From Spirosoma linguale DSM 74 (lineage in GTDB: Bacteria > Bacteroidota > Bacteroidia > Cytophagales > Spirosomataceae): a stretch of DNA of 64,000 bases. Within the stretch, counting starts at the first letter, position 1, and each line of letters begins with the position of its first letter. A program made the translations under genes and the position numbers. The DNA lies in contig CP001769.1 in NCBI GenBank assembly GCA_000024525.1, positions 8,014,758 to 8,078,757 on the forward strand. Reading direction: 5' to 3'. The notes beneath the pieces are model-generated. The model saw only the letters and a program-made list of their open reading frames with translations. It was not told the DNA's origin and did no database searches. Of this stretch, positions 1-64,000 are shown piece after piece.

Positions 1-1352
1 GTTTCCCACATAATGGCGGGTACGGCATCCGTCAACCGGCGAAAGTAGGCTTCGCTTTCCAGTCGTTGTTTTCGGGCCAGCACTTCCTGTGTCACCTCAA
101 CGGCCATTTCCAGCACCGCATAGATTTCGCCAGCGGCATTGCGCAACGGCTTCAAACTAATGTCAAAATAGTAGGTTCCGGGTACGCCATTGATAACCAG
201 ATCGGCGGGTGCTTCCTTGGCATCAAATGACTTACCTGTAGTAAATACGTTATCCAGGAGCTGGATAGCTGGGGTGTCTACCGGTCTTTTCAACACCTCC
301 CGAATGGGTTTGCCCACAATGGAAGGACCCTGCCCGAAGAAGGTGATCATGGATTCATTGGCAAGGTCAATCCGCATTTCGGGACCTACGAACAGGCAGG
401 TAGCAACGGGAGCCTGCTCGATGAGGGTGCGAAATTTGGCTTCACTGGCTTCCAGATCCTGTCGGGATAGTACCTGCCCGGTCACATCCTGGCAAAGCAG
501 AATGATCCCGCTAATGGTATCGTCCGGTTCCTTATAAGGCTGAACGGTTAGATTTACATAACCTTCCTTTTTCGATCCCTCAACGACCGAAACATAGGGG
601 TGATCGTAGCGGTACAGGCATTCGCCGGTTCGCTTGACGTGCTCAATGAAGGGGCTGAGATCGGGCCGGGCTTCGGGAACGACATCGAAAAAGCGGTTTC
701 CCTGTAAGCTGTCCGGACGGCGCCCAACGAGTTGAGCATAAGCCTCGTTAACGATCTCTATATTCAGGTCCGGGCCACTCAGCACAGCAATGCCTACCGA
801 CGCTTTTTGCACCAGTTGCTGAAAACGTTGCTCGGAGGCTTGCAGTCGATTGAAGCCCTGCACTTTCTGGGTAGTTTCGAAGCAGGTAACCAGCACACCT
901 GCTACCTTGCCGGACTCATCCTTAACGGGACTGTAACTAAATGTCCAGCGGGTATTTTCAAGCTTTCCGTTCCGATAGATGGGAATGAGCTGGTCCTCCC
1001 CCCAGGGGGCCTCTTCTCCGTCCAATACCTGCCTGATCAGGGGATAAATAGTCGACCATGTTTCCGGCCAGCAATCCGGTCCTTTCTGGCCGAGGGCAGT
1101 AGGATGTTTACCGTTTTGGTCTAAACTGGGCCGGTAAGCATCATTGTAAAACTGAATCAGTTCCGATCCCCACCACAAAAACATGGGAAACCGGGCGTTT
1201 AGAATAATACTCAACGTGGCCCGCAGGCTTTGCGGCCAGTGGTCGGGTGTACCCAGTGATGTCTTTGACCAGTCATACTGTCGGGTAAGCGCCCCCATCT
1301 CTCCGCCATCGGCCAGGAAGGGGTACGTATGGGCGGTAGCAGTGGTTTCCAA
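1..1352 (-). CDS. PAS-domain sensor protein, probably histidine kinase (3' end outside window)
   Basis: Reading the minus strand from about 1352 to the window edge gives an uninterrupted frame of about 450 codons. The N-terminal part contains GGEMG followed by DWSKTSLGTPDHWPQSLR, which is typical of Bacteroidota multi-PAS sensor kinases. At least three PAS/PAC-like units follow, with phrases such as FQQLVQKASVGIAVL and FRTLIEQAPVATCLFV. The frame is still open at base 1, so the expected histidine kinase core is not visible and the kinase assignment is inference. An in-frame stop lies just upstream and no ATG precedes the conserved start, so I place the start at a TTG at 1352; an internal ATG about 20 codons later is possible. 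No signal peptide or membrane segment is seen, which suggests a cytoplasmic sensor. Confidence 0.75.
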   Translation of the reverse strand, partial: METTATAHTYPFLADGGEMGALTRQYDWSKTSLGTPDHWPQSLRATLSIILNARFPMFLWWGSELIQFYNDAYRPSLDQNGKHPTALGQKGPDCWPETWSTIYPLIRQVLDGEEAPWGEDQLIPIYRNGKLENTRWTFSYSPVKDESGKVAGVLVTCFETTQKVQGFNRLQASEQRFQQLVQKASVGIAVLSGPDLNIEIVNEAYAQLVGRRPDSLQGNRFFDVVPEARPDLSPFIEHVKRTGECLYRYDHPYVSVVEGSKKEGYVNLTVQPYKEPDDTISGIILLCQDVTGQVLSRQDLEASEAKFRTLIEQAPVATCLFVGPEMRIDLANESMITFFGQGPSIVGKPIREVLKRPVDTPAIQLLDNVFTTGKSFDAKEAPADLVINGVPGTYYFDISLKPLRNAAGEIYAVLEMAVEVTQEVLARKQRLESEAYFRRLTDAVPAIMWE

Positions 1353-1817
1353 ACAATTACAGTCTATGGATATAGGCAAGTTAGCCAATCAGGAGCAATT
1401 AACTAAACAACCATAGTGCAAATGAACGGATCTGATTTGTTACGGCTATCGTACTGGCCATGGTGCAGATCCATATAGCGACCACCCGCTTTGGCGGAGC
1501 GTACCCTCTGTGGAGGGCTGCGACGACCTGAATCATGCATCAAAAACTGGTTCGTTATTGTACGTACCCTTTCGATGATATGTAGCAGTAAAGATGGTAC
1601 TTAATGTAGTCCGTATATGTAATTGTTTCATTTTCAGTTGTCTGATTCTGAAAACAAGAAACTATTTTCATTTTAATGAGTTCGTTACTAAGGAGAGGTG
1701 TATACGTTGGTTGCGGGTGTTATCATTTTGCAACCCTGGCAATACGTTTAAATCAGATTCGACTTTGCCATTGCAGTCAGCCCGTTAATTCTTTCCGGGA
1801 AGATCACCAAGTATACT
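1353..1817. other. Intergenic region between divergent PAS sensor and AraC-type gene
   Basis: About 465 bases with no convincing gene. Two short open frames here lack family resemblance. It must hold the promoters of both flanking genes. No clean TAnnTTTG box was found. A weak hairpin (GGTTGC/GCAACC) lies around 1710-1735. Confidence 0.5.
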
Positions 1818-2399
1818 ATGAAACTCTACATCAAATATATGGTCAGTATGCGTTGTAAAATGATTGTACAGGCCGCACTCGATCAGCTCGGATTGGAGCA
1901 TGAACCAGTCGAGTTAGGAGAGGTAGAACTTAAAACAGAAATTATAAGTGAACAGCGGGATGAATTGAACCGCATTTTGGTGAAAGTAGGCCTCGAATTG
2001 ATGGATAATCGGAAAGCTATACTGATTGAACGAATAAAGGCAGTCATCATTGACCTCGTTCATTATGCCAGTGAATTGCCTAAAATTAATAACTCTAACT
2101 ACATCAGCGAGAAACTACACTATGATTACACATACCTGGCTAACCTGTTCTCAGAGGTAACGGGTTCCACCATTGAGAAGTATATCATCAATCAGAAAAT
2201 TGAAAAGGTAAAGGAATTGATACTTTATGATGAGCTTAATCTTACCCAAATAGCCAACAAACTGAATTATAGTAGCGTAGCGCATCTATCCAACCAGTTC
2301 AAAAAAGTAACAGGCGTGACGCCCCGTTCTTATAAACAACTCTCGGCTAATAAGCGAATTGGGCTTGAAAATGTAGGGGTTTTGGTACCGTTTAGTTAA
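1818..2399 (+). CDS. AraC-family-type helix-turn-helix transcription regulator
   Basis: A 193-residue protein with a C-terminal AraC/XylS double helix-turn-helix from about residue 95 to 178. LTQIANKLNYSSVAHLSNQF and the ending KKVTGVTPRSYKQL match the second helix-turn-helix of this family. The N-terminal part, starting MKLYIKYMVSMRCKM, is the short domain found in a Bacteroidota subgroup; it has no cupin or other ligand-binding fold that I recognise. The ATG at 1818 gives this conserved N-terminus. The gene lies 104 bases upstream of the ice-binding-type gene on the same strand, so control of that gene is a reasonable guess but not shown. Its target and signal are unknown. Confidence 0.8.
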   Translation: MKLYIKYMVSMRCKMIVQAALDQLGLEHEPVELGEVELKTEIISEQRDELNRILVKVGLELMDNRKAILIERIKAVIIDLVHYASELPKINNSNYISEKLHYDYTYLANLFSEVTGSTIEKYIINQKIEKVKELILYDELNLTQIANKLNYSSVAHLSNQFKKVTGVTPRSYKQLSANKRIGLENVGVLVPFS

Positions 2400-2503
2400 C
2401 GACGTGGTAATAATGTAACAAATAGGGTTTATAGTGTAAGATATGCCCTTGTCGAATAATATAAGTTTGTTGTATAAAGGACTTTCTAATTTATTACAAT
2501 CAA

Positions 2504-3730
2504 ATGGTACAAAAACCTCTACTTTGTCTACTTATGGTAACCCTGCTGACTCTACCGAAAGTTGTGTTCGGTCAGACGCTTAACCTGGGGACCACATCCG
2601 GATTTGCACTGTTCACCGCAAACGGAGCACTTACCAATGCAGGGGCATCTGCTATAGTAGGCGATATTGGTACGAACGTGGGAGCCATTAGTGGTTTCGA
2701 AACGGCATCCGTAACGGGCAGTACCCGTCCTGCCGGCAGTACGCAGTCCGTGCAGGCGGCCCTTGATGTTGTATCGGCTTATAATTCGATGGGTTTATTT
2801 ACCTGCGGTACCCAGATAGCCGCTGAGTTAGGCGGTCAGACGCTGTCGCCGGGAGTCTCCTGTCAGAGTACGGCTTCGCCTACCACCTTGAATGGAACGT
2901 TAACATTAAGCGGGTCAGGAACCTTCATTATCAAACTAAGTAGTGCTCTGGTCACCGCAACAAACTCCAGTATTGTGCTGACAAATGGTGCTACCGCTAA
3001 CAATGTATTTTTCCGAATAGAAGGAGCGGCAACGCTGGGTACCGGTTCTTCGTTCAAGGGAACTATACTGGCCCTGGGTGCTATCGTCCTGAACACTACA
3101 AACCTTGAAGGAAGAGCCCTGTCGACAACCGGAGCCATTACCCTGAATGCCAGTAACGTTACGAATGTAGCAGTCGCCAACCCTCTGCCGGTTTCGCTGG
3201 CGTCCTTCACGGTAAAGGCGCAGCCCAATCATACTGTAAGAATAGACTGGGTAACATCGCTGGAAACCAATAATAAAAATTTCCTGATCGAGCGCAGCAA
3301 AGACTTAAGGCTCTTTGAGACCGTAGGTGTCGTGAGCGAACTGGCCCCTATGAGTAACGCTCTGAAGACTTACAATATGATTGACGCGATGCCTTATGCA
3401 GGTACCAGTTACTACCGCCTGACCCAAACCGATCTGAATGGTAAGGCCAGCGTTTACCCGGCTGTTTCGGTCGTGTTACGGGACGATGCCTATGGAGTAT
3501 TTCCCAACCCGGTTGTGGGTGAAGGTAGGTTTGGCCTTCGGCTGGATGAGCCCGAAACGGCAACGGTAAAATTTTATAGTGCGGACGGACGTGCCTTACC
3601 ACTTCAGAAGACGGGCGTTGAGTCGGGCAATCTTCTCCTGAAAATGAGCAGCAAACTCGCAACCGGGGTGTACCTACTAACCGTTGAAGAACGGGGTCAG
3701 GCCCGTCAGCACCGTATTATTATCGAGTAA
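2504..3730 (+). CDS. Secreted ice-binding-family (DUF3494) protein with type IX sorting domain
   Basis: A 408-residue exported protein. A signal peptide (about residues 1-23, ending VVFGQ) is followed by a DUF3494 ice-binding beta-solenoid domain at about 24-228. That domain is rich in Thr, Ser, Ala and Gly, with phrases such as GDIGTNVGAISGF and FFRIEGAATLGTGSSFKGTI. A linker and Ig-like region follow. The C-terminal part, about 330-408, starts YGVFPNPVVGEGRF and ends VYLLTVEERGQARQHRIIIE, the pattern of a type IX secretion type A sorting domain. Known members bind ice or act as surface adhesins; which applies here cannot be told. SprA and GldF, parts of the type IX and gliding machinery, are encoded elsewhere in this window. 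A short RiPP-like gene follows after 49 bases and could share its transcript. Confidence 0.88.
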   Translation: MVQKPLLCLLMVTLLTLPKVVFGQTLNLGTTSGFALFTANGALTNAGASAIVGDIGTNVGAISGFETASVTGSTRPAGSTQSVQAALDVVSAYNSMGLFTCGTQIAAELGGQTLSPGVSCQSTASPTTLNGTLTLSGSGTFIIKLSSALVTATNSSIVLTNGATANNVFFRIEGAATLGTGSSFKGTILALGAIVLNTTNLEGRALSTTGAITLNASNVTNVAVANPLPVSLASFTVKAQPNHTVRIDWVTSLETNNKNFLIERSKDLRLFETVGVVSELAPMSNALKTYNMIDAMPYAGTSYYRLTQTDLNGKASVYPAVSVVLRDDAYGVFPNPVVGEGRFGLRLDEPETATVKFYSADGRALPLQKTGVESGNLLLKMSSKLATGVYLLTVEERGQARQHRIIIE

Positions 3731-3779
3731 GGGTTTACGTATCAAATCGCGGATTTTATCCCATTAAATTTCATGACTC

Positions 3780-3923
3780 ATGAGCAAAAAAGCTATACAT
3801 CATATATCCGCTTCTGTGCCTAAAAAGGCCTATAAGACCCCCAGGATCAAATCGCTGGGTAGTGTGAAGCAACTGACGTTAAAAACAGGTTCGGCCGTAG
3901 ATGGTTTTGGTACGTTTGGTTAA
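3780..3923 (+). CDS. Orphan lasso-peptide-type RiPP precursor (47 aa)
   Basis: ATG at 3780 to TAA at 3921-3923 encodes 47 residues. The leader has Y18, P21, I23, L26-G27 and L32-T33, i.e. YKTPRIKSLGSVKQLT. This is the YxxPx(I/L)xxxG...LT motif that lasso-peptide leaders use to bind the RRE protein (B1). With T33 at the usual -2 position, the predicted core is KTGSAVDGFGTFG, whose Asp at core position 7 could close a seven-residue macrolactam ring. A Lys at position 1 is unusual, and an alternative core beginning at G37 would give too small a ring. No lasso cyclase (asparagine-synthetase-like), B1/B2 or transporter gene occurs in the window, so this is an orphan precursor. It lies 49 bases after the ice-binding-type gene, and its stop codon sits inside a hairpin. 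Confidence 0.7.
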   Translation: MSKKAIHHISASVPKKAYKTPRIKSLGSVKQLTLKTGSAVDGFGTFG

Positions 3924-3937
3924 CCGCTTCGGTTAAC
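3919..3937 (+). other. Small hairpin over the RiPP stop codon
   Basis: GTTAACCG at 3919-3926 and CGGTTAAC at 3930-3937 are perfect reverse complements separated by three bases. The stem contains the TAA stop codon of the precursor gene. Its right arm shares bases 3934-3937 with the left arm of the larger hairpin, so the two cannot be fully paired at once. Confidence 0.6.
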
Positions 3938-3996
3938 GTCTACATAAAAATAGCCTGACTGGTCATTCCAATCAGGCTATTTTTATGTAGACGTTA
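3934..3996. terminator. Bidirectional terminator with 25 bp perfect stem
   Basis: Bases 3934-3958 are the exact reverse complement of 3972-3996. After one mismatch, TGG/CCA pairs inside the 13-base loop. The stem carries AAAAATAGCCTGA on the left and TCAGGCTATTTTT on the right, so a GC stem followed by a T-run is read in both directions. It separates the convergent RiPP precursor and DUF5009 gene. The outer 12 bp of stem beyond the T-run is longer than a usual terminator. Confidence 0.85.
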
Positions 3997-4002
3997 GGAT
4001 AC

Positions 4003-5148
4003 TTACACCCGCAGGAATACTTTTTTCTTGTAAAGTATGTACAAAAAGGCCCATTTGACGGCCAGAAAGGCAATTACCTCCCCAACAGCAGTGACCACTT
4101 CGGAAGATGACTGTTTGAGCAGACCGCCGAAGAAAAAACGGGCCGCGTACTCAAAGTCGATGAATTCGCCCGCCAGGTAAATCAGAATGGAATTCATGCC
4201 GATGACCGTGAAGAAAAACGTCCAGCGTTTGATACCTTTTACGTCAATAACCCAGTAGAATACGGCCAGCAGTAACAGGCTCAATCCACCCGTAACCAGC
4301 ACGAACGAACTGGTCCAGAGGTTTTTGTTGATGGGGAAAACAAAATCCCAAAGCCAGCCGAGTAGTACAAAAGCCGCTCCGGCACCGAGCAGCAGCGCCG
4401 TTTTCTGATTGCCCGTTCTGCCATGCGTCCGCAGAAATGTACCGGCAAAAATACCCAGCAAGGTATTGTCGATGGCCGGGAGTGTCGAAAACAGGCCTTC
4501 CGGGTCATGAATCGTTTTGTACAAATGACCCGGCACCAGCATTCGGTCGATAAAGCTGGCCAGATTGCATTCCATGGTGAGTACCCCCGCCCCACATCCG
4601 GGTACCGGCACCAGCATCATCAGCGCCCAGTAGCCCAGCAACAGTCCCACGAACCAGATGTACTGAGCGCGGGGCCGGAAATACAGGTAGATCAATTGGG
4701 CAAACATCCCGGCAAGACCAATGCGACCCAGTACACTTGGGAAACGCATGTCCTCGAAAACCCGGTTAAATAGCCCGTTGTTGTAAATGATGCCCAGCAC
4801 AACCAGAATGAGCCCCCGGCTGATGATCTTGCGGGCAATCTTCGCTTTGTCTGTTCCCTGATCGAGCCGCGACCCGACCGAAAAAGGGGTGGACACGCCC
4901 GCCATGAACATGAACAGCGGAAAGATGAGGTCGTAGGCCCGAAACCCGTTCCAGGCGGGGTGCGAAAACTGATCGGCTAATAGAATAGCCCCCGCCCAGC
5001 CGGTCGTTTTGGCCAGCACGTGAAAGATTTCTTCCCCGCCCATAATCCAGAACATATCGAAGCCGCGCAGCGTATCGAGGGAGAGCAGTCGTTTAACGGG
5101 TGTTGGCTGAGCGATAGCCGGTTCAATAGGCGTCTGTAATGTACTCAT
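4003..5148 (-). CDS. DUF5009 / heparan-glucosaminide acetyltransferase-like membrane protein
   Basis: A 381-residue polytopic protein with roughly ten membrane segments. It starts with the family signature LLSLDTLRGFDMFWIMGGEE near residue 20 and continues with AYDLIFPLFMFMAGVSTPFS and FFTVIGMNSILIYLAGEF. These match DUF5009 proteins (NagX-like), relatives of human HGSNAT, which moves acetyl groups across a membrane onto glucosamine ends. In Bacteroidota such genes often lie in glycan-use loci; the acceptor here is unknown. It is the last gene of the leftward operon, 62 bases after the phosphatase-like gene, and is followed at once by a strong terminator. Confidence 0.85.
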   Translation of the reverse strand: MSTLQTPIEPAIAQPTPVKRLLSLDTLRGFDMFWIMGGEEIFHVLAKTTGWAGAILLADQFSHPAWNGFRAYDLIFPLFMFMAGVSTPFSVGSRLDQGTDKAKIARKIISRGLILVVLGIIYNNGLFNRVFEDMRFPSVLGRIGLAGMFAQLIYLYFRPRAQYIWFVGLLLGYWALMMLVPVPGCGAGVLTMECNLASFIDRMLVPGHLYKTIHDPEGLFSTLPAIDNTLLGIFAGTFLRTHGRTGNQKTALLLGAGAAFVLLGWLWDFVFPINKNLWTSSFVLVTGGLSLLLLAVFYWVIDVKGIKRWTFFFTVIGMNSILIYLAGEFIDFEYAARFFFGGLLKQSSSEVVTAVGEVIAFLAVKWAFLYILYKKKVFLRV

Positions 5149-5210
5149 TTGATGTAGGTTCTGGGAGAAACAGGCTTTTAACGAGGGAATAGGTATAGTA
5201 CCAGCCCAAA

Positions 5211-6593
5211 TTAGTCTTTTTTTGCCTGTTTTCGGGCTTTGTACGCCTTAAAACGATTATTGTATTCCTCCAGCTGGTCGGGTTTGTATCGTTTCTGGTA
5301 CTCTGCCGGCAGATCGAGCCGTTCGGGAGCCAGCGCCGGAGCCTGATCGGCGAGGGTATTTTGCCCTTTGGGGTTTTTGATCAGCTCAAACGAATCGTAT
5401 TTCTCACCCGTCACGGTATAGGACTGATACGACAGTCTGTCGCCGTCTATCGAGATCGTCTGGTACAATTGGGTGTTGGAGGCCGCCCGGTCCATCCAGT
5501 CCTGCAAACCGATGTCGTACATTTTAGGGCCGCTAACCGACACCACATAAATGGGGCCATCTGGGTGTTTTCGACTCTTGCCCAGCGGCATGTTCAGCCC
5601 CCGGCCGTACGTGTGGTCATGTCCCTGCAAAACAAGGTCGACGCCCATTTTTTTATAAATCGGCTCCATCCGCTCGCGCCATTCATTGTTATCACGTCCC
5701 TGCTTTGTAGAATAAATGGGGTGATGGTGTACGACGACCGTCCAGCGGCTGGGGTTGTTGGTCAATACCTGCCTGAGCCAGTCGGCCTGAACCCTTAGTA
5801 CGGCCGAATCAAGCAGAGCCGCCTGTGAATTTAAGGAAATAAACCGGGTGCCCTGGTAATCAAAAAAGTAGGTGGTTTCTTCCAGCCCCTTTGGGCCGTT
5901 TTCGGGCAGTACGAATGAGGGGCGCCAGTGACGGGATACCTGGGTCTTTCCCTGTTCATCCTTAAAATACTCGTGGTTGCCGGGCGTTGCCAGGGTGGGC
6001 ACCATGCCGTTGATCCAGCCTACCGCTTCGAACCACTCTGCCCATTGCCAGTCGGCGTTGGAGGTGGTGATCAGGTCGCCCGCATGAATCATCAGATTCG
6101 CTTTCGGCAGGGTTGAATAAGCCCCCCGGATGGCGCGTGACCATAGCGATCGGATGTCGTTCTGCGCATCGCCGAAATACAAAAAAGAAAACGGCGCGGG
6201 CCGGTCTTGCGCCGTTCTGAAGTGAAACCATTCGCTCCAGTGGGTGCCATCGCCCACGCGATAACTGTACTGCGTTCCCGGCTTCAGGTTTTTAAAATGT
6301 ACCGAATGATACCGAACCGCTTTTCCGTCGAGAACAACCCGCTCGGTGGTGGCGGCCACGACCGAAGCGCTGCTGACGAAATCGGGCGAGGGGTCGGCTT
6401 CGGCAATGGCTCCCACGGCGGTTGTAACGGTCGAGTCGGTGCGCCAGTTGACCGATTGAGATGTGGCCGGATTACCCTGCCAGCCCAGGATGAGCCGGTC
6501 GGGGTAGGCCGTTGGCGAATAGTCTTTGTGGAGCTGCGCCCAAACCGTCGACAGGCTCAGGACGAGCAGGCAAGTCAGAAAATGTTTTGTCAT
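5211..6593 (-). CDS. Secreted purple acid phosphatase-like metallophosphoesterase
   Basis: A 460-residue protein with a signal peptide (residues 1-19, ending STVWAQ). An N-terminal fibronectin III-like domain (about 22-125, GWQGNPATSQSVNWRTDS) precedes a calcineurin-type phosphoesterase domain. Metal-binding motifs are visible in order: YFGDAQND, HAGDLIT, TPGNHEY, VVHHHPIYS and GHDHTYGR. This is the layout of bacterial purple acid phosphatases, which remove phosphate from monoesters outside the cytoplasm. The tail after about residue 395 is charged and of unknown role. It follows the glycerophosphodiesterase gene by 21 bases, so the two may release and use phosphate or glycerol head groups in sequence; that link is inferred. 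Confidence 0.87.
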   Translation of the reverse strand: MTKHFLTCLLVLSLSTVWAQLHKDYSPTAYPDRLILGWQGNPATSQSVNWRTDSTVTTAVGAIAEADPSPDFVSSASVVAATTERVVLDGKAVRYHSVHFKNLKPGTQYSYRVGDGTHWSEWFHFRTAQDRPAPFSFLYFGDAQNDIRSLWSRAIRGAYSTLPKANLMIHAGDLITTSNADWQWAEWFEAVGWINGMVPTLATPGNHEYFKDEQGKTQVSRHWRPSFVLPENGPKGLEETTYFFDYQGTRFISLNSQAALLDSAVLRVQADWLRQVLTNNPSRWTVVVHHHPIYSTKQGRDNNEWRERMEPIYKKMGVDLVLQGHDHTYGRGLNMPLGKSRKHPDGPIYVVSVSGPKMYDIGLQDWMDRAASNTQLYQTISIDGDRLSYQSYTVTGEKYDSFELIKNPKGQNTLADQAPALAPERLDLPAEYQKRYKPDQLEEYNNRFKAYKARKQAKKD

Positions 6594-6614
6594 ACTGATG
6601 AGAAAATTATACGC

Positions 6615-7484
6615 TTAGTGGGTTGGTTTAGCCGCCAGAGTTCTATAGACCTGAAGCACCTGATCCGTTTGGATGACGTCTACGCCGAAGTGAACTGCTT
6701 TTTGGTACTCAACGGGAGTATCAAATCCGTCCAGCAGATCGGAAAATACCTTTATGTTTTGCTGATGAATTTGGCCAGCCAAGGCTTCGCTCAGGGCGGG
6801 CCAGCTTACGTCGAACGCATACGGATGCAGAGTGGCGATTTTAGCCGCCATCTGGTCGGCCCGTTTCAGACCAGGCATAAGCCTGGCTCTCGGTGCTGCG
6901 TTTTTCAGTGCCAGCAATTTTTCGTCGGACCCATAAAAAACGGCATTGGTAAGTAACCCATAGCGCGTCAGGACGGCCACCAGCGGCTCCGGGGCTACGT
7001 CTTTGCAATCGACATACAGGTTGGTTTTTGCCGGGTGCCGGGCATTCCAGTCGGCCAGCAACTGGCAAACTTCGTCAAGGGTTGGAATCTGTTCGGCTTT
7101 AAATGCATCATTCATACCGTTGGCGGCCGATAGTTTTTTCAGGTCAGCCAGTGTCTGTTCGCTGACCGGGCCGGTTCCGTTGGTGGTGCGGTTGAGCGTG
7201 CCGTCGTGCAAAATCACCAGCTTACCGTCTTTCGTCGTTCGAACATCAATCTCGATGTAATCGACCTGCATTTGCAGCGCCAGCCTGAACGTGGCCAGTG
7301 TGTTTTCTGGGGCTGCCGGAGATGCTCCCCGGTGCGCCGAAACGCCCATGTTGTGGTGGGTCGCCAGACTGTTTCGGAAATAGGGGATCGAGTCCATTCC
7401 CGGCGACTGGCTCCAGGCGGGGGTAAATCCAATGAACCACCCGAGCAGTAATCCCGGCATCAGGCGTTTTAGCACTCGTTTCAT
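6615..7484 (-). CDS. Secreted glycerophosphodiester phosphodiesterase
   Basis: A 289-residue protein with a signal peptide (ending TPAWSQ). The GDPD TIM-barrel catalytic signatures are clear: SAHRGASPAAPENTLATF near residue 50 and YIEIDVRTTKDGKLVILHD near 75-93, holding the catalytic His pair and the metal ligands Glu and Asp. FDVSWPALSE and GVDVIQTDQ near the end fit the later strands. The family hydrolyses glycerophosphodiesters to glycerol-3-phosphate and an alcohol. The start ATG overlaps the stop codon of the upstream membrane-protein gene by four bases (ATGA), so translation is probably coupled. The phosphatase-like gene follows 21 bases later. Confidence 0.9.
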   Translation of the reverse strand: MKRVLKRLMPGLLLGWFIGFTPAWSQSPGMDSIPYFRNSLATHHNMGVSAHRGASPAAPENTLATFRLALQMQVDYIEIDVRTTKDGKLVILHDGTLNRTTNGTGPVSEQTLADLKKLSAANGMNDAFKAEQIPTLDEVCQLLADWNARHPAKTNLYVDCKDVAPEPLVAVLTRYGLLTNAVFYGSDEKLLALKNAAPRARLMPGLKRADQMAAKIATLHPYAFDVSWPALSEALAGQIHQQNIKVFSDLLDGFDTPVEYQKAVHFGVDVIQTDQVLQVYRTLAAKPTH

Positions 7485-9595
7485 TTATGCTGTGCGTTTT
7501 TGAGATTGGGTTTGGCCCGCCAGTCGGCTTCCGGACCAAACCGGAAATGCATCGACTTGTCGGGTTTTTCGTAGGCCGGATAGTGATAGATGAGCCGGTT
7601 TGTCAGCAGGAAACATACGCTCGAAATCGTTACGGTCAGTGCCAGACGTAGCCAGAGTTGTCGATAAATCGGCGCAAAAGAGGGGAGGGGCTGGATGTTG
7701 ACCGTTTCCCGTTCGTACGGTACGGTGAGTACCAGCCACGTCGCCAGGATGGCGTTTACCGTGATGACCCACTCCGTGAGCAGCCGTTGGGGGTGCCAGT
7801 CGACCAGAGCCCGTTCAAAATTGCCGATGACCATCATCCAGAGCAACACCAGAAAAATAAGCTGCCCTCGCCCGAGCCAGCTGGTCGTGACAATGGACAG
7901 CGGTTCGCGATTGTGCCGACGAATGAGCCCGATAAACAGGAAAAGAACCAGCAGCCAGGTTACGGTAAACCAGCTCGCGGGTGTCATGTGCAGCGAGTCG
8001 ACGCCGGGCAGTCGGCCCAGGTAAGGCGCATCCCACAAAGCAGCCGTGGTCCTGGAAGTACCATCCGGCGAAGCAACTGTCTGTGTCCACACGTCGGGGT
8101 TCAACTGTTCACTCCAGTCTTCAACATTCTTAACCAGATTGACGTACGGAATGGCCAGCCAGACGAAAACGATAGCGACGCCCAATGTCCATTTGCCGCT
8201 TCGGGAAGTCGGTTCCGTTGAGTCTGTATGCATCGGGATTCGGGTTGCCAGAAAGCCCAGCGCCACGACAATAGCAATGCCGTTCACGAAGCCGTAACTC
8301 TGCTCCAGAAAGCTGTGCCAGTTCTGCTGTTGCCAGTTGCTCCAATTGTCGGTGATGGTTTTAAACGCGTCGCTTTCGGGTGAAAGTCCTTTGCCGATCA
8401 GCATACGCGGATTTCCGGGGGCCATCATCAGTTGCTTAACCCACTGAATCCCCGAAAAGCCCAGTCCGCCAATAATACCGCTGATGAGCGATGCCACGGC
8501 AACGGGTAGCAGTTGATTTCGGCGCATCCAGCGGATCATGCCGATAAACGCGCCCGTAATACCTGCCCAGTCGTCGCTGCGGGGTGGGGTCATGCGGAGG
8601 CCTCCGTAGCTGGCGAAGAAGACGCTGCCTAGTACCGGAACGATCAGGAAAAAAAGCAGCCAGCCAGCCGCCATATACACAATAAGCGAGGCCCCATGTC
8701 GGAACTTGCCAAGCCAGTAAAAATAGGCCGTTGCACCCAGCAGCAGCCCGATGATCCAGCCAATGTGCTGTGGATAATCGCTGAACCATTGAGGCCAGTT
8801 ATTGAGAAAATTGGCCGAATCGAAGGCCAGGGCCCCTGTTTCGGGATTGACATAAGCCGGGTCGCCCAGTGGGTAGGTCAGCAGTGAAGCCAGTTTCCGG
8901 TCCAGACCGGCAAGTTGCAGCATAAGCTGAACTAACCGACCCAGCAGCGCACCCAGCCCTGCAAAAAGGGGCAAAAGCAGGCTGTTCTTCTCCTTTCGGT
9001 CGATCAGGTCGTACAAGGCCATCGCCAGCAACGCAACCAGAGCCGCCAGGTAATCGGCATCGAGCCAGTACAGCGGACTCTTGTGCCGAGACCAGGTATG
9101 ATCGGCCGGAAGGCCCGATTGCAACCATTCTACCAGCGGGTCTTCTGCCAAATCCTGAAGAAGCCAGCCACCAAAAAGAAACAAAACGGGTTTGACCAGC
9201 TGAATAAGTCGTTCCCGTTCGGCCACGGCTGCCAACGCCGTTCCGGCTCCACCCAGTGCCGCCCATAAAAAGCCAATGTAAAATAGACCTATGTACCCGA
9301 ACCACTGCGAGGCCGTCTGGCCGCTCTGCGTGTAGGCGATGACCTGCATGTAGGAAATGGAGCCGCCAAAGCCCCAGCCAATGGCTCCGAAAAACGCAAA
9401 ATAAAGAACGCGCTGCCGCCAGTCGGCCCGCCCCGACAGCAGGGGGACGACAATAGCTGCGAGGCATCCGGCAAAGGCGGCTCCGTACTCGTGGCCGAAA
9501 TTGCCCCGAATGCCCCAGCCAATGGACAAGGCAAGGCCAGTCAGCAGGACGGCACCGAACCGCCAGCCAGGCGATTGTGTAGTAGAAAGGCGCAT
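7481..9595 (-). CDS. Large polytopic membrane protein of unknown function
   Basis: A 704-residue protein with many hydrophobic segments, first at about 13-32 and then through most of the length. A hydrophilic stretch around 495-545 may be an exported loop. The start is rich in Gly and aromatic residues (GWGIRGNFGHEYGAAFAGCL, then GAIGWGFGGSISYMQVIAYT). I do not recognise a named family; the pattern resembles neither a standard MFS transporter nor an ABC permease. It sits between the aldolase gene (9 bases upstream from its coding end) and the glycerophosphodiesterase gene (four-base overlap). It is therefore surely co-expressed with them, and transport of the operon's substrate or product is a natural but unproven role. 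Confidence 0.7.
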   Translation of the reverse strand: MRLSTTQSPGWRFGAVLLTGLALSIGWGIRGNFGHEYGAAFAGCLAAIVVPLLSGRADWRQRVLYFAFFGAIGWGFGGSISYMQVIAYTQSGQTASQWFGYIGLFYIGFLWAALGGAGTALAAVAERERLIQLVKPVLFLFGGWLLQDLAEDPLVEWLQSGLPADHTWSRHKSPLYWLDADYLAALVALLAMALYDLIDRKEKNSLLLPLFAGLGALLGRLVQLMLQLAGLDRKLASLLTYPLGDPAYVNPETGALAFDSANFLNNWPQWFSDYPQHIGWIIGLLLGATAYFYWLGKFRHGASLIVYMAAGWLLFFLIVPVLGSVFFASYGGLRMTPPRSDDWAGITGAFIGMIRWMRRNQLLPVAVASLISGIIGGLGFSGIQWVKQLMMAPGNPRMLIGKGLSPESDAFKTITDNWSNWQQQNWHSFLEQSYGFVNGIAIVVALGFLATRIPMHTDSTEPTSRSGKWTLGVAIVFVWLAIPYVNLVKNVEDWSEQLNPDVWTQTVASPDGTSRTTAALWDAPYLGRLPGVDSLHMTPASWFTVTWLLVLFLFIGLIRRHNREPLSIVTTSWLGRGQLIFLVLLWMMVIGNFERALVDWHPQRLLTEWVITVNAILATWLVLTVPYERETVNIQPLPSFAPIYRQLWLRLALTVTISSVCFLLTNRLIYHYPAYEKPDKSMHFRFGPEADWRAKPNLKNAQHK

Positions 9596-9604
9596 GATCT
9601 GTGG

Positions 9605-10429
9605 TTAAATAACGGGCATCCCGACCAGCTCCGGCCCCTGATGGTCGCCTACGGCTTCCCGAATAACGGACAGGTCGTGGCGAAGACGCTGGCTGAAGAG
9701 CGCAATGTCGAAACTATGCACGATGATGTTGACGCCCTCGTTTATCCACTTTATCTGGCGTTCGGGTTCCAGCGAAAAATGAATGCCGATGGACAGTCCT
9801 TTCGAACGGGCGGTGTGAATAATGGTGCGAACGGCCGCATCGAAGTCGGGGTGGTCGTACTGCTCCGGTAAGCCCAGACTGACCGATAAATCGTGGGGAC
9901 CGATGAACACGGCATCGAGACCCGGCACCGACAACAGCTCGTCCAGCCGATTCAGCGCGGGTACGCTTTCTATATTGGCAATGCACAACTGATCGGCGTT
10001 ATAAGCCGTGATATATGCCTGCATATCGGCCGACAGAATTTCGGTACCATTCAGCACATTGGCTAACCGTTCGCCTTTTAGCGGTCGGTACTTGGTCGCG
10101 CCCACCAGCTCCCGAACCTGCTCTGCCGATTCGAGGTATGGGGCTACAACGCCAATGGCCCCGCCATCAATTACCTGACAGGCCCGGAATGGGTCGGGAC
10201 TGGGTATCCGGACGATGGGCGTAATTCCGTAGGCCCGGAACTGCTGGCAAAGCGTAGCCAGTTCGGCCCGGTCCATTGGAATGTGTTCAGTGTCTAAAAA
10301 GACGAAGTCCAGTCCGACCTGCTGAACGGCTTTCGGCCACATGGGTGCAGTCGACGTGATGCAGGTGCCATAAACACGCTGGCCCTGTTGTAATTTTTGA
10401 CGGAGACTCGGGTGGGTTGATCCCTTCAT
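9605..10429 (-). CDS. HpcH/HpaI-family aldolase (2-keto-3-deoxy acid type)
   Basis: About 274 residues with the HpcH/HpaI TIM-barrel signatures. FVFLDTEHIPMDRAE is near residue 45 and PIVRIPSPDPF near 75. LCIANIESVPALNRLDEL carries the metal-binding Glu, and AVFIGPHDLSVSLGLP carries the metal-binding Asp. Members split 2-keto-3-deoxy sugar acids, such as 2-keto-3-deoxyrhamnonate or dehydroglucarate, into pyruvate and an aldehyde; the exact substrate is not readable from sequence. No signal peptide, so it is cytoplasmic. I start at the ATG at 10429 rather than the GTG three codons earlier. It is the only evident cytoplasmic catabolic enzyme of the operon, which hints that an acidic sugar is consumed. 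Confidence 0.87.
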   Translation of the reverse strand: MKGSTHPSLRQKLQQGQRVYGTCITSTAPMWPKAVQQVGLDFVFLDTEHIPMDRAELATLCQQFRAYGITPIVRIPSPDPFRACQVIDGGAIGVVAPYLESAEQVRELVGATKYRPLKGERLANVLNGTEILSADMQAYITAYNADQLCIANIESVPALNRLDELLSVPGLDAVFIGPHDLSVSLGLPEQYDHPDFDAAVRTIIHTARSKGLSIGIHFSLEPERQIKWINEGVNIIVHSFDIALFSQRLRHDLSVIREAVGDHQGPELVGMPVI

Positions 10430-10483
10430 ATTGACCACGGATTACACGGATAGTTGATGGCTAACTACGCCTAGTCGCACGGA

Positions 10484-12715
10484 TTACCGGCTTAGCGGAG
10501 CACTGATCACGCCCAGGTAGCGGCCCATCCAGTAAGGAAGCAGCCAGATGTCGCCCGCACTGTGTTCCGATGCGCCGTTGCCGTGTGTGCGGTCCAGCGC
10601 AAATGTGTTGCCGTTGTGCCGTTGAATGGGCCGTTCGGCGGGTGAGAGCACTTCTTTGGTAGTTTGCCCCCGAAAGTTATCGGCCAGCTGCTCAATATCT
10701 TCCCGGTGACTGTTGCGGATTTCCCAGTCGATCAGGTCGAGCGGGTGCTCCCTCAAGTACCAGGCGGCTTCGTTGAGGTCAAACGTTTTGGTGCCGGTCA
10801 GGGCCGTAAAAATATTCCAGGCACCGTCTTTTTCGGGCCGTTCAATTTCCCAGTGGTCGAGTATCGCCTTTTTGTAATTGGCTTTCAGGGTATCGTTGAG
10901 CGCATAGCGGTACAGCCCCCAGTAACCCACAAAGTACATTTCATCGTCGGAGTGGTTCCAGCCGTCCGACATGTGCTTACTGTGTTCATCGGCATCGTCC
11001 GACGCCTTCCCGATCACCCGCATGGGGCGCATCATATTTTCCAGGTAGCCGTGTTTCTGCATCAGCTCAAAGGCCTTTTTGCGGTACTTTTCCTTTTTGG
11101 TGAAATGGTAGGCCGTTTGCAGCATGGCGATGATGTTAGACGAGTTCAGCTTGCGGTCGCCCACGTTGACGGGAAACGCGTTGACATAGTCGGGGTTCCA
11201 TTTGCCCCAGAGCGTTGGCTTGCCGTTGAAGTCGATCAGGTACAGGTCGTGGCTCAGGATATGGCTCATGACAGTGTCGATGAGGGTAATGGCCCGGCGT
11301 TGCATCGGCTTGTCGTCGACCAGTTCGGCCATGGCCCCGAAGGCGAAAATATGCCCGATCACTTCGTCGCTGCTGGTGGTCGATTTCCAGTCCCAGCCGG
11401 GCTGGGGCGAATGCTGCCAGCGTTCGGGGTCGCTGAGCCGGGCAATGTAGCCCGCCCGCTCAAACGACCGCGCCGGAAAGCCGGGTACGGGATTGATGGT
11501 ATACAGCCGCTCCATGGCATCGAGCGATTCGCGGCAGTTTTGCAGGGCGTCTTTTTCTTTCGTAACGGCGTAGCGGAAGATTTCTCCCGCCAGATACATG
11601 GACGTCCACAAGCCGTCGTTGTCCGAATCGGCCAGGTAGCCCGTTGCCAGATTTCCTTTCTCCAGCCCATCCAGCGAGGCATTGAAGCCATTTCGGATGT
11701 GACGGGTCCGCACCTGTTCTTCGTAAAATACGGCTTTGTCGTGAAGGGTCATGGATTTGGTGACCAGCTCGGCTACACCCGCTGTGGTGAGCACCAGAAC
11801 GCTGTTTTTAGGTCCGGCAGCAAGTTGTGTGACCTCATTACCCGGCAACCAGCGTTCGCCGTTGTAGTAATTGAATTTTCCATCCGGCCGCAGGGAAAAC
11901 GCGCCTTTGGTGGAGCCGAACCAGAGCTGCCCGTTTATGTCGGCCACGGCTGTTAGCTCGGTCCAGGGTAGTTTCCGGTGGATACCCCCGATCTGGGTTT
12001 TTGTGAGCGGGTCGAACTCCAGGTAGCCGTCGGTGGTGCCAATAACCACTTTTTTGCCCTGACTGGTCAGGTCGAAGGCGGTGAAGTTCTCTCCGTGCAG
12101 CACGTTGGTGAGTTTGTACCCCTTCTCGGAAAGGGTGTACAGACCCTTTTTGCCCAATACCCAGAACAGACCGGTCGCTGACTGGTACCGCATCCCGATC
12201 ACCTGATCATCGGGCAATGCGCCTTTCCACAGTACCGATGTTTCCCTTACCAGATGCAGGGCTTTCCCGTCCGAAACGAGGAAGGTGAAGGTAGCACCAC
12301 CCACAAATAACTGCGCCTGCGGTAGCTGGTGTTGGGCATAGAGTTTTCCGGCCCAGGCATTGCTCAGCACCGCCTGATCGTCGAGGTAAACGAGTTGCTG
12401 GTCGTAGGTGCCTACCGCAGCCAGTTTTCGATCCTGCAAAGGGCGATAGGTGCGGTCGGGTTGCAGGGTGCCGGGAATGAGAAACTGCCCGCCGTGGGGA
12501 TGCAGCAGCCCATCGGTACTCATGAGCTGAACCACCCCGTTACGGTCGCAGGCTAGACTCGTGAGTTTGCCGGTTGTTTTCTCCGAATAATATTTGATGC
12601 TGTACGTCTGGCCGAAGGGTTTGTCCTGGTAAACCGACTGGGCCATCAGGCTCAGGCCGGGGGAAAGAACGGCAAGGAAGAAGAAAAGGAATCGGGCGAA
12701 ATAGCAGTTTTGCAT
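10484..12715 (-). CDS. Exported propeller plus helical-domain protein (paralogue 2)
   Basis: A 743-residue protein with a signal peptide (about 1-25, ending LSLMAQ). Residues about 45-330 form repeated strands of a two-component-regulator-propeller type, with units such as LTAVADINGQLWFGSTKGAF. The rest, about 340-743, is helix-rich with a toroid look: SDNDGLWTSMYLAGEIFRYA, TSSDEVIGHIFAFG and a terminal LLPYWMGRYLG. The same order and phrases recur in the neighbour at 12756-15017, so the two are paralogues by tandem duplication. The helical part resembles (alpha/alpha)6 glycan-processing folds, but I cannot name a family and no catalytic residues are certain. Unlike true hybrid sensors there is no kinase domain. 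Confidence 0.75.
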   Translation of the reverse strand: MQNCYFARFLFFFLAVLSPGLSLMAQSVYQDKPFGQTYSIKYYSEKTTGKLTSLACDRNGVVQLMSTDGLLHPHGGQFLIPGTLQPDRTYRPLQDRKLAAVGTYDQQLVYLDDQAVLSNAWAGKLYAQHQLPQAQLFVGGATFTFLVSDGKALHLVRETSVLWKGALPDDQVIGMRYQSATGLFWVLGKKGLYTLSEKGYKLTNVLHGENFTAFDLTSQGKKVVIGTTDGYLEFDPLTKTQIGGIHRKLPWTELTAVADINGQLWFGSTKGAFSLRPDGKFNYYNGERWLPGNEVTQLAAGPKNSVLVLTTAGVAELVTKSMTLHDKAVFYEEQVRTRHIRNGFNASLDGLEKGNLATGYLADSDNDGLWTSMYLAGEIFRYAVTKEKDALQNCRESLDAMERLYTINPVPGFPARSFERAGYIARLSDPERWQHSPQPGWDWKSTTSSDEVIGHIFAFGAMAELVDDKPMQRRAITLIDTVMSHILSHDLYLIDFNGKPTLWGKWNPDYVNAFPVNVGDRKLNSSNIIAMLQTAYHFTKKEKYRKKAFELMQKHGYLENMMRPMRVIGKASDDADEHSKHMSDGWNHSDDEMYFVGYWGLYRYALNDTLKANYKKAILDHWEIERPEKDGAWNIFTALTGTKTFDLNEAAWYLREHPLDLIDWEIRNSHREDIEQLADNFRGQTTKEVLSPAERPIQRHNGNTFALDRTHGNGASEHSAGDIWLLPYWMGRYLGVISAPLSR

Positions 12716-12755
12716 AAGAATTGGGTAATCGGTTACGGATTATTGTGAGCAGGTT

Positions 12756-15017
12756 TTAGCGAATCATGGTTAAATAACGGCCCATCCAGTACGGTAGTAG
12801 CCAGAAGACAGGTTCTCGTTCAATATCGGGTGTGCCATTTACGGCCGCCCAGGGGTTTTTGTCCCAGCGTACCACGGTGCGAATGCTGGCCGGGGGGAGT
12901 TTGTCCACCTGAAGTTCGTCCAGTACGGGTGTTCGTATCAGTTTTACATCCTCGCGTCTGGTGTGGTCAACCGTCCAGTTGACCAGGTCGAGGGGCGTAT
13001 CGACCAGGAAATTGACGGATGGTATGAGTTCCACCTGCTTATTTCGGGAGTAACAATACAAAAAATTGATCAGCGGGTTTTTGTCAGCCCGGCGTTTTGT
13101 CAACCACGTGTCCATGTGGTTCTCGTAGAAGGCCCGGAGTTTAGGGTCTTTCTCGCAGCGAATCAGGATTGGATACACATAAGCCGCCAGAATCACATCG
13201 AAGTAAATGAACCAGGCCGGATTCTGCCGACTAATGTTAGCCATATTGGCCAAATACCCTTCCCGGTCGATCAACCGGCGGTAGTGATGCTCGTAAGTGA
13301 CGTTGCCGGTTGTGTAGTAGGCCAGTTTGAGAAAGGCCAGCAACTCCATCGAATTCTGGTTGCGGTCGGGTGCCCAGTCCGGGTCGCGGTTCAACAAATC
13401 CGGCGACCATACGCCCCAGCGGGTAGGCGTACCGTCAATGTCTGTCAGGGTGAAGTTATGGGCGATCAGGTGATTTACCAATCGGGAAATATGCGCCCGA
13501 ACAACTTTCTTTTCGGCTTCGTCGGCAACCAGTTCGTAGTAGAAATAGTAGCCCATCATATGGCCGCAAAGCTCATCGCTGCTGGTATCGCCTTTCCAGA
13601 GCCATTTGCCATCTTTCGATTTTCGCCAGCGTACGGAAACGGGTTTGAATCGGGGTTCTTTCACCAATTCGTCGGCCCGTTCCCGGTCGGTGAAGGTGCG
13701 GTTGCCATCGTCGATTTCCGTCCAGTCTGCCGGAACGACCGTGCGGGCAAAGAAGCCGTCGGTTCCGGTTACTTCCTGAAGTAATTGCAGAAACTGAAAG
13801 GCTTTCCGGGCTTTTCCCTTCGCATCCGGAGCCTTCGTAGCTGCGTACCGGAAGCATTCCATGGCCAGGTAGTTACTGGTATATTCGCCATCGTTATCGT
13901 CGTCGTCGGGTGCCCAGGTGCTAACATCGCCGGGGGTTGTCAAGCGACATTGTCCGGCAATCCAGGGCGCGCGAATATGCCGTTTCATGAGCACATCGTA
14001 GAAATAGTCCTGCTTGCCAGCCAGTGTCATGGACTTCTTTCGAATGGCGCTGACCCCTTTTTCGGTAGCAATCCAGGCGGTGCCCTGCGCATCGAACGCC
14101 ATGTCGTTTACGTGATCGTCCAGCAGCCACCGGCGCGTGAACCGCAGGGAATGACTGCCGTCTGGCCGATAGCGCACAATGCCTACCTCCGTACCCACCC
14201 ACATACTCCCATCCGGCGACTGCTCTACGCAGCGCACAAAGATGGACGGAATACCCTGTTGCGGGGTAAGCGCCCGGCTTTTTTTGCCCTGTGTCAGCAC
14301 CGTTACGCCCCCCAGGCCACCAACCCAGAGATTCCGGCGGCCATCAAAGGCAATGCCTCTCACGGAGGCACTCAACAAATCATCATTTTTCTGAAATACC
14401 CTGGTACCGGCATCGGTAGCATGATAAAGCCCAACATCGGTAGCTACCCACAAGCCACCGCTGCCATCGGAAATTGCCTGTCGAATAGAGCGGGGTAACC
14501 GATAGGCTTTTTTCTGACATGCCTGATCTGTAATAAGCCATACGCCCTGTGGCCCGAGGGCATAGGTTCCTTCCCGCGACGGACAAATGGCCGAAACGGG
14601 CGAATCAGGGCCTGTAATACGCTCAAGTGTCCGGTCTTTGTACTTATAGAGGCCATTCCAGGTGCCCAGCCAGACAGCCGACTTCGTATCGACCGCTACT
14701 GCATAAACAGGTCCGTTATCCATTCCCGGAACGGGAAGCCAGTTGGACTGATTCACTTTTTTCTGGAATACACCCGAGGCTGTAGCAATCCAGACGGTAG
14801 ACTGGTGGTCTACGACAAGGCTGCGGACATCTATATCGCTTCCGGCGGCACCAATTGGGTAAGCCTCGTGGTATTCCTGCTCAAAGGGCTGGTCGACGTA
14901 TACGCCGGAGAGCGGTATACGTTTCTGACCCAGCGAACGGCCGGGCCAACAGCCGCCGATCAGCAGCCCCGCAGCACAGAGCATAGCCCATTGATAAACG
15001 GATCGGTACAGCTTCAT
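12756..15017 (-). CDS. Propeller plus helical-domain lipoprotein (paralogue 1)
   Basis: About 753 residues. From the ATG at 15017, the N-terminus MKLYRSVYQWAML leads to LLIGGC, a plausible lipobox, so it is likely a lipoprotein. The upstream TTG start would only add five residues. Propeller repeats span about 50-330 (AVWLGTWNGLYKYKDRTLE, GGLWVATDVGLYHAT, NLWVGGLGGVTVL). A helical domain follows with DDNDGEYTSNYLAMECFRYA, TSSDELCGHMMGYYFYYEL and the end LLPYWMGRYLTMI. These match its downstream paralogue at equivalent places. It is the first gene of the leftward operon, with the next gene 40 bases on, and its promoter must lie in the 0.5 kb region shared with the ECF sigma gene. Function unknown; a surface carbohydrate-active role is inferred. 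Confidence 0.75.
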   Translation of the reverse strand: MKLYRSVYQWAMLCAAGLLIGGCWPGRSLGQKRIPLSGVYVDQPFEQEYHEAYPIGAAGSDIDVRSLVVDHQSTVWIATASGVFQKKVNQSNWLPVPGMDNGPVYAVAVDTKSAVWLGTWNGLYKYKDRTLERITGPDSPVSAICPSREGTYALGPQGVWLITDQACQKKAYRLPRSIRQAISDGSGGLWVATDVGLYHATDAGTRVFQKNDDLLSASVRGIAFDGRRNLWVGGLGGVTVLTQGKKSRALTPQQGIPSIFVRCVEQSPDGSMWVGTEVGIVRYRPDGSHSLRFTRRWLLDDHVNDMAFDAQGTAWIATEKGVSAIRKKSMTLAGKQDYFYDVLMKRHIRAPWIAGQCRLTTPGDVSTWAPDDDDNDGEYTSNYLAMECFRYAATKAPDAKGKARKAFQFLQLLQEVTGTDGFFARTVVPADWTEIDDGNRTFTDRERADELVKEPRFKPVSVRWRKSKDGKWLWKGDTSSDELCGHMMGYYFYYELVADEAEKKVVRAHISRLVNHLIAHNFTLTDIDGTPTRWGVWSPDLLNRDPDWAPDRNQNSMELLAFLKLAYYTTGNVTYEHHYRRLIDREGYLANMANISRQNPAWFIYFDVILAAYVYPILIRCEKDPKLRAFYENHMDTWLTKRRADKNPLINFLYCYSRNKQVELIPSVNFLVDTPLDLVNWTVDHTRREDVKLIRTPVLDELQVDKLPPASIRTVVRWDKNPWAAVNGTPDIEREPVFWLLPYWMGRYLTMIR

Positions 15018-15370
15018 TGGGAGTGTGTGCAAACGAATAGATTGACTTTAGGCACAGGGGTCAATTATCTATACGCCATCGCAGCTGCATCGGACTATCC
15101 ATACGGGGGTAAATTTTACGTTTACCGGGCCTGATGATCCAGATCCGATGGTTAATCAAGGATGAATAAATTGTTATTTTATTGGGTAATGCCTCAAAAT
15201 ACGCCTGTAAATAAAGCGCTGATAGTAAGCGGTTAAGAAAAGTAGTTGCGGATTTAGATTATGTGAATATAAAATTGGCGCAGTTTGCGCAAATAGAGGG
15301 TATTAATACGCAAAGTGCGAAGATTTATTGAAATATCGTGCTCTATATTTGTTTCGAAGATCGGGAGAAA

Positions 15371-15387
15371 GCCAAATATAATTTGGC
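15371..15387. promoter_or_regulatory. Palindromic operator-like site 1
   Basis: GCCAAATATAATTTGGC: two perfect 7-base arms around ATA, upstream of the ECF sigma gene. It shares the core CCAAAT-3 nt-ATTTGG with site 2, 86 bp centre to centre. Confidence 0.5.
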
Positions 15388-15455
15388 GATGTGAGGGTAT
15401 GTGAATGCGAGATTGTTAGTTCTTGGTCAATTATATACGAAATGTTTGGCAAATG

Positions 15456-15474
15456 ATCCAAATTATATTTGGAT
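15456..15474. promoter_or_regulatory. Palindromic operator-like site 2
   Basis: ATCCAAATTATATTTGGAT: two perfect 8-base arms around TAT. It contains TATATTTG, a possible -7 box, so a bound protein would cover a promoter reading toward the sigma gene. Confidence 0.5.
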
Positions 15475-15542
15475 ATATGTCAGAATCATAGTGGAAAATT
15501 CGTAGTCCTTAGTTTACCCAACCCTTACCACAAGCCTCCCCC

Positions 15543-16085
15543 ATGAACAGCACCTATCCTCTTGAATCCATCCTTGGCAGCGTCATTCAGGGCGACCAGG
15601 CTGCATTTGCAAAACTCTACCGGCATTACCGTTTGCCAGCCCTCAAATTCTGCCTGTATCTGGTAAAGGACCAGGAGGAGGCCGAGAATATGATTCATGA
15701 CGTATTCATAAAAATCTGGGAGCGACGTGCCCAAATTAATCCAGGGCTGAACTTCAATTCCTATTTATTTACCTGCCTTCGAAATATGGCGTTCGATTAC
15801 CTGAAGCAGGTTGAAAAAAGCCAGCTCCTCCGGCAACGCTATATGGAACAGATGCAGAGCGTTCCGGAAGAGCCCGACGATCAGGAAGCCCGCCTTCAGC
15901 AGCTCGAAGTAGCGATCAGCTCGCTTTCCGAAAAGCGAAAGATGATTTTACTCCTGAATGTAGAGGGCGGTAAGTCGTATCAGGAGATTGCCGAAATGCT
16001 GCGTATTTCAAAAAACACCGTTAAAAATCAGCTAGTAAAAGCAAAACAGCTCCTGCGCGAAAAGCTCGATTTCGCGATCTCTTAA
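15543..16085 (+). CDS. ECF RNA polymerase sigma factor (SusC/D-associated type)
   Basis: A 180-residue sigma-70-like factor. Region 2 (about 12-85) has FAKLYRHYRLPALKFCLYLV, EAENMIHDVFIKIWERR and NFNSYLFTCLRNMAFDYLK. Region 4 (about 120-172) has LSEKRKMILLLNVEGGKSYQ and EIAEMLRISKNTVKNQLVKA. It is of normal length and has no extra domain. It heads a rightward group: anti-sigma stub, SusC, SusD, ceramidase-like and PqaA-like genes. Such sigma factors normally switch on an adjacent SusC/D pair when a FecR anti-sigma senses a loaded SusC. Here no full FecR gene is present, so control must differ. Confidence 0.92.
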   Translation: MNSTYPLESILGSVIQGDQAAFAKLYRHYRLPALKFCLYLVKDQEEAENMIHDVFIKIWERRAQINPGLNFNSYLFTCLRNMAFDYLKQVEKSQLLRQRYMEQMQSVPEEPDDQEARLQQLEVAISSLSEKRKMILLLNVEGGKSYQEIAEMLRISKNTVKNQLVKAKQLLREKLDFAIS

Positions 16086-16266
16086 ATACCTATATAGGTA
16101 CCCGGTTCATATTTAATGTAGCATCCTGCTGTCCCCTACATCATTAATACCTTGAAGTAGCAAGTACTGGTTGTTCCCTGCTCGTTGAAAAAATAAGTGG
16201 CTTACGGATAGTCCTTTATATGATGTTGCCAGTAATACAGGCAAACCAGCTAAAGGTTACGATACA

Positions 16267-16464
16267 ATGTCAACGTCTGACAGTAACTATCTGATCCAAC
16301 AACTTCTCCGTAACAACCTGACGCGAGCAGAACTGGACGAATTCCTGGCTGGCCTGCATGATGAAGACGCTGTCCGGGTGTATTCGGAGGTACTGCAAAC
16401 CTTCTTTACGGCCTTATTAGATCAACACGACCACCAGACTGAACCGAATAAGCAACCGGAGTAA
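16267..16464 (+). CDS. 65-aa protein resembling the N-terminal anti-sigma domain of FecR
   Basis: Short ORF between the ECF sigma and SusC genes, the place where a FecR anti-sigma gene normally stands. LIQQLLRNNLTRAELDEFLA followed by HDEDAVRVYSEVLQTFFTAL looks like the helical N-terminal sigma-binding segment of Bacteroidota FecR proteins. The protein stops there: no membrane helix, no periplasmic FecR domain and no SusC-contacting part. The end is hydrophilic (DQHDHQTEPNKQPE). It may be a free cytoplasmic anti-sigma protein, or the remnant of a deleted fecR. I searched the 80 bases before susC and saw no leftover of the missing domain. The match is short, so the family call is tentative. 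Confidence 0.6.
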   Translation: MSTSDSNYLIQQLLRNNLTRAELDEFLAGLHDEDAVRVYSEVLQTFFTALLDQHDHQTEPNKQPE

Positions 16465-16544
16465 GAAACCCCCGCTAACTCGATACCTGTGCCAAAACCG
16501 TTATTAATCCTTTGTATTTACTGACTATTTATAACTGAACACGC

Positions 16545-19500
16545 ATGAAACCACTTTCTACATTTCAGCTGATTCTGAGGAAAACGCTGGCCATCGCTCT
16601 GCTGATGGGGGTTTGCGCTGTGCATGCACTGGCCAACGGACCAGCTAAGAGCAAACCGGCCCGAATGATCACCGGAAACGTTACCCTGGGCGTGAACAAC
16701 CAGGCTGTGGCGGGCGTCAATGTGCTGGTAAAAGGCACCCAGCTCGGAACCGTGACCGACCAGCGGGGCAATTACGCAATTACCGTAAATGCCGATAATG
16801 CGGTGCTCGTTTATTCGTTCATCGGCTACAAAACCCAGGAGATTACCGTCGGCAATCGGTCGGTCATTGATGTGGCGCTGGTCGAGAACAACGAAGTGCT
16901 GGGCGAAGTAGTCGTTACGGCGCTGGGTATCAAGCGTGAAGCCCGCTCGCTGGGGTATGCCGTGGGCGAGGTGCAGGGCAAAGACCTTAGCCGGGTAGCG
17001 CAGGAAAACGTGCTTAACTCACTGGCCGGTCGCGTGCCGGGCGTACAGATCAGCTCAACGGGACCGTCGGGCTCGTCGGTGAGCATGATTATTCGCGGGG
17101 CTAAATCCCTCAATACCGACAACCAGCCGCTGTTTGTTGTGGATGGGGTTCCAGTGGCCAACTCCCTCAACAACGTCAGCCAGATTGGTAACGATAACCG
17201 CGTCGATTACGGAAACGCTATTTCCGACATCAACCCCGACGATGTGGAGAACATATCCATCCTGAAAGGTCCCAGCGCGGCTGCCCTGTACGGCTCTCGG
17301 GCGGCTAACGGCGTGGTGCTGATCACGACCAAGAGTGGTTCTAAATCGCAGAAGATGACCGTATCGGTTACGTCGAATACCGTTTTTGACCAGCCTTACA
17401 AGTACCTGAAAATGAGTTCCAAATTTGCTACCGGTATCCTGCCGTTTACGCCGGAAAACAACCCCTATCCGGGCGGGATCCTGCAAATCGACGAGAGTTC
17501 GTCGGGGGGCGTTGGCCCCGAACTGGACAAAGGCTATAACGCCATCCAGTGGAACAGCCCCATAGGTCCCGATGGTAAGAAAATTCCCACACCCCTGGTG
17601 TCGCACCCCAACAACATTCGGGATTTCGTTCGAACCGGCATTACCAGCACCAACGGGGTGTCTATTTCCAATAACTCGGAGAAGGTTACCTACCGACTGT
17701 CGTATTCCAACATGAGCAGCCGGGGTATTGTGCCTAACTCCGATCTATTCAAGAATACGCTGGCGATCAACACATCGGTGCGTGTCAATGATAAACTGAC
17801 GCTGAGCACAAACCTCGACTTCAGCCGCAACAACTCCAACAACCGGCCCGCCGGTGAGCGGGGCACCAACCCACTGCAATGGGCATATGCCGTTGGTCCC
17901 CACATCGACATCAATGACCTCCGGGATTACTGGGTGCCTGGCAAAGAAGGGCTGCAGCAGAAGTCGCAAAGCATTGGCAACTACAATAACCCCTACTTCC
18001 TGGCCTACGAGGTCAACAACAGCTACGTACGCGACCGGGTGTTTGGTAACCTCAAAGCCGAATGGCAGCTTACACCCGACATTAAGCTGATGGGCCGCTA
18101 CGCACTCGATACCTACTCAGAGCAGCGGGAAACCAAGATTGCCAAGAGCTACACGGGTGAACCCAATGGGGCTTACGGTCTGATCAACCTGAAACGGTAC
18201 GAACGCAACGCCGACTTCCTGGCTACCTACACCAAGCGAATCAATGCATTGAGCGTAGTAGTATCGGCCGGGGGAAACAACCGGTATTCGCAGTCGTCCG
18301 ATCTGAACAACAGCAGCCGAAACGGTGCCGGGTTGGTTATTCCGGGGCTTTATACCATTCAGAATATAGCGCCAAACAACCTGCAATACAGCAATTACTT
18401 GTATAAGAAGGCCATTTACAGCGTTTACGGAACGGCAAATTTGGGCTTTAAAGACATGATCTACCTCGACTTGACCGCCCGTAACGACTGGTCGAGTACG
18501 CTGCCGGTCGACAATCGGTCGTACTTCTACCCCTCGGCTTCGCTGAGTGTGCTGCTCAATGAAATGATCCATATGCCCAATACCGTCGATCTGTTCAAGA
18601 TTCGGGGTGGTGTTGCGCAGGTGGGTAACGATGCCAACCCATACAGCCTGTTTGCTACCCTGGGCGATGCCGGTGCCTGGAACGGCGTAACCCGCCTGAC
18701 CAAATCGGGCAGTATCCTGCTGCCAAATCTGAAACCGGAAATTGCCACATCCTACGAAGTAGGTATCGACTACAACATGTTCCGAAACCGGTTGCGGTTC
18801 TCGGGAACATATTATACGTCGGAAAACCGAAACCAGATTCTGCCATCGCAGATTGCGTCGTCGTCCGGTTTTACGACCAAGAATATCAACGCCGGGTTGC
18901 TCGAAAGCCGGGGTGTTGAACTTTCGCTGGGCGGTACACTGGTCGACAAAGGCGGGCTGCGCTGGGACCTGACCACGAACTTCACCAAAAACACGACCCG
19001 TATCAAGGAACTGGCAGAGGGTATACCGTACTATACGCTGTGGACCGATGCCAAGGGCGGTGCCTGGACCTACGTGGGCGATAAAGTGGGCGACATCTAC
19101 GATGCCGAAATCATTACCGTAACCGACAAAAATTCGCCTTATTTTGGTTACCCCATTCTGGATAACGACGGTTCGTGGCAGAGCAAGAGTGCGTCGACGT
19201 CCAAAAATAAAATCGGGAACTTCAACCCCAACTTCATCCTGGGCGCACAGAGTTCACTTTCGTACAAAGGCTTCACCCTTAACTTCTCGCTCGACTGGCG
19301 GTCGGGTGGTAATTTCGTATCGCAGACGTACCGCTACATGGAATCCGACCTGCGTTCGCAGCGGTTTTTGGATAACCTGATCAACCCCGGTGGCCGAACC
19401 GGCGATGCGCTCCGCAACTGGCTGGTCGAGAATGCCGATAAGTACATCAAAATTCAGGGTAATAACTTCCCGATTGTGGGCGGACCAACCAGTGCATACG

Positions 19501-19958
19501 GCGGATATCCGTTTGAGTTCGGGGGTAAAACGTATGCGTATGGCGTGTTCAATCCGGGCGTTCTGGCGCAGTACGATGACAAAGGCAACATAATCGGTTA
19601 TACCGAAAACCTGGGTGGCGCGGATACTAAAATCATTCCGTATGGCGATAACTACCCCTGGAGCTTTACCCGCGCGGCTACCTTCGATGCCTCGTTTGTA
19701 AAATTGCGGGAGATTTCGCTGGGCTACGACCTGCCCGCCAAATTCGTTAAGTCCATTGGCTTGCAGAATGCCAGTTTCTCGGTCTATAGCCGCAACATTA
19801 TCCTCTGGACCGCTGCCAAGATCAATGTCGATCCCGAAATGGCTTTCCAGCCGCAGGCCAGTCCGCAGGCAGGTACTCAGTTCAAACAGGGCATCGAACG
19901 CTACAACGTAACTCCCTGGGTTATTCCGGTTGGTTTCAGACTCGGTCTCACGTTCTAA
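16545..19958 (+). CDS. SusC/RagA-type TonB-linked outer membrane transporter
   Basis: A 1137-residue protein with a signal peptide (about 1-30), then a carboxypeptidase-regulatory-like beta-sandwich (ITGNVTLGVNNQAVAGVNVL, about 42-115). A TonB-box-like EVVVTALGIKRE follows. The plug domain has LNSLAGRVPGVQISSTGPSG, PLFVVDGVPV and GPSAAALYGSRAANGVVLIT. A 22-strand-type barrel extends to a terminal GFRLGLTF, ending in Phe as usual. No N-terminal secretin/STN domain is present, so it does not have the classical FecR-signalling domain, consistent with the stubby anti-sigma protein upstream. The SusD gene follows after 21 bases. The imported substrate is not deducible from sequence. Confidence 0.93.
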   Translation: MKPLSTFQLILRKTLAIALLMGVCAVHALANGPAKSKPARMITGNVTLGVNNQAVAGVNVLVKGTQLGTVTDQRGNYAITVNADNAVLVYSFIGYKTQEITVGNRSVIDVALVENNEVLGEVVVTALGIKREARSLGYAVGEVQGKDLSRVAQENVLNSLAGRVPGVQISSTGPSGSSVSMIIRGAKSLNTDNQPLFVVDGVPVANSLNNVSQIGNDNRVDYGNAISDINPDDVENISILKGPSAAALYGSRAANGVVLITTKSGSKSQKMTVSVTSNTVFDQPYKYLKMSSKFATGILPFTPENNPYPGGILQIDESSSGGVGPELDKGYNAIQWNSPIGPDGKKIPTPLVSHPNNIRDFVRTGITSTNGVSISNNSEKVTYRLSYSNMSSRGIVPNSDLFKNTLAINTSVRVNDKLTLSTNLDFSRNNSNNRPAGERGTNPLQWAYAVGPHIDINDLRDYWVPGKEGLQQKSQSIGNYNNPYFLAYEVNNSYVRDRVFGNLKAEWQLTPDIKLMGRYALDTYSEQRETKIAKSYTGEPNGAYGLINLKRYERNADFLATYTKRINALSVVVSAGGNNRYSQSSDLNNSSRNGAGLVIPGLYTIQNIAPNNLQYSNYLYKKAIYSVYGTANLGFKDMIYLDLTARNDWSSTLPVDNRSYFYPSASLSVLLNEMIHMPNTVDLFKIRGGVAQVGNDANPYSLFATLGDAGAWNGVTRLTKSGSILLPNLKPEIATSYEVGIDYNMFRNRLRFSGTYYTSENRNQILPSQIASSSGFTTKNINAGLLESRGVELSLGGTLVDKGGLRWDLTTNFTKNTTRIKELAEGIPYYTLWTDAKGGAWTYVGDKVGDIYDAEIITVTDKNSPYFGYPILDNDGSWQSKSASTSKNKIGNFNPNFILGAQSSLSYKGFTLNFSLDWRSGGNFVSQTYRYMESDLRSQRFLDNLINPGGRTGDALRNWLVENADKYIKIQGNNFPIVGGPTSAYGGYPFEFGGKTYAYGVFNPGVLAQYDDKGNIIGYTENLGGADTKIIPYGDNYPWSFTRAATFDASFVKLREISLGYDLPAKFVKSIGLQNASFSVYSRNIILWTAAKINVDPEMAFQPQASPQAGTQFKQGIERYNVTPWVIPVGFRLGLTF

Positions 19959-19979
19959 GCACGTCAAAACTAGTTAGCC

Positions 19980-21620
19980 ATGAAAAATATCCTCAAAAAG
20001 AACACTGTCTGTCTGGTTCTGTTTGTGTCTTTCCTGTTTTCCTGCAAAGACCTGAGCCAGTTGAATATAAACCCCAACGGCGTTCAGCCCGAAACGGTCA
20101 ACCCGAACCTGATTTTGCCTACCGTACTTACCGAAACCGGGAAGGCGTTCGTAAACCTTGGCTTTCAGGACATTGCCGGGGTCGTTCAGCACACGCAGAA
20201 AGATGCCTGGTTCAGCGGGCATAACGACTACGACTGGGGTGGCGACCAAAGCTGGACTGGTTATTACGACCTGCTTCGCAACAATGACCTGCTTTATCAG
20301 CGGTCGGTTACGCTCAACATGGAGTTTCAGCAGGGGGTGGCGCTGGTCATGAAATCCATGATCTTTGGGCTGATTACCGACCTCTGGGGTGATGCGCCGT
20401 ATACCAATGCGCTGAAAGGCGAAGCGGGTGGGGCGGACATTACACCCAAATTTGACGATCAGGCCACGATTTACGCGGGCATTCTGGCCGATCTGGATAA
20501 AGCCAGCACGCTGCTGTCGAAACCCAAAACGGCGTATACCAGCATAGTCGAAAACGCCGATGTGTATTACGGGGGTGATCCGACCAAATGGCAGAAACTG
20601 GCCAATTCGCTCAAACTCCGGTATCTGATGCGCATTTCTGCCAAGCAGCCCGATGTGGCCAAAGCCGGTATCGAGAAGATCGTTGCCAATCCGGCCCAAT
20701 ACCCCATCATCGACGATGCATCGGCCGATGCGACCATGGCCTTTGTGGGCAACAATTCGGGCGATGCCTGGCCGTCGAACACGGTATTTGACATTAGTGG
20801 CAGCAATTACCGCCGGATAAAAATGTGCTCGACCCTGCTCAAGCCCATGCAGGCTACCAACGACCCACGGCTTGCGATCTGGGCTAAGAAAGTCGAAATT
20901 CCGCTTTCGGTCGATGCCACACTGCCCGCCGGTACAGACAAGATTGTCAATGGCGTGCGGTATCTGTCGCCGGATAAAGTGGGCGCAACACCCATCGATA
21001 CCGACCCGAATTACGTAGGGTTACCGCCCAGCGTATCGCAGCTGCCATCGGGCTATAACTTCAACCCGACACCGGGGCAAACGTCGGTCAATCCGCACGT
21101 TTCGTACCTGAACGAGATATACATGCAGGCCAAAGGCTCGTTGCTGAAAGCCCGGCTGATGTCGGCGGCCGAAGTGCGGTTCATTCTGGCCGAAGCCGCC
21201 CTGAAAGGCTGGGCCGCGGGGGATGCCAAAACGCAGTACGAAGCCGGGGTAAAAGCATCGCTCACGACCTGGGGCGTAGCCAGCAGCTATCCCACGTTTA
21301 TTACGCAGAAAGGAGTGGCTTACGACGGTACCCTGGCGCAGATTATCGGTCAGAAATGGATTGCCAGCTGGACGAATGCCACGGAGGCCTGGTTCGATTA
21401 CCGGCGAACGGGTTTACCGGCCCTCTCGGCGGGTTACGCAGCCAGACGCAAAGCCCTGCCGCTGCGGTTTTACTACATGCGGGATGAGCTGAACCTCAAC
21501 AAAGTCAACGCCGGAGCCGCCGTCGACAAACTGGAGGTTACCGCCAACTCCCAATCCGACGGCAAAAATAGCGCCTGGTCGAAACCCTGGCTGGTGCAGG
21601 GAACCGGTAAACCCTGGTAA
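19980..21620 (+). CDS. SusD/RagB-family outer membrane lipoprotein (SusD-like 2 type)
   Basis: A 546-residue lipoprotein. The signal LVLFVSFLFSC places the lipidated Cys at about residue 22. NINPNGVQPETVNPNLILPT is the early signature of the SusD-like 2 subgroup. Tetratricopeptide-type helices follow: VALVMKSMIFGLITDLWGDA, KWQKLANSLKLRYLMRISAK and RFILAEAALKGW. GQKWIASWTNATEAWFDYRR and TGLPAL near the end are also conserved. It acts as the surface lid binding the ligand for the SusC partner encoded just upstream. A strong hairpin follows 11 bases after the stop. Confidence 0.92.
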   Translation: MKNILKKNTVCLVLFVSFLFSCKDLSQLNINPNGVQPETVNPNLILPTVLTETGKAFVNLGFQDIAGVVQHTQKDAWFSGHNDYDWGGDQSWTGYYDLLRNNDLLYQRSVTLNMEFQQGVALVMKSMIFGLITDLWGDAPYTNALKGEAGGADITPKFDDQATIYAGILADLDKASTLLSKPKTAYTSIVENADVYYGGDPTKWQKLANSLKLRYLMRISAKQPDVAKAGIEKIVANPAQYPIIDDASADATMAFVGNNSGDAWPSNTVFDISGSNYRRIKMCSTLLKPMQATNDPRLAIWAKKVEIPLSVDATLPAGTDKIVNGVRYLSPDKVGATPIDTDPNYVGLPPSVSQLPSGYNFNPTPGQTSVNPHVSYLNEIYMQAKGSLLKARLMSAAEVRFILAEAALKGWAAGDAKTQYEAGVKASLTTWGVASSYPTFITQKGVAYDGTLAQIIGQKWIASWTNATEAWFDYRRTGLPALSAGYAARRKALPLRFYYMRDELNLNKVNAGAAVDKLEVTANSQSDGKNSAWSKPWLVQGTGKPW

Positions 21621-21631
21621 TTTTCTGGTTA

Positions 21632-21678
21632 TGTAGGGGACCGCAGGCCGGGTGGCCGGAGCTATGCGGTCCCCTACA
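21632..21678 (+). terminator. Hairpin between susD and ceramidase-like gene
   Basis: TGTAGGGGACCGCA (21632-21645) pairs perfectly with TGCGGTCCCCTACA (21665-21678), and a smaller GGCC/GGCC stem lies in the loop. No clear T-run follows, so it may be an mRNA-stabilising or attenuating hairpin. It covers possible upstream starts of the next gene and supports the ATG at 21694. Confidence 0.6.
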
Positions 21679-21693
21679 ATGTTTTTAGCCTAC

Positions 21694-22965
21694 ATGAAAA
21701 AACTCGTCGTTGTCCTCATCCTTTTCGGCCTGACGGTCGTTTCCGTTTCCGCTCAGGTCTTTAAGGCAGGGGCGGCCGTCCGGCTGATTACCCCCAGTCC
21801 GTTGCTGCCCGTTTCCGGGGGCATTGGCACGCCTAAAAAAGCCGTCGAGACAAAAGGGGAGCTGTTCGTTCGGGCCTGTGTTTTTGAACGGGGGAGTACA
21901 CGTATCGCCATCGTCAGCGTCGATAACCTCGGCTGGCCATCGGTACTGGGCAACAAATCGAGAGCGCTCATCAAGGGAATTCCGCCCGAAAACATTCTCA
22001 TCGGTGCTACCCATACGCATAGTGGACCCGATGCGTATGGTTTTCCGAACGAGAAAGGTGAGTCGTTTGCCGATCTTCCGTATCTGGACAAGTGCGTACA
22101 CGCCATCGCCGATGCCGTCAATGAAGCCCTGGCAACGGCGAGTCCGGCTACCCTGAAAATTGCGGTTGGCGATGCCAAAGGGCAAATCGCCTACAACTAT
22201 TACGCTCCGGCATTGTATGATCCTCGCTGTGGGGTCATTCAGGCTGTGGCCACATCCGGTTCAACGGCCGGAAAACCCATTGTCACGCTGGTTAACTACG
22301 CCATTCACCCGGAGGTGATCGGCTCTGATCGGGGTATCCTCAGCCCGGATCTGTGCGGGCCACTTTGCCAGCGAATCGAGTCGAAAGCGGGGGGCGTGGC
22401 CCTGTTCATGAACGGCGCTCAGGGCGGCATGGTCACGGCTGATAATCGAAGGGAAGGCGGTAAGGAAGCCAATACCTGGGAGGAATGTACCCGCATTGGC
22501 GAACTGCTGGCCGACGAAGCCTTACGTATTGTGACCCCCGCTGAGCCACAAGCGAATCCAACGGTATTCTGTACCGTTCGAAACGTTTCGTTCCCCATCG
22601 AGTCGGACGTTATGAAATATATTGTCAAGAACTCACCGCTGAAGTACCCCGTAGCTACCGGAGACAAGGTGGTAGCTCAGGTAAACCTCCTCAACGTTGG
22701 CAGTGCGCAGATACTGACCATTCCCGGCGAAGCCCTGCCAAACATCGGGTATTATATAAAACGACACATGCATGCCCCTGTGCCTTTGTTGTTCGGTCTG
22801 ACAAACGACGCCTTTGGGTATATGCTCACCAAAGTGGACTTCAATAGTTTTAAACGGTACGAGTATATCAGCCGGACCAGTCTGGGGGAGAACACCGCTG
22901 AAATTTATATAGAAGAAGCCCTTAAGTTAATTGCCGGTTCGCCAAAAGCAGATGGCTATAAATAG
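21694..22965 (+). CDS. Secreted neutral ceramidase-like protein (N-terminal catalytic domain only)
   Basis: About 423 residues from MKKLVVVLILFGLTVVSVSAQ, a clean signal peptide; start codons further upstream fall in a hairpin and were not used. The body matches the neutral/alkaline non-lysosomal ceramidase N-terminal domain. LITPSPLLPVSGGIG comes early, then ENILIGATHTHSGPDAYGFP with likely zinc-binding His, a further His in LVNYAIHPEVIG, and FMNGAQGGMVT. True ceramidases are longer and have a C-terminal Ig-like domain, which is absent here. Many bacterial relatives of this short type have unknown substrates, so hydrolysis of an amide or ester in a lipid or glycan is only a guess. It sits in the SusC/D operon. 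Confidence 0.82.
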   Translation: MKKLVVVLILFGLTVVSVSAQVFKAGAAVRLITPSPLLPVSGGIGTPKKAVETKGELFVRACVFERGSTRIAIVSVDNLGWPSVLGNKSRALIKGIPPENILIGATHTHSGPDAYGFPNEKGESFADLPYLDKCVHAIADAVNEALATASPATLKIAVGDAKGQIAYNYYAPALYDPRCGVIQAVATSGSTAGKPIVTLVNYAIHPEVIGSDRGILSPDLCGPLCQRIESKAGGVALFMNGAQGGMVTADNRREGGKEANTWEECTRIGELLADEALRIVTPAEPQANPTVFCTVRNVSFPIESDVMKYIVKNSPLKYPVATGDKVVAQVNLLNVGSAQILTIPGEALPNIGYYIKRHMHAPVPLLFGLTNDAFGYMLTKVDFNSFKRYEYISRTSLGENTAEIYIEEALKLIAGSPKADGYK

Positions 22966-23001
22966 AGTAAAGCCCCTATACTGATTAACCTCCTAAACCC
23001 T

Positions 23002-23038
23002 GTCTCCCGCTCCTGCCAAGGGGTGGGAGACCCTTTTA
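23002..23038 (+). terminator. Hairpin with T-run between ceramidase-like and PqaA-like genes
   Basis: GTCTCCC (23002-23008) pairs with GGGAGAC (23025-23031), followed by CCTTTT. It looks like a weak intrinsic terminator or attenuator, six bases before the chosen start of the next gene. Confidence 0.5.
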
Positions 23039-23043
23039 ACGCC

Positions 23044-24417
23044 ATGAAATTGAATCGATTCAAAACAGTTGCCCTCGCTGGTCTCCTTGGTATCAGTACC
23101 CTTTTTTCCTTTGATCTGCCCGCACCCGCCGACGGTATTACTCCGGCGACTGCGCTGGAAAGCTACCTGAAAAATGGTGACCAGTCGTTCAAGTGGGAGG
23201 TGAAAGACACGTACACCTATGGCGACATCACTGCCTATGAAGTGATGCTCACCTCCCAGAAATGGCGGGAACACATCTGGAAGCACCAGTTAACCGTGAT
23301 GGTGCCGAAGGAACTCAGTCAGGATGGGGCTTTGCTGTTCATTACAGGCGGGTCGCTCAAAGAAGGTGAACCCAGATGGAACGGCCGCGAGGATGGATTC
23401 AACCGGGCCATGAGCACGCTGGCTACGAAAAACAAAGCTATCGTGGCCGTACTTCGGCAAACGCCCAACCAGCCGCTGTACGATAACCTGACGGAAGATG
23501 CCCTGATCTCGTACACCCTGCATCAGTTTAAAAAAGACGGGGATTATTCCTGGCCGCTGCTGTTTCCAATGACGAAAAGCGCCGTTCGGGCCATGGACGC
23601 TGTGCAGGAACTGGCCAAACAGACGTTGCATAAAGACGTGAACCGCTTCGTTGTGTCGGGTGCCTCCAAACGCGGCTGGACCACCTGGCTCACGGGTGCC
23701 AGCGATAAACGGGTGGTGGCCATTGCCCCCATGGTGATCGACATTCTGAACATGCCGGTTAATCTGGATTACCAGATGAAGGTCTGGAACAAATACAGCG
23801 AACAGATCGAAGACTATGTAAAAATTGGTATTCCGCAAACGGTACACAGCAAGGAAGGAGCGGCCATCAACCAGATGATCGACCCCTATTCGTACCGGAA
23901 GAAGCTGACCATGCCCAAAATGCTTATTATGGGCACTAACGATGAGTACTGGACGGTCGATGCCGTTAAACACTACATTGGCCAGATTCCGGGTGAGAAT
24001 TTCATTCATTACGTTCCGAACGTGGGGCATGATCTGGGCGACAAACGGCAGGCGCTGGAAGCCCTGAACGCGTTCTTCGGAACAACCCTGACCCGGCAAC
24101 CTTACCCGGCCTGCCAGTGGACCGTTACGACGACCAAAACAGGGGTGAACCTGACCGTAAAAGCCACGGCCGATCTGCTCGAAGACGCCGTCATCTGGTC
24201 GGCCAATTCAACGGATATGATTTTTCAGGACGAGAAATGGGCCGGTAAAAGCCTGGGAGTGAAGAATAAAGGAACCGTTACCCTAACGGATATGTATCCG
24301 GCATCGGGTTTCCGGGCATTTTACGTCGATTTGAAGTATAAATCGCCAACGGGAGGCACTTACACGGAAAGTACCCGGATGTTCGTAACCGACAATGACG
24401 AGATTTTCCTGAAGTAA
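23044..24417 (+). CDS. PhoPQ-activated pathogenicity-related (PqaA)-type alpha/beta hydrolase
   Basis: About 457 residues. From the ATG at 23044, MKLNRFKTVALAGLLGIST gives a signal peptide; the seven-codon-longer start would lie within a hairpin. The PqaA family core is clear: KNKAIVAVLRQTPNQPLY, AMDAVQELAKQT, the nucleophile elbow RFVVSGASKRGWTTWLTGA, AIAPMVIDILNMP, then MLIMGTNDEYWTVDA and a late His in YVPNVGHDL. Ser, Asp and His of a hydrolase triad can thus be proposed. The family was named for a PhoPQ-regulated Salmonella gene; its substrate is not established. It ends the ECF/SusCD operon, followed by a terminator repeat. Confidence 0.88.
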   Translation: MKLNRFKTVALAGLLGISTLFSFDLPAPADGITPATALESYLKNGDQSFKWEVKDTYTYGDITAYEVMLTSQKWREHIWKHQLTVMVPKELSQDGALLFITGGSLKEGEPRWNGREDGFNRAMSTLATKNKAIVAVLRQTPNQPLYDNLTEDALISYTLHQFKKDGDYSWPLLFPMTKSAVRAMDAVQELAKQTLHKDVNRFVVSGASKRGWTTWLTGASDKRVVAIAPMVIDILNMPVNLDYQMKVWNKYSEQIEDYVKIGIPQTVHSKEGAAINQMIDPYSYRKKLTMPKMLIMGTNDEYWTVDAVKHYIGQIPGENFIHYVPNVGHDLGDKRQALEALNAFFGTTLTRQPYPACQWTVTTTKTGVNLTVKATADLLEDAVIWSANSTDMIFQDEKWAGKSLGVKNKGTVTLTDMYPASGFRAFYVDLKYKSPTGGTYTESTRMFVTDNDEIFLK

Positions 24418-24445
24418 CGACCTGAGTACCTTCCCTCAAAAATAG

Positions 24446-24493
24446 TCAGCCCGTTCGGACTTTACTGACGGGCTGACCGTTTTTAAAGGCTGC
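24446..24493 (+). repeat. Terminator repeat, copy 1
   Basis: GTCAGCCCGT (24445-24454) and ACGGGCTGAC (24468-24477) form a stem followed by GTTTTTAAAGG, a terminator for the PqaA-like gene. The 48-base unit recurs almost unchanged at 24692-24739 as a direct repeat. Confidence 0.75.
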
Positions 24494-24503
24494 CTCGCTG
24501 CTC

Positions 24504-24617
24504 GGCATAGTCTGTGACTATGTCGGGGCGTTGTCCGGTCTCTGACCGGAGTAAATGACTAGCCTATTCCGCCGGTCAGAGACCGGATAACACTCGGACA
24601 TAGTGATAGACTATGCC
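24504..24617. repeat. 114 bp palindromic intergenic element, copy A
   Basis: Starts GGCATAGTCTGTGACTATG and ends TAGACTATGCC, so the ends are inverted repeats. Inside are nested hairpins CCGGTCTCTGACCGG and CCGGTCAGAGACCGG around an asymmetric centre (GAGTAAATGACTAG). The reverse complement of copy B at 26974-27087 matches it over the full 114 bases with about nine differences by eye. No ORF. It looks like a REP/BIME- or MITE-like non-autonomous element. Confidence 0.85.
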
Positions 24618-24650
24618 CAACACCTACCGACACTCGTTACTGTCTTATTG

Positions 24651-24678
24651 TGAAGTCGGTTTCTCAAACCTGACTTCA
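24651..24678. repeat. Hairpin related to the GGCAGGTT repeat
   Basis: TGAAGTCGGTTT and AAACC-T-GACTTCA form a stem with one bulged base and a CTC loop. On the minus strand its core (CAGGTTTGAGAA) matches the 27-base hairpin repeats that flank copy B, suggesting one hairpin family. Confidence 0.5.
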
Positions 24679-24691
24679 CGGTATCACATAC

Positions 24692-24739
24692 TCAGCCCGT
24701 TCGGTTTTACTGAACGGGCTGACCATTTTTAAAGGTTGC
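24692..24739 (-). repeat. Terminator repeat, copy 2, overlapping a gene end
   Basis: TCAGCCCGTTC (24692-24702) and GAACGGGCTGA (24712-24722) pair around nine bases. The unit is a near copy of 24446-24493 in the same orientation. The stop codon and last residues (QPVQ) of the M48-MORN protein are encoded inside it. Confidence 0.75.
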
Positions 24740-25777
24740 TTCAATTTTGTCGCCATCGGCAAAAAAGTAGGTGCCTTTGCCGTTGGGCACGTTATTCTTA
24801 AACCAGCCCGCGTATTTATCGCCGTTTCGGTAGTAATAAACGCCGTAGTCCGAGCGGAGGTTATCGCGGAAATTGCCTTTGTATTTCACCTTACCGTCGG
24901 CGTAATATTCGACGCCTTCGCCGTGTTTATCGCCCTCTTCAAACTCACCGGCGTAACGCTCGCGGGTTGGATAAACGAACACGCCCGTTCCATCTTCGCA
25001 ATCGCCCGACACACAGCCCACCATTGCCCGATTGTCAGACGGCTGGCTCGGTGTTTTGGTGGGTGTCACAACGGGCCGGGCTGCGGCAGCGGGCGCCGTA
25101 TTGATGGGTTTGGGGGCCATAGCCGTTGGCGTTTTTATGACCGTTCGGCTTTTGGGGTACATGGCTTCTGCCTCCAGCCACCCTTTTCGGATGGCCTCGA
25201 TGCGGGCCGGTTTGGCCGGGTGCGTTGAGGTGGCATGGTCGTCGCCGAGTGCTCTGACGGCCACGGTGGCGTCTTCCAGCGACGCCCCTAACTGATGCAG
25301 CACAAAGCCCGAGAATTTGTCGGCTTCGATTTCTTTTATCGGCTGACCACCCCGCCCGTCGATGGTGTGGCCTTGCAAATGGTGCCCGATTTCGTGCGCC
25401 ATGATGCTGATCGCCGACCAGTCGGTTTCAGTTTCCTCTTCGATCTGCTGCATGAACGCGCCATCGTAGACAATGAATCGCTGGCCTTTCAGCACGGTGG
25501 CAAAGCAGTTGTCGGTGTTGGAGCACTCAATGACTTTGAAGTTCCGCATCAGCCCGATGGGTTTCAGGATGCGGTCAACGACATTCTCTGCGTGGCGGTT
25601 TGAGGAGGTCGTAGGCGAGCAGATAACGTCTGGACTCACTTTGCCGCCCGTATAGCTGCAAATGAACGCGCCGGACGCAAAGGGTAAGGTTGTTGGGGGT
25701 GTCTGGGCAAACAAGGGTACGGCAAAGGCCGTTGTCAGAAAAACAGAGGATAACGCTAAAGCCGCTCTCACAGGCAT
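24707..25777 (-). CDS. Exported M48-type metallopeptidase fused to MORN repeats
   Basis: A 356-residue protein with a signal peptide (about 1-25, ending VPLFAQ). The N-terminal peptidase domain has the zinc motif MAHEIGHHLQGH (HExxH) near residue 125 and the third ligand Glu in EIEADKFSGFVLHQ. LEDATVAVRALGDDH, HPAKPARIEAIRKGW then close the M48-like part. A Pro/Thr/Ala-rich linker (about 210-245) leads to a MORN region with units YAGEFEEGDKHGEG, YKGNFRDNLRSDYG, YAGWFKNNVPNGKG and a degenerate last one. MORN repeats bind lipids or proteins in other systems. The target is unknown; periplasmic proteolysis is inferred. The C-terminus runs into a terminator repeat. Confidence 0.85.
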   Translation of the reverse strand: MPVRAALALSSVFLTTAFAVPLFAQTPPTTLPFASGAFICSYTGGKVSPDVICSPTTSSNRHAENVVDRILKPIGLMRNFKVIECSNTDNCFATVLKGQRFIVYDGAFMQQIEEETETDWSAISIMAHEIGHHLQGHTIDGRGGQPIKEIEADKFSGFVLHQLGASLEDATVAVRALGDDHATSTHPAKPARIEAIRKGWLEAEAMYPKSRTVIKTPTAMAPKPINTAPAAAARPVVTPTKTPSQPSDNRAMVGCVSGDCEDGTGVFVYPTRERYAGEFEEGDKHGEGVEYYADGKVKYKGNFRDNLRSDYGVYYYRNGDKYAGWFKNNVPNGKGTYFFADGDKIEATFKNGQPVQ

Positions 25778-25942
25778 AACCGGATGGGGTTAATCGTTCA
25801 ACACGGCAGAATAACGAAGAAAGAGGGGGCACTATTTTAGACCCTTGTTGGGAAAGTTTACTGGAATAGTTGGCCGAAAGGTGTCTGGCGAGCGTCGACC
25901 GTTACGGCTATTTACCGAACTTGCCTATAAAACCCGCAGATC

Positions 25943-26929
25943 ATGAAATACAGAAAACTCGGCAATACAGCTATTAATTTATCGGCCATCGGGCTGGGCT
26001 GCATGGGCATGAACCATGCTTATGGTGAACCGAATGATGAAGAATCCATTGCCACCCTCGAAAAAGCCCTCGACATAGGCATTAATTTCTGGGATACCGC
26101 CGACGCCTACGCCAATGGGAAAAATGAAGAACTGGTGTCAAGAGTGCTGGTCCCGAATCGAAACAAGATTTTCATTGCCACCAAATTCGGCTTTCGCGCC
26201 GATGCCAACGGGAAGCTGACGGAGTTCGATGGATCACCGGCTTATGTAAAAACAGCCGTGGAAGCCAGCTTGAAACGACTGCGAACGGACGTGATCGACC
26301 TGTATTATGCCCACCGGATTGACCCCAACGTGCCCGTGGAAGACATGGTTGGCGCTATGGCCGACCTGGTGAAGGAGGGTAAAGTGCGGTACCTCGGCTT
26401 ATCTGAAGCTTCCGCTAACTCCATTCGCCGGGCCAACGCGGTGCATCCGATCAGTGCCCTTCAAAGTGAATATTCGCTACTCACCCGGGATGTAGAAACC
26501 GAGATTCTGCCACTTTGCACCGAGTTGGGCATATCCTTCGTGCCATTTAGTCCGCTGGCGCGGGGGCTGATAACCAATGCGCTGGATGTGAACGAACTGG
26601 CGGCAACGGATTTTCGGAAAACGTTGCCCCGCTATCAGAAAGAGTACGAAGAAAATAACAAAAACCTGGCGCAGGGTTTCGCCGAAATCGCGGAGAACAA
26701 AGGCTGTACACCCGCTCAGCTTGCGTTGGCCTGGGTATTGGCGCAGGGCGACAACATTATTCCCATTCCGGGTACCAAACGCAGGAAATACCTGCTGGAC
26801 AATGCCGGGGCTGTGGATGTTGAGTTGACGACCCACGACATTGCCGCTATCGAAACTCTGCTGGCAACCTACCCCAACACCGGCGACCGCTATAACGAAG
26901 CGAACTATAAGTTTGTAGACCGGAATTAA
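25943..26929 (+). CDS. Aldo/keto reductase
   Basis: A 328-residue NADPH-type aldo/keto reductase with a TIM-barrel. [20 protein letters not shown] opens it. [16 protein letters not shown] carries catalytic Asp and Tyr, FIATKFGF the Lys and DLYYAHRID the His. [13 protein letters not shown] and [19 protein letters not shown] form the cofactor-binding end. Full length for the family and cytoplasmic. It reduces aldehydes or ketones; the physiological substrate is unknown. It is divergent from the M48-MORN gene, 165 bases away, and both lie between inverted copies of the 114 bp element. Confidence 0.93.
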
Positions 26930-26934
26930 AGAGT

Positions 26935-26961
26935 GGCAGGTTTGAGAACCTGCCACCACGG
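26935..26961. repeat. 27 bp hairpin repeat, copy D1
   Basis: GGCAGGTT-TGAG-AACCTGCC hairpin (ten-base stem counting GT/AC, 26933-26956), then ACCACGG. It recurs with one change at 27094-27120, so the two flank element B as direct repeats. It lies just after the aldo/keto reductase stop and could serve as its terminator-like end. Confidence 0.75.
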
Positions 26962-26973
26962 TAACCTTCGTTG

Positions 26974-27087
26974 GGCATAGTCTGTGACTATGTCCGGGTG
27001 TTGTCCGGTCTCTGACCGGCGGAATAGACTAGTCATTTACTCCGGTCGGAGACCGGATAACACACCGACATAGTCACAGACTATGCC
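26974..27087. repeat. 114 bp palindromic intergenic element, copy B
   Basis: Begins GGCATAGTCTGTGACTATG and ends CACAGACTATGCC. The unequal centre (GGAATAGACTAGTCATTTAC) shows that it is inverted relative to copy A at 24504-24617. Same length, 114 bases. No coding capacity. It sits between the ends of two convergent genes. Confidence 0.85.
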
Positions 27088-27093
27088 GATCGG

Positions 27094-27120
27094 GGCAGGT
27101 TTGAGAACCTGCCACTACGG
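27094..27120. repeat. 27 bp hairpin repeat, copy D2
   Basis: GGCAGGTTTGAGAACCTGCC followed by ACTACGG, a direct repeat of 26935-26961. It ends four bases before the last codon region of the YCF48-like gene. Confidence 0.75.
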
Positions 27121-27124
27121 CAAC

Positions 27125-28150
27125 TCATTTAAACCGCTGCACGGCTACTTTTCCTTTGGCACCGACGGCGTAACATGTGCCTTTGGCGCAGGCTACTGAA
27201 TGAAAGCCATCGGTGTCGAGTCGCTGCCAGGTCTGGCCCTGATCGGCGGAAAGGCTCGTGCCGGAAGGACCTACGGTGAGCAACCGGTCACCGGGGAGCA
27301 GGGCAACGGCTTCTTTTAGGCCGGGTGGGTCGGTGGGGGTAAGCAACTGCCAGGTTTGCCCGCCATCGCGGGTGATGGCCGCATTCGCGCCGGGTAACTG
27401 TTCCTTTTTGTAGTTACCGCCAACAACAACGCCGATTTTGTTCGTAAAAAAGCGCATACCGAACAGGCCCGTGGCTTCGCCCGCCGGGAGCGGGGTGTTG
27501 CTGACCGTCCAGGTACGGCCCCGGTCGGTAGATCGGAAAACCCGCCCGAACGTACCACCACCCGACGCAATCCAGACATTTCGCTTGCCCTGCACAACCA
27601 GACTGGTACCGCTGGCGGCAAAGGCCGCTTCGTTCGTTTCCATCAGGGGCAGACTCGCCAATGAGACCGGCTGCCAGGTTTTACCCCCATCGTCAGTAGT
27701 TAGCATGACCCATTTCCCATCAATGGGATCACTGAAAACAATGCCGTGCTGCTCGTCCCAGAAGTCGATGCCATCGAAAAACACCCCTTTCTGCTGCGTC
27801 TGATAGAGAAGTGTCCAGTGCTGCCCGGCGTCGGTCGTTTTATAGATACGAGCCTGGCCCTGTTCGGCAGGTCCGGCGCTCATGAGGTAGGCCGTTTGGG
27901 CGTCGATAGCCTGAACATCGCGAAAGTCGCAGGTTTGGGCGTCGGGCACGGTGCCGGTTTGCCACGTTTTCCCACCGTCGACGGTTCGGACGAAGGTGCC
28001 TTTTGTGCCACCGATCCAGGCTATATCCGGGCTGGCCACGCTAACCGCCCGAAAACTGGCATCGGTCGTTACGGGTTGCGGTTGCCACTGCGATAAAGCG
28101 GGCAGCGTCAGTAAAAAACTGAAGGTGATACTAAGAATGACGTGTTTCAT
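27125..28150 (-). CDS. Exported YCF48/BNR-repeat propeller protein
   Basis: A 341-residue protein with a signal peptide (about 1-20, ending LPALSQ). Repeated propeller units carry BNR-type Asp-box phrases: TVDGGKTWQTG, TTDAGQHWTLL, TTDDGGKTWQPV, STDRGRTWTVS, TRDGGQTWQLL and SADQGQTWQRL. Such proteins are annotated as photosystem II stability factor-like or BNR/WD40-like oxidoreductases. In a non-photosynthetic organism this only means the propeller fold, and no enzymatic residues are apparent. Single gene; the next gene on the strand begins 64 bases upstream of its start. Confidence 0.82.
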   Translation of the reverse strand: MKHVILSITFSFLLTLPALSQWQPQPVTTDASFRAVSVASPDIAWIGGTKGTFVRTVDGGKTWQTGTVPDAQTCDFRDVQAIDAQTAYLMSAGPAEQGQARIYKTTDAGQHWTLLYQTQQKGVFFDGIDFWDEQHGIVFSDPIDGKWVMLTTDDGGKTWQPVSLASLPLMETNEAAFAASGTSLVVQGKRNVWIASGGGTFGRVFRSTDRGRTWTVSNTPLPAGEATGLFGMRFFTNKIGVVVGGNYKKEQLPGANAAITRDGGQTWQLLTPTDPPGLKEAVALLPGDRLLTVGPSGTSLSADQGQTWQRLDTDGFHSVACAKGTCYAVGAKGKVAVQRFK

Positions 28151-28214
28151 CGGGCCCGTATTGGCTGCAAAATGAATAAAATACCGGCGAAAGCCAATCC
28201 GTCCAATTGGCTGA

Positions 28215-28724
28215 TCAGGGTGTTGCTGGACGTGAAAGGGGGCTGGTTTGTTGTATTTGGGTTTTCAGCCGATCGATTTCATCGGCCTGGCTGGACGCTT
28301 TGAAGTAATAGTAGAGCCCCAGAATCAGGAATATTTTCGATAGAATGAAGACCGCAATAAAGGCGGTGCGCCAGTATTTATGTACCCGGATGTGGGTGTT
28401 GTCGACTTCAACATGCACATAAGACGGCTCCCTTTCTTTTGATTCCGTTGATGTAGGCTCCGTGTAAGTATGGGCTGGCTCTTCCCATTTTTTTACCTCC
28501 GTTTGGCTGATGCGTAGCTCAACAGCCTCCCGGATGCCGGGTGGGGGAGGGACCGCATTACGTAAGAAATAGTCTTCCATGCTGGCTTCCAGTTCGTTTA
28601 GTTCAGCCAGTACATCCGCATCTGTAGTCAGAAGTTTCTCAACCTCTTCCTTTTCTTTTTCTGTGGCAGACCCCAACAGATACGCTTCCAGAATACCACT
28701 TCTTAAATACTGATAGGTCTTCAC
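28215..28724 (-). CDS. Single-pass membrane anti-sigma-like protein (RskA N-terminal type)
   Basis: A 169-residue protein. YLRSGILEAYLLGSATEKEK with the following acidic helix (VLAELNELEASMEDYFLRN) is like the cytoplasmic sigma-binding part of RskA-type anti-sigma factors in Bacteroidota. A charged linker and one membrane helix (about 123-144, TAFIAVFILSKIFLILGLYY) lead to a short periplasmic coil (DEIDRLKTQIQQ). The long C-terminal RskA domain is missing and no sigma gene adjoins, so the partner is unknown. The start must be the GTG at 28724, since an in-frame TGA lies two codons upstream. Confidence 0.65.
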   Translation of the reverse strand: MKTYQYLRSGILEAYLLGSATEKEKEEVEKLLTTDADVLAELNELEASMEDYFLRNAVPPPPGIREAVELRISQTEVKKWEEPAHTYTEPTSTESKEREPSYVHVEVDNTHIRVHKYWRTAFIAVFILSKIFLILGLYYYFKASSQADEIDRLKTQIQQTSPLSRPATP

Positions 28725-28874
28725 GGTTCATGCGATTGAGAAGGGCGAAGGTACTTAAAATACGTGTAAATCGGTTCTAATACGCTTGTAGGGGACGGTT
28801 ATAACCTTTAAATGCATTTTTGATAGATGCCCCAGTAATACCTAAATCGAAATTCAGCAAAAAATTATGGTTTA

Positions 28875-29675
28875 TTACTGGCGGTATTGATGCTGAATGC
28901 TTTGTGTGAGTAACTGGTAGATCTCAGAGAGCTTCGGCTGGTTGCTGAGGTAGGCCAGATGCGTGTCAATAGTAGTCAGGTCACCACGGCGGGCGGGGCC
29001 TGTCTGCACATCGGCCGGATCGGAAGCGGCCAGTCCTTTCCGAAAGGTTTCGCCGATGATGGGCCGGAGCAGGTCGAAATCCAGCCCATCCTGTACAGTA
29101 AGGTCGTGGGCGAGTGTGAGCAGGTGGTTGGTAAAATTGCAGGCAAAAACAGCGGCAACATGCAGCGCCCGACGTTCTTCGGACGTGATGATGTAAACAA
29201 TATCGCTGATGTCCTGACCCAACTGCACCAGGATTTCCTCCGTTACGCTGTCGCCCGATTCGATGCAGAGCGGAATCTCATCGAACACCATAAACGACTG
29301 CCCTTTGCTGAACGTCTGGAGCGGATAAAAAACACCCGTTTGAACGGGTACATCACTGTAAATGGCCATCCACTGTTCCAGCGAGGCAAGCGTACGGGCA
29401 CCCGCTGTATGCACCAGAATGGCGTCTTCCGGTAAAACCAGTTGCGAACAGACCTGTTCGAGGGCATCGTCGGGAATGGACAGGATAAATAATTTCGATG
29501 GGCTATCAGCGAAGTTTAACTCCGAATGAGTATGTGCGTCGTACAAATTACTGACCAGCTGGCGGGCGTGCTGCAACTGTCGGCTATAGACCTCATTGAT
29601 GTGATGGCCAGCGTTTTCGAGCGCCGGAGCGAGGTGCCAGGCAAGATTACCAGCACCGATAAACGAAATTTCCAT
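28875..29675 (-). CDS. Rossmann-fold DUF2520 reductase-like protein
   Basis: About 266 residues from the ATG at 29675 (a TTG two codons upstream is the only extension). MEISFIGAGNLAWHLAPALE is the nucleotide-binding GxGxxxxxL start. LFILSIPDDALEQVCSQL and ILVHTAGARTLASLEQW follow. The C-terminal DUF2520 helical part has ALHVAAVFACNFTNHLLTLA and TGPARRGDLTTIDTHLAYL. Related to F420- or NADP-dependent reductases and pyrroline-5-carboxylate reductase. The substrate is not established for this family. Conserved across Bacteroidota, so probably housekeeping. Confidence 0.87.
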   Translation of the reverse strand: MEISFIGAGNLAWHLAPALENAGHHINEVYSRQLQHARQLVSNLYDAHTHSELNFADSPSKLFILSIPDDALEQVCSQLVLPEDAILVHTAGARTLASLEQWMAIYSDVPVQTGVFYPLQTFSKGQSFMVFDEIPLCIESGDSVTEEILVQLGQDISDIVYIITSEERRALHVAAVFACNFTNHLLTLAHDLTVQDGLDFDLLRPIIGETFRKGLAASDPADVQTGPARRGDLTTIDTHLAYLSNQPKLSEIYQLLTQSIQHQYRQ

Positions 29676-29877
29676 GTTCAAGTATAGGCTATTTTACGCG
29701 AATCTGGATTTGGTGCCGAAGGGCTCGCCTTGAAACTTAGCGAACAGATCCCGCGACATAGCCTAATTAGACCGTTCATCTGCTAACCATTTGGCTACTT
29801 CTCCAGTTACTCATAAGCTTAGTCTACTAAAATATTAGATTACTAGCGCATGGTACAATCGTCTCGTCTTCGTCAAT

Positions 29878-31404
29878 ATGGAAATTCTGGTCCTGATACT
29901 ATACGCAATAGCATTACTTCTGTTGTTTGTATATAACTGTGGTCAATTGAGTCTGATAATTAGTTATTTACGTTCAGAAAAGAAGCGTCGGGCACTCGCC
30001 CAATCGGCCGCTGACTATTCGCCGGAGGCCCTGCCCAGGCTCACCGTTCAACTACCAGTTTACAATGAACTGTACGTCGTGGAGCGATTGATCGACGCCG
30101 TCGTGCTGTTGAAATACCCAAAAGATAAGCTCGATATTCAGGTACTGGACGACTCGACGGACGAAACCGTCTCCATTATTGCCCGGAAAGTGGCCGAATA
30201 TAAAAAGCAGGGATTCGATATTGAACACATCCGTCGGCCGGAGCGCAAGGGGTTCAAAGCCGGGGCACTCGCTTATGGACTTACGCTGGCGAAAGGGGAG
30301 TTTGTCGCCATTTTCGACGCCGACTTTGTGCCGGACCCTGAATTTCTGCTCAAAACGGTGCCGCATTTTGCCGATCCGAAAGTAGCTATTGTACAAACCC
30401 GCTGGGAGCACCTGAACGAAGACTTTTCGCTGATCACGCAGTTGCAGGCATTTGGGCTTAATGCCCATTTTACGGTTGAGCAAAGCGGGCGCTATGCTGC
30501 CGGACTGCTCGCTAATTTCAATGGGACCGGTGGCGTATGGCGCAAAGTAGCCATCGCCGATGCCGGTGGCTGGCAAAGCGATACGCTGACGGAAGACCTG
30601 GATCTGAGTTACCGGGCGCAGCTGCGAGGCTGGAAGTTCGTGTACCGGGAGGATGTGGGCTCACCCGCCGAACTACCCGTAGCCATGAATGCTCTGAAGT
30701 CGCAGCAGTACCGTTGGATGAAAGGAGCCGCCGAATGCGCCCGCAAGCTTTTTGTCAACGTACTGAAAACGCCGGGCGTTTCGCTGTCGATGAAGCTACA
30801 CGCGTTTTTTCACCTTTTCAGCAGTGCCACCTTTATTCTGGTGCTAATCCTGGGCGTAATGAGTGTGCCCCTCATTTATATCCGCAGCCAGCACCCCGAG
30901 TGGGAGTGGGTGTTTGTTGTGATCAACCTGTTTCAGTTCAACCTACTGATTCTGATTACATTTTACGGTATACCCGTGTGGTTCTTAAAGGGCGCTAACA
31001 AAGCCCGTCTCGCGTGGTACTTTCCTATGTATTCATCGCTCATGATGGGTTTGTCGTTGCACAATACCATTGCCGTAATTGAAGGGTACATGGGGCGCAA
31101 GACGCCTTTTGTCCGGACACCCAAGTTCAACGTGAAAACGGCGGCCGACAGTTGGGCCGCCAACAAGTACATCAGCCGCCGGATCAACTGGCTAACGATT
31201 GCCGAAGGATTTCTGGCTTTATACTTCTTCTTTGGCCTTGGACTGGCCGTTTACCTTCAGGACTTCCGGATGTTTTTTCTGCATATCATGCTGATGGTAG
31301 GCTTTGGCATGGTTACCATCTATTCGCTTATTCAGGCGGTAAGGCGCTCATCGCCAGTACATGTTTTGCCCTTGACCGGTGTGGCGGTTAAGGAGTCTCA
31401 TTAA
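29878..31404 (+). CDS. Processive family 2 glycosyltransferase (cellulose synthase-like)
   Basis: A 508-residue membrane glycosyltransferase. One N-terminal helix (about 3-25) precedes a GT-A domain with LPVYNELYVVERLIDAVVLL, DDSTDET, IFDADFVPDPEFL, TLTEDLDLSYRAQ and SQQYRWMKGAAE. These give the D, DxD, ED and Q(R)xRW set of processive inverting enzymes. At least four helices follow (about 300-345, 350-370 and 430-480). Members make beta-linked polysaccharide or glycolipid using a nucleotide sugar. No PilZ domain or partner BcsB is nearby, so this is not a cellulose operon. Monocistronic as far as seen, with about 200 bases of upstream non-coding sequence. Confidence 0.9.
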   Translation: MEILVLILYAIALLLLFVYNCGQLSLIISYLRSEKKRRALAQSAADYSPEALPRLTVQLPVYNELYVVERLIDAVVLLKYPKDKLDIQVLDDSTDETVSIIARKVAEYKKQGFDIEHIRRPERKGFKAGALAYGLTLAKGEFVAIFDADFVPDPEFLLKTVPHFADPKVAIVQTRWEHLNEDFSLITQLQAFGLNAHFTVEQSGRYAAGLLANFNGTGGVWRKVAIADAGGWQSDTLTEDLDLSYRAQLRGWKFVYREDVGSPAELPVAMNALKSQQYRWMKGAAECARKLFVNVLKTPGVSLSMKLHAFFHLFSSATFILVLILGVMSVPLIYIRSQHPEWEWVFVVINLFQFNLLILITFYGIPVWFLKGANKARLAWYFPMYSSLMMGLSLHNTIAVIEGYMGRKTPFVRTPKFNVKTAADSWAANKYISRRINWLTIAEGFLALYFFFGLGLAVYLQDFRMFFLHIMLMVGFGMVTIYSLIQAVRRSSPVHVLPLTGVAVKESH

Positions 31405-31523
31405 CCATTTGCAGATTCTGGCCTGGTAATTGTAGGGCGTTAAGCGACAAGTACGGAGAAGTTCACGAACGAAAATATTTCAAATCGTCGTGATACTAAT
31501 TCGTATACCATTCGCTTAATGCC

Positions 31524-31531
31524 TACTTTTG
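31524..31531 (+). promoter_or_regulatory. Possible -7 box upstream of sprA
   Basis: TACTTTTG fits TAnnTTTG about 137 bases before the chosen sprA start, in a 263-base gene-free stretch. No TTG is found at the expected -33 spacing, so this is weak. Confidence 0.3.
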
Positions 31532-31667
31532 TTATATACATATGCTATACCGAAGGAAAACCGCTATATAAAAAATCTGTCATTCAAGTAGACGATTGAG
31601 CCGATTTCGGCCGTTTGATAGAAGAACGTTCCATACGCTACAAATTCTGAACTATAAAGTACCCTCA

Positions 31668-34600
31668 ATGGTGAACCCTTACTTTGTTCACACGTCTGTC
31701 ATTAGCCACTTAATTCCTGCTGTCACCAGACTCCTGTTTGCTCCAAATGGGTGGCTCATGATGGGATGCTGGTTACTTATAGGGCTGGGTGTGAGCTTTG
31801 GACAGGAACAACCCACTGCGACACCTGCCCGGCGCGGGGCGGCTACCCGACGCCAACAGGCTGCAACCGATTCGGCACGCGCCAACGCCCGTCGGCGGGC
31901 TATTATGCGGGCCGACTCGGCCAAACAGGCTATTCAGGAGCGGAACGACAGCATCCGCTCGCTGCGAAGCGCTAACCGGCGGCCAACTGTTAACTGGCCC
32001 GACCGTCGTGCTACGCGTTTTTCCGAGCGGTCATCGAAATCACCATTTATTCTTCGTGATCCCAAAGGCGTTTCCACCGATTTCCGGTTAGGCCCCGATG
32101 GGAATATTGCCATTACGGAACGGGTGCGGTCGGGCGTGTCGCTGTCCGGGGCGCCCTTGAGCAACACGGCTACCAGTTCGGCACCGGTCGTGAGTACCGC
32201 CGTTCAGGGGGCTATTCTGCCGCTTTCACAGTTTGGTTTGCCATACCGGCCCGGCGAAACGATTCCCTTCTCAACCTACAACCAGCTCCAGAACCAGCGG
32301 GTCGAACAAAATATATGGCGTGAATACAGTGCGAAGCGCGACGGGCAAAGTGCGCTGAGTGGCCGGGGACTGGTCCCTAAGCTCGAACTACCGCCCGTTA
32401 TTGACCGGCTTTTTGGCGGTAGTCAGGTCGACTTCAAACCCAATGGATTCGTAACCCTCGATTTTGGGTACCTGTATCAATTCATTGATAACCCGGTTCT
32501 TCCCGTTCGTCAGCGTCGGAATGGTAACTTCCTGTTCAATGAGCAGATCAGCATAAATTTCAACGGCAAGATCGGCGAAAAACTGGGCGTACTGGCCAAT
32601 TTCGATACCAAAGCCAGTTTTAACTTCGAGAACGCCCTCAAACTGAATTACCGGCCGGGCGGTGGTTTACCCGCCTTGGGTACCGGACAGGGTCTGCCGG
32701 GAATGCCTAATCTACCCAGCGTTCCTAACCTGCCCGGCACACCCAATCTGCCGGGTATGCCGAATGTACCGGGTACGAACGGATCAATGCCCAATTTCAC
32801 ACCCCAGAATGAAAGTATCCTGCAAGGGCTGGAAGTAGGTAATATCAGCTGGGCGGTCAATAGCCAGTTGATTCCGGGTGTACAGAATCTATTCGGTATA
32901 AAAACCCAGCTGCGGTTCGGTAAGCTGAATGCCACGCTGGTCGCTTCGCAGCAGCGGTCGCGGAAGAACGAGATCGTGCTGCGCGGAGGGACGTCGAGCC
33001 GTCCGTTCGAAATCCGGGCTGATCAGTACGACGAAAACCGACACTTTTTCTTATCGCAGTTTTTTCGGGCCAACTACGAATCGTCGCTGAAAACATTGCC
33101 CCAGGTAACCTCCGGGGTGAACGTGACGCGTGTGGAAGTGTACGTAACCAACCGGACGAACACGACCGAATCCCTTCGGAATATCGCTGGTTTTCAGGAC
33201 CTTGGTGATGGTAATCCCTACGCGCAGAACAACCCGAACCTGCCGCCCTTTTCGCGCAGCAATCGAACCCCGACCGACAACGCGGCCAACAGCCTCTATA
33301 ACCGGCTGACGGCCAACACGGCTAACCCGTTTCGGCAGGTAGACCGGGCCAACGAGATTCTAACGGGTACTTATGCACTCAACAAAGGAACGGATTATGA
33401 CCTGCTGCGGGGGGCCAAACGCCTGACCGACCGGGAGTACAAACTCCAGCCCGAACTGGGATATATTTCGCTGGTAACGCCCCTGCGTAACGACGAGATT
33501 CTGGCCGTTGCCTACGAGTATACCTATCAGGGACGACGCTATAAAGTGGGCGAACTGACGGAAGATTACCAGGCTCGGCGCGACGATGAGGTGCTGGTGC
33601 TGAAGTTGCTGAAGTCGGCTACGCTCCGCAATAACCTCCAGTTGCCGATGTGGAACCTGATGATGAAAAACATCTATTCCCTCAATACGGCACAGATTAC
33701 GCGGCAGGGGTTCCAGTTGCGGGTTATCTACAAAGATGACCTGACGGGTATCGACAACCCGAACCTTCAGGAAGGGCCGATTCAAAACATACCCCTGGTG
33801 CAGGTGTTCGGCATGGACCGGCTCAACCAGCAGCTGGACGCCCAACCCGATGGCAACTTCGACTATGTCGAGAACATCACCATCGACAGCCGGTACGGCA
33901 AGATCATTTTCCCGACGCTGGAGCCATTCGGGGCTTATCTGGCTACTAAACTGGGCAACGACGCAACCTTACGGTCCAAGTATGTATTCGACCAACTGTA
34001 CCGCACCACGCAAACCGATGCTCAGCAGATTGCAGAGAAGAACAAGTTTTTCCTGAAAGGGTCTTTCCAGTCGGGGAATGGCGCCGAAGTGCAGTTGCCG
34101 TATGGCGTCAACGAGCAGTCGGTGACGGTAACCGCCGGTGGTGTACCGCTGGTAGCCGGTCAGGATTACGTACTCGAAGCGCAAATTGGCCGGTTGCGGA
34201 TTATCAACGAGAGTGTAACGAATTCCGGCCGCGAAATTCGCATCAGCTACGAACAGCCCGACCTGTTCCAGAACCAGATTCGAACCCTGATTGGTACCCG
34301 GCTGGACTACGCCATCAATAGAGACGTAAGTATCGGGCTGACGGCCATGCACATGAAAGAGACGCCCGCCGGTTTTCTGACCCGCGTGGCCCTTGGCAAT
34401 GAGCCCGTCAACAACACCATTCTGGGCGTTAACGCCAACATCCGCAAAGATGCGCCCGGCCTGACGCGCCTGCTCGATGCGCTGCCGGGTGTGCAGACCA
34501 AAGAAATGTCGACGGTTCAGCTCAACGCCGAAGTGGCTCAGCTGTTTCCCGGTACGAACCCAAAGGCGCGGAATGAAAGCTATCTGGACGATTTTGAAGC

Positions 34601-37600
34601 GGCCCGCACCATCTTCGACCTTACCCGTCAGCCAACGCGCTGGCGGCTGGGCGCTACCCCCCAGCAGTTTCCGCAGGGCTCCTTTGCTGATCCGCTGCCG
34701 TATGCCTACAACCGCGCCCGTATGTCGGTCTATACAGTCGATCCCAGTATTTTTGGTTCGACGGGTACGCTCGGAGTAGCCTCTAATATTGATCTGGAGG
34801 ACGTAAATGGGCACGTTTACGAACGGCCTTTCCTCCCTCAGGACCTATTTCCGGGTCGGTCGGCGCGGGTGGTTCAGTTACCCGAAAGTATCCTCGACGT
34901 TTCGTATTTTCCGGCCGAGCGGGGGATGTATAACTACAATACCAACCTGGATGCCAGCGGTAGACTACCGAATCCAAGACAGAACTTCGGGGCTGTAACG
35001 CGAGCCATTGCGTCGGACATTGATTTCGATAACGCCAACATCGAGAACGTTACGTTCTGGCTTATGGACCCTTTTGTGCCCGGTGAGGCCGGTAAAGTAC
35101 GCGGCAGCAGCGATGATACAAAGAATATAAACAACACGTCGGGCGGTAAGCTGGTCTTTAACCTCGGCGATATTTCGGAAGATGTTATCAAAGATGGCCG
35201 GTACGAGTTCGAAAATGGTTTCCCGGCCAGTGCCGATACCGCCAACAATCCTCGAATCGGGGGCGTTCAGACAACCAACTGGGGTAAAGCGCCGACGCAG
35301 CAATTTGTAACGAACGCCTTTCAGAGCGGTGTTCGCGATCGGCAGGATATTGGCCTGGACGGCTTGAGTAGCCAGCCTTCCATTCCGAATGGGGTGACGT
35401 CCGAACAGCAGTTTTTTCAGAACTATCTACGAGCTGTTCAAACGCGCGTAACCGACCCAGCGGTACTGGCGGAGATTCAGCAGGACCCTTCCGGCGATGA
35501 TTTTAAATTCTATCTGGGCGAAGAGGCCGACCAGCAGAAATACCTTGTTGCCCGGTACAAACGGTTCATGGGCATGGAGAATAACTCCCCCGAAAACACC
35601 AGCACCAACCAGTTTCTGACCCCCGCGTCGTCTACACTACCCGATATTGAAGACCTCAATATTGACAATACCATCAACGACAACGAAGCCTATTACGAGT
35701 ACGAAATAGACCTTCGACCCGGTAAGCTAGAGGTGGGCTCATCGAAATACATAGTGGATAAGGTATCGGTGCCCACAAAGGGAGCACCGGGGGGTGTTGT
35801 CACCTGGTATCAGTTCCGGATTCCGATTCGCGAGCCGCTCCGCAAAGTGGGCAGCATCAACGGTTTTAAGTCCATGCGTTTCATGCGGATGTACCTGACC
35901 GACTTTGCCGAACCGGTCGTGCTGCGGTTTGCCCAGTTGCAGATGGAAGCCAACCAATACCGTAAATACACCGGCGACCTGACCCAGCGCGGCTTGCAGG
36001 AGGTACCCGAACCTTACGACGCTAACTTTACGGTGTCGACGGTGAACGTGGAAGAAAACAGCAGTACCCAGACGAGCGCACAGGGGGGAGACAAATATGT
36101 TTACAAGGTGCCGCCGGGCTATCAGCGTGACCGTGACTATACCCAGCCGAATGTCGTTGAGCTGAACGAACAGTCGATGCGCCTGAGCGTAACCAACCTG
36201 CGCGATGGTGATTCGCGCGGGGCGTTCCGGAACACTAATTTGAACCTGCTGTTCCGGGAACGGCTTAAAATGTTCGTACACATGCACAACCCGGATAACG
36301 AGAGCGGGCAGGTGTCTACCTTCATTCGGGTAGGAACGGATTATACGGACAATTACTACGAAATCGAAATACCTGATCTGGTGGCCACCCCTTCCGGCGA
36401 TCAGTTTGCCGACGTGGTCTGGCCGAGTGCTAACGAACTGGATTTGGCACTGGAGGAACTTATTAATCTGAAAGCGAACCGGAACCGCCTGTACACCCGC
36501 CGGACATCGCTCCCGTACTCGGAACGATCGGCAAACAACCGCTACATACTAACCGTGGTTGGTAGCCCGGATTTGAGTTCGGTGCAGTCGATTATGATTG
36601 GCGTGCGCAACCCCAAAATTGCCGGTGACGGCGAACGGCCAAAATCCTTTACCGTCTGGGTCGATGAACTGCGGGCCTATGGCTACGACCAGCATGCGGG
36701 CATGGCCGCCATTGGGTCGCTGAATATGAAACTGGCCGACATTGGTACGCTGACAGCCTCCGGCCGAATCACCACCTTTGGGTTCGGTGGGGTGCAAACG
36801 CGTATTGGCGAGCGGGCCCTCGAAACAACAACGGAATTTGGCTTCTCGTCGGCGCTGGCCGTCGACAAGTTCCTACCAGCCAGCTGGGGACTTCGTATTC
36901 CGCTCTACGTAAACTACGACCACCGCAACGTAGACCCGCACTTTGACCCGCTGGACCCCGATACGCCCCTGGAAACATCGTTGTCGACAAAGGCAGAGTC
37001 GGATCGGGATAGCTACCGCCGACTGGTGCAGGACAACACGACGCGCCGGGGATACAATTTCTCGAATGTCAGGAAAGTAAAGACCAACCCGGAATCCAAA
37101 TCGCACTTCTGGGATTTTGAAAACTTTGCCTTCACCTACGCCTTTACCGATGCCAAACGGACTAATATCCTGACGCAGGAGTACCTCCAGGAGCAGACAC
37201 GCGGGGGTATTGCCTACACATACACTGGTCAGCCGAAAGCGTTCGAGCCGTTCCGCAACAAAGCGTCTTTCGAGGCTCCTTATCTGCGCTGGCTCAAGGA
37301 TTTTAACCTGACGCTGCTGCCGACGCTGGTGTCGATTCGAACCGATCTGGACCGGAGTTTCATTAAAACACAGCTGCGTTCCTCAGACCTGACAACCAAT
37401 GGTATTGTACCGCAGTACGAGAAATATTTTCTCTTTAACCGGTATTACGACCTGACCTGGAACCTCACGCGCAGCCTGGTGCTGACGTACCATGCCCAGG
37501 CCAACGCCATCATTGACGAACCCGCTGGCGATATCAACACCCAGGCCAAGCGCGACTCCATCCTGACCAGCCTGAAGAACCTCGGACGGATGAAGAATTT

Positions 37601-39293
37601 CGTGCAGGACATCCGGGCTACGTATCGGCTGCCGCTGGACAAAATTCCGCTGCTCGACTGGATTGCCGCTGATGCCGTATATGGCGTTGGGTACCAGTTT
37701 CAGGCTAACTCATACGGCGTGGCCGATTCGCTGGGTGTACCCTTTGGTAATGTGATTCGTAACAACCGCGAGCGGGGCATTACCGGACGGGTCGATCTGA
37801 TTCGGTTGTACAACAAAATCCGGTACCTGCGTTTTGCCAACACCCCGTCGCCTATTCGCAAGAACTTTGCCCGTAACCCCGGCGACATTGAGGATGTTGT
37901 CCGGAGTGAGAACACGGTGCTTAAAAACTTCACGCGGGCTTTGCTAACGGTTCGAGGGATCAACTTCTCGTATATTCAGCAGGAGTCGACGATTCTGCCG
38001 GGCTTTTTACCAACGCCCAAGCTGTTTGGCGTTAGTTCCGGGGCCGGGAGTGCGCCGGGACTTGGGTTTGTGCTGGGTAGTCAGGACCCAAACATCGCCT
38101 ACCGGGCCGCTGATAAGGGCTGGCTTTCGCCCAGTACGGTACTCAATACGGCCTTCCAGCAGAACATTACCCGAAAGTTTACCGCCAACACGACGCTGGA
38201 ACCTTTCAAAGATTTCAGAATGCAGATCAACTGGCGTCTGGACCGGACGGATGCTTATCAGGAATACTTCCGGCCGGGGGCGCAGGGCGGCCCGTTCGAG
38301 ACGTATTCGCCGGTGCGTAACGGACAGTTTAGCATGTCGTTCTGGTCGTTCCGTACGGCTTTCGAAGGGTTGCGGGGCGATAATACCTCGCCGATATTTG
38401 ACCGCTTCGAGGCATATCGGGCTATTTTCGTTGAGAAGCTGACTACTAAAGCCAATGCCGAGGGTGTTGTAAAGGGAACGTACACCAAAACATCGCAGGA
38501 TGTACTGATTCCCGCGTTCTTTGCGGCTTATAGCGGACAGCCGGTTGACAAGGCCCAACTGTCGCCGTTCTATAATTTCCCCCTGCCGAACTGGACAATT
38601 GCCTATAATGGTCTGTCGGGATTGGGCATTATCCGGAAGCAGTTCAGCGCGTTTACCATCAACCACAGCTATTCGTCGACTTACAGCGTCGGGAACTTCA
38701 TTTCGAACCTGGATTATACAGCGGCTTACGTCAACCTGGCTGTGCAGGGTTATCCCATGGCCGCGGCCATCAACCAACTGGGGCAGTATGTGCCGGTGTT
38801 TGCGATGAGTACCATCACCATGTCGGAGAAGTTTCAGCCGCTGATTGGGGTGCAGTTTCAGACCAAAAGCCGCATCAGCGGACGCCTGGAATACAACCAG
38901 AGCCGCGATGTAGCCCTGAATCTGTCGAACTCGCAGGTGGCCGAACTGAGCAATAAAGACCTGACGGCTTCGGTAGGCTTCACCCGGCAGAACGTACGTA
39001 TCCCGTTCCTGATAAACGGAGCCGTTAAGCGATTGAAAAACGACCTGACGTTCTCCTGCAACCTGACCCTGCGCGATACGCGGGCCATTCAGCGGAAACT
39101 GGATGCCGAGCAGATCATTACGGCCGGTAACGTGAACTTCCAGCTTCGTCCGCAAGTCAGTTACATCGTTAACCGCCGGTTGAACTTCAACTTCTATTTC
39201 GACCGTACGTTCAACGATCCGCTCGTGTCGAACTCCTTCCGGCGTGCCACCACATCGGGCGGTATCCAGGTGAAGTTTAATCTGGCAGAGTAG
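31668..39293 (+). CDS. sprA: SprA, outer-membrane translocon of type IX secretion
   Basis: About 2541 residues, the expected giant size. I start at the ATG at 31668 because the longer frame opens with a TTG and adds no signal peptide; a hydrophobic export segment (MMGCWLLIGLGVSFGQ) then lies near residue 35-50. Features typical of SprA are LNYRPGGGLPALG, EVGNISWAVNSQLIPGVQNL, the later NESYLDDFEAARTIFDLT, and phrases such as NITIDSRYGKIIFPTLEPFG and FKDFRMQINWRLDRTD. SprA forms the large barrel through which type IX substrates pass to the surface, and is needed for gliding in Flavobacterium. A Pro/Gly-rich hexapeptide repeat interrupts the N-terminal third. The ice-binding protein at 2504-3730 is a likely client. 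Confidence 0.95.
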   Translation: MVNPYFVHTSVISHLIPAVTRLLFAPNGWLMMGCWLLIGLGVSFGQEQPTATPARRGAATRRQQAATDSARANARRRAIMRADSAKQAIQERNDSIRSLRSANRRPTVNWPDRRATRFSERSSKSPFILRDPKGVSTDFRLGPDGNIAITERVRSGVSLSGAPLSNTATSSAPVVSTAVQGAILPLSQFGLPYRPGETIPFSTYNQLQNQRVEQNIWREYSAKRDGQSALSGRGLVPKLELPPVIDRLFGGSQVDFKPNGFVTLDFGYLYQFIDNPVLPVRQRRNGNFLFNEQISINFNGKIGEKLGVLANFDTKASFNFENALKLNYRPGGGLPALGTGQGLPGMPNLPSVPNLPGTPNLPGMPNVPGTNGSMPNFTPQNESILQGLEVGNISWAVNSQLIPGVQNLFGIKTQLRFGKLNATLVASQQRSRKNEIVLRGGTSSRPFEIRADQYDENRHFFLSQFFRANYESSLKTLPQVTSGVNVTRVEVYVTNRTNTTESLRNIAGFQDLGDGNPYAQNNPNLPPFSRSNRTPTDNAANSLYNRLTANTANPFRQVDRANEILTGTYALNKGTDYDLLRGAKRLTDREYKLQPELGYISLVTPLRNDEILAVAYEYTYQGRRYKVGELTEDYQARRDDEVLVLKLLKSATLRNNLQLPMWNLMMKNIYSLNTAQITRQGFQLRVIYKDDLTGIDNPNLQEGPIQNIPLVQVFGMDRLNQQLDAQPDGNFDYVENITIDSRYGKIIFPTLEPFGAYLATKLGNDATLRSKYVFDQLYRTTQTDAQQIAEKNKFFLKGSFQSGNGAEVQLPYGVNEQSVTVTAGGVPLVAGQDYVLEAQIGRLRIINESVTNSGREIRISYEQPDLFQNQIRTLIGTRLDYAINRDVSIGLTAMHMKETPAGFLTRVALGNEPVNNTILGVNANIRKDAPGLTRLLDALPGVQTKEMSTVQLNAEVAQLFPGTNPKARNESYLDDFEAARTIFDLTRQPTRWRLGATPQQFPQGSFADPLPYAYNRARMSVYTVDPSIFGSTGTLGVASNIDLEDVNGHVYERPFLPQDLFPGRSARVVQLPESILDVSYFPAERGMYNYNTNLDASGRLPNPRQNFGAVTRAIASDIDFDNANIENVTFWLMDPFVPGEAGKVRGSSDDTKNINNTSGGKLVFNLGDISEDVIKDGRYEFENGFPASADTANNPRIGGVQTTNWGKAPTQQFVTNAFQSGVRDRQDIGLDGLSSQPSIPNGVTSEQQFFQNYLRAVQTRVTDPAVLAEIQQDPSGDDFKFYLGEEADQQKYLVARYKRFMGMENNSPENTSTNQFLTPASSTLPDIEDLNIDNTINDNEAYYEYEIDLRPGKLEVGSSKYIVDKVSVPTKGAPGGVVTWYQFRIPIREPLRKVGSINGFKSMRFMRMYLTDFAEPVVLRFAQLQMEANQYRKYTGDLTQRGLQEVPEPYDANFTVSTVNVEENSSTQTSAQGGDKYVYKVPPGYQRDRDYTQPNVVELNEQSMRLSVTNLRDGDSRGAFRNTNLNLLFRERLKMFVHMHNPDNESGQVSTFIRVGTDYTDNYYEIEIPDLVATPSGDQFADVVWPSANELDLALEELINLKANRNRLYTRRTSLPYSERSANNRYILTVVGSPDLSSVQSIMIGVRNPKIAGDGERPKSFTVWVDELRAYGYDQHAGMAAIGSLNMKLADIGTLTASGRITTFGFGGVQTRIGERALETTTEFGFSSALAVDKFLPASWGLRIPLYVNYDHRNVDPHFDPLDPDTPLETSLSTKAESDRDSYRRLVQDNTTRRGYNFSNVRKVKTNPESKSHFWDFENFAFTYAFTDAKRTNILTQEYLQEQTRGGIAYTYTGQPKAFEPFRNKASFEAPYLRWLKDFNLTLLPTLVSIRTDLDRSFIKTQLRSSDLTTNGIVPQYEKYFLFNRYYDLTWNLTRSLVLTYHAQANAIIDEPAGDINTQAKRDSILTSLKNLGRMKNFVQDIRATYRLPLDKIPLLDWIAADAVYGVGYQFQANSYGVADSLGVPFGNVIRNNRERGITGRVDLIRLYNKIRYLRFANTPSPIRKNFARNPGDIEDVVRSENTVLKNFTRALLTVRGINFSYIQQESTILPGFLPTPKLFGVSSGAGSAPGLGFVLGSQDPNIAYRAADKGWLSPSTVLNTAFQQNITRKFTANTTLEPFKDFRMQINWRLDRTDAYQEYFRPGAQGGPFETYSPVRNGQFSMSFWSFRTAFEGLRGDNTSPIFDRFEAYRAIFVEKLTTKANAEGVVKGTYTKTSQDVLIPAFFAAYSGQPVDKAQLSPFYNFPLPNWTIAYNGLSGLGIIRKQFSAFTINHSYSSTYSVGNFISNLDYTAAYVNLAVQGYPMAAAINQLGQYVPVFAMSTITMSEKFQPLIGVQFQTKSRISGRLEYNQSRDVALNLSNSQVAELSNKDLTASVGFTRQNVRIPFLINGAVKRLKNDLTFSCNLTLRDTRAIQRKLDAEQIITAGNVNFQLRPQVSYIVNRRLNFNFYFDRTFNDPLVSNSFRRATTSGGIQVKFNLAE
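32694..32774 (+). repeat. 18-base tandem repeat in sprA (LPGxPN hexapeptides)
   Basis: Four to five consecutive 18-base units encode LPGMPN, LPSVPN, LPGTPN, LPGMPN and VPGTNG. The codons have diverged, so the array is not very recent. It is collagen-like in composition and lies between conserved SprA blocks. Confidence 0.8.
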
Positions 39294-39354
39294 GAAGATT
39301 GTCAACAATCCGGTTCCTTCGCCGGTTGACACACTACTTACTTACCTTACAGAT

Positions 39355-40431
39355 ATGAAATACAACCAACTTGGCAGTACCGGCGTACTCGTCTCCGAAA
39401 TCTGCCTCGGCACTATGACTTTTGGCGGGAATGGCTACTGGAAAGCCATGGGCGAACTCCAGCAGGATGCCGTCAACGACATTGTAAAAACCGCTGTTGA
39501 TAACGGCATCAACTTTATCGACACCGCCAATGTGTACTCTTTCGGCGAGTCGGAACGGCTGCTGGGGCAGTCGATCAAATCGTTGGGTCTATCGCGCAGT
39601 GAACTCGTGATTGCCACGAAAGTGCGGGGCCGTATGGGCGAAGGGAAGAATCAGGTTGGCCTGGGCCGTTTGCAAATTATGCAGCAGATAGAGGATAGCC
39701 TCAAACGTCTGCAACTGGACCATGTCGACCTGTACCAGATTCACGGCTTTGACCCCATCACACCCCTCGAAGAAACCATGCGCGGGCTGGAAGATGTGGT
39801 CCGGAGCGGTAAGGTGCGCTACATCGGCTGCTCAAATCTGGCCGCCTGGCAGGTTATGAAAGCCAATGGTATTGCCGACAAGCACGGCTGGACGAAGTTT
39901 GTCTCTACTCAAAATTACTACTCCATTGCCGGTCGCGACCTCGAAAACGAGATTGTGCCGATGGTGCAGGATCAGCAGATGGCTATTCTGCCCTGGAGCC
40001 CACTGGCGGGTGGTTTTCTGTCGGGTAAGTACACCCGAAACAATAAGCCGGAGGACGGGTCACGGCGGCTCAACTTCGACTTTCCGCCTGTCAATCAGGA
40101 ACATGCCTACGACATCATTGAGGTGATGCAGTCCATTGCCGAAGCCCACCGCGAAGACGGATCGGGGGTATCGGTTGCCCGGATTGCGCTGGCCTGGGTG
40201 CTGGCAAAAGCTGGCGTTACCAGCGTAATTATCGGAGCAAAAAACACTGACCAACTGCTGGATAACATCAAAGCGGTTGACATACGCTTAACTGCGGAGC
40301 AACTTCAGCAACTTGATGAAGTGAGTGCTAAGCCGAAACCATACCCGCAATGGATGATCGAGCGGCAAGGCAACGACCGGCTGGGCGCATCTAATTTCTC
40401 TCCGAACCAATTGGCGGTAGCTGCCAAATAG
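39355..40431 (+). CDS. Aldo/keto reductase (second copy in window)
   Basis: A 358-residue aldo/keto reductase. MKYNQLGSTGVLVSEICLGT opens it. NFIDTANVYSFGESERLLG holds catalytic Asp and Tyr, LVIATKVRGR the Lys and VDLYQIHGFDP the His. ILPWSPLAGGFLSGKYT and TSVIIGAKNTDQLLDNI fit the cofactor end. It belongs to a different subgroup from the enzyme at 25943-26929: it is longer, with an insert around residues 85-105 and a C-terminal extension QWMIERQGNDR. Its substrate is unknown. It starts 61 bases after sprA and may be read from the sprA transcript. Confidence 0.93.
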   Translation: MKYNQLGSTGVLVSEICLGTMTFGGNGYWKAMGELQQDAVNDIVKTAVDNGINFIDTANVYSFGESERLLGQSIKSLGLSRSELVIATKVRGRMGEGKNQVGLGRLQIMQQIEDSLKRLQLDHVDLYQIHGFDPITPLEETMRGLEDVVRSGKVRYIGCSNLAAWQVMKANGIADKHGWTKFVSTQNYYSIAGRDLENEIVPMVQDQQMAILPWSPLAGGFLSGKYTRNNKPEDGSRRLNFDFPPVNQEHAYDIIEVMQSIAEAHREDGSGVSVARIALAWVLAKAGVTSVIIGAKNTDQLLDNIKAVDIRLTAEQLQQLDEVSAKPKPYPQWMIERQGNDRLGASNFSPNQLAVAAK

Positions 40432-40538
40432 TTGACTAGCAGTAAATTCCCATTACCGGCCAGGACGTTCTGGCCGGTATCGCTTGCAAATACGCCCTCA
40501 TCTGTCGTATTTTGCGGCCATAAATTAATTTCCCTACA

Positions 40539-40922
40539 ATGAATTTTCCTGCAGAACTAAGCTATACGGAGGATCACGAATGGATTCGGATAGAAGAGGA
40601 CGGTACGGCCGTAATTGGTATTACTGAATTCGCACAACACGAACTGGGTGATATTATCTTCATTGATGTTGCGACCGTTGGTCAGTCGTTACCGAAAGGT
40701 GAGGTTTTTGGCGCGGTTGAGGCTGTTAAAACCGTATCAGACCTGTTTCTGCCGGTAGAGGGAGAAATCCTTGAGTTGAATCCGGCCATCGAAAAATCGC
40801 CGGAGCTGCTCAATAGCGACCCTTATGGCGAAGGCTGGATTATCCGCCTGAAACCCGCTGATGTGTCGCAACAGGACGGCTTGCTGACCGCCGATGCGTA
40901 TCGGGAATTGGTTGGTGCCTGA
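40539..40922 (+). CDS. gcvH: Glycine cleavage system H protein
   Basis: A 127-residue lipoyl-carrier protein of normal length. [20 protein letters not shown] and [20 protein letters not shown] are the family opening. K64 in [20 protein letters not shown] is the lipoylated lysine, and [15 protein letters not shown] closes the fold. It shuttles the aminomethyl group between the P, T and L proteins of glycine cleavage; none of those genes is in the window. A clean intrinsic terminator follows 20 bases after the stop, so it ends its transcript. Confidence 0.97.
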
Positions 40923-40942
40923 TTTACCGCATTGAACTCCAG

Positions 40943-40968
40943 AAGGCTCCGCAAGGGGCCTTTTTTTT
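40943..40968 (+). terminator. Intrinsic terminator after gcvH
   Basis: AAGGCTCC-GCAA-GGGGCCTT stem with a GNRA-type loop, followed by eight T. A textbook rho-independent terminator between gcvH and the dihydroorotase-like gene. Confidence 0.9.
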
Positions 40969-41020
40969 AAACAATCATTTTTACCCGGCCCCTGCACCCA
41001 AAACAGCCGGGACGTCACTC

Positions 41021-42325
41021 ATGCAACTCCTGATTCGTTCTGCCCGTATTGTTGATGCTGCTTCATCGTTCGATGGACAGGTATGTGATATTCTGGTTGA
41101 TAATGGCCTGATTCGTCAGATTGGCAACAACTTGCCTATTGATGCGAATGTCCGGGTCGCTGAAGCCGATAATCTTCATGTCTCCCTCGGTTGGGTCGAT
41201 ATGCGCGTGCTGACCCAGGACCCCGGTTACGAACACAAAGAAGACCTGACCAGCGTGTGCCGGGCCGCAGCCGCCGGTGGATTTACCGATATTGCTGTAC
41301 TGCCCAACACGCAGCCCGTTGTGGATGCCAAGGGGACGCTGGGCTATATTCAGCGGATGGCCGAGGGGCAGCCGGTACGGGTACACGTCATTGCCGCTGT
41401 CACGAAAAAAGCCGCTGGTGAAGATTTTACGGAAATGCTCGACCTGCACCATGCGGGTGCCGTTGCGTTTTCGGATGGAAATCACCCGCTTCAGAACCCC
41501 GATCTGCTGCTCAAAACACTCCAGTACTTACAGCCGGTCAATGGCCTGCTCATGAACCGCCCGGAAGAAACCCTGCTGACGCGTTTCGGGCAGATGCACG
41601 AGGGCATTCAGAGTACGCTGCTCGGCCTGAAAGGCATACCCGCGCTGGCCGAAGAACTGATGATCGAGCGCGATTTGCGGCTGCTGGATTACGTGAGTGC
41701 AGGGCAGACGGAAACTCAGGAACCCGAATGCGGATTTTCTCCCGCCTTACACTTCTCTACTATTTCAACGGGCCGGTCGGTGGAGTTGATCCGGCAGGCC
41801 AAAGCGAAAGGGAGCCCGGTGAGTTGCGACGTGGCGGCCCATCAGCTGGTTTTTGACGATTCGGCCTTGTCGGACTTCGACACAAATCTGAAAGTAAACC
41901 CGCCATTCCGCTCGGTGGATGATGTGCGCGCGCTCTGGGACGGCCTGAAAGACGGCACCATCGATGCGATTGTATCGGACCATACGCCCCACGATCCGGA
42001 ATGCAAAAACCTGGAATTCGACCAGGCCGATTTCGGTATTATCGGTCTGGAAACGGTTTTCTCCAATGCGGTCATGCATAATCAGGATTTGCCTTTGCCG
42101 CAACTCATCGAGAAACTAACCACCCGGCCCCGGCAAATACTACGCCTTCCGGTAACGGCCATCGCCGAGGGGCAACCAGCCACCCTGACGCTATTCGACC
42201 CCGCGGGCAGCTGGACGTACGACCGTACGTTCTCTAAATCGAAAAACTCACCATTTCTGGGCCAAACGCTCACGGGCCGCGTAATCGGCACGGTGCATCG
42301 CGGCCAATTGACGACCACCTTATGA
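41021..42325 (+). CDS. Dihydroorotase-like protein lacking key zinc ligands (probably non-catalytic)
   Basis: A 434-residue amidohydrolase-fold protein of the multifunctional-complex dihydroorotase family. GWVDMRVLTQDPGYEHKEDL aligns with the usual DxHxHxRxPG block, but R62 and L64 replace both His ligands and Q66 replaces the Arg. LLMNRPEE stands where a His-containing block is expected. Other parts are kept: KAKGSPVSCDVAAHQLVFDD, LKVNPPFRSVDDVRALWDGL and AIVSDHTPHDPECKNLEF. It therefore resembles the inactive DHOase partners (PyrC') that hold aspartate transcarbamoylase together. Calling it pyrC in the enzymatic sense would be risky. Its stop overlaps the next start (ATGA), implying coupled translation with a DUF4199 gene. 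Confidence 0.85.
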   Translation: MQLLIRSARIVDAASSFDGQVCDILVDNGLIRQIGNNLPIDANVRVAEADNLHVSLGWVDMRVLTQDPGYEHKEDLTSVCRAAAAGGFTDIAVLPNTQPVVDAKGTLGYIQRMAEGQPVRVHVIAAVTKKAAGEDFTEMLDLHHAGAVAFSDGNHPLQNPDLLLKTLQYLQPVNGLLMNRPEETLLTRFGQMHEGIQSTLLGLKGIPALAEELMIERDLRLLDYVSAGQTETQEPECGFSPALHFSTISTGRSVELIRQAKAKGSPVSCDVAAHQLVFDDSALSDFDTNLKVNPPFRSVDDVRALWDGLKDGTIDAIVSDHTPHDPECKNLEFDQADFGIIGLETVFSNAVMHNQDLPLPQLIEKLTTRPRQILRLPVTAIAEGQPATLTLFDPAGSWTYDRTFSKSKNSPFLGQTLTGRVIGTVHRGQLTTTL

Positions 42326-42873
42326 AAAGTATCCTCAATTATTTTGGGCATCCGCTGCTAAAGTTTCCGCTTCTTGCCGGGCTGGCTACGGGGGTTCTTT
42401 GCTTTCTTTATTTTTTGGGTCTGTATGCCATTGGCGTACCGGCGCTGGGGAACATTCGCGTCCTCGATTACGGGATTCACATCATTATGATGATTGCCAC
42501 TGTGTGGTATTACCGAAAGCACATTGGTCAGGGGCGGCTTCATTTGTGGGAAGGCTTAACCATTGGTTATGTTCTCAATACGGTAGCCGCTCTGGTAACG
42601 GGCTGGCTTATTTACCTGTTTGTGACCCAGATCGATCCGGGCGTTTTTGCCGAGTACGTTACAAATTCGAAAAAGCTGTTGCTGGAGGGTAAGAAGCAGA
42701 TTACCGATCAGTTTGGCCCTGAAACGTTTGCCCAGCAGTGGGAAAAAGTATCGACTATGCAGCCGGGTGTGCTGCTGCCCGACGAACTCACCAAAAAAAC
42801 AGCCTTGGCCGTACTACCTGTTCTGATCATTTCGCTTATTTTTCGGAAGCAGGATTACAGTATCATGCAGTAA
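42322..42873 (+). CDS. DUF4199 family membrane protein 1
   Basis: A 183-residue protein with four likely membrane helices, at about 13-35, 45-60, 75-103 and 152-172. The hydrophilic segment between the third and fourth (GVFAEYVTNSKKLLLEGKKQ) is probably extramembrane. The overall pattern, with VLDYGIHIIMMIATVWYYRK and LWEGLTIGYVLNTVAALVTG, fits Bacteroidota DUF4199. Function unknown. The start overlaps the dihydroorotase-like gene stop by four bases, and a second DUF4199 gene follows 15 bases later. Confidence 0.82.
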   Translation: MKSILNYFGHPLLKFPLLAGLATGVLCFLYFLGLYAIGVPALGNIRVLDYGIHIIMMIATVWYYRKHIGQGRLHLWEGLTIGYVLNTVAALVTGWLIYLFVTQIDPGVFAEYVTNSKKLLLEGKKQITDQFGPETFAQQWEKVSTMQPGVLLPDELTKKTALAVLPVLIISLIFRKQDYSIMQ

Positions 42874-42888
42874 AATCGACTTGTCACT

Positions 42889-43410
42889 ATGAATGAACAA
42901 CCGTCTACCGCTCGTGTAGCCCTGAAATGGGGCGTTATTTTTGGCCTCGTACTGATGGCTATTACGCTGGTTATGTACCTCACCGACCAGACGACCAATC
43001 CGTTGTTCAGCGGACTGACTTTAGGAGCCATGGTTGCCTTTCTGGTCCTTTCGATGCGGGAGTTTCGGTCGTTGAATGGCGGGTATATGGCCTACGGCGA
43101 AGGGCTCGGCCTTGGGGCACTTACCTCGGCTGTGGGCGGAATACTCTCCTCGGCTTTTACTACTTTCTACAACGTAGTCATTGACCCAACGGTGCAGCAG
43201 CGAGCTCTGGAAAAAGCCCGCGAGAAACTGGAAGAACAGGGGTCTATGTCCGACGAAGCCATCGATCAGGCTATGGAAATGTCCGAGAAGTTCCAATCGC
43301 CGGGGTTTACCTTCATTGCTGGTGTGTTTGGAACGTTAATTGTAGGCTTTCTTTTGTCGCTGATTGTGGCTGCGTTTATACGCCGGAACAAAGCAAATCC
43401 GTTTGATTAA
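42889..43410 (+). CDS. DUF4199 family membrane protein 2
   Basis: A 173-residue protein with the same helix plan as its upstream neighbour: helices at about 11-29, 37-53, 66-90 and 140-163. It shares the GYMAYGEGLGLGALTSAVGG and charged REKLEEQGSMSDEAIDQAME features of DUF4199. The two are tandem paralogues but well diverged. Function unknown. It is followed by the GldF-like gene after 47 bases. Confidence 0.85.
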   Translation: MNEQPSTARVALKWGVIFGLVLMAITLVMYLTDQTTNPLFSGLTLGAMVAFLVLSMREFRSLNGGYMAYGEGLGLGALTSAVGGILSSAFTTFYNVVIDPTVQQRALEKAREKLEEQGSMSDEAIDQAMEMSEKFQSPGFTFIAGVFGTLIVGFLLSLIVAAFIRRNKANPFD

Positions 43411-43457
43411 GTACTTGTGTACCGTTTTTGTGGTGAACCGTAAACCGAGTTCTGTCC

Positions 43458-44180
43458 GTGCTGGCTATTTTCCGTAAAGAGGTCAACCAATTCTTCTCGT
43501 CGCCCATCGCCTACATTATCATGGGCGTATTTCTGACAGCCGTAGGGCTATTGCTCTGGGTTTTTCCGGATACGAGTCTGCTGGAGAATGGGTATGCCGA
43601 TATGGGTACTTTTTTTAACCTGACGCCCTACGTCATGCTGTTTCTGGTACCTGCCATCACCATGCGCTCCATCGCCGACGAAGTGCGGACGGGTACCCTC
43701 GAATGGTTGCTGACCAAACCCGTCAGTCGGTGGGGGGTAGTAGGCGGCAAATTTCTGGCGAGCTGGCTGCTTGTTGTCGTTACGCTGGTCCCCACGTTAT
43801 TGTATTACGTAACGCTGTATCAGCTTGCTTCGCCCATTGGTAATATCGACTCGGCGGGCGTATTCGGGTCGTATACGGGCCTGGTGTTGCTGGCGGGGGT
43901 ATTTGTCGCCATTGGCTTATGGGCTTCTTCGCTCAACGATAACCAGGTAGTAGCCTTTGTGCTGGGAGTTTTCTTTTGCTTTTTGCTCTATGTTGGCCTG
44001 AGTGCCCTGGCGGGTCTGACCCTGTTTGGCGGGCTTTCGTATTATTTATCGCTCTTCGCGCTGGATGAACAATACCGGGCGCTGGGCCGGGGAATCATCG
44101 ACACTCGCAACGTTGTGTATCTACTCAGTCTTATTATCCTTTTTCTTCTTCTCACAGCCAACAGGCTGAAATCAACCTGA
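43458..44180 (+). CDS. gldF: Gliding-motility ABC transporter permease GldF
   Basis: A 240-residue permease with six membrane segments and the GldF/ABC-2 start MLAIFRKEVNQFFSSPIAYI. AITMRSIADEVRTGTLEWLL and TKPVSRWGVVGGKFLASWLL are the conserved cytoplasmic loop. The start codon is a GTG at 43458. GldF works with GldG and the ATPase GldA in Flavobacterium gliding. Here the next gene is VanZ-like, overlapping by one base, and neither gldG nor gldA is in the window. Annotators may also label it an ABC-2 permease. Confidence 0.85.
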   Translation: MLAIFRKEVNQFFSSPIAYIIMGVFLTAVGLLLWVFPDTSLLENGYADMGTFFNLTPYVMLFLVPAITMRSIADEVRTGTLEWLLTKPVSRWGVVGGKFLASWLLVVVTLVPTLLYYVTLYQLASPIGNIDSAGVFGSYTGLVLLAGVFVAIGLWASSLNDNQVVAFVLGVFFCFLLYVGLSALAGLTLFGGLSYYLSLFALDEQYRALGRGIIDTRNVVYLLSLIILFLLLTANRLKST

Positions 44181-44536
44181 TGAAAATTACTCCGACTTTA
44201 GTGCGATGGATGGCCATTGCCTGGACGATCATAATGCTTATCGGCTGCTTAACACCGCATTCTGACTTGCCGGATGAACTATTGACCTGGAATGACAAAG
44301 GGCAGCACTTGTCGATCTTTGCCCTTTTTGCTATACTCTGGCGTATGACCGGTTTTCCGTTCATTACGGTAATGGTGGTGGGTCTGCTTTTTGGAGCGCT
44401 GATTGAAGTTCTTCAGTATATATTACCCATCAACCGCAGCGGAGACTGGATAGATCTGGCGGCCGATTTTGTGGGCGTTCTTATCGGCTTGTTGCTGGCC
44501 CCCGTTGTTCAGAAAATGGTGAAAATCGAATACTGA
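44180..44536 (+). CDS. VanZ-like membrane protein
   Basis: A 118-residue protein with four short helices. CLTPHSDLPDELLTWNDKGQ followed by HLSIFALFAILW is the VanZ-like signature (loop with DK...H). VGLLFGALIEVLQYILPINR, SGDWIDLAADFVGVLIGLLL complete it. VanZ relatives are small membrane proteins; teicoplanin resistance is known only for one, so no such role is implied. Start ATG shares one base with the gldF stop (TGATG), showing coupled translation. A terminator follows 25 bases on. Confidence 0.88.
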   Translation: MKITPTLVRWMAIAWTIIMLIGCLTPHSDLPDELLTWNDKGQHLSIFALFAILWRMTGFPFITVMVVGLLFGALIEVLQYILPINRSGDWIDLAADFVGVLIGLLLAPVVQKMVKIEY

Positions 44537-44561
44537 TCGCTGACTGGGTCAAGTAGGTAAG

Positions 44562-44594
44562 GGCCTGACGTTGCGAGACACGTCAGGCCTTTTA
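44562..44594 (+). terminator. Terminator between convergent VanZ-like and TPR genes
   Basis: GGCCTGACGT (44562-44571) pairs with ACGTCAGGCC (44580-44589), followed by TTTT. Works for the plus strand; the minus-strand side has only a short A-run. Confidence 0.85.
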
Positions 44595-44608
44595 TCGATA
44601 AACTATCG

Positions 44609-45985
44609 CTAGCGCATGGCTGTTGGCCGGGAGGTCACATTGCATTTGGCGCTGATAATCTTGTAGGCTCCCGAATAGCCCAACTCGCCCGACCGGCTCA
44701 GATCAATGCAGGCTGCGGCTTCATCACCCGAATCGAAACGGATGATACCCCGCAGGTAATACGCTTCGGCATGACGCGGGTTCAATTTAATGCTACTGTT
44801 GCAGTCAATGAGTGCACCTTTCTGATCGCCAAGCGACGACCGGACAACACCGCGAATGAAATAGGTTTCGGCGTTGGTTGGGCTTAGTTCAACGGCCCGG
44901 TTGAGGTCTTGCAGTGCCAGCTTGCTATCGCCCCCCGAGTTTCGGATGATACCCCGTACCAGATAAGCATCCGCGCGGTCGTCGGTTAATTCCGTGGCCT
45001 TGTAGCGGTCCTGAACAACGGAGCCGAACAACTGCAGCGTACTGGCCGTAATGAAATCACTGTAGTAAGCTTTGTTGGTTGTGTTGGCCGTACCCATCTC
45101 GATGGACTTGTCGATATCGGCGACGGCCTGTTTCACATTGCCTAACCGGCTCTTGCAGAAGCCACGGCTGAATAGCGCCCTGAAATGACTGGGATTTAGC
45201 TGCACTGTTTTATCGAAATCGGTAAGCGCGTTTTCAAATTCACCCAGCCTGGATTTAACCAGCCCGCGCCGGTAATACAGTTCGGGATCGTCTTTGCTTA
45301 ACTCGACGGCCCGGTTAAAATCGAGAATTGCGTTTTTATAATCTTCAAGTTTAAAACGGGCGTACCCACGGCCTGCCAGTGCCAGTGGTTTGTTGGGCGA
45401 TTTTTCGAGACTCAGGTTATAGTCGGCCAGCGCCCCTTTGTAATCGTTCAACTGCATTTTGCAGTTTCCTCTGGCAATCAGCATCGTAACATCATTAGGT
45501 GCCAGTGTCACTGCTTTCGTAAAGTCGGCCAGTGCCGTGGTAGTGTAGTTGATCTGAAGTCGGCAGAGACCCCGGTTGTAATAGAATAGCGCATCGTTGG
45601 GGCTCAGCTCAATAGCCCTGTTGAAATCCTGCATAGCTCCCCGGAAGTCTTCCTGGCGGGTACGGTTTATGCCCCGGTATAAGTACGCATTGGCATCGCC
45701 GGGGGTAAATTCAATGGCTAAATCGAGGTCGAGATTAGCCCCCTGAATGTCATTCAGACTGATTTTGGTGAGCGCCCGGTTATAATAACTCGGTCCGTTT
45801 TCTGGATTTTGGATAATCGACATGGTGAAGGCCTGCAAGGCACCGGGATAATCTTTAGCGGCACTTTTCTGAATGCCTTCGTTAAAGTGATCAGTGGCTG
45901 TTTGCGTTTGCGCTGGCTGAGAAAAGGACGAATGCATCTGCATAGCCAGATACAGAAAAAGAAGGGATACGTACAACGGTCTCAT
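44609..45985 (-). CDS. Exported tetratricopeptide-repeat protein
   Basis: About 458 residues from the ATG at 45985, which gives a clean signal peptide (MRPLYVSLLFLYLAMQM...SSFSQ). The much longer upstream frame is low-complexity non-coding sequence and is rejected. At least ten 34-residue TPR units follow, each with phrases such as NPENGPSYYNRALTKISLND, SPNDALFYYNRGLCRLQI and NPRHAEAYYLRGIIRFDSGD. TPR arrays bind other proteins. It may act in the periplasm or on the outer membrane; the partner is unknown. It is divergent from gnd. Confidence 0.88.
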   Translation of the reverse strand: MRPLYVSLLFLYLAMQMHSSFSQPAQTQTATDHFNEGIQKSAAKDYPGALQAFTMSIIQNPENGPSYYNRALTKISLNDIQGANLDLDLAIEFTPGDANAYLYRGINRTRQEDFRGAMQDFNRAIELSPNDALFYYNRGLCRLQINYTTTALADFTKAVTLAPNDVTMLIARGNCKMQLNDYKGALADYNLSLEKSPNKPLALAGRGYARFKLEDYKNAILDFNRAVELSKDDPELYYRRGLVKSRLGEFENALTDFDKTVQLNPSHFRALFSRGFCKSRLGNVKQAVADIDKSIEMGTANTTNKAYYSDFITASTLQLFGSVVQDRYKATELTDDRADAYLVRGIIRNSGGDSKLALQDLNRAVELSPTNAETYFIRGVVRSSLGDQKGALIDCNSSIKLNPRHAEAYYLRGIIRFDSGDEAAACIDLSRSGELGYSGAYKIISAKCNVTSRPTAMR

Positions 45986-46293
45986 GTTAATTATATGGGT
46001 TGATTTATGGAGAATAGCGGCATGATCTATTTCTGATACAATTAATGCATAAACAGGCACATATATGTATACCAAATATAAAATATGTTTTCTATACTGA
46101 TTTGGGTAACAAATGGGGTATATGGTTGTTGTATGTACAGGTATACCTACAGCCCATAGCCCGCAGGTCAATCGACAAACGTTTGAGCGACTGGCAGTAC
46201 TGCAAAGACGGTGGCTAACGTGACTCCCAGTGGAATACAGGCAGGGCATTACCGGAAAAATCGCCAACTTAACTGCTCAAATTATTGATTGCT
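45986..46293. promoter_or_regulatory. Divergent control region between TPR gene and gnd
   Basis: 308 AT-rich bases. An open frame crosses it on the minus strand, but its composition (Cys, Tyr and His rich, no signal) argues against coding. It contains one CAAACGTTTG palindrome, listed separately. No full promoter could be assigned. Confidence 0.5.
46176..46185. promoter_or_regulatory. CAAACGTTTG operator-like palindrome upstream of gnd
   Basis: Perfect 10-base palindrome identical to the pair upstream of the LacI-family gene at 59057-59066 and 59079-59088. It lies 108 bases before gnd and 190 before the TPR gene. Confidence 0.45.
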
Positions 46294-47190
46294 ATGAATA
46301 TTGGATTTATTGGTTTAGGCAAGATGGGGTTTAACCTCGTCAGCAACCTGGTAAAACATGGCCATACGGTTGTTGGCTACGATATTAACGAAACGTTAGT
46401 AGAGGCTGTCAAAGGCGAAGGAGCCCAGGGCGCAAATACCTTGCAGGAACTATATAATGCACTGCCGGAAAAACGGGTACTATGGCTGATGATTCCGGCC
46501 GGTCCGTTGGTTGATAATGTGATTGACCAATTATTGGCGGTTATGCAGGCGGGCGATGTGATCATTGATGGGGGTAACTCACACTACAAAGACTCACTCC
46601 GGCGGCATGCTTACCTTAAAGAAAAAGGTATTGGTTTCCTCGATTGTGGTACCAGTGGCGGAATTAGCGGAGCCCTGAACGGAGCCTGTACCATGGTTGG
46701 GGGCGATCCGGATGTGATTGAGCCGCTCCATGGCATTTTTCGGGACATTTCGGTGGAGGATGGTTATCTGTATACCGGTCCCGCCGGTAGTGGCCACTTC
46801 ACCAAAATGGTGCACAACGGAATTGAATACGGTATGATGCAATCTATTGCCGAAGGATTCGAGGTATTGGAGAAGAGCCAGTTTCCGTTCGATTTCGAAG
46901 CCGTTGCCAAAATGTGGGGACATGGCTCGGTTATTCGCGGCTGGCTGATGGAGCTGACGGAGAATGCCTTTAGCAAAGATCCCAAGCTCGATGCTATCAA
47001 AGGGCGCATGTTCTCGTCGGGCGAAGGTCGTTGGACACTCGAAACAGCGCTGGACCTGGGCGTACCAACACCCGTTATTGCGCTGTCCTTGCTGACACGC
47101 TACCGCTCTCTGCAGGACGATACATTTACGGGTAAAGTTGTGGCAGCTTTGCGGAACGAGTTCGGCGGGCACGCTGTCGAGAAAAAATAA
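46294..47190 (+). CDS. gnd: 6-phosphogluconate dehydrogenase (decarboxylating), short GndA-type
   Basis: About 298 residues from the ATG at 46294 (the TTG three codons earlier is unlikely). MNIGFIGLGKMGFNLVSNLV binds the nucleotide. DGGNSHYKDSLRR and LDCGTSGGISGALNGACTMV bind substrate. HFTKMVHNGIEYGMMQSIAE holds the catalytic Lys and Asn. This is the approximately 300-residue form, shorter than E. coli Gnd (about 470), as found in many bacteria and often NAD-preferring. It converts 6-phosphogluconate to ribulose-5-phosphate and CO2. A compound hairpin terminator follows about 60 bases after the stop. Confidence 0.93.
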   Translation: MNIGFIGLGKMGFNLVSNLVKHGHTVVGYDINETLVEAVKGEGAQGANTLQELYNALPEKRVLWLMIPAGPLVDNVIDQLLAVMQAGDVIIDGGNSHYKDSLRRHAYLKEKGIGFLDCGTSGGISGALNGACTMVGGDPDVIEPLHGIFRDISVEDGYLYTGPAGSGHFTKMVHNGIEYGMMQSIAEGFEVLEKSQFPFDFEAVAKMWGHGSVIRGWLMELTENAFSKDPKLDAIKGRMFSSGEGRWTLETALDLGVPTPVIALSLLTRYRSLQDDTFTGKVVAALRNEFGGHAVEKK

Positions 47191-47250
47191 AGTTTATCTT
47201 ACTAAAGTACTATCCAATTAAATTCACGTAATTTCGTTGCTAATAGGAAG

Positions 47251-47308
47251 AGGTTCAGGTCACTTCGAGTTCGCCAGGAACGAGAATCGAAAGGCCTGAA
47301 CCTTTTTT
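47251..47308 (+). terminator. Compound hairpin terminator after gnd
   Basis: AGGTTCAGG (47251-47259) pairs with CCTGAACCT (47295-47303), followed by a T-run. Inner TTCGA/TCGAA and GTTC/GAAC stems lie within the loop. Confidence 0.8.
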
Positions 47309-47349
47309 ATAGCTATCAGACATCTTAATTCAACTCAGCGTATTTATAC

Positions 47350-48435
47350 ATGAAGGTATTAAGCACCCTACAGGACCCTACTTTTCAGAAGCGCGACTAC
47401 AGCCGATTAGATCGTTTTTTTCTTCATTATATCAAAGACGAGCGGGATTTGCCCTTTATCTACCTTACGCTTCGCATTAGTCTGACCCTTATTCCGCTGA
47501 GTATTCTTCTGTTTATGCCGTTCGTGACCGGCTGGATTTGGTGGACTGTAGCAGCTGTTCATTTTTTTATCAGCAACTTCAGGTTCAAAGGACCCTTCGG
47601 TCTGATGCTCCACTGCACCAGTCACCGTCCGTTTTTCAAGCCTGAGTATGGCTGGATGAACAACTACCTGCCCTGGATACTGGCACCCTTTTTCGGCCAC
47701 ACCCCCGAAACCTATTACAGCCATCACATTGGCATGCACCATCCCGAAAATAATCTTGAAGACGATGACAGCAGCACAATGACATTTCAACGTGACAGCT
47801 ACCGGAGCTTCCTGGCTTATTTCGGTCGGTTTTTTGTGATTGGCGTACGGAATCTGCTGGACTACCTGCGGCTGAAAAACCGGGCTAAGTTAGCTACCCG
47901 CGCCCTGACGGGCGAGATTGTCTTTGCTGTCGTTTGTGTGGGATTATGTTTCATAAACTGGCCTGCTACGGTATTGGTATTTCTGTTGCCGCTCGTCATC
48001 TACCGCCTGATTGCCATGCTCGGTAACTGGACGCAGCACGCATTTGTTGATGGCGAAGATCCCGGAAATGCCTACAAGAACAGCATCACTTGCATAAATG
48101 TAAAGTACAACAAAAAATGCTGGAATGACGGGTATCACATCAGCCACCACGTTCGCCCGGCCATGCACTGGACCGAACACCCGACTTTTTTCCTGAAAAC
48201 GCTCGATAAATACGCGCAGAATCGGGCCATCATCTTCGATGGTCTGGATTTTGGACAGGTATTTTTTCTGCTCATGCGCGGTAAGTATGACGTACTGGCT
48301 CAGCACATGGTCAATATCAACAATACCTTTGCCGACGATGCTGACGCCATTGCACTACTGCGTCGCCGGACGCAACGGATACCGGTAAAAATGGACGTTC
48401 CGGCTATGAGCCAGGTGAGCGTTGCTACGGCCTAA
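47350..48435 (+). CDS. Membrane fatty acid desaturase/hydroxylase-family protein
   Basis: A 361-residue integral membrane di-iron protein. Histidine clusters are visible: LMLHCTSHRPFF, YSHHIGMHHPENN, NWTQHAFVD and ISHHVRPAMHWTEHP. Together they give the HxxxH / HxxHH / HxxHH-like iron ligands of the desaturase superfamily. Helices lie at about 43-65, 70-80, 100-120 and 185-225. The substrate may be a fatty acyl lipid or a related hydrocarbon; the subgroup is not resolved. Single gene, ended by a long bidirectional terminator. Confidence 0.85.
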   Translation: MKVLSTLQDPTFQKRDYSRLDRFFLHYIKDERDLPFIYLTLRISLTLIPLSILLFMPFVTGWIWWTVAAVHFFISNFRFKGPFGLMLHCTSHRPFFKPEYGWMNNYLPWILAPFFGHTPETYYSHHIGMHHPENNLEDDDSSTMTFQRDSYRSFLAYFGRFFVIGVRNLLDYLRLKNRAKLATRALTGEIVFAVVCVGLCFINWPATVLVFLLPLVIYRLIAMLGNWTQHAFVDGEDPGNAYKNSITCINVKYNKKCWNDGYHISHHVRPAMHWTEHPTFFLKTLDKYAQNRAIIFDGLDFGQVFFLLMRGKYDVLAQHMVNINNTFADDADAIALLRRRTQRIPVKMDVPAMSQVSVATA

Positions 48436-48456
48436 GGGTTCGTGAGCGGCCTGGTT

Positions 48457-48521
48457 ACAGAGGCCCGAAAAACACAGCGATAAAAGGAGCTCCTGATTGT
48501 CTGTGTTTTTCGGGCCTCTGT
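48457..48521. terminator. Bidirectional terminator with 21 bp perfect stem
   Basis: Bases 48457-48477 are the exact reverse complement of 48501-48521; AAAAA and TTTTT tracts lie within the arms. The loop holds AGGAGCTCCT, a further palindrome. It separates the convergent desaturase and nuclease genes. Confidence 0.87.
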
Positions 48522-48534
48522 TTATTGGTACATG

Positions 48535-49419
48535 TTAGCTATTGCTGCCATCAATTCGCTTTTCGATAATACGTTGAATATCAGTGGATACTGTTGAGAG
48601 AAAATCGTAGCCGGTCATGGATTCAATGGCATCAATACTGGTTAAATAAGCACGCCAGGGCTTATCGGCAGCCGCCTGTGTGTTCGGAATGGATACTGCA
48701 ATGACGCGGGTGTTTTCGGTGAGTTGGAACGTGTTGTCGCCACTGGGCGGAACCACAATCAGTATTTTCCAGAGTATGGCGGGAACGGTTAGTTTTCCGT
48801 TGCCTATTGAGGTGGTGAACCCATTAAGACCCGTGCCACCGGTACCACTTGTGCCAGCCAGAATGTACACATCGTTGCCGTTGCTGATAAGCTGCCGTTC
48901 GTATTCTTCTAAATTCTTCCAGACTTCGCGGTTATGCCGTGGCGCTTGTGGCACGATGTTGGTAAGGAGAAACGTAGCGGCATTATCTTCGGAAGTGGCA
49001 TCTCGGTCGTCGGAAGGGCAGAGGTGCCCCCGGTCGAAGCCGGAGTTGGTATAATCGGACGTTCGGGCTGCGGACCAGCCAGTTGGTAAAGCCGGGTCAG
49101 GACGGAAAAGGTCCACTCGTTTGGCATCGCCTTTCCAGGCCGTACTGAGGTGCCAGCTCACCCAGTTGGCAATGCCCCGGCTGCGGCTGTAGGAGAGCGT
49201 ATACTGGGGTCGGCTGATGAGGTAATTATCCGGATCAGCGGCAGATGCGTTACTTGGGTTGCCCAGGGCGAGATTGTCGGTTCGGCTCAGAACGGCGGAT
49301 GTGTTTGTTCCCGGTAACGACGGACGAACGCTGAGACAACCGTTGAGCAGCAGAACCAGACCCAGTGCCCAGGTTATAGTTTTAAGTTGATCGAAACCTT
49401 TCATTGATTTTACTGACAT
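48535..49419 (-). CDS. Lipoprotein DNA/RNA non-specific endonuclease (NucA type)
   Basis: A 294-residue protein. The signal [15 protein letters not shown] ends in a lipobox, placing the Cys at about residue 28 (23 if the second ATG at 49404 is used). The nuclease domain has [20 protein letters not shown], the beta-beta-alpha metal motif [19 protein letters not shown] (DRGH) and [20 protein letters not shown] with the metal-binding Asn. It degrades DNA and RNA outside the cytoplasm, probably for nutrient gain. It is convergent with the desaturase and is divergent from the TMTC-like gene. Confidence 0.92.
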
Positions 49420-49529
49420 TCTTGCAGAACTTTACAAATAATCCATAAATGTACTGATTCTCTACTTCAGCTGCCCGGCCTGTGAAAGGAAAGAATCAGC
49501 ACTAACCCAATTGACGAATACCTGCTGTT

Positions 49530-51551
49530 ATGGCTAAAAAGAAGCAATCACAGGGCTACGAGAACTCTCGGCCGCCCCAGGAAAGAGCGGTCACTCCCAA
49601 ACCTGCTTTGACGAATGCTGGCAGTGCCGGTCGGCCCCACACCACCGAACCCGGCCAGCGCCCATCGGTACGTACCCAGCCACCAAAATCAACTGACCTG
49701 AAGACCGACCTGCCCATTGAGGAACGGCACGTTAAATGGTGGCCTCCCGTTGTACTGGCTTTGCTGGGTGTTGCTCTGTATATCAATACTTTTGGGCATC
49801 AATATGCGCTCGATGATATAGCCGCTGTGGGGCAGAATCTGTTCGTTAAAAAAGGTATTGCCGGTATTCCAGACCTGCTTCGCACCGAATTCTGGCACTT
49901 CAGCAATATTTCGCTGGGTTACTACCGGCCTTTATCTTTGATTACGTTTGCCCTGGAGCAGGAGTATTTTAAGGATAATCCGAATATCAGTCACATGATC
50001 AATGCGGGTCTGTATGGTCTCACGGGCCTGGTGGTAGGTATACTGTTGCAAAAATGGCTTACCAATCAAACCATTACGGCGTTTCTGATCGGGCTGGTTT
50101 TTATTGCGCATCCGTTGCACACCGAAATTGTGGCTAACATCAAGGGGCGCGATGAAATATTGAGTTTCCTGTTCATTGCACTCATGCTGCTGGCCTACTG
50201 GCGGTATCTGGAAACGAATCAGCAGGGCTGGATTGTGGGCGCCTGTGTGTCCCTTTATCTGGCTTTTCTCTCCAAAGAGTCGTCTATCGTTAGCCTGGCA
50301 CTCATTCCGGCCATGCAGTACTGGTTTGCCCGCCGGAATCTCTGGAATTCGCTCATCAGCCTCTGGCCGTTCCTAATTGTGGCAGCTTTATTCTTCTACC
50401 AGAAACAAAAAATGATTGGTACCCTCAGCGGTACGCCCCCCGTCGACTGGGCCAACTACCCATATGCCCTTGAGAAGACGCAAAAGTCGACCATGTTCAA
50501 GTTTCTGGAATACTACATCCGGCTGCTGATTGTGCCGCATCCGTTGGTGTATGATTATTCGTACAACGTTATTCCGTCGGGCGGTAAGGGCGATTTGCTG
50601 ACCTGGGCGGGTTTCTTCACCTTCGTGGGGTTAATCTGGCTCACCTGGAAAGGGTTCGTTAAACGCACACTCTGGGGATTCGGCATTTTCTGGTTCTTCG
50701 TTACCATGGCGCCGGGACTGGGCTTCATCTGGATTCGGGGCGGTATTTTCGCTGAACGCTTTACGTATGCCGCCGTCATGGGTTTTGGCTTTGTGCTGAT
50801 CTGGGGATTGCAGAAGTTACTGGTGCGTGATCCGGTCGACGCGAATGAATCCCCAACCCAGTTACGTCTGGTTCGCTATATGCCGTTGCTGGGGCTGATG
50901 GCGGTTGTAACGGGTTTGTACGCCTTTAAAACCGTGGAACGCAACCGAGACTGGGAAAATAACTTCGTTCTGTTTAACTCGGCCCTTCCTTATGCTCCCA
51001 ACAGCTGCCAGGTACAACGGCACGTAGCCAACGAGTGGATCGAAAAAGGGTTGAAAGACCGCGCCAAAGCCGATTCCATTGCCAATGCAACGAACGCTAT
51101 CAAGCCCAGACCAACGCCTGAGCAAATCAAAAAAGCACAGGTGCTGATTGATACAAACATTGCTCATGCCAACAAACACGGGCGCTGGGCACTCGACCAT
51201 CTTCAGGAGTCGACCCGGATTTACCCAAGCTTCGGTGAAGCGTATTTCTCGATGGCGTACGTGTTTCAGAAGATCACCCCTAATGTCGACTCGGCCAAAT
51301 ATTATTACAAGCAGACGATCCGGGCGGCCAATGCTTATGCTCCCGCATACAACAACCTGGGTGTAATTTATCAGGGAGAGGGGATTGCGCAGAACAACCG
51401 GCAGAAACTGGAACTGGCTTCGTATTATTACAACCGGTCGATGGTGGTGAACCCTGCTTATGTCGATGGGCAGAACAATCGCATGAACCTGATGAAAGCT
51501 ACGGGAATCGACGTACAAGCGCTGCCCGATTCAATTATCAACAAGTATTGA
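49530..51551 (+). CDS. TMTC-like polytopic membrane protein with C-terminal TPR repeats
   Basis: A 673-residue protein. A hydrophilic Pro/Lys-rich start (1-68) precedes about ten membrane helices (about 70-480). NINAGLYGLTGLVVGILLQK, IANIKGRDEILSFLF- and AFLSKESSIVSLALIP-like phrases resemble the membrane part of TMTC and PMT/ArnT-type glycosyltransferases. The C-terminal half (about 480-660) has TPR units such as SFGEAYFSMAYVFQ and AYAPAYNNLGVIYQGEG. This architecture is that of eukaryotic TMTC O-mannosyltransferases and bacterial relatives. Transfer of a lipid-linked sugar to exported protein is therefore possible, but the donor and acceptor are unknown. An Asp pair (ALDDIAA) near residue 95 fits the first loop acid of such enzymes. 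Confidence 0.8.
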   Translation: MAKKKQSQGYENSRPPQERAVTPKPALTNAGSAGRPHTTEPGQRPSVRTQPPKSTDLKTDLPIEERHVKWWPPVVLALLGVALYINTFGHQYALDDIAAVGQNLFVKKGIAGIPDLLRTEFWHFSNISLGYYRPLSLITFALEQEYFKDNPNISHMINAGLYGLTGLVVGILLQKWLTNQTITAFLIGLVFIAHPLHTEIVANIKGRDEILSFLFIALMLLAYWRYLETNQQGWIVGACVSLYLAFLSKESSIVSLALIPAMQYWFARRNLWNSLISLWPFLIVAALFFYQKQKMIGTLSGTPPVDWANYPYALEKTQKSTMFKFLEYYIRLLIVPHPLVYDYSYNVIPSGGKGDLLTWAGFFTFVGLIWLTWKGFVKRTLWGFGIFWFFVTMAPGLGFIWIRGGIFAERFTYAAVMGFGFVLIWGLQKLLVRDPVDANESPTQLRLVRYMPLLGLMAVVTGLYAFKTVERNRDWENNFVLFNSALPYAPNSCQVQRHVANEWIEKGLKDRAKADSIANATNAIKPRPTPEQIKKAQVLIDTNIAHANKHGRWALDHLQESTRIYPSFGEAYFSMAYVFQKITPNVDSAKYYYKQTIRAANAYAPAYNNLGVIYQGEGIAQNNRQKLELASYYYNRSMVVNPAYVDGQNNRMNLMKATGIDVQALPDSIINKY

Positions 51552-51580
51552 TTTGTTGCTGAAAGCATATCGGTTTATTT

Positions 51581-51619
51581 ATAAAAAGCCCGATTCTACA
51601 TCAGAATCGGGCTTTTTAT
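51581..51619. terminator. Bidirectional terminator with 17 bp perfect stem
   Basis: ATAAAAAGCCCGATTCT (51581-51597) and AGAATCGGGCTTTTTAT (51603-51619) are exact reverse complements around a five-base loop. T-runs are in place for both strands. It lies between the convergent TMTC-like and DUF3472 genes. Confidence 0.9.
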
Positions 51620-51667
51620 GGAGTTACATTCCGGGACAACACTTTGGTGCCTGAGGCAGCGATAAGT

Positions 51668-52972
51668 TTAGGGGAGTTGGTCCAGCGCTATCGTCGGTGC
51701 CTGATGTTGAGCTGGTCTCGTATAGTCCGTTTTAAGGGGCGTGTACGTATCGAAGAAGCCGCAGTTACGCAGAAAAAAACGCTGATTCTGAGCAAGTCCA
51801 CCGGCAAAGTCCATCCGGTACGCTTTCTTCGCTGTGTTGTCGCCCGTGAACTGCGCCTGCGTTAGCTCCTGCCAGTTTCCTTCTTTGCTCCTGATCCATT
51901 GGTTTGAGAATTCGCCCCCCCGCTGCACGTTGCCCGTTTCGGGCGTGAAATTTTCCAGAAAGGAATAGAGTGACTTAAGATAGGTTGTCGTTTTAGGTCG
52001 TTTAAAACTGGCGATCAGTTGCCAGCGAGCGCCATTCGCTGGCATAAAATAGGCGGTATAGGCTGTGTAACCGCCCGTATCGGGTTTGCCATGCAGCAGA
52101 AACCTGTAAGTTTGTCCGGCTACCCAGTTATAGCGCAGGAAGCTTTGTCCGCCGGAGCCTTCATTGCCGAACTCATTCGTGACTACCTGCTCGCCCTTGC
52201 GATCCAGCCGGATTTTCTGGTCGGCCGGAATCTGGCTGGGGTTATCGGTCTGAAACGGACTCCAGACCGAAAACAGGATTCGGCGTTCGGTGGATGAGTT
52301 GACCTGCATCCCAAAATACCCTTCGCCAAAGCCGTTAGCCATGTAATACGACCCAATGATATCATTGCCTTTGGGAACGGTTATCTCATTATAAAACCAT
52401 TCGGCGTCGACGCCCTCCGGGATCGGGTAACGTAAATGAACCGACGGTCCGCGCCGACCCCAATAGAAAAAATTGCCTTCGTTGTTGCGTACAAAAGCCG
52501 TTTGTTCATCGACGGCTGGGCCACTGATACCAAAATCGGTTACGTCGGCGTAGGTTGCGCCCGTTTTGCTGATGCCCTGCAATGTCAGTTTCATATAACC
52601 CGCTTTCGGAACGGTCCACTGGCCAAGCGGGTAATCCATAAACGTGTTGCCCTGAACATCAATGTCCTTCGACTTTCCCAGCAAGGTAATCCGCAGTCGG
52701 CTCTTACCTGCGGGAACACGCAGGTTGATGGACAGGTGCAGCGTGCCCGTTCGGGCAATCCGCACGTAGGTATCGACTGTACTGGCCTGGCTCGACCAGT
52801 TTGTCAGGCCTTCTTTGGAGATAGTAGCCGCCGACGCTGATGAGTTGGTCACCCAGCTATTGCCGCCAATCGGAACCCGTACTTCGTTCGGTTCATGATG
52901 AGGGCGGGTGGTGGCGGGGCCAACCGTTGTCAGAAGCAAACAGCCCAGTTGTAGCCAATGGAGTGCGATCAT
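51668..52972 (-). CDS. Exported DUF5077/DUF3472 protein
   Basis: A 434-residue protein with a signal peptide (about 1-21). The N-terminal beta-sandwich (about 28-150, DUF5077-like) has TYVRIARTGTLHLSINLRVP and GYMKLTLQGISKTGATYADV. The DUF3472 part (about 165-420) has EWFYNEITVPKGNDIIGSYY, GFGEGYFGMQVNS, RILFSVWSPFQTDNPSQIP and FLRYNWVAGQTYRFLLHGKP. DUF3472 proteins are frequent in polysaccharide utilisation loci and probably bind or handle glycans; no activity is assigned. It is last in the GH109-like/SusC/SusD group, 73 bases after susD, with a hairpin between. Confidence 0.85.
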   Translation of the reverse strand: MIALHWLQLGCLLLTTVGPATTRPHHEPNEVRVPIGGNSWVTNSSASAATISKEGLTNWSSQASTVDTYVRIARTGTLHLSINLRVPAGKSRLRITLLGKSKDIDVQGNTFMDYPLGQWTVPKAGYMKLTLQGISKTGATYADVTDFGISGPAVDEQTAFVRNNEGNFFYWGRRGPSVHLRYPIPEGVDAEWFYNEITVPKGNDIIGSYYMANGFGEGYFGMQVNSSTERRILFSVWSPFQTDNPSQIPADQKIRLDRKGEQVVTNEFGNEGSGGQSFLRYNWVAGQTYRFLLHGKPDTGGYTAYTAYFMPANGARWQLIASFKRPKTTTYLKSLYSFLENFTPETGNVQRGGEFSNQWIRSKEGNWQELTQAQFTGDNTAKKAYRMDFAGGLAQNQRFFLRNCGFFDTYTPLKTDYTRPAQHQAPTIALDQLP

Positions 52973-52995
52973 GGGTAAGGCAGGAAGAGAACAGT

Positions 52996-53032
52996 GAATG
53001 AGGGAACTGCGGGCAAGGTAGCTCCCTCATTC
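52996..53032 (-). other. Intercistronic hairpin between susD and DUF3472 genes
   Basis: GAATGAGGGA (52996-53005) and TCCCTCATTC (53023-53032) pair perfectly. No T-run follows on the minus strand, so RNA processing, stabilisation or attenuation is more likely than full termination. Confidence 0.6.
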
Positions 53033-53045
53033 GATAAATGCTGAC

Positions 53046-54497
53046 TTACAACGGATTTTGCCGAAGGTTTTTGTTCAGTACGATCTCCGATTCCGGAATC
53101 AGGTTGACCACCTGCTTATCGTCCGGCAAAACGGTCTGTTGCCCGTTCTGGGTGTTGTGAAAGCCCGGATAGCTGCGAACGAGACTCCGGTTGTTCCGGA
53201 ACAGGTCGTACGGTCGATGCCCCTCGAAAGCCAGCTCCAGCCGACGTTCCTGAAGTACCGCATCCAGCACCGTTGGTAAGCCTTTCAGATCGGCAGCAGT
53301 ATAGAGTTCAGTGCCGGTCAGGCCCGCCCGCTGGCGAATCAGGTTGACATCACTGAGGGCTTTGGCGGCATCGCCCTGTTTGGCGTAGGCCTCGGCCCGG
53401 TTCAGGTACATCTCCGCCAGCCGCAGCACAATGGGCGAACTCAGCGTAGGGATGCCGCCCTGATTGGAAAACTTGGTAATGTACACTTTGTCGATACCGT
53501 TCCGTTTTTCCTGAAGTCCCTGACTCGTCAGCTTCCTGACCAGAAACGACCGGCGCTTGTCGTTGGGGTATTTGTTGACCAAATCCTGGTATTCCTGCGA
53601 GGCATATACTTCGCCCCAGCCAACGCCCCCCGGCGACGTGTAATACATGGAGCCAATGGCGCTCCAGGTGCGGTCATCTTTCAGCGTATGCTTGATCGCG
53701 AAGATGACCTCGCGGTTCTGCTCGTTTTCCAGCGTGTAGAAATCCGGTACCTGCGTGGGTGTTGCCAGTGCAAACCGGCTATCGGCAATGACCAGATCAG
53801 CGTACTTGATGGCGTTGACATTGTCGTTCATGTACAGGTACACCCGCGACAGCAGCGCATTGGCCGATGCCGGACTGGCGTAGCTGCTCGTGCGGAAGGA
53901 GGCCATGAGTTTGGCCGCCCGCTGAAGCTCACTGAGCACGAACGTATACACTTCTTTTACCGTATTGCGGCTGGCGTTGTCGTCGGATTTGGCATCGGTT
54001 TTGATAACGATGCCGAGGTTCGTTTCCGGACTTTGGGTGTACGGGCGGCCAAACAGCCGAACCAGGTCAAAATGCACCATAGCGCGCAGAAACAGGTTCT
54101 CGCCCAGAATTTGGTCGAGTTCCGGTGAGGTGCCTTCCTTGATCGCGGCAATCACTTTATTACAGCCCACAATAACCTGATAGCCCTTTCGGTAAATGGC
54201 CAGCGCATTGGCTTGGTCGGAGGTGTGGCGGTAGGTGTAGGTTAAAAAAAGCGGGTCGGTGGTGGTGCCGCTGAGGGTGATGTTATCGCCCGGATACTCG
54301 TTCATGATGTACAGATTACGGGTGTAATCCGAATCTTTAATGAACGTGTAATTGCCATCCGTAGCGGCCCGGAGGCCCTGTGCATTTTGCAGAATGGCAT
54401 CTTCGGCGAGGCCGTTATAGGGCGCTTTTTCGATGCTGCAGGCCCCCGCCAGCACGAGCAGGCCCAGCAGCGTAAAACGAGAAAAATAAGATTTCAT
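53046..54497 (-). CDS. SusD/RagB-family outer membrane lipoprotein
   Basis: A 483-residue lipoprotein with signal MKSYFSRFTLLGLLVLAGAC, placing the lipidated Cys at residue 20. Family features follow: ILGENLFLRAMVHFDLVRLF, PYTQSPETNLGIVIKTDA, ASPASANALLSRVYLYMND and LRLAEMYLNRAEAYAKQGDA. ALSDVNLIRQRAGL and ERRLELAFEGHRPYDLFRN complete the C-terminal RagB/SusD domain. It binds the incoming oligosaccharide on the surface for the SusC partner. The start is 12 bases after the susC stop, so they are co-transcribed. Different subgroup from the SusD at 19980. Confidence 0.93.
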   Translation of the reverse strand: MKSYFSRFTLLGLLVLAGACSIEKAPYNGLAEDAILQNAQGLRAATDGNYTFIKDSDYTRNLYIMNEYPGDNITLSGTTTDPLFLTYTYRHTSDQANALAIYRKGYQVIVGCNKVIAAIKEGTSPELDQILGENLFLRAMVHFDLVRLFGRPYTQSPETNLGIVIKTDAKSDDNASRNTVKEVYTFVLSELQRAAKLMASFRTSSYASPASANALLSRVYLYMNDNVNAIKYADLVIADSRFALATPTQVPDFYTLENEQNREVIFAIKHTLKDDRTWSAIGSMYYTSPGGVGWGEVYASQEYQDLVNKYPNDKRRSFLVRKLTSQGLQEKRNGIDKVYITKFSNQGGIPTLSSPIVLRLAEMYLNRAEAYAKQGDAAKALSDVNLIRQRAGLTGTELYTAADLKGLPTVLDAVLQERRLELAFEGHRPYDLFRNNRSLVRSYPGFHNTQNGQQTVLPDDKQVVNLIPESEIVLNKNLRQNPL

Positions 54498-54509
54498 AAA
54501 CGCTGTTGC

Positions 54510-57488
54510 TTAAAAGCTGAGTTGAACGCCAAAGACAAATTTCTTGCTGAAAGGATATTTCGTCCCCACTTCACCCGTTTCTGCCACGTCCGGGTCGATA
54601 CCCGAGAATTTCGTGACCGTAAACAGGTTATCGCCCGAAGCCGTCAGCCGGACGCTGCCGAGGTGGGCCTTGCTGGCCAATGCTTTGGGCAGGTCGTAGT
54701 TCAGGCTAATGTTGCGGAGCCGGAGGTAATTGCCGTTTTCGAGGAAACGCGACGACGGACGCTGGGCGTTTTTATTGCCGCCGATTACGTATTTCGGGTG
54801 GGTGGCGATGTCGCCCGGTTTTTCCCAGCGACTCCAGCCGTCCTGCAGGGCCATCAGGTTGTACCGGTCATAGGCCCCGTCGTTGTCGAATAGGTTCCGG
54901 TCGCCGTTGTAGAGCGTCACGCCAGCCGCATAGGTGAAGAAAGCGTTCAGCTCGAAGTTCTTCCAGTTGAGCACCTGCCGAATACCGCCAAACAGTTTCG
55001 GATTGGCGTTGCTGCCGATGAACTGAAGCGTGGCTTCATTGTAGTTGTTGGTCGTGGCGGTCGTGCCATCGGCATTGACCTTTTGCCAGAGGGGGTCGCC
55101 GGTGGGCGCATCGACACCCATCCACCGACGCATGTACCAACTGTTCAGCGGCTTGTCGAGTGCAAACGGACGCTGCCCGTTGGCCACGAAGGTGCGGTCG
55201 CCATAGAGGGCCGTCAATTCGTTCCGGTTCATGCCTACGTTCACTTCGGTGCGCCATTTGAGGGCTGTTTTTTGCAGGATATCTGCCGATAATACCACCT
55301 CAAGTCCCTGATTGCGTACGGCTCCGATGTTTTCCGTGATGAACGCATAGCCGCTGGTTCCCTGCAATGGCCGGTTGAACAGCAGGTTGTTCGTCAGTCG
55401 GTTATAGAGGTCGACGGTAACGTTTAGCCGGTTCCAGAGGGTAGCGTCCACGCCGAAGTTGGTGTTGTTAGACACTTCCCACGACAGGTTGGGGTTTTCG
55501 ATGCGGGTAGGATAGGCCGAGGGCACTCCCGCATACTGACCCGTGAGGTTATACAATCCCTGCGAGGCATAGTCATTGATACCGTCGGCGTTGCCTGTGG
55601 TACCGTAGCTGAGCCGGAATTTTAGGTTGTTCAGCGTTGGGTTGTTGTTCAGAAAGGCTTCGTTGGAGGCAATCCAACTCAGGCCCACGGCGTAGAAGTT
55701 GCCGTATTTACGGTCGCGCCCGAACTTTGAGGAGCCATCCCGCCGGAACGAGGTCGTTACCAGATACTTTTCCTTATAGCCGTAGTTGGCCTGGAACAGG
55801 TAAGACGCAAAGGCATTATCGGTTTTGGTGCCGTTGATGCTTTCGGGCTGGGAGGTCGCATCCAGAATATTCAGCCCCGAGAAGATGCCCTTTCCCGTTG
55901 CCCCCAGCGATTCGAAATAATAAGTCTGGTATTCATAACCGGCCAGTCCATCCAGACTGTGCCCGTCGCCGAAGCTGTGCCTGAACCGAAGCAGGTTGGA
56001 GGTGAGCAGGTTATAGTCGCGGCTGGTGTAGTCCGTTAACCGGCCCAGCACGTCGGCTGCGGCATTACCCCGCAAATCCTGACTGCTTTCGCTGCCGTAA
56101 TAATTGGTTTGGGCGCGGTTAGTTGTCGAGAGCGAAAGCCAGGGCAGCAGGTTGTATTCGGCTTTAAAGAGCACATCTCCCGCAAAGGTATTTTCTTTGA
56201 ACGTGTTGAATGGCTGATTGTACACGAAGTTGGCATTGTCGCGCCCGTACCATTTTTTAGCACCCGTGATCGGGTTGTACGGCTGTCCGTTGTAGTACGG
56301 GTCGTCGTAGGGCAGGTAGGTGTAGGCGCCGTACAGCGAGCCATTGCTGTTGTCGTACCCACGGGTATAGGTGCCGGCACTATTCAGGCTCACCCGGAAC
56401 TTCTCGCTGAGGTTATGGCTGAAATTAAGCCGTAAGCCAAACCGGTTCAGGCCCGTTCCTTTCAGAATACCTTCTTCCTGATAATAGTTGCCGCTCAGGA
56501 AAAACCGGGTTTTGTCGCTGCCGCCCGATGCACTAAGCTCCGCCAGGGTGTTGGTAGCCGGTCGAAAGGCAATGTCGAACCAGTTCGTATTGGCGTTGGC
56601 TTCGGGGGTGGGCAAGTAATCATTGACGTTGCCGTTGGGCTGGTCGCGCTGGTAGACCCCTTTCTGAAGGCTATATAACTCCTGCCCATTAAGCAGCCTG
56701 AAATTGCCCAGGCTCAGGTAACCAACGCCTTTGTTCAGCCGGGCCGTAACCTGGGTTTTGCCCGATGTGCCCCGGCGGGTGGTCACAACAATGACCCCGT
56801 TGGAGGCCCGGGCGCCATACAAAGCGGTAGAAGCCGCATCTTTGAGCACGGTGATGGATTCGATGTCGCTGGGGTTCGGAATGCCACCGATTACGCCATC
56901 GACCACGTAAAGCGGGTTGGAACTGGCCGTAAGGGTACCAATCCCCCGAACCAGCACTTTGGGCGGCACACGCGGGTCGCCGGAGCTATTGCCCACGAAT
57001 ACACCGGCAGCTTTCCCTTGTAATAACTGCCCCACGTTGTTGGCCGTTACGTCTTTTAGTTCCTTTGCACTAACGGCCTGCGCGGAGCCGGTCAGGGTTT
57101 TCTGGCGGGTCGATGTGTAGCCCAGTACCACCACTTCGTTCAGGCTCTTGTTATCGCTGACCATGCGCAGGTCGATGGTCGTTTGACTTCCTACGGTTAC
57201 TTCCTGCGAGGTGTACCCAACGGAGCTGAATACCAGAACGGTGCCGGGCTGAATGCCGGTCAGCTGATAGCGACCGTTTCCGTCGGTGGTAGTGCCCCGC
57301 GATGACCCCTTGGCCACTACGTTGACACCCGGCAGGCCCTGCCCGTTTTCCGAATCGATAACGGAACCGCTGAGACTGCCCGTGGTCTGGGCATGGATGG
57401 TTATACTAAGTAGAAAGAGCCCTAGTGCCAGCAGCCAGCGGGCGGGTGGACAGACCAGCGTCTGTACATACATAAACGTGCTGTTCAT
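54510..57488 (-). CDS. SusC/RagA-type TonB-linked outer membrane transporter
   Basis: A 992-residue protein with a signal peptide (about 1-33, ending ITIHAQ). The carboxypeptidase-regulatory-like domain (GSVIDSENGQGLPGVNVVAK) spans about 37-115. ELKDVTANNVGQLLQGKAAG, KVLVRGIGTL, PLYVVDGVIGG and ALYGARASNGVIVVTTRRG mark the plug, and the barrel ends KFVFGVQLSF with a terminal Phe. No STN domain, in keeping with control by LacI rather than ECF sigma signalling. It lies between the GH109-like gene (48 bases upstream) and susD (12 bases downstream). Confidence 0.93.
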   Translation of the reverse strand: MNSTFMYVQTLVCPPARWLLALGLFLLSITIHAQTTGSLSGSVIDSENGQGLPGVNVVAKGSSRGTTTDGNGRYQLTGIQPGTVLVFSSVGYTSQEVTVGSQTTIDLRMVSDNKSLNEVVVLGYTSTRQKTLTGSAQAVSAKELKDVTANNVGQLLQGKAAGVFVGNSSGDPRVPPKVLVRGIGTLTASSNPLYVVDGVIGGIPNPSDIESITVLKDAASTALYGARASNGVIVVTTRRGTSGKTQVTARLNKGVGYLSLGNFRLLNGQELYSLQKGVYQRDQPNGNVNDYLPTPEANANTNWFDIAFRPATNTLAELSASGGSDKTRFFLSGNYYQEEGILKGTGLNRFGLRLNFSHNLSEKFRVSLNSAGTYTRGYDNSNGSLYGAYTYLPYDDPYYNGQPYNPITGAKKWYGRDNANFVYNQPFNTFKENTFAGDVLFKAEYNLLPWLSLSTTNRAQTNYYGSESSQDLRGNAAADVLGRLTDYTSRDYNLLTSNLLRFRHSFGDGHSLDGLAGYEYQTYYFESLGATGKGIFSGLNILDATSQPESINGTKTDNAFASYLFQANYGYKEKYLVTTSFRRDGSSKFGRDRKYGNFYAVGLSWIASNEAFLNNNPTLNNLKFRLSYGTTGNADGINDYASQGLYNLTGQYAGVPSAYPTRIENPNLSWEVSNNTNFGVDATLWNRLNVTVDLYNRLTNNLLFNRPLQGTSGYAFITENIGAVRNQGLEVVLSADILQKTALKWRTEVNVGMNRNELTALYGDRTFVANGQRPFALDKPLNSWYMRRWMGVDAPTGDPLWQKVNADGTTATTNNYNEATLQFIGSNANPKLFGGIRQVLNWKNFELNAFFTYAAGVTLYNGDRNLFDNDGAYDRYNLMALQDGWSRWEKPGDIATHPKYVIGGNKNAQRPSSRFLENGNYLRLRNISLNYDLPKALASKAHLGSVRLTASGDNLFTVTKFSGIDPDVAETGEVGTKYPFSKKFVFGVQLSF

Positions 57489-57536
57489 ACGAATAAGATG
57501 GAGTTGGATTGGTGTCTTTATGGAATCAGCCGAAAA

Positions 57537-58910
57537 TCAGTACACGTCGGTAAGGCCAAAGATGGGCTTGTTGGTCTTCCATTTGCCACGGGTGAAATCG
57601 GGGATGTCGACGGCTTTACTGCCGCCTGCAATGCTCTGCTCCGACAGCGGGCTGATGGCGCTCCAGGCAGCCGCATCGTAGACGTCGATGGGCGGGGCTA
57701 CCTGATTTTTGATGGATTCGATGAAGCCGCGCAGGACGAAAAAGTCGATGCCGCCGTGTCCGGCATTCTGTGCCGTTTCGACATGCTGTTTCCAGAGCGG
57801 GTGATCATATTTTTCCTGGTACGGGCTGAACGATTCCCACTGGTGCGGCTTCGGACTGACGCCCTCCAGATAAATGGTGTCGCCGTCGTCCATCCAGATT
57901 CCCTGCGTACCCTGCGCCCGGAATCCCAGTGAGTAGGGGCGGGGCGAGTTGGTGTCGTGGATGATAACGATGTTCTCTCCGTTGGCGCACTCGACCATGG
58001 TGGTCACTACGTCGCCCAGTTTGAAGTTCACTTTGGCATTGGGGTGGTTGGCCCCGCCTTTGTCCACAACATACTTGTGCAGACCCCGGCTTTTGGTAGC
58101 CATCGATGTCAGCCGGACAAACTGGTTGCCCCGGTTGATGTTGAGCCAGTGGGCCACCGGCCCCAGACCGTGCGTGGGGTAGAGATCGCCATTCCGGTCG
58201 ACGGAGTGCTGGGTGCGCCAATGGGCCTCCGAGAACCCTTTTTCGCCGAATTCAGCGCCGACGCCACGGGCGGTACCGTCGTTGAATTTGATATTCCGCA
58301 GGTCGTGTTCATAGCCGCAGTGCGCGTAGGTCATCTCGCCGAACATACCCTGACGTACCATGTTAAGAATGGCCATGACATCGCGCCGGTAGCAGACGTT
58401 CTCCAGCAGCATGCAGTGCGACTTCGTCTTCTCGTACGTATTGACCAGATCCCACGACTCCTTTAGCGTCACCGTGGCCGATACTTCGAGTCCGGTGTAT
58501 TTACCCGCTTTCATGGACGCCACGGCCATGGGTGTATGCCATTCCCAGGGGGTGGCAATCACGACACCGTCGATATCGTCCCGTTTCAGCATGTCCAGAA
58601 AGGCTTCGTCGCCTTTGGTATAGGCGGGCGGAGTTTTACGGCCTGCCTTTTCAATCATGGCGTTGGATTTGGCGATGGCATCGGCCGAAATGTCGCAGAG
58701 GGCGGTCACCTCGACATCGGACCGGTAAAGGGCCTGCTGAAGGTGGTTGCGCCCCCGCAGACCAACGCCAATGAATGCCAGCCGTACTTTCGATAAAGCC
58801 GAAGGCCGACTGCCCGCCTGAGCGGTCGTGTACAGCGAAGGCATGAGTGGAACGGCAGCCGTCGTCAGGGCCGCCGTTCGGAGAAAAGAGCGTCGAGTTG
58901 GATGAGACAT
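57537..58910 (-). CDS. Gfo/Idh/MocA-family protein, GH109 (N-acetylgalactosaminidase)-like, Tat-exported
   Basis: A 457-residue protein. RRSFLRTAALTTAAVPLMP is a twin-arginine signal. The Rossmann domain opens KVRLAFIGVGLRGRNHLQQA. GLEVSATVTLKESWDLVNTY, CMLLENVCYRRDVMAILNMV, YAHCGYEHDLR and YPTHGLGPVAHWLNINRGNQ match the GH109 glycosidases, which use tightly bound NAD+ to cleave alpha-N-acetylgalactosamine through an oxidation/elimination route. Export with bound cofactor fits the Tat signal. Members also include uncharacterised oxidoreductases, so the sugar specificity is inferred. It heads the leftward SusC/SusD/DUF3472 group and is divergent from the LacI-family regulator. Confidence 0.87.
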   Translation of the reverse strand: MSHPTRRSFLRTAALTTAAVPLMPSLYTTAQAGSRPSALSKVRLAFIGVGLRGRNHLQQALYRSDVEVTALCDISADAIAKSNAMIEKAGRKTPPAYTKGDEAFLDMLKRDDIDGVVIATPWEWHTPMAVASMKAGKYTGLEVSATVTLKESWDLVNTYEKTKSHCMLLENVCYRRDVMAILNMVRQGMFGEMTYAHCGYEHDLRNIKFNDGTARGVGAEFGEKGFSEAHWRTQHSVDRNGDLYPTHGLGPVAHWLNINRGNQFVRLTSMATKSRGLHKYVVDKGGANHPNAKVNFKLGDVVTTMVECANGENIVIIHDTNSPRPYSLGFRAQGTQGIWMDDGDTIYLEGVSPKPHQWESFSPYQEKYDHPLWKQHVETAQNAGHGGIDFFVLRGFIESIKNQVAPPIDVYDAAAWSAISPLSEQSIAGGSKAVDIPDFTRGKWKTNKPIFGLTDVY

Positions 58911-59052
58911 ACGTAACGAGAGGTTAGTCAGAAGAACAAGCCTGAACGTGTTGATTTCAGGCCGAATGGATTAATGACTGAAGTTAGCCGCAAGACTTTC
59001 TATTCTAAACAGCCGGAAACAGCTGAAGCCGACAATAATGCGCTCGATGCTC

Positions 59053-59090
59053 TGCGCAAACGTTTGTCCTGCCGTGCGCAAACGTTTGTC
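59053..59090. promoter_or_regulatory. Tandem LacI-type operators (two CAAACGTTTG palindromes)
   Basis: TGCGCAAACGTTTGTC occurs at 59053-59068 and again at 59075-59090, exactly 22 bases apart (about two helical turns). Each contains the palindrome CAAACGTTTG with the central CG typical of LacI-family operators. They lie 68-105 bases before lacI and 143-180 before the GH109-like gene. A -7-like TAATTTTG at 59103-59110 would place the second site on the -33 region of the lacI promoter. Confidence 0.75.
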
Positions 59091-59157
59091 TTAAATTGAC
59101 GTTAATTTTGTGTTAAAAGCCGAAAAGGCTATTTTATGCAAGCGATCAGCTCAACGT

Positions 59158-60171
59158 ATGAAAGAAGCCATTACGATCAAGGAAATTGCCCGTCGATTAA
59201 AGATCTCCCCGTCCAGTGTGTCGCGGGCACTTCAGGATAGTCCGCGCATTGGGCAGAAGACGCGTAAGGCGGTGCAGGACCTGGCGGCCCAACTGCGCTA
59301 TACGCCCAGCCAGACGGCCCGTAATCTGCGCCGGGGTAAAACCGGCGTGTTTGCGATGGTGCTGCCCGAAATCCGGGAAAACTTCTTTTCGGAAGTCGTC
59401 AATGGCGTTGAAGAACTGGCGTTTCTGCACCAGTATTCGGTGGCCTTGTATCAATCACACGATCTATTCGAACGGGAGCAGCAGATACTGGCCATGCTGA
59501 CCCGGACTCAGGTCGACGGAGTGATGCTGTCGGTGGCCAAAGAGTCGCGGCAGTTCGACCATGTGCAGGACCTGATCGACCGCGGCATTCCGGTGGTGCT
59601 ATTCGACCGGATTCCACCCAATATCGATACGCATCAGGTGGGCTGCGACATGGAGAAAGGCGCGATGGAAGCGACCCGGTGGCTGGCCGGGCGTGGGTTC
59701 AAACGAATAGCCCTGCTGAACGGCCCGCAGCCGCTGGTGGCCAGCGAAGATCGGTACAGAGGGTACATCAAGGCGTTACTAGCGGAGAACCTTCCGGTCG
59801 AAAATGCGCTGGTAAAACGGGTCGACCTGAGTCCGGAAGATACTATTCAGAAAATGACGCAGCTTCTAAGCGCCATCCACCCACCCGATGCTGTACTGGC
59901 TTTCAATGACTATGTGGCCCTGGATGCCATGCAGGCTTGCCGGAAAAATGGGTTGTGCATCAATACCGATATTTCGTTTGTGAGCTTCGCCAACCTTCCG
60001 CTAACGGCCTACATGGATCATTCGCCCCTGGCATCGGTCGAGCAGCATCCGTATCAGATTGGCCGCAAAGCCGTCGATATTTTACTATCCGTTCTCGATA
60101 TCGGCGATGTGGAGTCCGGCTTTCATCGGATCATGCTCGAACCGGAACTGGTTGTCCGGGTGGTTTCGTAG
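59158..60171 (+). CDS. LacI-family transcription regulator
   Basis: About 337 residues from the ATG at 59158, where the helix-turn-helix MKEAITIKEIARRLKISPSS and VSRALQDSPRIGQKTRKAVQ begins; a 16-codon longer frame opening with an alternative start was rejected. The hinge helix YTPSQTARNLRRGKTG follows. The periplasmic-binding-like sensor domain has VFAMVLPEIRENFFSEVVNG, DGVMLSVAKES, IPVVLFDRIPPN and PDAVLAFNDYVALDAMQAC. It should bind a sugar or sugar phosphate. Position and operators indicate control of the divergent GH109-like/SusC/SusD/DUF3472 genes and of itself. It is convergent with the mutase genes, which end 45 bases away. Confidence 0.93.
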   Translation: MKEAITIKEIARRLKISPSSVSRALQDSPRIGQKTRKAVQDLAAQLRYTPSQTARNLRRGKTGVFAMVLPEIRENFFSEVVNGVEELAFLHQYSVALYQSHDLFEREQQILAMLTRTQVDGVMLSVAKESRQFDHVQDLIDRGIPVVLFDRIPPNIDTHQVGCDMEKGAMEATRWLAGRGFKRIALLNGPQPLVASEDRYRGYIKALLAENLPVENALVKRVDLSPEDTIQKMTQLLSAIHPPDAVLAFNDYVALDAMQACRKNGLCINTDISFVSFANLPLTAYMDHSPLASVEQHPYQIGRKAVDILLSVLDIGDVESGFHRIMLEPELVVRVVS

Positions 60172-60216
60172 CGATGAAGGTATTGATTTGCACCGAACCG
60201 CCGATGGACGCCAGGC

Positions 60217-62391
60217 TCACTCTGCCATTAGTTCGTCAAGAATTTTCTGAGCCGCTACCGAGATCACCGTACCCGGCCCAAATACGCCTTTAACGCCCGC
60301 ATCGTACAGATACTGGTAATCGCCCGCCGGAATGACGCCCCCGGCAATGACCATAATATCGTCGCGGCCAATCTTTTTCAGTTCATCGATGAGTTGCGGT
60401 ACCAGCGTTTTATGCCCGGCGGCCAAACTCGATACGCCCACAATATGCACGTCGTTTTCGGCCGCCTGCCGGGCTACTTCGTCCGGCGTTTGAAACAGCG
60501 GCCCCATATCCACGTCGAAGCCAAGGTCGGCGAAACTGGTGGCAATGATTTTGGCGCCCCGGTCGTGGCCGTCCTGCCCCATCTTGGCGACCAGAATCCG
60601 GGGGCGTCGACCGTCGAGTTCGGCAAATTTGTCGCTCATTTCGCGGGCGATGCGGAAGTTTTCATCGTCCGACACTTCGGCCGAGTAAATGCCGGATACG
60701 GCTCGGATGGTGGCCTTATGGCGGCCAAATGCCTTTTCCATAGCGTCAGAAATTTCCCCAAGAGTGGCGCGGTGCCGGGCTGCTTCTACGGCGAGTGCCA
60801 GGAGATTTTTTCGGCTCCCATCAGTCTCGGCGGAGGGTTGGGACGGGGTCATAGCTGCTTCGGTTATGGCATTTAGGGCCTGCTCCACTTTCTGATCATC
60901 CCGTTTCGCCCGAACGTCTTTGAGTCGGTTCAGCTGGCTTTCGCGTACCGCTTTGTTATCGATGTCGAGTAATTCGATGTCTGTTTCCGAAGAAGGCTTG
61001 TACCGATTGACACCCACAATTATGTCTTTGCCGGAATCGATGCGGGCCTGTTTTCGGGCTGCGGCTTCTTCAATCCGGAGTTTGGGCAGACCTGTTTCAA
61101 TGGCTTTGGTCATGCCGCCCAGTTGTTCTACTTCTTCAATAAGCGCCCACGCTTTTTCGACCAGTTCTTTGGTCAGGTATTCGATATAATACGATCCGCC
61201 CCAGGGGTCGACAGCGCGGGTAATGTCGGTTTCGTGCTGTAAATAAAGCTGGGTGTTTCGGGCAATGCGAGCCGAAAAATCGGTTGGCAGCGCAATGGCT
61301 TCGTCAAGCGAGTTGGTATGCAGACTCTGCGTGCCGCCCAGCACCGCAGCCATGGCTTCGATGGTTGTTCGGGCTACATTGTTGAATGGATCCTGCTCGG
61401 TGAGGCTGTAGCCTGAGGTCTGGCAGTGGGTGCGTAAGGCGAGTGACTTTGCGTTTTTCGGGGCGAACTGCTTTACAATTTTGGCCCAGAGTAATCGACC
61501 CGCCCGGAGCTTGGCAATCTCCATGAAGTGATTCATGCCAATACCCCAGAAGAACGACAGGCGCGGAGCGAAATCGTCGATGCCCATGCCCGCCCGCAGG
61601 CCCGTTCGGATGTATTCAAGTCCATCGGCCAGGGTGTAGGCCAGTTCAAGCTGTGCCGGGGCTCCGGCCTCGTGCATGTGGTAACCGCTGATGCTGATAG
61701 AGTTGAACTTGGGCATGTGCTGCGCCGTGTACGAAAATATATCGCCCACAAGGCGCATGGACGGCTCCGGTGGGTAGATGTAGGTATTCCGCACCATGAA
61801 CTCTTTCAGGATGTCATTTTGGATGGTACCTGCCAGTTTTTCCGGTGAAACGCCCTGTTCTTCGGCGGCTACGATAAAAAAGGCCATAATGGGCAGCACA
61901 GCCCCGTTCATGGTCATCGACACCGACATCTGATCGAGGGGAATCTGGTCGAACAGGATTTTCATATCCTCGACCGAGTCGATGGCGACCCCGGCCTTGC
62001 CTACGTCGCCCACCACGCGCGGGTGGTCTGAGTCATAACCCCGGTGTGTGGCCAAATCAAATGCTACCGATAAACCCTTCTGACCGGCGGCCAGATTACG
62101 CCGGTAAAAAGCGTTTGAGGCTTCGGCAGTCGAGAAGCCGGCATACTGGCGGATTGTCCAGGGCTGACGGACGTACATGCTGGCGTATGGACCCCGCAGA
62201 AACGGCGGAATGCCGGCGGCATAGTTCAGGTGATCTGCTTCGTCAAGATCGGCAACGGTAAAGCGCGGCTTTAATTTGATGCCTTCGGCGGTCGGGAAGG
62301 CGCGGTCGGAACGCACGGACGAGAGTTGATCGTCGGGTAATGCATTACCGGCCGCCGGGGACGGTTGTATGGTTTTGAAATCGGGTCTCAT
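60217..62391 (-). CDS. mutB: Methylmalonyl-CoA mutase, large (catalytic, B12-binding) subunit
   Basis: A 724-residue protein of standard length. The N-terminal TIM-barrel has [33 protein letters not shown] and [20 protein letters not shown]. The middle has [20 protein letters not shown]. The C-terminal cobalamin-binding domain (about 590-720) carries the DxHxxG motif in [20 protein letters not shown] and later [20 protein letters not shown]. It interconverts methylmalonyl-CoA and succinyl-CoA with adenosylcobalamin, linking propionate, odd-chain and branched-chain catabolism to the citric acid cycle. It follows the small subunit gene by 21 bases. No cobalamin riboswitch was seen upstream. No MeaB chaperone in the window. 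Confidence 0.97.
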
Positions 62392-62412
62392 GACAGGTAC
62401 GGTGACTAAAGT

Positions 62413-63759
62413 TTATTCAAACGGTTGAGCTAATCGACGGTGTGGCAATGCTGTTTCAGGAGCTAGTGCAGGTTTATAGGACGCAGAGCTGGGTTCGTCG
62501 AAGCGAAACTTCGTAACCCCCACCAGTACCTTGCCTGCCTGTACGGCTTCGACTTTTTCCTGATAAGCTTTGTCCAGTTCAGTCTGTATGAATCCACTGG
62601 AAAGGGCTTTGGCATACCCGCCTTTTTCTTCGACAGCCAGAAAAAGCGTCCAGGCGGATTCGACCAGTTTATCGGTCAGGATTTCTATGTAGTATGAACC
62701 GGCTGCCGGGTCGGCTACTTTGTCCAGATAACATTCGTCCCGCAGCAGAAGTGAGATATTTCGGGCCATGCGGGTCGATAGATCGGAGTCGGCCGAAGTG
62801 CCTAGAACGGCATCGTATGGGTGTACGGTCAGTACATCGCACCCGCCAATAACGGCGGCCATAGCCTCGGTCGTGGCTCGAAGCAGGTTCGTATTGGGCG
62901 TGGCTGCAGCGTCATAGAACGTCGATGTCTGGCCGTGTACGAAAAACGCTGTATGCGTGAGGGAGGCTGCATACGCTGCGGTCAGGCGGTTCAATAACAC
63001 GCGCAGGGCCCGGAGTTTAGCAATTTCCAGAAAAAAACTGGTACCTACCGACATCGACACTACCGTTTTGGGGATAAGCTGCTCAAGGGTCAGCCCGGCA
63101 TCGGTCAGTTGATCGTAGGTATCGATTAGTGAAGCCAGGGTGAAGGCCAGCTCCTGCGTGGCGGTAGCTCCGGCATTATGAAACGCCTGACCACTCGCGC
63201 AGACAGTACGAAACTGGGGCGAGTCGAGTGTCTGACGAGTCACGGTTGCCGTCGACTCACCAGTGTCGGCCAACAGACCACCTTTAAGCTGATAAGGAGC
63301 TACGGTTTTGAGCGCCTGTATGAAGTGGGCAGTCTGTTCGACAGGTAGCCGGACGAAAACCGGCGTATCGCTTAGTTTGATGCCGTTCAATAAACGGGCA
63401 AGGTTCTCGGTTGTCCAGTTGCTTTGCGCGGGCATCGACAGCACAAGTGCATCGGCCCCTTGGGCAAGGGCATTCCGCAGCCCCTCGTTATCCGATTTGT
63501 CGCCGGTAACCAGCCTTTCCGGGGCATTGAGCCAGCCTGGCTGTTGTTTTTGGGCTGTCTGTATCGTTTTTGCCGAAGCCGTTCCGGTCAGTTCGTCGGC
63601 GGTAAAGTAAGGGTCAAGGCTAAATCCCTCGGGGCTATGCCAGCGAAGACTATCCATAGCCTCATCGCCATTTTGAGTGGATTTAAGCTCTTTGAGCACT
63701 TGCGCCATCCAGTCTGATTTGCTGGTGGAGGGGAATATCGTTGAGAAAAAAGACACCAT
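62413..63759 (-). CDS. mutA: Methylmalonyl-CoA mutase, small subunit
   Basis: A 448-residue protein with only the barrel part of the mutase fold. SDWMAQVLKELKSTQNGDEA opens it. FHNAGATATQELAFTLASLI, MSVGTSFFLEIAKLRALRVL and RATTEAMAAVIGGCDVLTVH, PYDAVLGTSADSDLSTRMAR match mutase small subunits. It ends shortly after DPAAGSYYIEILTDKLVESA and has no DxHxxG B12 domain. It is shorter than the roughly 600-residue small subunits of actinobacteria, but such short forms are usual in Bacteroidota. It is the first gene of the mutase pair. Confidence 0.93.
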   Translation of the reverse strand: MVSFFSTIFPSTSKSDWMAQVLKELKSTQNGDEAMDSLRWHSPEGFSLDPYFTADELTGTASAKTIQTAQKQQPGWLNAPERLVTGDKSDNEGLRNALAQGADALVLSMPAQSNWTTENLARLLNGIKLSDTPVFVRLPVEQTAHFIQALKTVAPYQLKGGLLADTGESTATVTRQTLDSPQFRTVCASGQAFHNAGATATQELAFTLASLIDTYDQLTDAGLTLEQLIPKTVVSMSVGTSFFLEIAKLRALRVLLNRLTAAYAASLTHTAFFVHGQTSTFYDAAATPNTNLLRATTEAMAAVIGGCDVLTVHPYDAVLGTSADSDLSTRMARNISLLLRDECYLDKVADPAAGSYYIEILTDKLVESAWTLFLAVEEKGGYAKALSSGFIQTELDKAYQEKVEAVQAGKVLVGVTKFRFDEPSSASYKPALAPETALPHRRLAQPFE

Positions 63760-64000
63760 CAGGTTTATTTAGGACAAGATACAGGTAAAAGTACTGTTTT
63801 TCTTTTTTAGAGAGAAAGGTAAAAGGTTCACATATTCATGCAAGTCAGATGGCATTAGTCAAATGTATTTTCATCCGGCATTGCCCTTCTGTTCGAATAG
63901 CGTATTTTAGCATACCATTAAAAGAATGACCGATAAGTCAGAAAAACGTGACCTGGGCTGTATGGGCCGGTCAGATATTTTCATACATTTGTCTCCCTTT
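63760..64000. other. Upstream region of mutA and right edge of window
   Basis: 241 bases. An ATG at 63926 opens a 25-codon frame that runs off the edge (MTDKSEKRDLGCMGRSDIF...); it is too short to identify. TACATTTG at 63984-63991 fits a -7 box pointing rightward, so this may instead be the promoter of a gene beyond the edge. Confidence 0.35.

Follow-up and report, generated by a model that had tools for sequence, protein, structure and literature searches.

The open reading frame at 3780-3923 (+) of the window, the 64,000-nucleotide stretch of the Spirosoma linguale DSM 74 genome analysed here (C1:8,014,758-8,078,757, at the end of contig C1 of the 8.49-Mb genome), is, as judged from sequence, a real gene encoding a lasso-type precursor peptide. 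We read it as one member of a split, multi-copy lasso system in which a single enzyme set would serve the precursors, each precursor would form a unit with a partner gene, and the product would be coupled to the cell surface with participation of a C25 peptidase; the probability of this reading as a whole is put at roughly 0.55. The leader and the enzymes are recognizably of the known lasso type, while the scattered pairing with T9SS genes and the C25 peptidase in the enzyme locus are the new features of the predicted system. An earlier note on this DNA had noticed neither the T9SS partner gene that precedes the precursor nor the C25 peptidase encoded with the maturation enzymes. For most lasso peptides a natural role is not known. 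The copying of these precursors together with genes for exported adhesin-like proteins, and the presence of a T9SS-tailed C25 peptidase in the enzyme locus, suggest that the peptide acts at the surface in a structural capacity or in sorting.

The gene specifies 47 amino acids plus a stop codon, exactly as described earlier (47 codons, a leader and a 13-residue end). The leader of 34 amino acids (3780-3881, +) has the pattern Y-17 xx P-14 x I-12 ... G-8 ... T-2 L-1, and is followed by the predicted core KTGSAVDGFGTFG (3882-3920, +; stop at 3921-3923), with a predicted ring from K1 to D7 and the tail GFGTFG. In the numbering of the peptide the leader residues are Y18, P21, I23 and T33, with K35 as +1; the YxxPxL motif and T-2 of lasso leaders are thus present, with Ile at position -12 where the published motif has Leu. 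Since the published register places YxxPxL at -17 to -12 (available text of PMC10368454), the register observed here supports the lasso-type assignment made earlier, as does the conservation of the family described below. The acceptor of the lasso macrolactam is an Asp or Glu at core position 7-9 (PMC8498205, PMC10368454, in the portions available), and D7 occurs in 69/69 members of the genus. The K1-D7 closure already proposed fits the invariance of both residues, the bond itself being predicted; by our own count the ring would have 22 ring atoms, and the accessible part of PMC8498205 gives 7-9 residues for such rings. A ring with L34 as its first residue (T at -1, eight-residue ring) is less likely, as it would move Y to -16 and would also imply a nine-residue ring in most precursors of another genus, g8 (core after T = KGKxGSxxD), and a ring of ten or more in loci L224 and L233.

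A Pfam scan of the peptide gave no match, and two NCBIfam lasso models scored under their curated cut-offs (NF033528, lasso_cyano, 16.6 against 33 bits; NF033521, lasso leader, 12.9 against 19 bits), so that the peptide is not filed under either of them. The remark that the gene is too short for the usual gene callers was right only in part: many of its relatives do carry an annotation, which in some cases reads "lasso RiPP family leader peptide-containing protein".

A protein search of the S. linguale genome revealed five precursors, the window gene and four paralogs located at C1:702,357 (in the maturation locus), 7,388,788, 7,409,699 and 4,361,208; their alignment contains twenty invariant positions. 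Profile A1, searched over 36 genomes of the genus, gave 75 matches in 27. Four low-scoring matches (23-26 bits) were excluded, one being another lasso type and three lacking an intact precursor, with a stop inside; among the other 71 one (23 bits) was judged false and one represented another lasso type, leaving 69 taken as real, in 27 genomes. T-2, L-1, K1, G3, S4, D7 and P-14 are identical in 69/69, and Y-17 and G-8 in 68, in a family gathered by a profile, which favours conserved members. The codons of the invariant leader and core residues vary, S4 being encoded by both TCN and AGY. The leader, whose conservation in relatives the earlier note had made a test of its reading, is thus conserved across the genus; a chance ORF is ruled out by this conservation and by the four paralogs. 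The cores of 68 precursors (one of the 69, with an altered C-terminus, is omitted from this count) comprise 55 distinct sequences; cores are more alike within than between genomes (0/2000 shuffles reach the observed value), a pattern that common descent could also give. Orthologs of the window gene in two sister genomes (47 and 46 aa) are preceded by the same T9SS gene and followed by the same 381-aa gene; between the window copy (G000) and the G027 ortholog there are three synonymous and two non-synonymous codon changes.

Neither a cyclase nor a B2 gene was found within the window, which bears out the earlier statement that no maturation enzymes are encoded in these 64 kb. The only PF00733 match of the genome lies at C1:698,944, and the only PF13471 match at C1:701,490, both outside the window. 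In contig coordinates this maturation locus is ~7.3 Mb from the window precursor. Its gene order (L018:4176-13627) is C25 peptidase (+), putative lipoprotein (-), cyclase (+), nucleotidyltransferase-like gene (-), B2 (-), B1 (-), precursor (-) and T9SS protein (-). The cyclase scores 113.6 bits against PF00733 and 318.2 bits against its best lasso model, NF033535 (under the cut-off of 525). True asparagine synthetases carry a glutaminase Cys, which the N-terminus of the cyclase, MGGIAG, lacks. B2 exceeds the cut-off of NF033537 (70.5 against 33 bits). B1 scores 66.6 bits against PqqD and 65.7 bits against NF033536 (lasso PqqD; under the cut-off of 80), and its matches in the PDB are TbiB1 (E 1.1e-8) and another lasso PqqD chaperone; NF033535 and NF033536 are "exception" models in NCBI's marking. 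The maturation enzymes also include a PF14907 match of 134 bits. The whole-genome search recommended earlier found B1, B2 and the cyclase, though not beside the window copy, in the C1 ~699-702 kb region; a cyclase, the absence of which would have spoken against the earlier reading, exists, and a truly orphan precursor is ruled out by this one complete set.

Among the 36 genomes, precursor and B2 occur together in 26, neither occurs in eight, and one genome has each without the other: where B2 stands alone, the genome possesses a distant lasso locus; where the precursor stands alone, a cyclase gene adjoins it and the genome is 80% complete. For 41/69 precursors the flanks read (in general 4 kb on either side, shorter where a contig ended, and 1.5 kb for three of the S. 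linguale copies) contained no gene for cyclase, NTase, B1 or B2, five of the 41 having B2 4.2-5.7 kb away; the remoteness of the window copy rests on the genome-wide PF00733/PF13471 search. All 41 remote precursors retain T-2, K1, G3, S4 and D7. In G011 and G002 the cyclase, NTase, HprK-like kinase, B2 and B1 genes stand together with no adjoining precursor; the three precursors of G011, a single 5.80-Mb contig, are >20 kb from the cyclase, and the sole precursor of G002 is on a different contig from the enzyme locus. In G009 the sole precursor is likewise on another contig, where it adjoins a B1-like piece; the B1 of the enzyme locus is reduced. One complete enzyme set elsewhere in the genome, together with two species having the set and no adjacent precursor, supports the action of the enzymes in trans that had been proposed earlier, and we consider this the best reading of the sequences; as the genomes are related and gene pairs have been copied, these counts and those given below are inflated. 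The first step of the proposed mechanism is the one that is well supported: B1 (RRE), whose single gene lies 7.3 Mb away, would bind the leader, B2 would cut after T-2/L-1, and the asparagine-synthetase-like cyclase would join K1 to the side chain of D7, this one set maturing the precursors scattered over the genome. With 41 of 69 precursors lying apart from any maturation gene in the flanks read, genome mining around enzyme clusters probably misses many lasso precursors.

The gene preceding the window precursor, from which it is separated by 49 nt, encodes a 408-aa protein with predicted T9SS export (2504-3730, +) and would be the first gene of a two-gene unit. Residues 38-220 form an Ice_binding/DUF3494 domain (PF11999, 122.8 bits; PDB 5uyt_A, E 1.4e-55). 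The C-terminal tail passes TIGR04183 (37.2 bits, cut-off 23) and scores 24.6 bits against PF18962, under the cut-off of 27. By its sorting domain the protein belongs to the T9SS type A cargo, its export and the removal of its tail being predicted. The partner-specific C-terminal module (3113-3727, +; PLPVxLxSFxA ... ERSKDL ... YYRL ... YGVxPNP ... RQHRxxxE), with the T9SS tail at 3497-3724, was aligned in 12 partners.

A T9SS-tail gene, recognized with a local tail profile, lies directly upstream on the same strand in 56/69 precursors of the genus, including 33/41 remote copies and 23/28 copies near the enzymes; 13/69 have none. Fifty-five of these 56 genes are 17-143 nt away and one is at 358 nt; in three tandem copies nearer upstream tails are found at 33, 63 and 89 nt. 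TIGR04183 is matched by 52/61 same-strand upstream proteins (the whole S. linguale genome has 62 matches) and the ice-binding model by 11/61. In S. linguale itself a T9SS-tail gene precedes four of the five precursors. That such neighbours are a by-product of abundance was rejected, since 62 tails in 8.49 Mb would hardly give four out of five; a rough binomial estimate is 3e-8, for which 7,100 genes and independence of the copies are unproved premises. The fifth precursor (L023, C1:4361205-4361342) is preceded by an IS3-type transposase gene, and its leader no longer has Gly-8. The matching loci in G027 (L059) and G007 (L062), identified by the same 237-aa downstream gene, carry a T9SS partner upstream; loss of the partner and decay of the precursor may go together at L023. 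Locus L060 (G007:C8:1220847-1228557) contains four T9SS-precursor pairs in ~8 kb, three with the same core, which indicates that the unit of tandem copying is the pair.

Most of the partners belong to one subfamily of T9SS proteins. A profile of the 12 partner C-termini, which was built from partners and thus favours them, recovers 36 members of at least 300 bits in the genus, 34 of which precede a precursor. At 150 bits or more 43/56 stand beside a precursor, and members occur in 23/27 precursor-bearing genomes and in 0/9 others; ten regions were read for the 13 exceptions, with no precursor within 700 nt, two of these regions being cut by contig ends. The four S. linguale members of at least 298 bits all precede a precursor, the next match having 142 bits, and no precursor was found near the three weaker relatives of the module in this genome (112-142 bits). 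In a tail tree computed from 43 partner tails chosen by a motif filter and 20 hand-picked, mostly high-scoring controls out of the 62 of S. linguale, 41/43 partner tails fall in one supported clade and two elsewhere, the program warning of long branches and few columns. The module regular expression matches 0/20 control tails.

A TAnnTTTG box is situated 34 nt before the partner gene and another within it at 3526; none was found in the 49-nt gap. From the promoter-like box at 3526 the precursor could be transcribed alone. Between the converging genes that follow lies a hairpin with a 25-bp stem (3934-3996; RNA fold -45.5 kcal/mol, z -12, 0/200 shuffles as good). A paired change in the G027 copy keeps the pairing, and a different hairpin occupies the same place in G007; it probably terminates transcription of the pair and, from the - strand, that of the 381-aa gene. 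The short gap, the boxes and the strong hairpin after the precursor suggest that partner and precursor are co-transcribed. An AraC-family regulator gene (1818-2399, +; PF12833, 61.4 bits), a weakly attached part of this neighbourhood, is also found upstream of the orthologous pair in the two sister genomes (95.9% and 81.1% identity), and local control of the pair by its product is possible. As the second step of the mechanism, gene order suggests that the precursor would be co-expressed with the adhesin-like T9SS protein encoded upstream, and that the two would be duplicated and scattered as a unit.

A search of the S. linguale genome for T9SS sortases revealed an ordinary PorU (1251.8 bits) and the C25 protein of the lasso locus. 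The latter scores 150 bits against the PorU model NF033707, under the cut-off of 420, and is therefore classed as a C25 peptidase rather than as PorU; its membership of family C25 follows from PF01364 (233.8 bits, cut-off 23). It carries a TIGR04183 tail of its own (25.3 bits). His614 and Cys647, kept in 27/27 C25 rows (the S. linguale copy counted twice), are 33 residues apart, which is the spacing in gingipains; a phmmer search of the PDB with this protein gave no relative at E 0.001. An ortholog of at least 58% identity is present in 26/27 precursor-bearing genomes, the exception being G009, which has precursor and cyclase without a close C25 or a strong partner; 0/9 genomes without a precursor hold one, matches there being at most 38%. 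The gene is single in 25/26 genomes, with two in G021. The cyclase is 0.8-1.8 kb from it in 24/27 copies, and no cyclase was found within the stretches read around the other three. In six genomes a C25 relative of 37-40% lies 0.8-1.8 kb from the precursor of a second lasso subtype, which has the core KGGSxxD. In G011 (C1:491569-494819) the C25 gene is broken by a stop, and all precursors of this genome lie away from the locus. The putative lipoprotein near cyclase and C25 (L018:7433-8134, 233 aa) has a lipobox-like start and gave no match in a Pfam scan; it is possibly an immunity, receptor or inhibitor protein.

The third step of the mechanism is the least certain. Here the mature lasso peptide and its adhesin-like partner would meet and work together at the cell surface, and the C25 peptidase would act on one or both of them, most likely processing or sorting the C-terminal domain of the partner in a lasso-dependent manner.

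Matches to the precursor extend beyond Spirosoma. Profile A3 has matches in 102/222 genomes and 15/36 genera of the family, Spirosoma included; among 390 genomes drawn from the order 46 match at E 1e-4, all within the same family. Sixty loci read in other genera yielded 64 precursors, comprising 48 with T-2 and K1xGSxxD7, 13 with KxGSxxD at a different distance from T, two with G1 and D8, and one other. TIGR04183 is found there in 26/46 same-strand upstream proteins within 300 nt, and in seven of ten scanned downstream proteins, which were picked by eye from 42 near same-strand ones. That the T9SS gene lies upstream or downstream depending on the genus argues for a functional tie over inherited order. 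In the loci read of genus g8, precursor, lipoprotein, cyclase and C25 occur together, with a lipoprotein-like gene upstream and no T9SS gene, so that the partner is not universal.

Matches to the query C25 protein occur in 24 of these 60 loci, g8 without its upstream T9SS partner among them, and matches to the query lipoprotein in 22. This recurrence, the position of C25 next to the cyclase in most Spirosoma copies and the complete identity of K1 are the arguments for regarding the lasso peptide as an inhibitor or regulator of a gingipain-like C25 peptidase at the surface, the T9SS protein being substrate or carrier; some gingipains cleave after Lys. We think this possible but unlikely, since it leaves unexplained why the precursors have been copied with T9SS genes and yet the close C25 gene is single in nearly all genomes.

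It is doubtful that the peptide is a diffusible antibiotic or signal, with the partner only a carrier, receptor or immunity-like protein sharing its promoter. Most of the known lasso peptides act against bacteria or bind receptors, the tails of the present family vary to the extent of the 55 distinct cores, and the locus retains a putative lipoprotein; near-identical cores in one genome, paired with different surface domains, would nevertheless be unusual for antibiotics. No exporter gene was identified in the maturation locus, nor was an ABC exporter or an isopeptidase recognized among the scanned genes of the S. linguale locus.

A long shot is the proposal that the C25 enzyme is a dedicated sortase for the partner subfamily, which would cut off the T9SS tail of the partner and join the new C-terminus to the free side-chain amine of Lys1, where PorU uses the amine of the linking sugar of LPS. 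The lasso peptide would then be a covalent part of the surface protein, a protease-proof tag or tether. A reaction of this kind would account at one stroke for the invariance of Lys1, for the tails forming a subfamily of their own, for the pairing and for the presence of a C25 gene among the maturation genes; if true, it would be a new way of building a bacterial surface.

On another view, the pairs would have left the maturation locus by copying, and the scattered ones would now be decaying, functionless relics. This view could draw on the S. linguale copy beside the IS3 transposase gene (C1:4361205), with its lost Gly-8, and on the reduced system of G009. It is improbable in face of the retention of T-2, K1, G3, S4 and D7 with varied codons in every remote copy, and of G011 and G002, where the precursors found are all away from the locus. 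A reuse of the leader by other enzymes, giving a product that is not a lasso, is very improbable: PqqD-like RREs do occur in several peptide classes and the window peptide falls under the NCBIfam cut-offs, but a lasso-type B2 accompanies the precursor in 26/27 precursor-bearing genomes, and an acidic residue is retained in the core at the distance that suits a ring.

The closest known counterparts of the proposed Spirosoma system are the split-B1/B2 lasso systems paeninodin, pseudomycoidin and Bsf of Bradymonas (PMC9266682, PMC10368454), with which, on the available text of these papers, it has in common the YxxPxL leader at -17 to -12, T-2, the PqqD-like B1, the B2 protease and the cyclase. 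By annotation its nucleotidyltransferase-like gene resembles PsmN, which adds hexoses to the phosphorylated lasso peptide (PMC9266682, accessible part), and the HprK-like kinase of some relatives resembles PadeK/PsmK/BsfK. Unlike those systems, as far as the same portions describe them, the precursors are scattered and mostly paired with genes for T9SS surface proteins, the locus carries a C25 peptidase and a lipoprotein, and the core has K1 rather than Gly1, with a predicted seven-residue ring closed by Asp. Genome-scattered precursors served by one enzyme set are also described for the prochlorosins and SyncM lanthipeptides (PMC10783134, in the part available); in Spirosoma the peptide class differs and the cores are few, often near-identical and mostly provided with a surface-protein partner. 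T9SS cargo is sorted by PorU and attached at the surface to A-LPS (PMC13086638 and PMC7468200, available passages). The Spirosoma partners share the type A tails, and the locus enzyme belongs to the C25 family, which includes PorU; it differs in being itself T9SS-tailed and in its place beside a lasso cyclase. With gingipain-type C25 peptidases it shares PF01364 and the conserved His/Cys pair, and it differs from them in being encoded beside lasso enzymes. Literature searches combining lasso peptide with T9SS (as the abbreviation only) found no paper joining the two; within the records available, lasso peptide with Spirosoma gave nothing related, and with gingipain or C25 peptidase no paper linking them.

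Two further observations concern the wider family. An HprK-like kinase gene is inserted between B2 and NTase at L155:6095-7015 and L157:5660-6580 and is missing from the S. linguale locus. The invariant Ser4 is a candidate target of this kinase by analogy with BsfK of Bradymonas, which phosphorylates Ser3 according to the available text of PMC10368454. Finally, a second type of lasso precursor (LTLGxGS...D; L112:4027-4101, L145:7102-7293) is accompanied by a distant cyclase of its own (28-30% identity); it combines G1 with D8, and the main type K1 with D7.
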